NCBI GenBank assembly: GCA_019246375.1
Contig: JAFAQO010000028.1
Coordinates: 1-15,012 of the forward strand
Direction: 5' to 3'
Length of the DNA: 15,012 nt
From: Mycobacterium sp.
GTDB taxonomy: Bacteria > Actinomycetota > Actinomycetes > Mycobacteriales > Mycobacteriaceae
Position numbers and translations under genes: made by a program. Numbering within the stretch: position 1 is the stretch's first letter; each line of letters opens with the position of its first letter. A model generated the notes under the pieces. It saw nothing but the letters and a program-made list of their open reading frames with translations. It had not been told where the DNA came from and did not search any database. This document shows positions 1 to 15,012 of this stretch, one piece after another.

Positions 1-1891
1 CAGCATGCTGCGCGTCGAGGTCGGCCAGGGCGGCGTCAAACCAGGCCAACCCCTCCCGAAGGCGTCCCCGCGCTTGCCACAGCGGCTGCAACGACGACGC
101 CAGCGCCAGGGCCAGTTCGACGTCGGAGTTTTCGCGGCTCCACGAAAACGCGGCGCGCAGGTTGTTGATCTCGACGTCTGCCTGCTCGATGCGCTGCTCA
201 TAATCACCGCCTGCCGGGGCGTCGAGCAGGGCGGCCAACGCGGTGTAGTGGTCGCGGTGACGGGACCGGACCGTGTCGGCTTCGCCGGACTCCCCAAGTT
301 TCTCGAGCGCATACTGGCGCACAGTTTCGAGAAACCGGTATCGTGTTCGGCCCCACGTGTTTTCGGCGACAACTAATGATTTGTCCACCAGCAGGGTGAG
401 CTGATCGAGCACCTGGTAGCGCTCCAGCTCACCACCGCCGGCGACTGCTTGGGCAGCGTCGAGGTCGAAGCCGCCCGGAAAGACCGCCAGCCGGCGAAAC
501 AACATCCGCTCGGGCTCGGTCAACAGCGCATGCGACCAATCCACCGAGGCGCGCAGTGTCTGCTGACGGCGCACCGCGGTGCGCGCACCGCCGGTCAGCA
601 GCCGGAAGCGGTCATGCAAACTGTCGACGATCTCGGCCAGCGACAACGCCCGCACCCGCGCTGCCGCAAGCTCGATCCCCAGCGGCAACCCATCCAGGCG
701 CCGACAGATCTCCGCGACCGGCGCGGCATTGTCGTCGGTGAGGGCGAAATCTGGCCGCACATGGCGAGCCCGGTCGGTGAACAACTCGATCGCTTCATCG
801 GCCAGCGACAGCGACGGCACCCGCCAACTCACCTCACCGGGCACGCCAATCGGCTCACGGCTGGTCGCGAGCAACGTCAGCCTCGGCGCCGCACCGAGGA
901 GAGCGGCGACTACGGCCGCGCTCGCGTCGAGTAGGTGCTCGCAGTTGTCCAACACCACCAGCATCTGGCGGTCGGCGACAAAACGGACCAGCGTGTCCAT
1001 CGTGGAGCGGCCCGGTTGATCGGGTAGCTCCAGTGCGCGAGCCACCGCGATCGGCACAACGTCGGGATCGGTGATCGGTGCCAGATCCACGTACCACGCC
1101 GCGTCGACGAACTCGCCGGCCAGCAGGCTCGCGATCTGGACTGCCAGCCGCGTTTTACCTACCCCACCCGCGCCGGTCAGGGTCACCAGCCGGTTCTCGC
1201 CCAGCAGCTCCCGCAACTTGGTCAGCTCCGCTTCGCGTCCCACAAAACTGGTCAGCTGCACCGGAAGATGCTGGGAGAAAATGGCTGTGGATACGCGAAG
1301 CGGCGGGAACTCGTTGACCAGGTCGGGATGACACAGCTGCACAACGCGTTCAGGGCGGCGAATGCCCCGGAGGGGGTACGTGCCAAGATCGGTCAGCCAA
1401 GCGCCCTCGGGGAGGCGATCGGTGACCAACTCGTCGGTCACCCCCGACACTACAGTCTGGCCCCCGTGCGCCAGATCGCGCAGCCGTGCAGTTCGGTTAA
1501 TGGTCGGACCGGCGTAGTTACCTTCATCGCGCAACTGCGCCTCGCCGGTATGCACCCCGATGCGCACCCGGATCGGGGCCAACGGCGCTAACTGCAACTG
1601 CAACGCGGCCGCCACCGCATCGGAGGCACGGGCGAACGCGGCCACAAAACTGTCGCCCTCGCCCTGCTCCACCGGCCTTACACCGTCGTGGGCCGCGATG
1701 ACGTCGGACGCGACTCGGTTGAGGCGCGCAAGGGCAGCCGTCATCTTCGCGGGCTGGGTTTCCCACAGCCGCGTGGAGCCCTCGATGTCGGCCAAAAGCA
1801 GCGTCACCGTGCCAGTCGGCAAAAGCCCGCTCACGCCCAGCTCACTCCAGTCCACCAGCGGCGTGTCCGCGCGTGGGTCGATCTGGCTCAT
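1..1891 (-). CDS. Class III adenylate cyclase-ATPase regulator (Rv0386/Rv1358/Rv2488c type), 3' end beyond the window
   Basis: The frame is open for 630 codons from ATG 1891 to the left edge. Residues about 28-180 form a class III nucleotide cyclase domain with LLLADIEGST (metal Asp35), GEGDSF (metal Asp80), and Asn132/Arg136 as transition-state residues. The two positions that normally read the purine (Lys and Asp) are Gln76 and Asn125, as I recall for Rv0386. Residues about 215-450 are an NB-ARC/AAA-like ATPase with Walker A GAGGVGKT (240-247) and Walker B LVVLDNCEHL (311-320), followed by helical repeats. Family members end in a LuxR-type helix-turn-helix, which would lie outside this window. 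The likely role is a cytoplasmic ATP-dependent transcription regulator whose cyclase may be weak. The start is uncertain: in-frame ATGs at 1903 and 1927 are possible, and none has a clear Shine-Dalgarno sequence. The gene lies downstream of the esterase and could be read through from it. Confidence 0.9.
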   Translation of the reverse strand, partial: MSQIDPRADTPLVDWSELGVSGLLPTGTVTLLLADIEGSTRLWETQPAKMTAALARLNRVASDVIAAHDGVRPVEQGEGDSFVAAFARASDAVAAALQLQLAPLAPIRVRIGVHTGEAQLRDEGNYAGPTINRTARLRDLAHGGQTVVSGVTDELVTDRLPEGAWLTDLGTYPLRGIRRPERVVQLCHPDLVNEFPPLRVSTAIFSQHLPVQLTSFVGREAELTKLRELLGENRLVTLTGAGGVGKTRLAVQIASLLAGEFVDAAWYVDLAPITDPDVVPIAVARALELPDQPGRSTMDTLVRFVADRQMLVVLDNCEHLLDASAAVVAALLGAAPRLTLLATSREPIGVPGEVSWRVPSLSLADEAIELFTDRARHVRPDFALTDDNAAPVAEICRRLDGLPLGIELAAARVRALSLAEIVDSLHDRFRLLTGGARTAVRRQQTLRASVDWSHALLTEPERMLFRRLAVFPGGFDLDAAQAVAGGGELERYQVLDQLTLLVDKSLVVAENTWGRTRYRFLETVRQYALEKLGESGEADTVRSRHRDHYTALAALLDAPAGGDYEQRIEQADVEINNLRAAFSWSRENSDVELALALASSLQPLWQARGRLREGLAWFDAALADLDAQHA

Positions 1892-1904
1892 GCTAGCCAG
1901 CATG
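1889..1904. repeat. Inverted repeat over the cyclase start codons
   Basis: The sequence CATGCTAGCCAGCATG has 6-base arms (CATGCT/AGCATG) around a 4-base spacer. It covers both candidate start codons, at 1891 and 1903. It could be an operator, or an RNA hairpin that hides the start. It could also be chance, since the arms are short. Confidence 0.3.
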
Positions 1905-1969
1905 CGGCCACCGCGAGCCCTAAACATCAGCGAAAACGCGTAGAGCCAAGCCCCACACCGCGGATTTTT

Positions 1970-3259
1970 CTAACGCCTCCCCGATACCACCCTGCCTGTG
2001 ACCGACCGTCGCTGTTTGCCATAGGTTGCGCCGAACTGCGGCACCTCAAGAGGACCGGTGTGACGGGCGGCATCGATGGCATTGCGCAGCGGGCGTGCCA
2101 ATCCCGCGAACGACGCCATGTCGAACACCATCGGCGTCAACAGCCGGTTGTGCACGAAACCGAACCCGCTGGCAGACTGGGGATCGGCCCATCCGAGAGT
2201 TCCGCCCAGACCGAAATGGCCAAAGCCCTTGAGTAGCCCGGGAATTGGCGATTCATGATATCCGAGATGGAACGGCATCGGCACCATGATGTTCAGGTCG
2301 GGCAGCATCCTCGGCCTGCCCGTCAAGCCCTCCACTAACTCCGAGGACAGGAACTGTGTTCCGTCGATGCGGCCACCGTTGGCCAGCGCAGCGTACATCT
2401 TGGCCAGGCCGCGCCCGGTGACCACGCCGTTGGCCGCGGGAACCTCGCCGTCAAGGAAGGGAATGTCGCCCTGCACAAACGATTTGATACCAGGGAAGTA
2501 CATTGCGCCCAGGGCGCCCGAGAACGGTAGACCGGCCACCCTTGGTGCGACGAAATTGAACACCGGATTGGGCCGGTTGCTCTGCGGGGCCAGAATCTGC
2601 GCGACTTTCGTCGGCGCGTCGGCCGGAGGCCGGCCGAGATGCAATCCGTCCGTGTTGAGCGGACGAGCCACCTCGGTGCGGATCAGCTCGCGCATGCCCA
2701 GACCCGTAACCGATCGGGCCAGACCGGACAGCAGCCAACCGTAGGTCAGCGCGTGATACGCCGGGGCGCCCCGCAGGTGGTCGACCGGTGCAGCGGCCAG
2801 CCGCTCCTCCATCAGGCGGTGATCCATCAACTCGGTCTTGCTGACACCCTTCAGATGCGAGAGTCCGGACCGATGACGCAAGACGTCCTGGACGGTGATG
2901 TCGGACTTGCCGTTGGCCCCGAACTCCGGCCAATAGTCGGCAACTGGCGTGTCATAGCACAGCAGCCCCCGGTCGACCAGCCGGTGAATCACCGTGGATG
3001 CGACTCCCTTGGTCGCGGAGAACACCATCGCACCGGTGTCGGCCGTCCACGGCGCCTCTCCGGCCCGGTCTAACCATCCCGCCCAGACGTCGACGACGGG
3101 CCGTCCTTCGATGTAAACGGACAGGGCCCCGCCACCGAATCGGCGCCCGGGAAACAGCCCGGCGAACAACCGGATCGCGTTTTCGAAATGCGGATCGGCG
3201 GCACCGCGGACGCCGCGTGGCAAGCCGGCGCCGGCTTGGAGAAGAGACGCTTGAGTCAC
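1970..3259 (-). CDS. LipL-like serine hydrolase of the class C beta-lactamase/esterase family
   Basis: The 429-residue product is similar along its length to mycobacterial LipL (Rv1497, also about 429 residues as I recall). It carries the beta-lactamase-fold signature: Ser81-Ala-Thr-Lys84 (SxxK nucleophile and base), the Tyr168 region AYHALTYGW, and a GHFGLGGT stretch (347-354) in place of the KTG motif. In this family the enzymes are usually esterases on short-chain or lipid esters rather than beta-lactamases. No signal peptide is evident, so a cytoplasmic or envelope-associated location is open. The start is GTG 3259; an in-frame stop lies just upstream and no better codon exists between. 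There is no good ribosome-binding site at the usual distance. It sits after the hyp operon but has its own promoter-like region, so it is probably a separate unit. I do not assign lipL itself because mycobacteria have several paralogues. Confidence 0.9.
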   Translation of the reverse strand: MTQASLLQAGAGLPRGVRGAADPHFENAIRLFAGLFPGRRFGGGALSVYIEGRPVVDVWAGWLDRAGEAPWTADTGAMVFSATKGVASTVIHRLVDRGLLCYDTPVADYWPEFGANGKSDITVQDVLRHRSGLSHLKGVSKTELMDHRLMEERLAAAPVDHLRGAPAYHALTYGWLLSGLARSVTGLGMRELIRTEVARPLNTDGLHLGRPPADAPTKVAQILAPQSNRPNPVFNFVAPRVAGLPFSGALGAMYFPGIKSFVQGDIPFLDGEVPAANGVVTGRGLAKMYAALANGGRIDGTQFLSSELVEGLTGRPRMLPDLNIMVPMPFHLGYHESPIPGLLKGFGHFGLGGTLGWADPQSASGFGFVHNRLLTPMVFDMASFAGLARPLRNAIDAARHTGPLEVPQFGATYGKQRRSVTGRVVSGRR

Positions 3260-3323
3260 TGTGCTAGCGGCACAGCTCGCGGGAGAGCCGCCGCTCCTCG
3301 CGCCCCGATGCGATCATGAAATG

Positions 3324-3353
3324 ATGCTATTACTCGTAGCGAGTCCGGGGTAA
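3324..3353 (-). promoter_or_regulatory. Probable promoter and operator of the LipL-like gene
   Basis: On the minus strand a -10 of TANNNT type (TAGCAT, 3329-3324) lies 18 bases from a -35-like TTACCC (3353-3348). That would start transcription near 3317, leaving a leader of about 58 bases. Between the two boxes is the dyad ACTCG-TAG-CGAGT (3332-3344), a usual place for a repressor. A second dyad, ATCAT-GAA-ATGAT (3313-3325), overlaps the -10. The boxes are assigned by eye. Confidence 0.4.
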
Positions 3354-3420
3354 TGAACAACCACATTGATCAGTAGTGCAGATCGAACCGACCGAACAGC
3401 CACCAGCTAAAGAAACTCGT

Positions 3421-4173
3421 TTACGCCTGCGCGAGCCGCTGATTGGTCACCGCAAGCTGGCGGGGCGTGCTGTCCGCCAACGCTTGAATCTGCCCGGGGC
3501 TCAGCCGACCACACAGCCGGCCCCAGTGGATAGCGACGTCATCGCCGACCTCGACGTCGGGCACCGCACTGTACCCGTCGGCCCACACTTCAAGTCGGCG
3601 CGGCGACGGTTCGGACAGCTCCAGCGCGTGACTGTCCCAGATCAGCGTTCGGCAGGACACTTCGATATCATTGCCGTCGCGGGAAACCACTGTGCCCCAG
3701 GTGATTCGGCAGTTTTCCAGAACGCCCATCGGGTGCTCGTCCAGTCCGCGGCCCAGCAGCCGCGACCACGGATACACCCCTAAGACGTGAAAGCAGTGGT
3801 TAGCGGCGGCTTCGCAGACCAACTCCGGGCCGAGATGCGACCAGTAGCGGCCGGCCTGCGGGCCGATGATGGCGAGTAACTCGCCAACAAACTCGCCTGC
3901 GTCGAGATCGGCGCCGACACCACCGCCCAGCCAATACGACTCGACGAGCCGGTAATCGAGCGGGTCGGCGATTCCGGTCATCTTCGACAGCACCTGCAAG
4001 TAGGGCCAGGCACCGGTGAACTTCGTCGCCGCCACCCGCACGTCGTCCACCGTCCCGTCCCGCAACGTGGCGCCCAGTGGCGGACCACAGTAGCCCAGCG
4101 CATTCGGGGCATAGGCATACCGGGCGAACATCTCGGCCCCACGGGTGTCAACCGTCGGTGCTGCCACAGTCAC
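3421..4173 (-). CDS. Hydrogenase-cluster protein of the DUF6390 type, with a possible HypC-like C-terminal domain
   Basis: This is the last gene of the hyp operon, 250 residues from GTG 4173. The GTGA overlap with the hypD stop implies translational coupling; a longer frame to ATG 4245 would run 76 bases into hypD and is not needed. I recall such proteins as DUF6390, found beside actinobacterial hydrogenase genes, with no known function. Residues 1-145 are a conserved unknown region with ARYAYAPNALGYCGPP (17-32) and NHCFHVLGVYPW (125-136), rich in Cys and His that could bind metal. Residues about 153-235 resemble HypC in layout: a Cys-led strand (NCRITWGTVVS, Cys155) and, later, VGDDVAIHWGRLCGRLSP, which parallels HypC's EWVLVHVGFAMAKID. 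No signal peptide or membrane segment is seen. The gene is real; the HypC likeness is my inference. Confidence 0.85.
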   Translation of the reverse strand: MTVAAPTVDTRGAEMFARYAYAPNALGYCGPPLGATLRDGTVDDVRVAATKFTGAWPYLQVLSKMTGIADPLDYRLVESYWLGGGVGADLDAGEFVGELLAIIGPQAGRYWSHLGPELVCEAAANHCFHVLGVYPWSRLLGRGLDEHPMGVLENCRITWGTVVSRDGNDIEVSCRTLIWDSHALELSEPSPRRLEVWADGYSAVPDVEVGDDVAIHWGRLCGRLSPGQIQALADSTPRQLAVTNQRLAQA

Positions 4174-5306
4174 AACCGCCCGGAGGACCCGACCAGCTTG
4201 ACAGCGTCGCGGTGCATCCTGCCGAAGTTGTAGTAGGCCGCACACGCGCCCTCAGGGGAGACCATGCAGGTACCAATTGGCGTCTCGGGTGTACATGCTG
4301 TTCCGAAAACTTTGCATTCCCAAGGCTTGAGCACGCCCTTGAGCACCTCACCGCATTGGCAGGCCTTCGGGTCGGCGACCCGGACGCCGGGCATCGCATA
4401 GCGCAGCTCTGCGTCGAAGTCGGCGAAATCGTCGCTGAGCCGCAGTGCGCTTTGCGAGATGAAACCCAGCCCGCGCCACTCGAAGTGCGGACGAAGGGTG
4501 AAGACCCTGCCCATCAGCGCCAACGCCGCCGGGTTGCCGTGCTCGGGCACCACCCGCGAATACTGGTTCTCCACCTCGCAACGGCCCTCGCGGATCTGGC
4601 TCAGCAGCATCGCCACCGACGCCAAGATGTCCAGCGGCTCAAAACCGGAAACTACCAACGGTTTTCCGTATACCTCCGGCACGAACCGATACGGCCGATT
4701 GCCGACGACGGTCGAGACATGTCCGGGACCGATGAAACCCGACAGCCGCAAGTCCGGTGATTCCAGGATGGCCTTGATCGGCGGCACGATCGTGACATGG
4801 TTGCAGAACACGCTGAAGTTCTTCAGCCCCAGTTCTCGTGCCCGTACCAGCGTCACCGCGGTGGACGGCACGGTGGTCTCAAACCCGATGGCGAAGAACA
4901 CCACTTGCTTGTCCGGCTTGTCGGTGGCGATCTTCAGCGCGTCCAGCGGTGAGTACACGAACCGCACATCGGCGCCGCGGGCTTTGGCGTCGAGCAGGCT
5001 GCCGTTGGAACCGGGTACCCGCATCATGTCGCCGAAACAGGTGAAGATCACGTCGGGCTGCTCGGCCAGCCACATCGCATCGTCGATGCGACCCATCGGG
5101 ATGACACAGACCGGACAGCCCGGGCCGTGTACCAACTCGACATTCTCCGGCAGCAGATGTTCGATGCCGTGCCGGTAAATGGTGTGGGTGTGGCCTCCAC
5201 ACACTTCCATGAACTTGAAATGGTCGCTATCGCCGGCCAGTCGTTCGATCGCCCGGATCAGTTTGCGGGCGGCCGCCGGGTCACGGAACTCGTCAACGAA
5301 TTTCAT
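4170..5306 (-). CDS. hypD: Hydrogenase maturation factor HypD
   Basis: HypD is the iron-sulphur scaffold on which, with HypC, the Fe(CN)2CO group of [NiFe] hydrogenase is assembled in the cytoplasm. The 378-residue product has the usual length. It shows all family motifs: CGGHTHTIYRHG (36-47), GPGCPVC (61-67, Cys64 and Cys67), GFETTVPSTA (141-150), GPGHVS (193-198), and the C-terminal cysteine cluster at Cys316, 318, 331, 338, 347 and 355 that binds the [4Fe-4S] cluster. The start at ATG 5306 has GAAGGGA upstream at a suitable distance. It lies 18 bases after hypC and overlaps the DUF6390-like gene by four bases. No key residue is missing, so it should be active. Confidence 0.98.
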   Translation of the reverse strand: MKFVDEFRDPAAARKLIRAIERLAGDSDHFKFMEVCGGHTHTIYRHGIEHLLPENVELVHGPGCPVCVIPMGRIDDAMWLAEQPDVIFTCFGDMMRVPGSNGSLLDAKARGADVRFVYSPLDALKIATDKPDKQVVFFAIGFETTVPSTAVTLVRARELGLKNFSVFCNHVTIVPPIKAILESPDLRLSGFIGPGHVSTVVGNRPYRFVPEVYGKPLVVSGFEPLDILASVAMLLSQIREGRCEVENQYSRVVPEHGNPAALALMGRVFTLRPHFEWRGLGFISQSALRLSDDFADFDAELRYAMPGVRVADPKACQCGEVLKGVLKPWECKVFGTACTPETPIGTCMVSPEGACAAYYNFGRMHRDAVKLVGSSGRL

Positions 5307-5324
5307 AGTCTGTCCCTTCGCACG

Positions 5325-5597
5325 CTAAACGATGGCCGACGAATCGAACGCTTCCATTTCAGTGGTGTACGCGTCACCAAGCTTTTTCACGGCTGCGAGC
5401 GTCAGCAACGCTTCCTTCTCATCGATCTTGGCCATAGCAAAGCCGACGTGCACAAGTACCCACTCGTCCGGCTCGGGCATGTCGTCTTCCAGCAGCCGCA
5501 CCGAGATCGTGCGCTGTACCCCACTGACGTCGACCTTGGCCAAATAGTTCGCTGCGTCGGTGATTTCGACGATCCGCCCCGGAATCCCAAGACACAT
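5325..5597 (-). CDS. hypC: Hydrogenase maturation chaperone HypC
   Basis: HypC is a small chaperone that binds HypD and then the immature hydrogenase large subunit, carrying the iron centre through its N-terminal cysteine. I choose ATG 5597 rather than GTG 5606 because it gives the essential MCLGIPGRIVEI start, with Cys2 exposed after methionine removal. It also places the AAAGGGG ribosome-binding site about ten bases upstream, whereas the GTG would nearly touch it. The 90-residue product is normal for the family and keeps EWVLVHVGFAMAKIDEKEAL (45-64), the strand and helix that close the small beta-barrel. It sits 18 bases from both hypE and hypD. This is the only canonical HypC in the window; two other genes here carry HypC-like regions. 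Confidence 0.97.
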   Translation of the reverse strand: MCLGIPGRIVEITDAANYLAKVDVSGVQRTISVRLLEDDMPEPDEWVLVHVGFAMAKIDEKEALLTLAAVKKLGDAYTTEMEAFDSSAIV

Positions 5598-5615
5598 TTC
5601 AGTCACGCCCCTTTC

Positions 5616-6731
5616 TCAGCAGATCCGCGGCAGTGGATCGCCGACGAGCATGTCGACGATCCGGGTTCCGCCGAATCCGGTACGCACCACGACAGTCTCC
5701 GCTGGTTCAGCGAGTATTTCTCCAATTTCGGCCGCATCGGCGCCCAACGGATGCGAACGCAGCGCGGCAAGCCCGGCCTCAGCCTCCTCGGGTGCGACGA
5801 CGGCAATGAACTTGCCCTCGTTGGCAACATAGAGCGGGTCGATTCCGAGCAGCTCGCACGCCCCACTCACCATTGGACGCAGTGGCAGCCGGTCCTCCTC
5901 GAGCAGCACTCCCAGACCACAGGCCTGGGCGAGTTCGTTGCACACCGTGCCCACGCCGCCGCGGGTCGGGTCGCGCAACCACCGTGTGGACGGCGCGGCA
6001 GCCAGCAATGCTTCCACCAGCGGACTGACTGAAGCAGTGTCGGAACGGATATCGGCTTCGATCGCAAGGTCGCCACGGGCCAGCATCACTGCCATACCGT
6101 GATCCCCCATCGAGCCCGACAACAGTACCTTGTCGCCGGTACGCACCGACTCCGGTGACAGCCGCCGGCCCGCCGGAATGACACCGGCGCCCGTGGTGGT
6201 GATGAACAGCCCGTCTGCGGCGCCGTTGGGCACCACCTTGGTATCACCGGTAACGATCTGAACGCCGGTGGCCGCCGCTGCCGCCGCGATGTCGGCGACG
6301 ATCTCCTTCAACTCGGCGATCGAGAAGCCCTCCTCGAGAACAAAAGCCGCCGAAATCCACTGTGGCACAGCGCCTACCACCGCGAGGTCATTGGCTGTCC
6401 CATGCACCGCCAGTGTGCCGATCGAACCGCCGGGAAAACGCCTGGGCTGCACCACAAATGAATCGGTGGACATCGCGATCCGCTCACCGCTCGGCAGGCT
6501 GAGCACCGCACCGTCGCCGAGCGACTCGAGCAGCGGATTACGGAACGCCTCCATGAACACCGCATCGACCAGCGCCGCCGAGGCCTTTCCGCCGGCGCCG
6601 TGTGCCAGCGTCACGTGTTCGTCGAGCAACCGGGGCCGCCGTCTGCGGAACGACTCGATCCGCTCGATCACCTCGCCCTCGGCGAAACGCGGGCCCGACG
6701 AAAGGTATTCGCTCGACGACTTACGACTCAT
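5616..6731 (-). CDS. hypE: Hydrogenase maturation factor HypE
   Basis: HypE takes the carbamoyl group from HypF onto its C-terminal cysteine and uses ATP to dehydrate it to thiocyanate, the source of the cyanide ligands. The product is 371 residues from ATG 6731, whose first base is the last base of the SIS-gene stop (TGATG), so the two are coupled; AGAAGGG lies upstream. A longer frame to 6860 would run into the SIS gene and is rejected. The PurM/ThiL-like ATPase motifs are present: LAHGAGGKAS, LGDGAVL, STDSFVVQPRRFPGG, HGTANDLAVVGA and VTGDTKVV. The protein ends in the required Pro-Arg-Ile-Cys tail with Cys371 terminal. Residues 1-40 are a short extra basic segment before the conserved core. 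Confidence 0.97.
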   Translation of the reverse strand: MSRKSSSEYLSSGPRFAEGEVIERIESFRRRRPRLLDEHVTLAHGAGGKASAALVDAVFMEAFRNPLLESLGDGAVLSLPSGERIAMSTDSFVVQPRRFPGGSIGTLAVHGTANDLAVVGAVPQWISAAFVLEEGFSIAELKEIVADIAAAAAATGVQIVTGDTKVVPNGAADGLFITTTGAGVIPAGRRLSPESVRTGDKVLLSGSMGDHGMAVMLARGDLAIEADIRSDTASVSPLVEALLAAAPSTRWLRDPTRGGVGTVCNELAQACGLGVLLEEDRLPLRPMVSGACELLGIDPLYVANEGKFIAVVAPEEAEAGLAALRSHPLGADAAEIGEILAEPAETVVVRTGFGGTRIVDMLVGDPLPRIC

Positions 6732-7405
6732 CAAACCGGCGACCCTTCTTTTCCGGCATGTTGCCCGTCTCGCTGGTGGACCGCCAGCCACAGCTCGTAG
6801 CCCAGCAGCGCTTGAGATTCCTGAATCCGGTGCACGCTTTGCGAACGCACGACGAAGCACACATCGACGTCCGGGGTTTTGGCGAATGCGCCGCCGTCGT
6901 ATCCGGCGAAGCCGATCGTGTACATGCCGCGGTGACGCGCCTCGCGCAACGCCGCCATCAGATTCGGCGAACTGCCGCTCGTCGACATCGCGATCGCGAT
7001 GTCCCCCGGCTTCGCTCGGGCGATCAACTGCCGGGAGAAAACCAGCTCGAATCCGACGTCATTGCCCAGCGCGGTCAGAATCGCCTGATCGGCGGTCAAC
7101 GACCAAGCAGGCAGCGGCTTTCCGATCGGCGGACGGGCGAACAACCTCGCCAGGGTTGTCGAATCGGTGCAGCTGCCGCCGTTGCCGAATGTGAACAGCC
7201 GTCCGCCTGCGGCGAACCGGCGTGCCATCTCGGTGGCGGCGGTGGCCACCAGTTCGGCGTTGGCCTCCAGCGTGGACCGGCGCAACGCCAGACTTTCGGC
7301 CGCCTTCGCCTGCGCCGACGCGGTGAGGTCAGCCAGCAGCGACTTGGGGTCGTCCTCCTGCGCGTCGATGAACGGGTACAAGAAGTTGGTCGGCTCCTCA
7401 CTCAT
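6731..7405 (-). CDS. GmhA-like SIS-domain protein of the hydrogenase operon
   Basis: The 224-residue product is one SIS (sugar isomerase) domain of the phosphoheptose isomerase/DiaA type. It has the phosphate-binding loops FGNGGS (73-78) and STSGSS (141-146), GNDVGFELVFSRQ (114-126), and a late RIQESQ (193-198). By my remembered alignment with E. coli GmhA, the metal or catalytic positions His61, Glu65 and His180 are not kept: after GNGGS the sequence reads CTDSTTLARLF, and RIQE is followed by Ser-Gln rather than Ile-His. It can probably bind a phosphosugar or similar ligand but is unlikely to make heptose, which mycobacteria do not need for LPS. I chose ATG 7405 because AAAGGGGG lies five bases upstream; a frame to 7429 exists. 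It is coupled to hypE by a one-base overlap. Its role in hydrogenase maturation is unknown, and I do not call it gmhA. Confidence 0.92.
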   Translation of the reverse strand: MSEEPTNFLYPFIDAQEDDPKSLLADLTASAQAKAAESLALRRSTLEANAELVATAATEMARRFAAGGRLFTFGNGGSCTDSTTLARLFARPPIGKPLPAWSLTADQAILTALGNDVGFELVFSRQLIARAKPGDIAIAMSTSGSSPNLMAALREARHRGMYTIGFAGYDGGAFAKTPDVDVCFVVRSQSVHRIQESQALLGYELWLAVHQRDGQHAGKEGSPV

Positions 7406-7441
7406 CGGACCCCCTTTGGTTGTCCTCATCCTCGCCGCGGC

Positions 7442-8200
7442 TCATGTGCGCCGCTCCTCAATCCCGGCCTCGCCGGGATCTTCGTCGTCGACGCGGCTGA
7501 TCGCTGTTCCCGCGTGCACGAGCACCAACTCGCCCGCGGCTACCGGGTCGACCAGCGTGGTCGCGACGTCTTCGATGCCCTTCGCGGTGCGCACCGTTGC
7601 CAGGCCTTCCGCCGACGGCCCTATCACCTCGCCCAGGCGGCCTTCGTCGCTGCAGGTGACGCAGACTTCGTCGGCGGACTGGTCGGCTGCTTTCAGCAGG
7701 CCGGGATGCTCGAAGCAGACATGGGTCAGTTCCCACAGCAGGTGATAAAACAGCACGAAGCCGCCGGTCGCCGGCACCCGCGGATCCGGGTCGTCCAGCC
7801 ACAGCACGTGATCGGCCATACCGGCCCCGGGCCGCTCACCGCTGCCGATCCAGACCGTGGTGACGCCCCACGCCGGGCTTCGGCGCATCACCGACCGCAC
7901 CTCGGGATTGTCGGCGGCCGAGACGCCGACCACGATGTCGCCGGGACGGACCGACACTCGCACCACGTCCACCAGGTTAGGTCCGGTCAGCGCAACCGCC
8001 GGCAACGCGCGCTTCCCCACGATCACCGGATGCACGAATTCGACCGCAATGTGCAGTGCATGCGGCTCCCACGCCGGCGCGATGGACCACATGGTGGCGC
8101 CCGCCGCGAACCGTTTGGCCAGTGTGAGCGCGGTGGCAGCCAAGTCGCCGGCCAGGTCAGCGCTTACCCCTCGGTCGATTGCAGTGGTAGTCATCGTCAC
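7442..8200 (-). CDS. Degenerate SIS domain fused to a HypC-like domain
   Basis: The 252-residue product has two parts. Residues about 15-160 follow the SIS protein encoded next: AKRFAAGATMWSIA against ARRFAAGGRLFTFG, VGKRALPAVALT against IGKPLPAWSLT, and PGDIVVGVSA against PGDIAIAMST. The GNGGS and STSG phosphate loops are lost, so it is probably a non-catalytic SIS fold. Residues about 179-241 look like HypC, with a Cys-led strand (VCVTCSDEGRLGEVIG, Cys180 and Cys183) and ELVLVHAGTAISRVDDE (224-240), matching HypC's EWVLVHVGFAMAKIDEK. The active cysteine of HypC is normally residue 2; here it is internal. The start is GTG 8200, seven bases after AGAGGGG; ATG 8194 is an alternative. Long frames to 8263 overlap hypF. 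It probably acts with HypD, HypC or the large subunit, perhaps joined to its SIS neighbour. Confidence 0.88.
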   Translation of the reverse strand: MTMTTTAIDRGVSADLAGDLAATALTLAKRFAAGATMWSIAPAWEPHALHIAVEFVHPVIVGKRALPAVALTGPNLVDVVRVSVRPGDIVVGVSAADNPEVRSVMRRSPAWGVTTVWIGSGERPGAGMADHVLWLDDPDPRVPATGGFVLFYHLLWELTHVCFEHPGLLKAADQSADEVCVTCSDEGRLGEVIGPSAEGLATVRTAKGIEDVATTLVDPVAAGELVLVHAGTAISRVDDEDPGEAGIEERRT

Positions 8201-8246
8201 CGCACCACCCCTCTTTCCCCGAACACCTTGCGCCGCCGAGAATTCC

Positions 8247-10607
8247 TCAAATACATGGGCCAAGCCTCCGCGAATCGAGCGCGGTCAACACCGAGATCGC
8301 CGCCTGCCCGAGTGCGAGCCCACCGTCGTTGGGCGGGACGGTGTGATGGGTCAAGACGTCGAATCCCTTTTGCTGCAGATATTTTCGGCATGCCTGCAGC
8401 AGCAGCACGTTTTGGAACACCCCGCCGGTGAGACCCACCAAGCGCACCGCGCCGGCGACCAGACTCACTGTCTCGGCGACGGCGACCGCGACCGCTTCGT
8501 GGAACGCGGCCGCCAGCGTTGCCGGCTCGACTCCCGCGCGCAGAGCCGAGACGATCGTCCGCATCATCCCGGTCGGGTCGATCACTCCGTCGGCGCGTAC
8601 GTGCATGCGCAACTTCGGCGCCGACGCGCCGGCCGAGTCAGCCAGCACCTCGAGTTCGATGGCGGCTTGGCCCTCGTAATCGATCCGATGACGCACGCCC
8701 AGTAACGAGGCAACCGCGTCGAACAGCCGGCCCATGCTCGAACAGGGCACACAGCCAACATTGCTCTGCAATTGCGATCGGATGACGCGTATTTCGGCGG
8801 GCGGGGCCGCAGTGACGGGTGGCAGATCCGCCATCCATTCGATGCCCGCGGTCCACAGCTGAGACAGCGCCATCCGCCACGGATTGCGCACTGCGGCATC
8901 ACCGCCCGGCAGCGGCACCGGCAGCAGGTGGCCGACCCGGACAAAGCGGTGACTGTCGCGCCCGACTGCGAGGATCTCGCCACCCCAAATCGTGCCGTCG
9001 CAACCGTAGCCGGTGCCGTCGAAGGAGACTCCGATGATCGGCTCACCGAGCCGGCCGTGCTCGGCCAGCAGCGACGCGACGTGCGCGTGGTGATGCTGAA
9101 CGAGGTCCAACGGGCGATCGCCGACGTGGCGCTCCGCCCAACTACGGGTCAGATATCCGGGATGCAAGTCAGCGGCCAACCGCACCGGCTGGTGCCGGAT
9201 TTCGCTGAGCTGGCCGACCGCACGCTCGAACGCCTGCAGCGTCGCCAAGGTGGCCATGTCGCCGATATGGCCGGACATGAAAGCGCGTGAGCCGTCGGTG
9301 AGACAAAACGTGTTTTTCAGCTCGCCGCCCACGGCCAGCACGGCGGGGCCGTCGCGGCCGATGTCGACCGGCAGCGGCGCATACCCGCGGGATCGGCGGA
9401 TCGGCAGTTCCCAGTCGTCGACAACGCGCACGACCGAGTCGTCACACGGCACGTGAATCGGCCGGTTGTGGTCGAGCACGGCGTCGCATAAAGCGGCCGA
9501 AGGCCGCAAAAGTCTCTGTTTAGCATCACCTTCGGTGTAGCAGATGGGTTCGTCGGAACGGTTGGCGCTGGTCAGCACCAGTGCATCGGGCACCACGGCG
9601 TCAGCACCGGGCACAGGGGCGAGCAGCAGGTGATGGATCGGCGAGTAGGGCAGCATCAGCCCGAGCAGCGGGCTGCCGGGCGCGACGGCATCGGCGACCG
9701 GTGCGTCCGCGCGTCGCCGCAGCAATACGATCGGCCGGGCCGGACTCGACAACACCGCTGCCTCGGTGTCGTCTATGTGGGCATAGCGACGGGCGACATC
9801 GAGATCACGGACCAGCATGGCGAATGGCTTGGCACCGCGCGCTTTGCGGGCACGCAATCGGCCGACCGCGTCCTCGCTGTCGACGACGCACGCCAGGTGG
9901 TAGCCACCGATGCCCTTGATCGCGACAACGGCTCCGGTCGCCAGCGCCTGCTGGGTGGCGGCCAGCGCGGCATCTGACCCGTCGACCCACTCGGCTTCGC
10001 GCCGGAACCACAGCGATGGCCCGCAGTCGGGGCACGCGATCGGCTGCGCATGGAATCGGCGGTTGGCCGGGTCGTGGTATTCAGCAGCGCAACGCTCACA
10101 CATGGCAAATATCGACATCGTGGTGGCCGGCCGGTCGTAGGGCAACGCACGGATGATCGTGAAGCGCGGTCCGCAGTTGGTGCAGGTCACGAACGGGTGC
10201 CGGTAGCGGCGATCGACGGGATCGAACAATTCGGCGACACAGTCGTCGCAGACCGCGATGTCGGGCGGGATCGGCGTCGTCGCGCCGGCGACTGTCTGGC
10301 TTTCCACGATGCGGAAATCGGTCCCGGCTGTGGTGTCGGCCTCGATGTCGACGACGGCTACCGCGCTGATCCGCGCCAGCGGCGGGGCTTCGGCCTGCAG
10401 TCGGCGACCGAATTCGTCCACCTGCTCGCGCGGTCCCTGAACCTCGACGAACACCGCGCCGGAATCGTTGCCGACGAATCCGGCAAGCCGCAGGCCGCTG
10501 GCGAGGCGATGGACGAACGGACGAAAGCCAACCCCCTGCACGACCCCCGTCACGATGAACCGCTGCCGAATATCGTCGGATCGCAGCATCAGCGGCGTGT
10601 CGGTCAT
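8247..10607 (-). CDS. hypF: Carbamoyltransferase HypF
   Basis: HypF turns carbamoyl phosphate and ATP into a carbamoyl group passed to HypE, the first step of cyanide-ligand synthesis. All four domains are present in 786 residues. They are an acylphosphatase domain (about 15-101, [17 protein letters not shown]), two zinc fingers (Cys120/123/142/145 and Cys170/173/192/195), a YrdC-like domain (about 212-400, [18 protein letters not shown] and KPFAMLVRD), and a Kae1-like domain (about 420-775) with [15 protein letters not shown] (504-518), [16 protein letters not shown] (529-544) and [12 protein letters not shown] (725-736). The length is slightly above the usual 750. I prefer ATG 10607; TTG 10619 is in frame and adds four residues. 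It is the first gene of the maturation operon, 46 bases before the SIS-HypC fusion and about 266 bases after gatB. Confidence 0.97.
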
Positions 10608-10707
10608 GGCAACCGCCAAACGACCGTGAGCACCGGGCAGCCGGGCGGCTCAACCTCCTTGCCGCACCACCTAGTCCACCACTCAGCACACGTCGCGATC
10701 ACACCGT

Positions 10708-10750
10708 TTCGTCAGTCACGAACTTACGCCCCGGCCCTCTTCCGATCCTA
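10708..10750 (-). promoter_or_regulatory. Possible hyp operon promoter region
   Basis: Two TANNNT -10 candidates face hypF: TAGGAT (10750-10745) and TAAGTT (10726-10721). The second overlaps a dyad, TTCGT-CAGTC-ACGAA (10708-10722). No convincing -35 accompanies either. A promoter is expected in this gap because hypF opens the operon, but which box is used cannot be settled by eye. Confidence 0.25.
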
Positions 10751-10811
10751 GGCGTCCGCAGAAGGCGCGGTGCAGAATTCGACACCCGGGTACCAATCGG
10801 CCGAAAATGCG

Positions 10812-10834
10812 TTCCTGCTAACCGTTCGCAGGAA
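10812..10834 (-). terminator. Long dyad downstream of gatB, terminator or operator
   Basis: TTCCTGC and GCAGGAA arms pair perfectly around a 9-base centre that itself reads AAC-C-GTT, so 10 of 11 positions per arm are symmetric about 10823. On the minus strand it begins about 40 bases after the gatB stop and is followed within four bases by a short TTTT. This fits a weak factor-independent terminator. The near-perfect symmetry would equally suit a protein-binding site for the hyp promoter region. Confidence 0.45.
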
Positions 10835-10873
10835 AGCTCATGTCGAGTTACCGGCGACTCCCTGCAGTCTCGG

Positions 10874-12394
10874 CTAGCTTTGGCCACACGCGGCGAGCAC
10901 GAGTTCGCGTACCCGCGCCGCGTCGGCCTGCCCGCGCGTAGCCTTCATGACTGCGCCGACGATCGCGCCGGCCGCCTGTACTTTGCCACCGCGAATCTTC
11001 TCCGCGACATCGGGATTGGCGGCCAGGGCTTCGTCGACTGCCGCCTGGATCAACGAGTCGTCGCGCACCAACGCCAGGCCTCGCGCGGTCATCACCTGCT
11101 CGGGCTCACCTTCGCCGGCCAGCACACCCTCGACGACTTGGCGGGCGAGCTTGTTGGACAGCTTGCTCTCGTCCACCAGCGCCTGGACAGCGGCGACTTG
11201 GGCCGGCGTGATAGCCAGCTCGTCGAGTGCGACACCGGCTTCATTGGCCTTTTGGACTAGGAAGTTGCCCCACCAAGCACGCGCGTGCTCGCTGGACGCG
11301 CCCTGCGCTACGGTCGCGATCACAAGCTCGACGGCGCCGGCATTGACCAGATCGCGCATCACCTGGTCGGAAACACCCCACTCCTGCTGAATTTGCTTGC
11401 GACGCAACCACGGTAGTTCGGGGATGGTCTGGCGAAGTCGCTCGACGAGCTCGGCACTGGGTGCGACGGGTTCCAAGTCGGGCTCGGGAAAATAGCGGTA
11501 GTCCTCGGCGGTCTCCTTGGTGCGGCCGGGGCTGGTGTACCCAGCCTCGTGGAAGTGGCGGGTTTCCTGCGTGATCCGGCCGCCTGATGCCAGAACGGCG
11601 GCCTGGCGCTGCATCTCGTATCGGACCGCGACTTCGACGCTCTTGAGTGAGTTGACGTTTTTGGTTTCGGTGCGGATACCGAACATGGTGGCGCCGAGCG
11701 GCTTCAGCGACACGTTGGCGTCACAGCGCATCGAGCCCTGGTCCATCCGTACGTCGGAAACACCCAGCGCGCGCAATAGATCTCGTAGCGCTGTCACGTA
11801 GGCCCGGGCGATCTGCGGCGCCCGGGCCCCCGTTCCCACGATGGGCTTGGTGACGATCTCAATCAGCGGCACGCCGGAACGGTTGTAGTCGATAAGCGAT
11901 GTCGTCGCGCCGTGGATGCGGCCGGTTTCGCTGCCGATGTGGGTCAGCTTGCCGGTGTCTTCCTCCATGTGCGCGCGCTCGATCTCGACGCGCCAGCTGG
12001 TCCCGTCTTCCAGCGGCACATCCAGGTAGCCGTTGATTGCGATCGGCTCGTCGTATTGCGAGATCTGGTAGTTCTTGGGCATGTCCGGATAGAAGTAGTT
12101 CTTCCGGGCGAAGCGGCACCACGGCACGATCTCACAGTTGAGCGCCAGCCCGATCCGGATCGCCGACTCCACCGCAGCCTCGTTGAGCACTGGCAGTGAA
12201 CCGGGCAGGCCGAGGCACACCGGGCACACCTGGGTATTGGGTTCGGCACCGAACCTCGTGGCGCAGCCACAGAACATCTTGGTGACGGTGGACAGCTCGA
12301 CATGCACCTCGAGGCCAAGCACCGGGTCATAACGTGCGACGACCTCGTCATAGTCGAGCAGCTCAGTCTCAGATGCCCTGGCAGCAACGGTCAT
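10874..12394 (-). CDS. gatB: Aspartyl/glutamyl-tRNA(Asn/Gln) amidotransferase subunit B
   Basis: GatB is the kinase and tRNA-binding subunit of GatCAB, which amidates Asp-tRNA(Asn) or Glu-tRNA(Gln) and is essential in mycobacteria. The 506-residue product is full length and close to M. tuberculosis Rv3009c as I recall it. Visible motifs include [23 protein letters not shown] residues with Cys76 and Cys79 in [47 protein letters not shown] and RTETKNVNS. The C-terminal GatB/Yqey tail ends in AACGQS. It starts at ATG 12394 with no Shine-Dalgarno sequence but with a TANNNT box seven bases before the start, so it may be leaderless. In M. tuberculosis pfkA lies directly upstream of gatB; here three other genes separate them. 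Confidence 0.98.
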
Positions 12395-12401
12395 GGATTA
12401 G

Positions 12402-12407
12402 AGCTTA
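12402..12407 (-). promoter_or_regulatory. Leaderless -10 box for gatB
   Basis: TAAGCT lies exactly seven bases before the gatB ATG and no ribosome-binding site is present. In mycobacteria this spacing would put the transcription start on the A of the start codon. It sits in the 19-base gap after the PAS-ANTAR gene, so gatB could be expressed both alone and by read-through. Confidence 0.45.
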
Positions 12408-12413
12408 ATTGCG

Positions 12414-13115
12414 TCAACCGGATCCGGTCGCCGGCCCGTCGTGTGCGCCGGCAGCTCGCCTGTGCGCTTTCAGCAGCAACTGGTCAAACAATGCTCGCGA
12501 TGCGATGGCGTGCCGGCTGACGGCGCAGAAGTCCTCAGCGATCTGCTCGACAAGCAGCCGCAGCTTGATGTTGCTTTCTTGGGATAGCCCCTTGATGAGG
12601 TTGAACGCAGCAACCTCGTCGATGCCGTACACCAGCATCAGCATGCCCTTGACCTGGTCAATCTTGCCGCGCCGTTCGGCGATTTCGGCGACCTTCACAG
12701 TGATGATGTCCTGTTGCGCACTCTCGGACGTCGGTGTGACGTCGACGTAGAAGCCGTGTGTGCCGATGACGACACCGTTGTCGTCACGCAGTTGATCGCC
12801 AACCACGACTACCTCGTGCACTTCGCCGCCGGTGTCGAGGATGCGGTGCCGTGTGCGGAAGGGCCGGTGTGTCGTAATCATCTCCTCGATGGTCGCCGCC
12901 ACCTGGCCGCGATCGTCGGGATGCTTGTGTGACAGCACCAGGTCAGTGGTCGGCGTCACCGTTCCGGGCTGGTAGCCGTGCATGCGCTGCACCTGCTCCG
13001 ACCATTCCCAGCGCTGGTCCGTGAAATAGAACCGGAACGATCCCACGCGCTGCGGCGCGCCGCCGGCGAGGGCCTCCTCGGTCTGGGGTGTCTGACCATC
13101 TAGCTGGCCAGTCAT
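12414..13115 (-). CDS. PAS-ANTAR regulator
   Basis: The 233-residue product has a PAS domain (about 26-127) with the PAS_3-like FTDQRWEWSEQVQRMHGYQPG and a HPDDR motif (65-69). It is followed by an ANTAR domain (about 140-196, IAERRGKIDQVKGMLMLVYG onward to LVEQIAEDF). ANTAR domains bind paired hairpins in nascent RNA and prevent termination; the PAS domain would sense a ligand, redox state or light, but its cofactor cannot be read from sequence. The start is ATG 13115, inside an ATGA overlap with the zinc-protein stop, so the two are translationally coupled. Longer frames to 13259 only overlap that gene. The protein lacks a receiver or histidine-kinase domain, so sensing and output are in one chain. 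The RNA targets are unknown. Confidence 0.92.
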   Translation of the reverse strand: MTGQLDGQTPQTEEALAGGAPQRVGSFRFYFTDQRWEWSEQVQRMHGYQPGTVTPTTDLVLSHKHPDDRGQVAATIEEMITTHRPFRTRHRILDTGGEVHEVVVVGDQLRDDNGVVIGTHGFYVDVTPTSESAQQDIITVKVAEIAERRGKIDQVKGMLMLVYGIDEVAAFNLIKGLSQESNIKLRLLVEQIAEDFCAVSRHAIASRALFDQLLLKAHRRAAGAHDGPATGSG

Positions 13116-13453
13116 GGCGCGCGCTCGGTGGCAGTGTCGGACGTGGCCGACTCGATTTGCTCCAGAGGCGGTGTCGTGGCCACTCGAATCGAGTACTTCT
13201 GGATGATTTCTTGCTGGGCAGCGGCAGCTTGTTCGAGGTGGTCTGCCGCCGCGCGGCATAGTGCGCGCGCTCGGTCAAGTGCCTGTTGTGCCCGTTGGGC
13301 AGAGCCGGCAACGGTCGGCTTGATACGGCGTGCCAGGCGAGCTCGGTGTGCTTTCTGTCGGCATGCCGGTGAGCAGTACATTGCATCAGACCGGGCATAG
13401 AAGCCATTGCCGCAGATGAAGCAGGTCAGGTCAGCGGCGACCACGGCCGTCAC
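13112..13453 (-). CDS. Small four-cysteine zinc-binding protein
   Basis: The 113-residue product begins with a compact zinc site, Cys11-x2-Cys14 and Cys27-x3-Cys31 (CFICGNGFYARSDAMYC, then SPACRQKAHRAR). A basic stretch follows, then a long Ala/Gln/Arg-rich helix (about 50-90), probably a coiled coil. Similar short domains occur in mycobacterial putative DNA- or RNA-binding proteins with the pattern YCSPACRQKAHRAR. I do not recognise a specific function. The start is GTG 13453; no strong ribosome-binding site precedes it, and a perfect 16-base palindrome lies ten bases upstream. The stop overlaps the ATG of the PAS-ANTAR gene by ATGA. The pair probably work together, with this protein as partner or adaptor, though that is inference. 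Confidence 0.82.
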   Translation of the reverse strand: MTAVVAADLTCFICGNGFYARSDAMYCSPACRQKAHRARLARRIKPTVAGSAQRAQQALDRARALCRAAADHLEQAAAAQQEIIQKYSIRVATTPPLEQIESATSDTATERAP

Positions 13454-13463
13454 GTTACCGCTA

Positions 13464-13479
13464 TCCGTTACGTAACGGA
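13464..13479. promoter_or_regulatory. Perfect 16-base palindrome, probable operator
   Basis: TCCGTTACGTAACGGA is fully self-complementary with no spacer. It lies in the 30-base gap between the ATPase stop (13484) and the zinc-protein start (13453). A third GTTAC half site sits at 13454-13458, one base before the start codon, 13 bases from the matching half site. This arrangement suits a dimeric repressor controlling the zinc protein and PAS-ANTAR pair. Confidence 0.5.
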
Positions 13480-13483
13480 AGTT

Positions 13484-14692
13484 TTAACCTACTGGCTGAT
13501 TCGCTTTAGCTCTGTCGTGTGCCGTACTCCGGCTGGGAAACATGTCGGCCAGCGCGGCGGCCAGCTCGAGGTACTGCCGCCTGCTCTTTTTGCTCAACCG
13601 TTCGAGGGAAATTTCTTTGCCTGCGTGCACATGCGGGTCGAACGGCAAAACCACTACACGGTTGGCCTTAAATTGCCCGGATAGCTTCTCGAGCTCCATG
13701 CTGAGCAGGGCATTGGGTTTGCCACTCTCGATGTGGTTTATCGCTAAGACCGTCGACTCGACCAGCTTCTGGTATCCGTTCTGACGCAGCCACTCCAGCG
13801 TGGTTCGCGTCTTCCTGACCGAATCGATTGACGCGCTGGTGACTATCACGAGCGCCCGCGACTCCCGCAGAATCGCTTCGATCAGACGCGACTTCAGCGC
13901 CGTCCCGCAATCCATCAACACCACTGAGTAGTGCTTTCGGAGAAGTGAAAACGCTCTGACAAAGTCGTCACGCTCGATGAGCCACTTGCTCTGCGCATAG
14001 TCAGGAATACCCAGCACTTCCAGCTTCGAGCCGTTCATGTAGGTGTGCGCCCGAACATCCGCATATCGCGTGACCGAGCGGTCCGCGAGCAGGTCGACCA
14101 TGGTCAGTGAATTTCGACGGCCGTGCCGGTCCGCGAGGTCTCCGGTGTCGAGGTCGACCGCGACCACCCGGTCGTTGCGCGCGTCGGCGAAGGTTGAGCC
14201 GAGCACCTCGACCACGGCGGTTTTGCCCACGCCTCCCTTGAGGTTGAGGACCGCGATCGGAAACGCGCTCCCGACCGATACTTCCACGCGACCTTTCAGT
14301 TCGAGCTCATATTTTTGAGCCTTGTTCGGACCCAGATTGATACCGGTTATGCGTGAGAAGAATTGTCGCCAATTGAACTTGGGTGGAACGGTCGTCTGCG
14401 ATTCGTCGTCAAGGCTGTCGAGCGCCACCCCGCCGGGCAGCCGCTGCGGCTTCACCGGCGGGGGCGGCGGCGCGCGGTGTGCCGGAACAGTCGACGTCAG
14501 GGAAGTGGTGGTCGGCCGCGCCGGCCTGGGCTGCTGCTGGTATGCGGGAGGGACCGGACGATAGGGCCGCCGCTCGATGTAAGGATCGGGGCCGTGGTCA
14601 CCACGCCGGACCGGTGAAGTCCGCTGCTCCTGCGGCGCCGTCCTAGGCACTGACTGCCGGTTTACGCCGCGATCAGGACCGCGGTTATCCAT
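13484..14692 (-). CDS. EspI-type MinD/ParA-like ATPase with proline-rich N-terminus
   Basis: The 402-residue product has a disordered N-terminus (1-105) rich in Pro, Arg and Gln, including APPPPPVKPQ (74-83). It then has WRQFFSRITGINLGP (108-122), a linker I associate with the ESX-linked EspI/Rv3888c/Rv3860 group. The deviant Walker A ATPase follows: LNLKGGVGKT (149-158, with Lys152 as signature lysine), VVAVDLDTGDLADRHG (176-191), and VVLMDCGTA (257-265). In ESX loci such ATPases regulate type VII secretion according to ATP level; others position or partition macromolecules. No ESX genes are visible here, so its partner is unknown. The start is ATG 14692, without a Shine-Dalgarno sequence but with a well-placed -10, so it is probably leaderless. 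It ends 30 bases before the zinc-protein gene and may be the first gene of that unit. Confidence 0.92.
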   Translation of the reverse strand: MDNRGPDRGVNRQSVPRTAPQEQRTSPVRRGDHGPDPYIERRPYRPVPPAYQQQPRPARPTTTSLTSTVPAHRAPPPPPVKPQRLPGGVALDSLDDESQTTVPPKFNWRQFFSRITGINLGPNKAQKYELELKGRVEVSVGSAFPIAVLNLKGGVGKTAVVEVLGSTFADARNDRVVAVDLDTGDLADRHGRRNSLTMVDLLADRSVTRYADVRAHTYMNGSKLEVLGIPDYAQSKWLIERDDFVRAFSLLRKHYSVVLMDCGTALKSRLIEAILRESRALVIVTSASIDSVRKTRTTLEWLRQNGYQKLVESTVLAINHIESGKPNALLSMELEKLSGQFKANRVVVLPFDPHVHAGKEISLERLSKKSRRQYLELAAALADMFPSRSTAHDRAKANQPVG

Positions 14693-14699
14693 ATTTTCG

Positions 14700-14727
14700 A
14701 CCGTAACACCGGTTCGGATCGCCCGAA
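14700..14727 (-). promoter_or_regulatory. Leaderless promoter with operator-like dyad for the EspI-type ATPase
   Basis: TACGGT (14705-14700) lies exactly seven bases before ATG 14692, the spacing expected for leaderless transcription. Upstream is a dyad, TTCGG-ATCGC-CCGAA (14713-14727), that would lie about where the -35 and spacer fall. No ribosome-binding site is seen before the ATG. Confidence 0.45.
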
Positions 14728-14806
14728 AAGTTCACGAGAGCCGAGGTTGGTGAAGTTTATGTAGCGGTCCAGTGAACACGACGCTGCGGTAAACGGCGGG
14801 CGAGCA

Positions 14807-15012
14807 CTAGCCGAAAAAGGCCGCGGCGTCGTCGTAGCGGCTCGGCGGCACCAGCTTGAGCTGGCGCACCGCATCGCCCAGCGGCACCCGGCCGATGTCC
14901 TGGCCACGCAGCGACACCATCATCCCGTACTCACCGGTGTGCGCGGCGTCGGCGGCGTTCACCCCGAATCGGGTGGCCAGCACTCGGTCGTAAGAGGTCG
15001 GCGTACCACCGC
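14807..15012 (-). CDS. pfkA: ATP-dependent 6-phosphofructokinase, C-terminal part
   Basis: Sixty-eight codons and the TAG stop are in the window; the rest lies beyond the right edge. The fragment begins GGTPTSYDRVLATRFG and ends LKLVPPSRYDDAAAFFG, with GEYGMMVSLRGQDIG between. This matches the end of mycobacterial PfkA (Rv3010c type), the glycolytic enzyme that phosphorylates fructose 6-phosphate; the GGxPTxxDR segment belongs to the substrate-site half of the fold. It is followed by a 114-base gap carrying the promoter of the EspI-type gene. Confidence 0.93.
   Translation of the reverse strand, partial: GGTPTSYDRVLATRFGVNAADAAHTGEYGMMVSLRGQDIGRVPLGDAVRQLKLVPPSRYDDAAAFFG

Follow-up and report, generated by a model that had tools for sequence, protein, structure and literature searches.

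Why should a single hydrogenase maturation operon encode three HypC-type modules, two of them fused to other domains? The question is raised by a 15,012-nucleotide stretch of a Mycobacterium sp. genome (the window), whose minus strand carries, in this order, hypF, a gene for a SIS–HypC fusion, a SIS gene, hypE, hypC, hypD and a gene for a DUF6390 protein. Its products assemble the metal centre of enzymes that consume hydrogen. A sequence-only reading had counted three such modules here, and our analysis bears out the count. The standard parts pass their family cut-offs: the carbamoyltransferase gene hypF (8247–10619; TIGR00143, 738.4 bits against 466.1), hypE (5616–6731; TIGR02124, 412.1 against 251.6) and hypD (4170–5306; TIGR00075, 497.3 against 192.8). 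Canonical hypC (5325–5597; PF01455, 87.1 bits; TIGR00074, 81.2 bits) encodes the customary small chaperone, with Cys2 and His50. The two fused modules lie in the 252-residue SIS–HypC protein (7442–8200) and in the 250-residue DUF6390 protein (3421–4173; PF19927, 347.3 bits against a gathering score of 25), whose gene begins in the last 4 nucleotides of hypD, start codon overlapping stop codon. Between SIS–HypC and hypE lies the gene for a GmhA-like SIS protein (6731–7429; PF13580, 60.7 bits against a cut-off of 27).

The weakest of the three likenesses, that of the DUF6390 protein, looks real at the level of predicted fold. In the AF2 model (pLDDT 89.1), a helical N-domain (residues 1–150; 3724–4173) is followed by a C-terminal domain (residues 155–246; 3436–3711) that forms a barrel with a C-terminal helix. 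When this barrel was compared with PDB structures, HypC (2z1c_B) ranked first by Z score (8.9; r.m.s.d. of 2.5 over 74 of 74 residues), with Cys155 superposed on HypC Cys2. The DUF6390-to-HypC profile score exceeded those of all 400 shuffles, in an order-specific match that places histidine on histidine, and Cys155, His216 and Cys221 are invariant in an alignment of 90 sequences, as are Cys29, His126 and His129 of the N-domain. Sequence thresholds were missed: no match to PF01455 was listed at E ≤ 10, a sequence-only search against the PDB returned nothing relevant, the Foldseek E value of the model exceeded 0.001 and direct comparison of the C-domain with the SIS–HypC module gave a background-level score. 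The protein is thus best called HypC-like in fold, on the strength of the model, rather than a PF01455 member. It shares with HypC and HybG the barrel, a first-strand cysteine, a histidine near position 50 and the setting in a hydrogenase operon; PMC9002611 and PMC8692609 show Cys2 and the histidine at about position 50 to be important in HypC and HybG. It differs in that the module is fused to another domain, so that Cys155 is internal and not the N-terminal residue, as in HypC after removal of Met, and in a Cys-to-His spacing of 61 positions, compared with 48 in the HypC of the window. The alternative is a generic OB-type barrel with neither the ancestry nor the function of HypC; the first rank of HypC with full coverage and cysteine on cysteine, the histidine-on-histidine profile match that 0 of 400 shuffles equalled and the operon linkage together make that explanation very improbable. 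The N-domain gave no lead of this kind: hhalign scores against HoxV (2 sequences) and three large-subunit sets were 15.1–17.5, and against 15 families in all (these four sets, HypD, HypE, HypF and eight others) no score exceeded 21.5, which is background level.

The second fusion is closer to HypC in sequence. Its HypC-type module (residues 179–241; 7478–7666) scores 33.3 bits against PF01455, above the gathering score of 28.5, in agreement with the likeness first read from the sequence, and 29.9 bits against TIGR00074, below the cut-off of 48. Cys180, Cys183 and His229 are invariant among 47 aligned sequences; as in DUF6390, the cysteine of strand 1 and the histidine of the VxVH strand are thereby both conserved. 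The module cysteine is internal, unlike the N-terminal cysteine of HypC. The preceding domain (residues 1–170; 7691–8200) aligns as a degenerate GmhA-type SIS domain, for which no Pfam SIS match was listed at E ≤ 10; it retains His50, Glu54 and His153 and has lost the phosphosugar loop. The separate SIS protein is its complement in the alignment, retaining the SGSS loop and RIQE without HxxxE. The zinc ligands of GmhA are H64, E68, Q175 and H183 (PMC5705639, in part), of which, aligned through the SIS protein of Cupriavidus necator, SIS–HypC keeps three of four and SIS one of four. That C. necator protein, encoded between hypC and hypD in a cluster of the group-1h, actinobacterial type (L159), resembles GmhA and has all four ligands in a single chain, in contrast to the two diverged copies of the window, one of them fused to HypC. 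In genome G197 both SIS domains occupy one open frame and the CxTC-type HypC is a separate small gene. GmhA itself, a sedoheptulose-7-phosphate isomerase, is set apart from the window's pair by this splitting of ligands over two proteins and by the score of the SIS protein on the GmhA equivalog model (TIGR00441, 105.7 bits, under the cut-off of 209.45). A literature search on SIS domains with HypC and hydrogenase yielded a single paper, in which a SIS family is listed among the neighbours of hydrogenases. A microarray table in PMC5445863, seen in excerpt, places the gmhA-annotated MSMEG_2706 of M. smegmatis with hypD, hypC, hypE and hypF under 'Oxygen Limitation'.

The gene arrangement is conserved among close relatives and not further off. 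Among the best 80 of 579 confirmed loci, HypD directly precedes DUF6390, at 300 nucleotides or less, in 73, and SIS–HypC is present in 63 of the 70 having more than 9 kb upstream; across 20 stretches beyond close relatives, HypD stands directly before DUF6390 in two and HypC directly beside it in four. These counts bear on the proposal, made in the sequence-only reading, of a multi-part HypCD scaffold, in which HypC, SIS–HypC and DUF6390 would each pair with HypD and serve different clients or ligand steps. All three modules do lie within the hypD operon, the adjacency to HypD holds among close relatives and the histidine that aids HypC–HypD binding (according to parts of PMC9002611) is kept in both fusions. 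Beyond those relatives the adjacency is rare, however, and 8 of 25 DUF6390 carriers yielded no HypD; as a general role for the family the scaffold is not supported, and we consider it unlikely.

Where DUF6390 occurs follows hydrogenases. A large subunit scored over the cut-off in 24 of the 25 carrier genomes, HypC and an aerobic oxidase were likewise each present in 24, and the large subunits encoded near it belong to group 1h, to group 3b and to a third type that is group-1/2-like. That DUF6390 persists where no HypD is found accords with action at the large subunit. The HypD search covered 92 of 396 genomes, a set that leaves out 119 HypC-bearing, oxidase-lacking genomes. The HypD-lacking carriers do not make up a single clade: on a DUF6390 tree of 21 sequences (G096, G150, G393 and the HypD-lacking G269 omitted) the lack of HypD forces at least four changes, and therefore that arrangement was rejected.

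The same genomes suggest a more radical possibility, that DUF6390 and a HypC-like partner form a scaffold maturing [NiFe]-hydrogenases without HypD and, in Actinomycetota with only group 3b, also without HypE and HypF. HypE and HypF fell below the cut-off in all five of the eight that were searched for them (G008, G269 and G304 were left out), and each of these five drafts keeps a group-3b-type operon with protease, EamA and DUF6390 genes together with a HypC-like gene (over the Pfam cut-off in four, below it in G320). The large subunit of G320 retains its cysteine motifs and EAPRG. In G008, no hypF, hypD or hypE was seen in a region of about 99 kb surrounding the cluster. Were this so, there would be another route to the cyanide and carbonyl ligands of iron, or a hydrogenase iron without them. 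Against it stand the draft state of the genomes (92–100% complete) and G304, where no HypD was found despite a classical group-1-like large subunit, so that assembly loss is possible; nor was a cyanide- or CO-synthesis gene recognised among the neighbours. Among the papers listed in literature searches, judged by titles and the beginnings of abstracts, none described a hydrogenase made without HypDEF. We regard HypD-independent maturation as improbable, somewhat more so than the shared scaffold.

The sequence-only reading had also suggested an operon suited to making hydrogenase in air. Here the support is correlative: of 210 HypC-bearing Actinomycetota genomes, 79 have an aerobic terminal oxidase, and DUF6390 occurs in 23 of these and in 1 of the 131 others, in counts uncorrected for phylogeny. 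Full-length HypX (a formyl-transferase joined to an enoyl-CoA hydratase-like domain) was found in only 1 of the 25 carriers, although 24 have the oxidase, and had no full-length match in G000 (81% complete). Since the source of CO without HypX is described as an open question in parts of PMC12134894, DUF6390, the SIS proteins or both might stand in for HypX as providers of the CO ligand in air. Neither DUF6390 nor HypX is present in 51 of the 79 HypC- and oxidase-bearing genomes, though, and the Pfam matches listed for DUF6390 and the SIS proteins include neither a formyl-transfer nor a decarbonylase domain. To our knowledge no CO-supplying chemistry of this kind is established for SIS domains. 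As the exclusion between DUF6390 and HypX was not significant (P = 0.31, co-occurrence), we rejected replacement of HypX by DUF6390 and hold CO supply by these proteins in general to be a slim prospect. Literature searches returned nothing on HypX with actinobacteria and HypC, and no publication on DUF6390.

The reading that we prefer, and to which we give about even chances, casts DUF6390 as a two-domain HypC-type carrier or holdase at the large subunit and SIS–HypC with SIS as a composite platform. Predicted fold, conserved residues, operon and co-occurrence are what the analysis shows; complex formation, cargo and protection from O2 are inferred from them. HypC, HypD, HypE and HypF would thus work with two extra HypC-type modules, each at its own station, the canonical HypC serving the HypCD scaffold. 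In DUF6390 the helical N-domain may shield a client or cofactor ahead of the HypC barrel, in which Cys155 and His216 would occupy the places of HypC Cys2 and His50/51. Its most likely site of action is the large-subunit side, where it would either hold the Fe(CN)2CO fragment or, up to the steps of nickel insertion and proteolysis, keep the apo large subunit in an open state shielded from O2; the abstract of PMC8692609 describes the apo large subunit as bound only by HybG and not by HypD. By analogy, such a role would resemble those of HupF and HupK in rhizobia. The Pseudomonadota factors HupF/HoxL and HupK/HoxV are likewise extra HypC-type proteins in bacteria that make hydrogenase in air, and HupF consists of a HypC extended at its C terminus (PMC3534401 and PMC12134894, both in part), whereas the added domain of DUF6390 is N-terminal and helical. 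As to the platform, we infer as the best reading that SIS–HypC and SIS make up one unit, probably as diverged halves of one GmhA-like ancestor, with three of the four metal ligands on the fusion and the sugar-phosphate loop and fourth ligand on SIS; it may bring a bound metal or small phosphorylated ligand to the CxxC-type HypC module.

These results suggest a likely role for DUF6390, an uncharacterised family, and bear on the SIS/GmhA proteins associated with HypD and HypE, an association noted without explanation for another organism in portions of PMC3231954. They offer two candidates for how aerobic Actinomycetota may, with no HypX, assemble a metal group that is sensitive to O2. Hydrogenase operons that carry DUF6390 in genomes with no HypD, HypE or HypF found make the basic assumption of a need for HypA–F in every [NiFe]-hydrogenase directly testable.

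The hyp operon lies on the minus strand of the window in the order hypF, SIS-HypC (a degenerate, GmhA-like SIS domain fused to a HypC-type module), SIS (a separate SIS protein), hypE, hypC, hypD and DUF6390, with successive gaps of 46, 12, -1, 18, 18 and -4 nt. Family scans confirmed hypF, hypE, hypC and hypD, placed SIS-HypC above the Pfam HypC cut-off and named the final gene DUF6390, whose product is predicted to join a helical N-terminal domain to a HypC-like barrel. The sequence-only reading, that this operon holds three HypC-like modules, is confirmed, and the motifs that it quoted are present where it placed them. A second canonical HypC of this genome (an assembly of 736 contigs, 81% complete) is encoded on contig C418, adjoining a hydrogenase-protease-like gene. 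Many relatives have a second hypC before hypF; in the window an open reading frame at 10874-12394 (region 10619-12394) that by eye resembles gatB stands there, and that hypC is on the other contig.

Among the best 80 of 579 confirmed named loci, all close relatives, HypD is encoded at most 300 nt upstream of DUF6390 in 73; where more than 9 kb of upstream sequence was available (70 loci), SIS-HypC is found in 63 and at least two HypC genes in 60. Across 20 other stretches, HypD directly precedes DUF6390 in two and HypC adjoins it in four; the position of DUF6390 therefore varies. In L085 and L097 it does not follow hypD but sits at the margin of the group-1h cluster, transcribed divergently from hypA. 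The Mycobacterium bohemicum operon seems internally deleted, with partial hypF and SIS matches and no SIS-HypC match, and in Mycobacterium interjectum partial hypF and SIS-HypC matches recur, as if the region were partly duplicated. A contig labelled as a Rhodospirillaceae MAG (L088) carries the mycobacterial operon, its DUF6390 73% identical, and is probably mis-binned.

SIS genes near [NiFe]-hydrogenase genes have been recorded at the Pfam level (PMC12727194), as also in Cupriavidus necator (C. necator) annotation. An Oxygen Limitation microarray table lists the gmhA-annotated MSMEG_2706 of M. smegmatis alongside hypD, hypC, hypE and hypF (PMC5445863), in agreement with joint expression. In G197 one 596-codon open frame (L144:14393-16183) holds both SIS domains. 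Literature searches found no published account of the DUF6390 HypC fold, of a split SIS site or of HypD-lacking DUF6390 carriers.

DUF6390 occurs in 25 of 396 Actinomycetota genomes and HypC in 210; HypC was found at E<=0.001 in 24 of the 25 carriers (p 3e-6, treating related genomes as independent), and the remaining carrier, G320, has a sub-threshold HypC-like gene (18.3 bits) in the same operon as DUF6390. A hydrogenase large subunit exceeds the cut-off in 24 carriers. The aerobic terminal oxidase COX1 is present in 207 of 396 genomes, including 24 of the 25 carriers; within the HypC-bearing set, 23/79 genomes with the oxidase have DUF6390 versus 1/131 without it (p 3e-10, the genomes not being independent). 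In G150 the match, after an intact hypD, spans 41 of 244 positions and the gene looks truncated.

Full-length HypX was found in 8/396 genomes, one of them a carrier (G086). Replacement of HypX by DUF6390 is not shown, because 51 of the 79 HypC- and oxidase-bearing genomes have neither. Two members of the window's family, G050 and G235, have full-length HypX, yet HypC was not found in them.

A search of all 25 carriers found HypD in 17 but not in G320, G025, G134, G157, G177, G008, G269 or G304. Of the 56 genomes that have HypC and the oxidase but not DUF6390, it was missed in two (G042, G349; Fisher p 9e-4), with G129 scored as positive from a 50-position fragment. It was also not found in one (G371) of 11 further HypC-bearing genomes with neither oxidase nor DUF6390. 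The sequence-only reading had proposed a multi-part HypCD scaffold, perhaps for making hydrogenase in air; this interpretation holds in part: fused HypC-type modules in one operon stand, but the eight carriers argue against a general HypCD scaffold. The search for HypE and HypF covered G320, G025, G134, G157 and G177 and gave only weak partial matches below cut-off; HypD, HypE and HypF were all present in five control genomes. HypD-lacking carriers are spread across the DUF6390 tree, which requires at least four changes. These carriers are draft genomes (estimated completeness 92-100%). In G304 the large subunit is of a classical group-1-like type (748 bits), and G008 (L145), rated 100% complete, carries a full group-1h cluster with HypA, HypB, HypC and DUF6390, yet HypD was found in neither; assembly loss can therefore occur. 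Hydrogenase maturation independent of HypD would be a bold and rather improbable reading of these carriers.

Each of the five HypE/HypF-searched carriers has a group-3b-type operon (L147, L148, L149, L151, L154) encoding an iron-sulphur subunit, a cNMP-binding protein, a flavin subunit, small and large subunits and a protease. An EamA transporter gene directly precedes DUF6390 in all five, the pair being divergent from the remaining operon in G177. The G320 large subunit matches Pyrococcus furiosus sulfhydrogenase 1 alpha across residues 7-424 of 430 and retains the cysteine motifs and EAPRG. Each operon also has a HypC-like gene (below cut-off in G320); the products of L147:8451-8693 and L151:2052-2294 keep the MC start but no longer carry the conserved His (GDWVLASAG, GDWVLTSLG).

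That His is described as aiding HypD binding and guarding client choice (PMC9002611). HybG is reported to carry Fe(CN)2CO and, unlike HypD, to bind the apo large subunit (PMC8692609); CO2-related adducts as on HybG would be disfavoured for DUF6390, because it lacks a free N-terminal cysteine. HypC is its nearest family and HupF/HupK its nearest functional parallel: HupF binds HupL and HupK, and its extra domain is described as mattering at higher O2 (PMC3534401). We infer that the data fit best a function of DUF6390 as a carrier or holdase, because a HypC barrel is predicted on a helical domain, because the protein accompanies hydrogenase even in genomes that yielded no HypD and because it occurs mostly in oxidase-bearing genomes; in such a role it would work at the hydrogenase large subunit.
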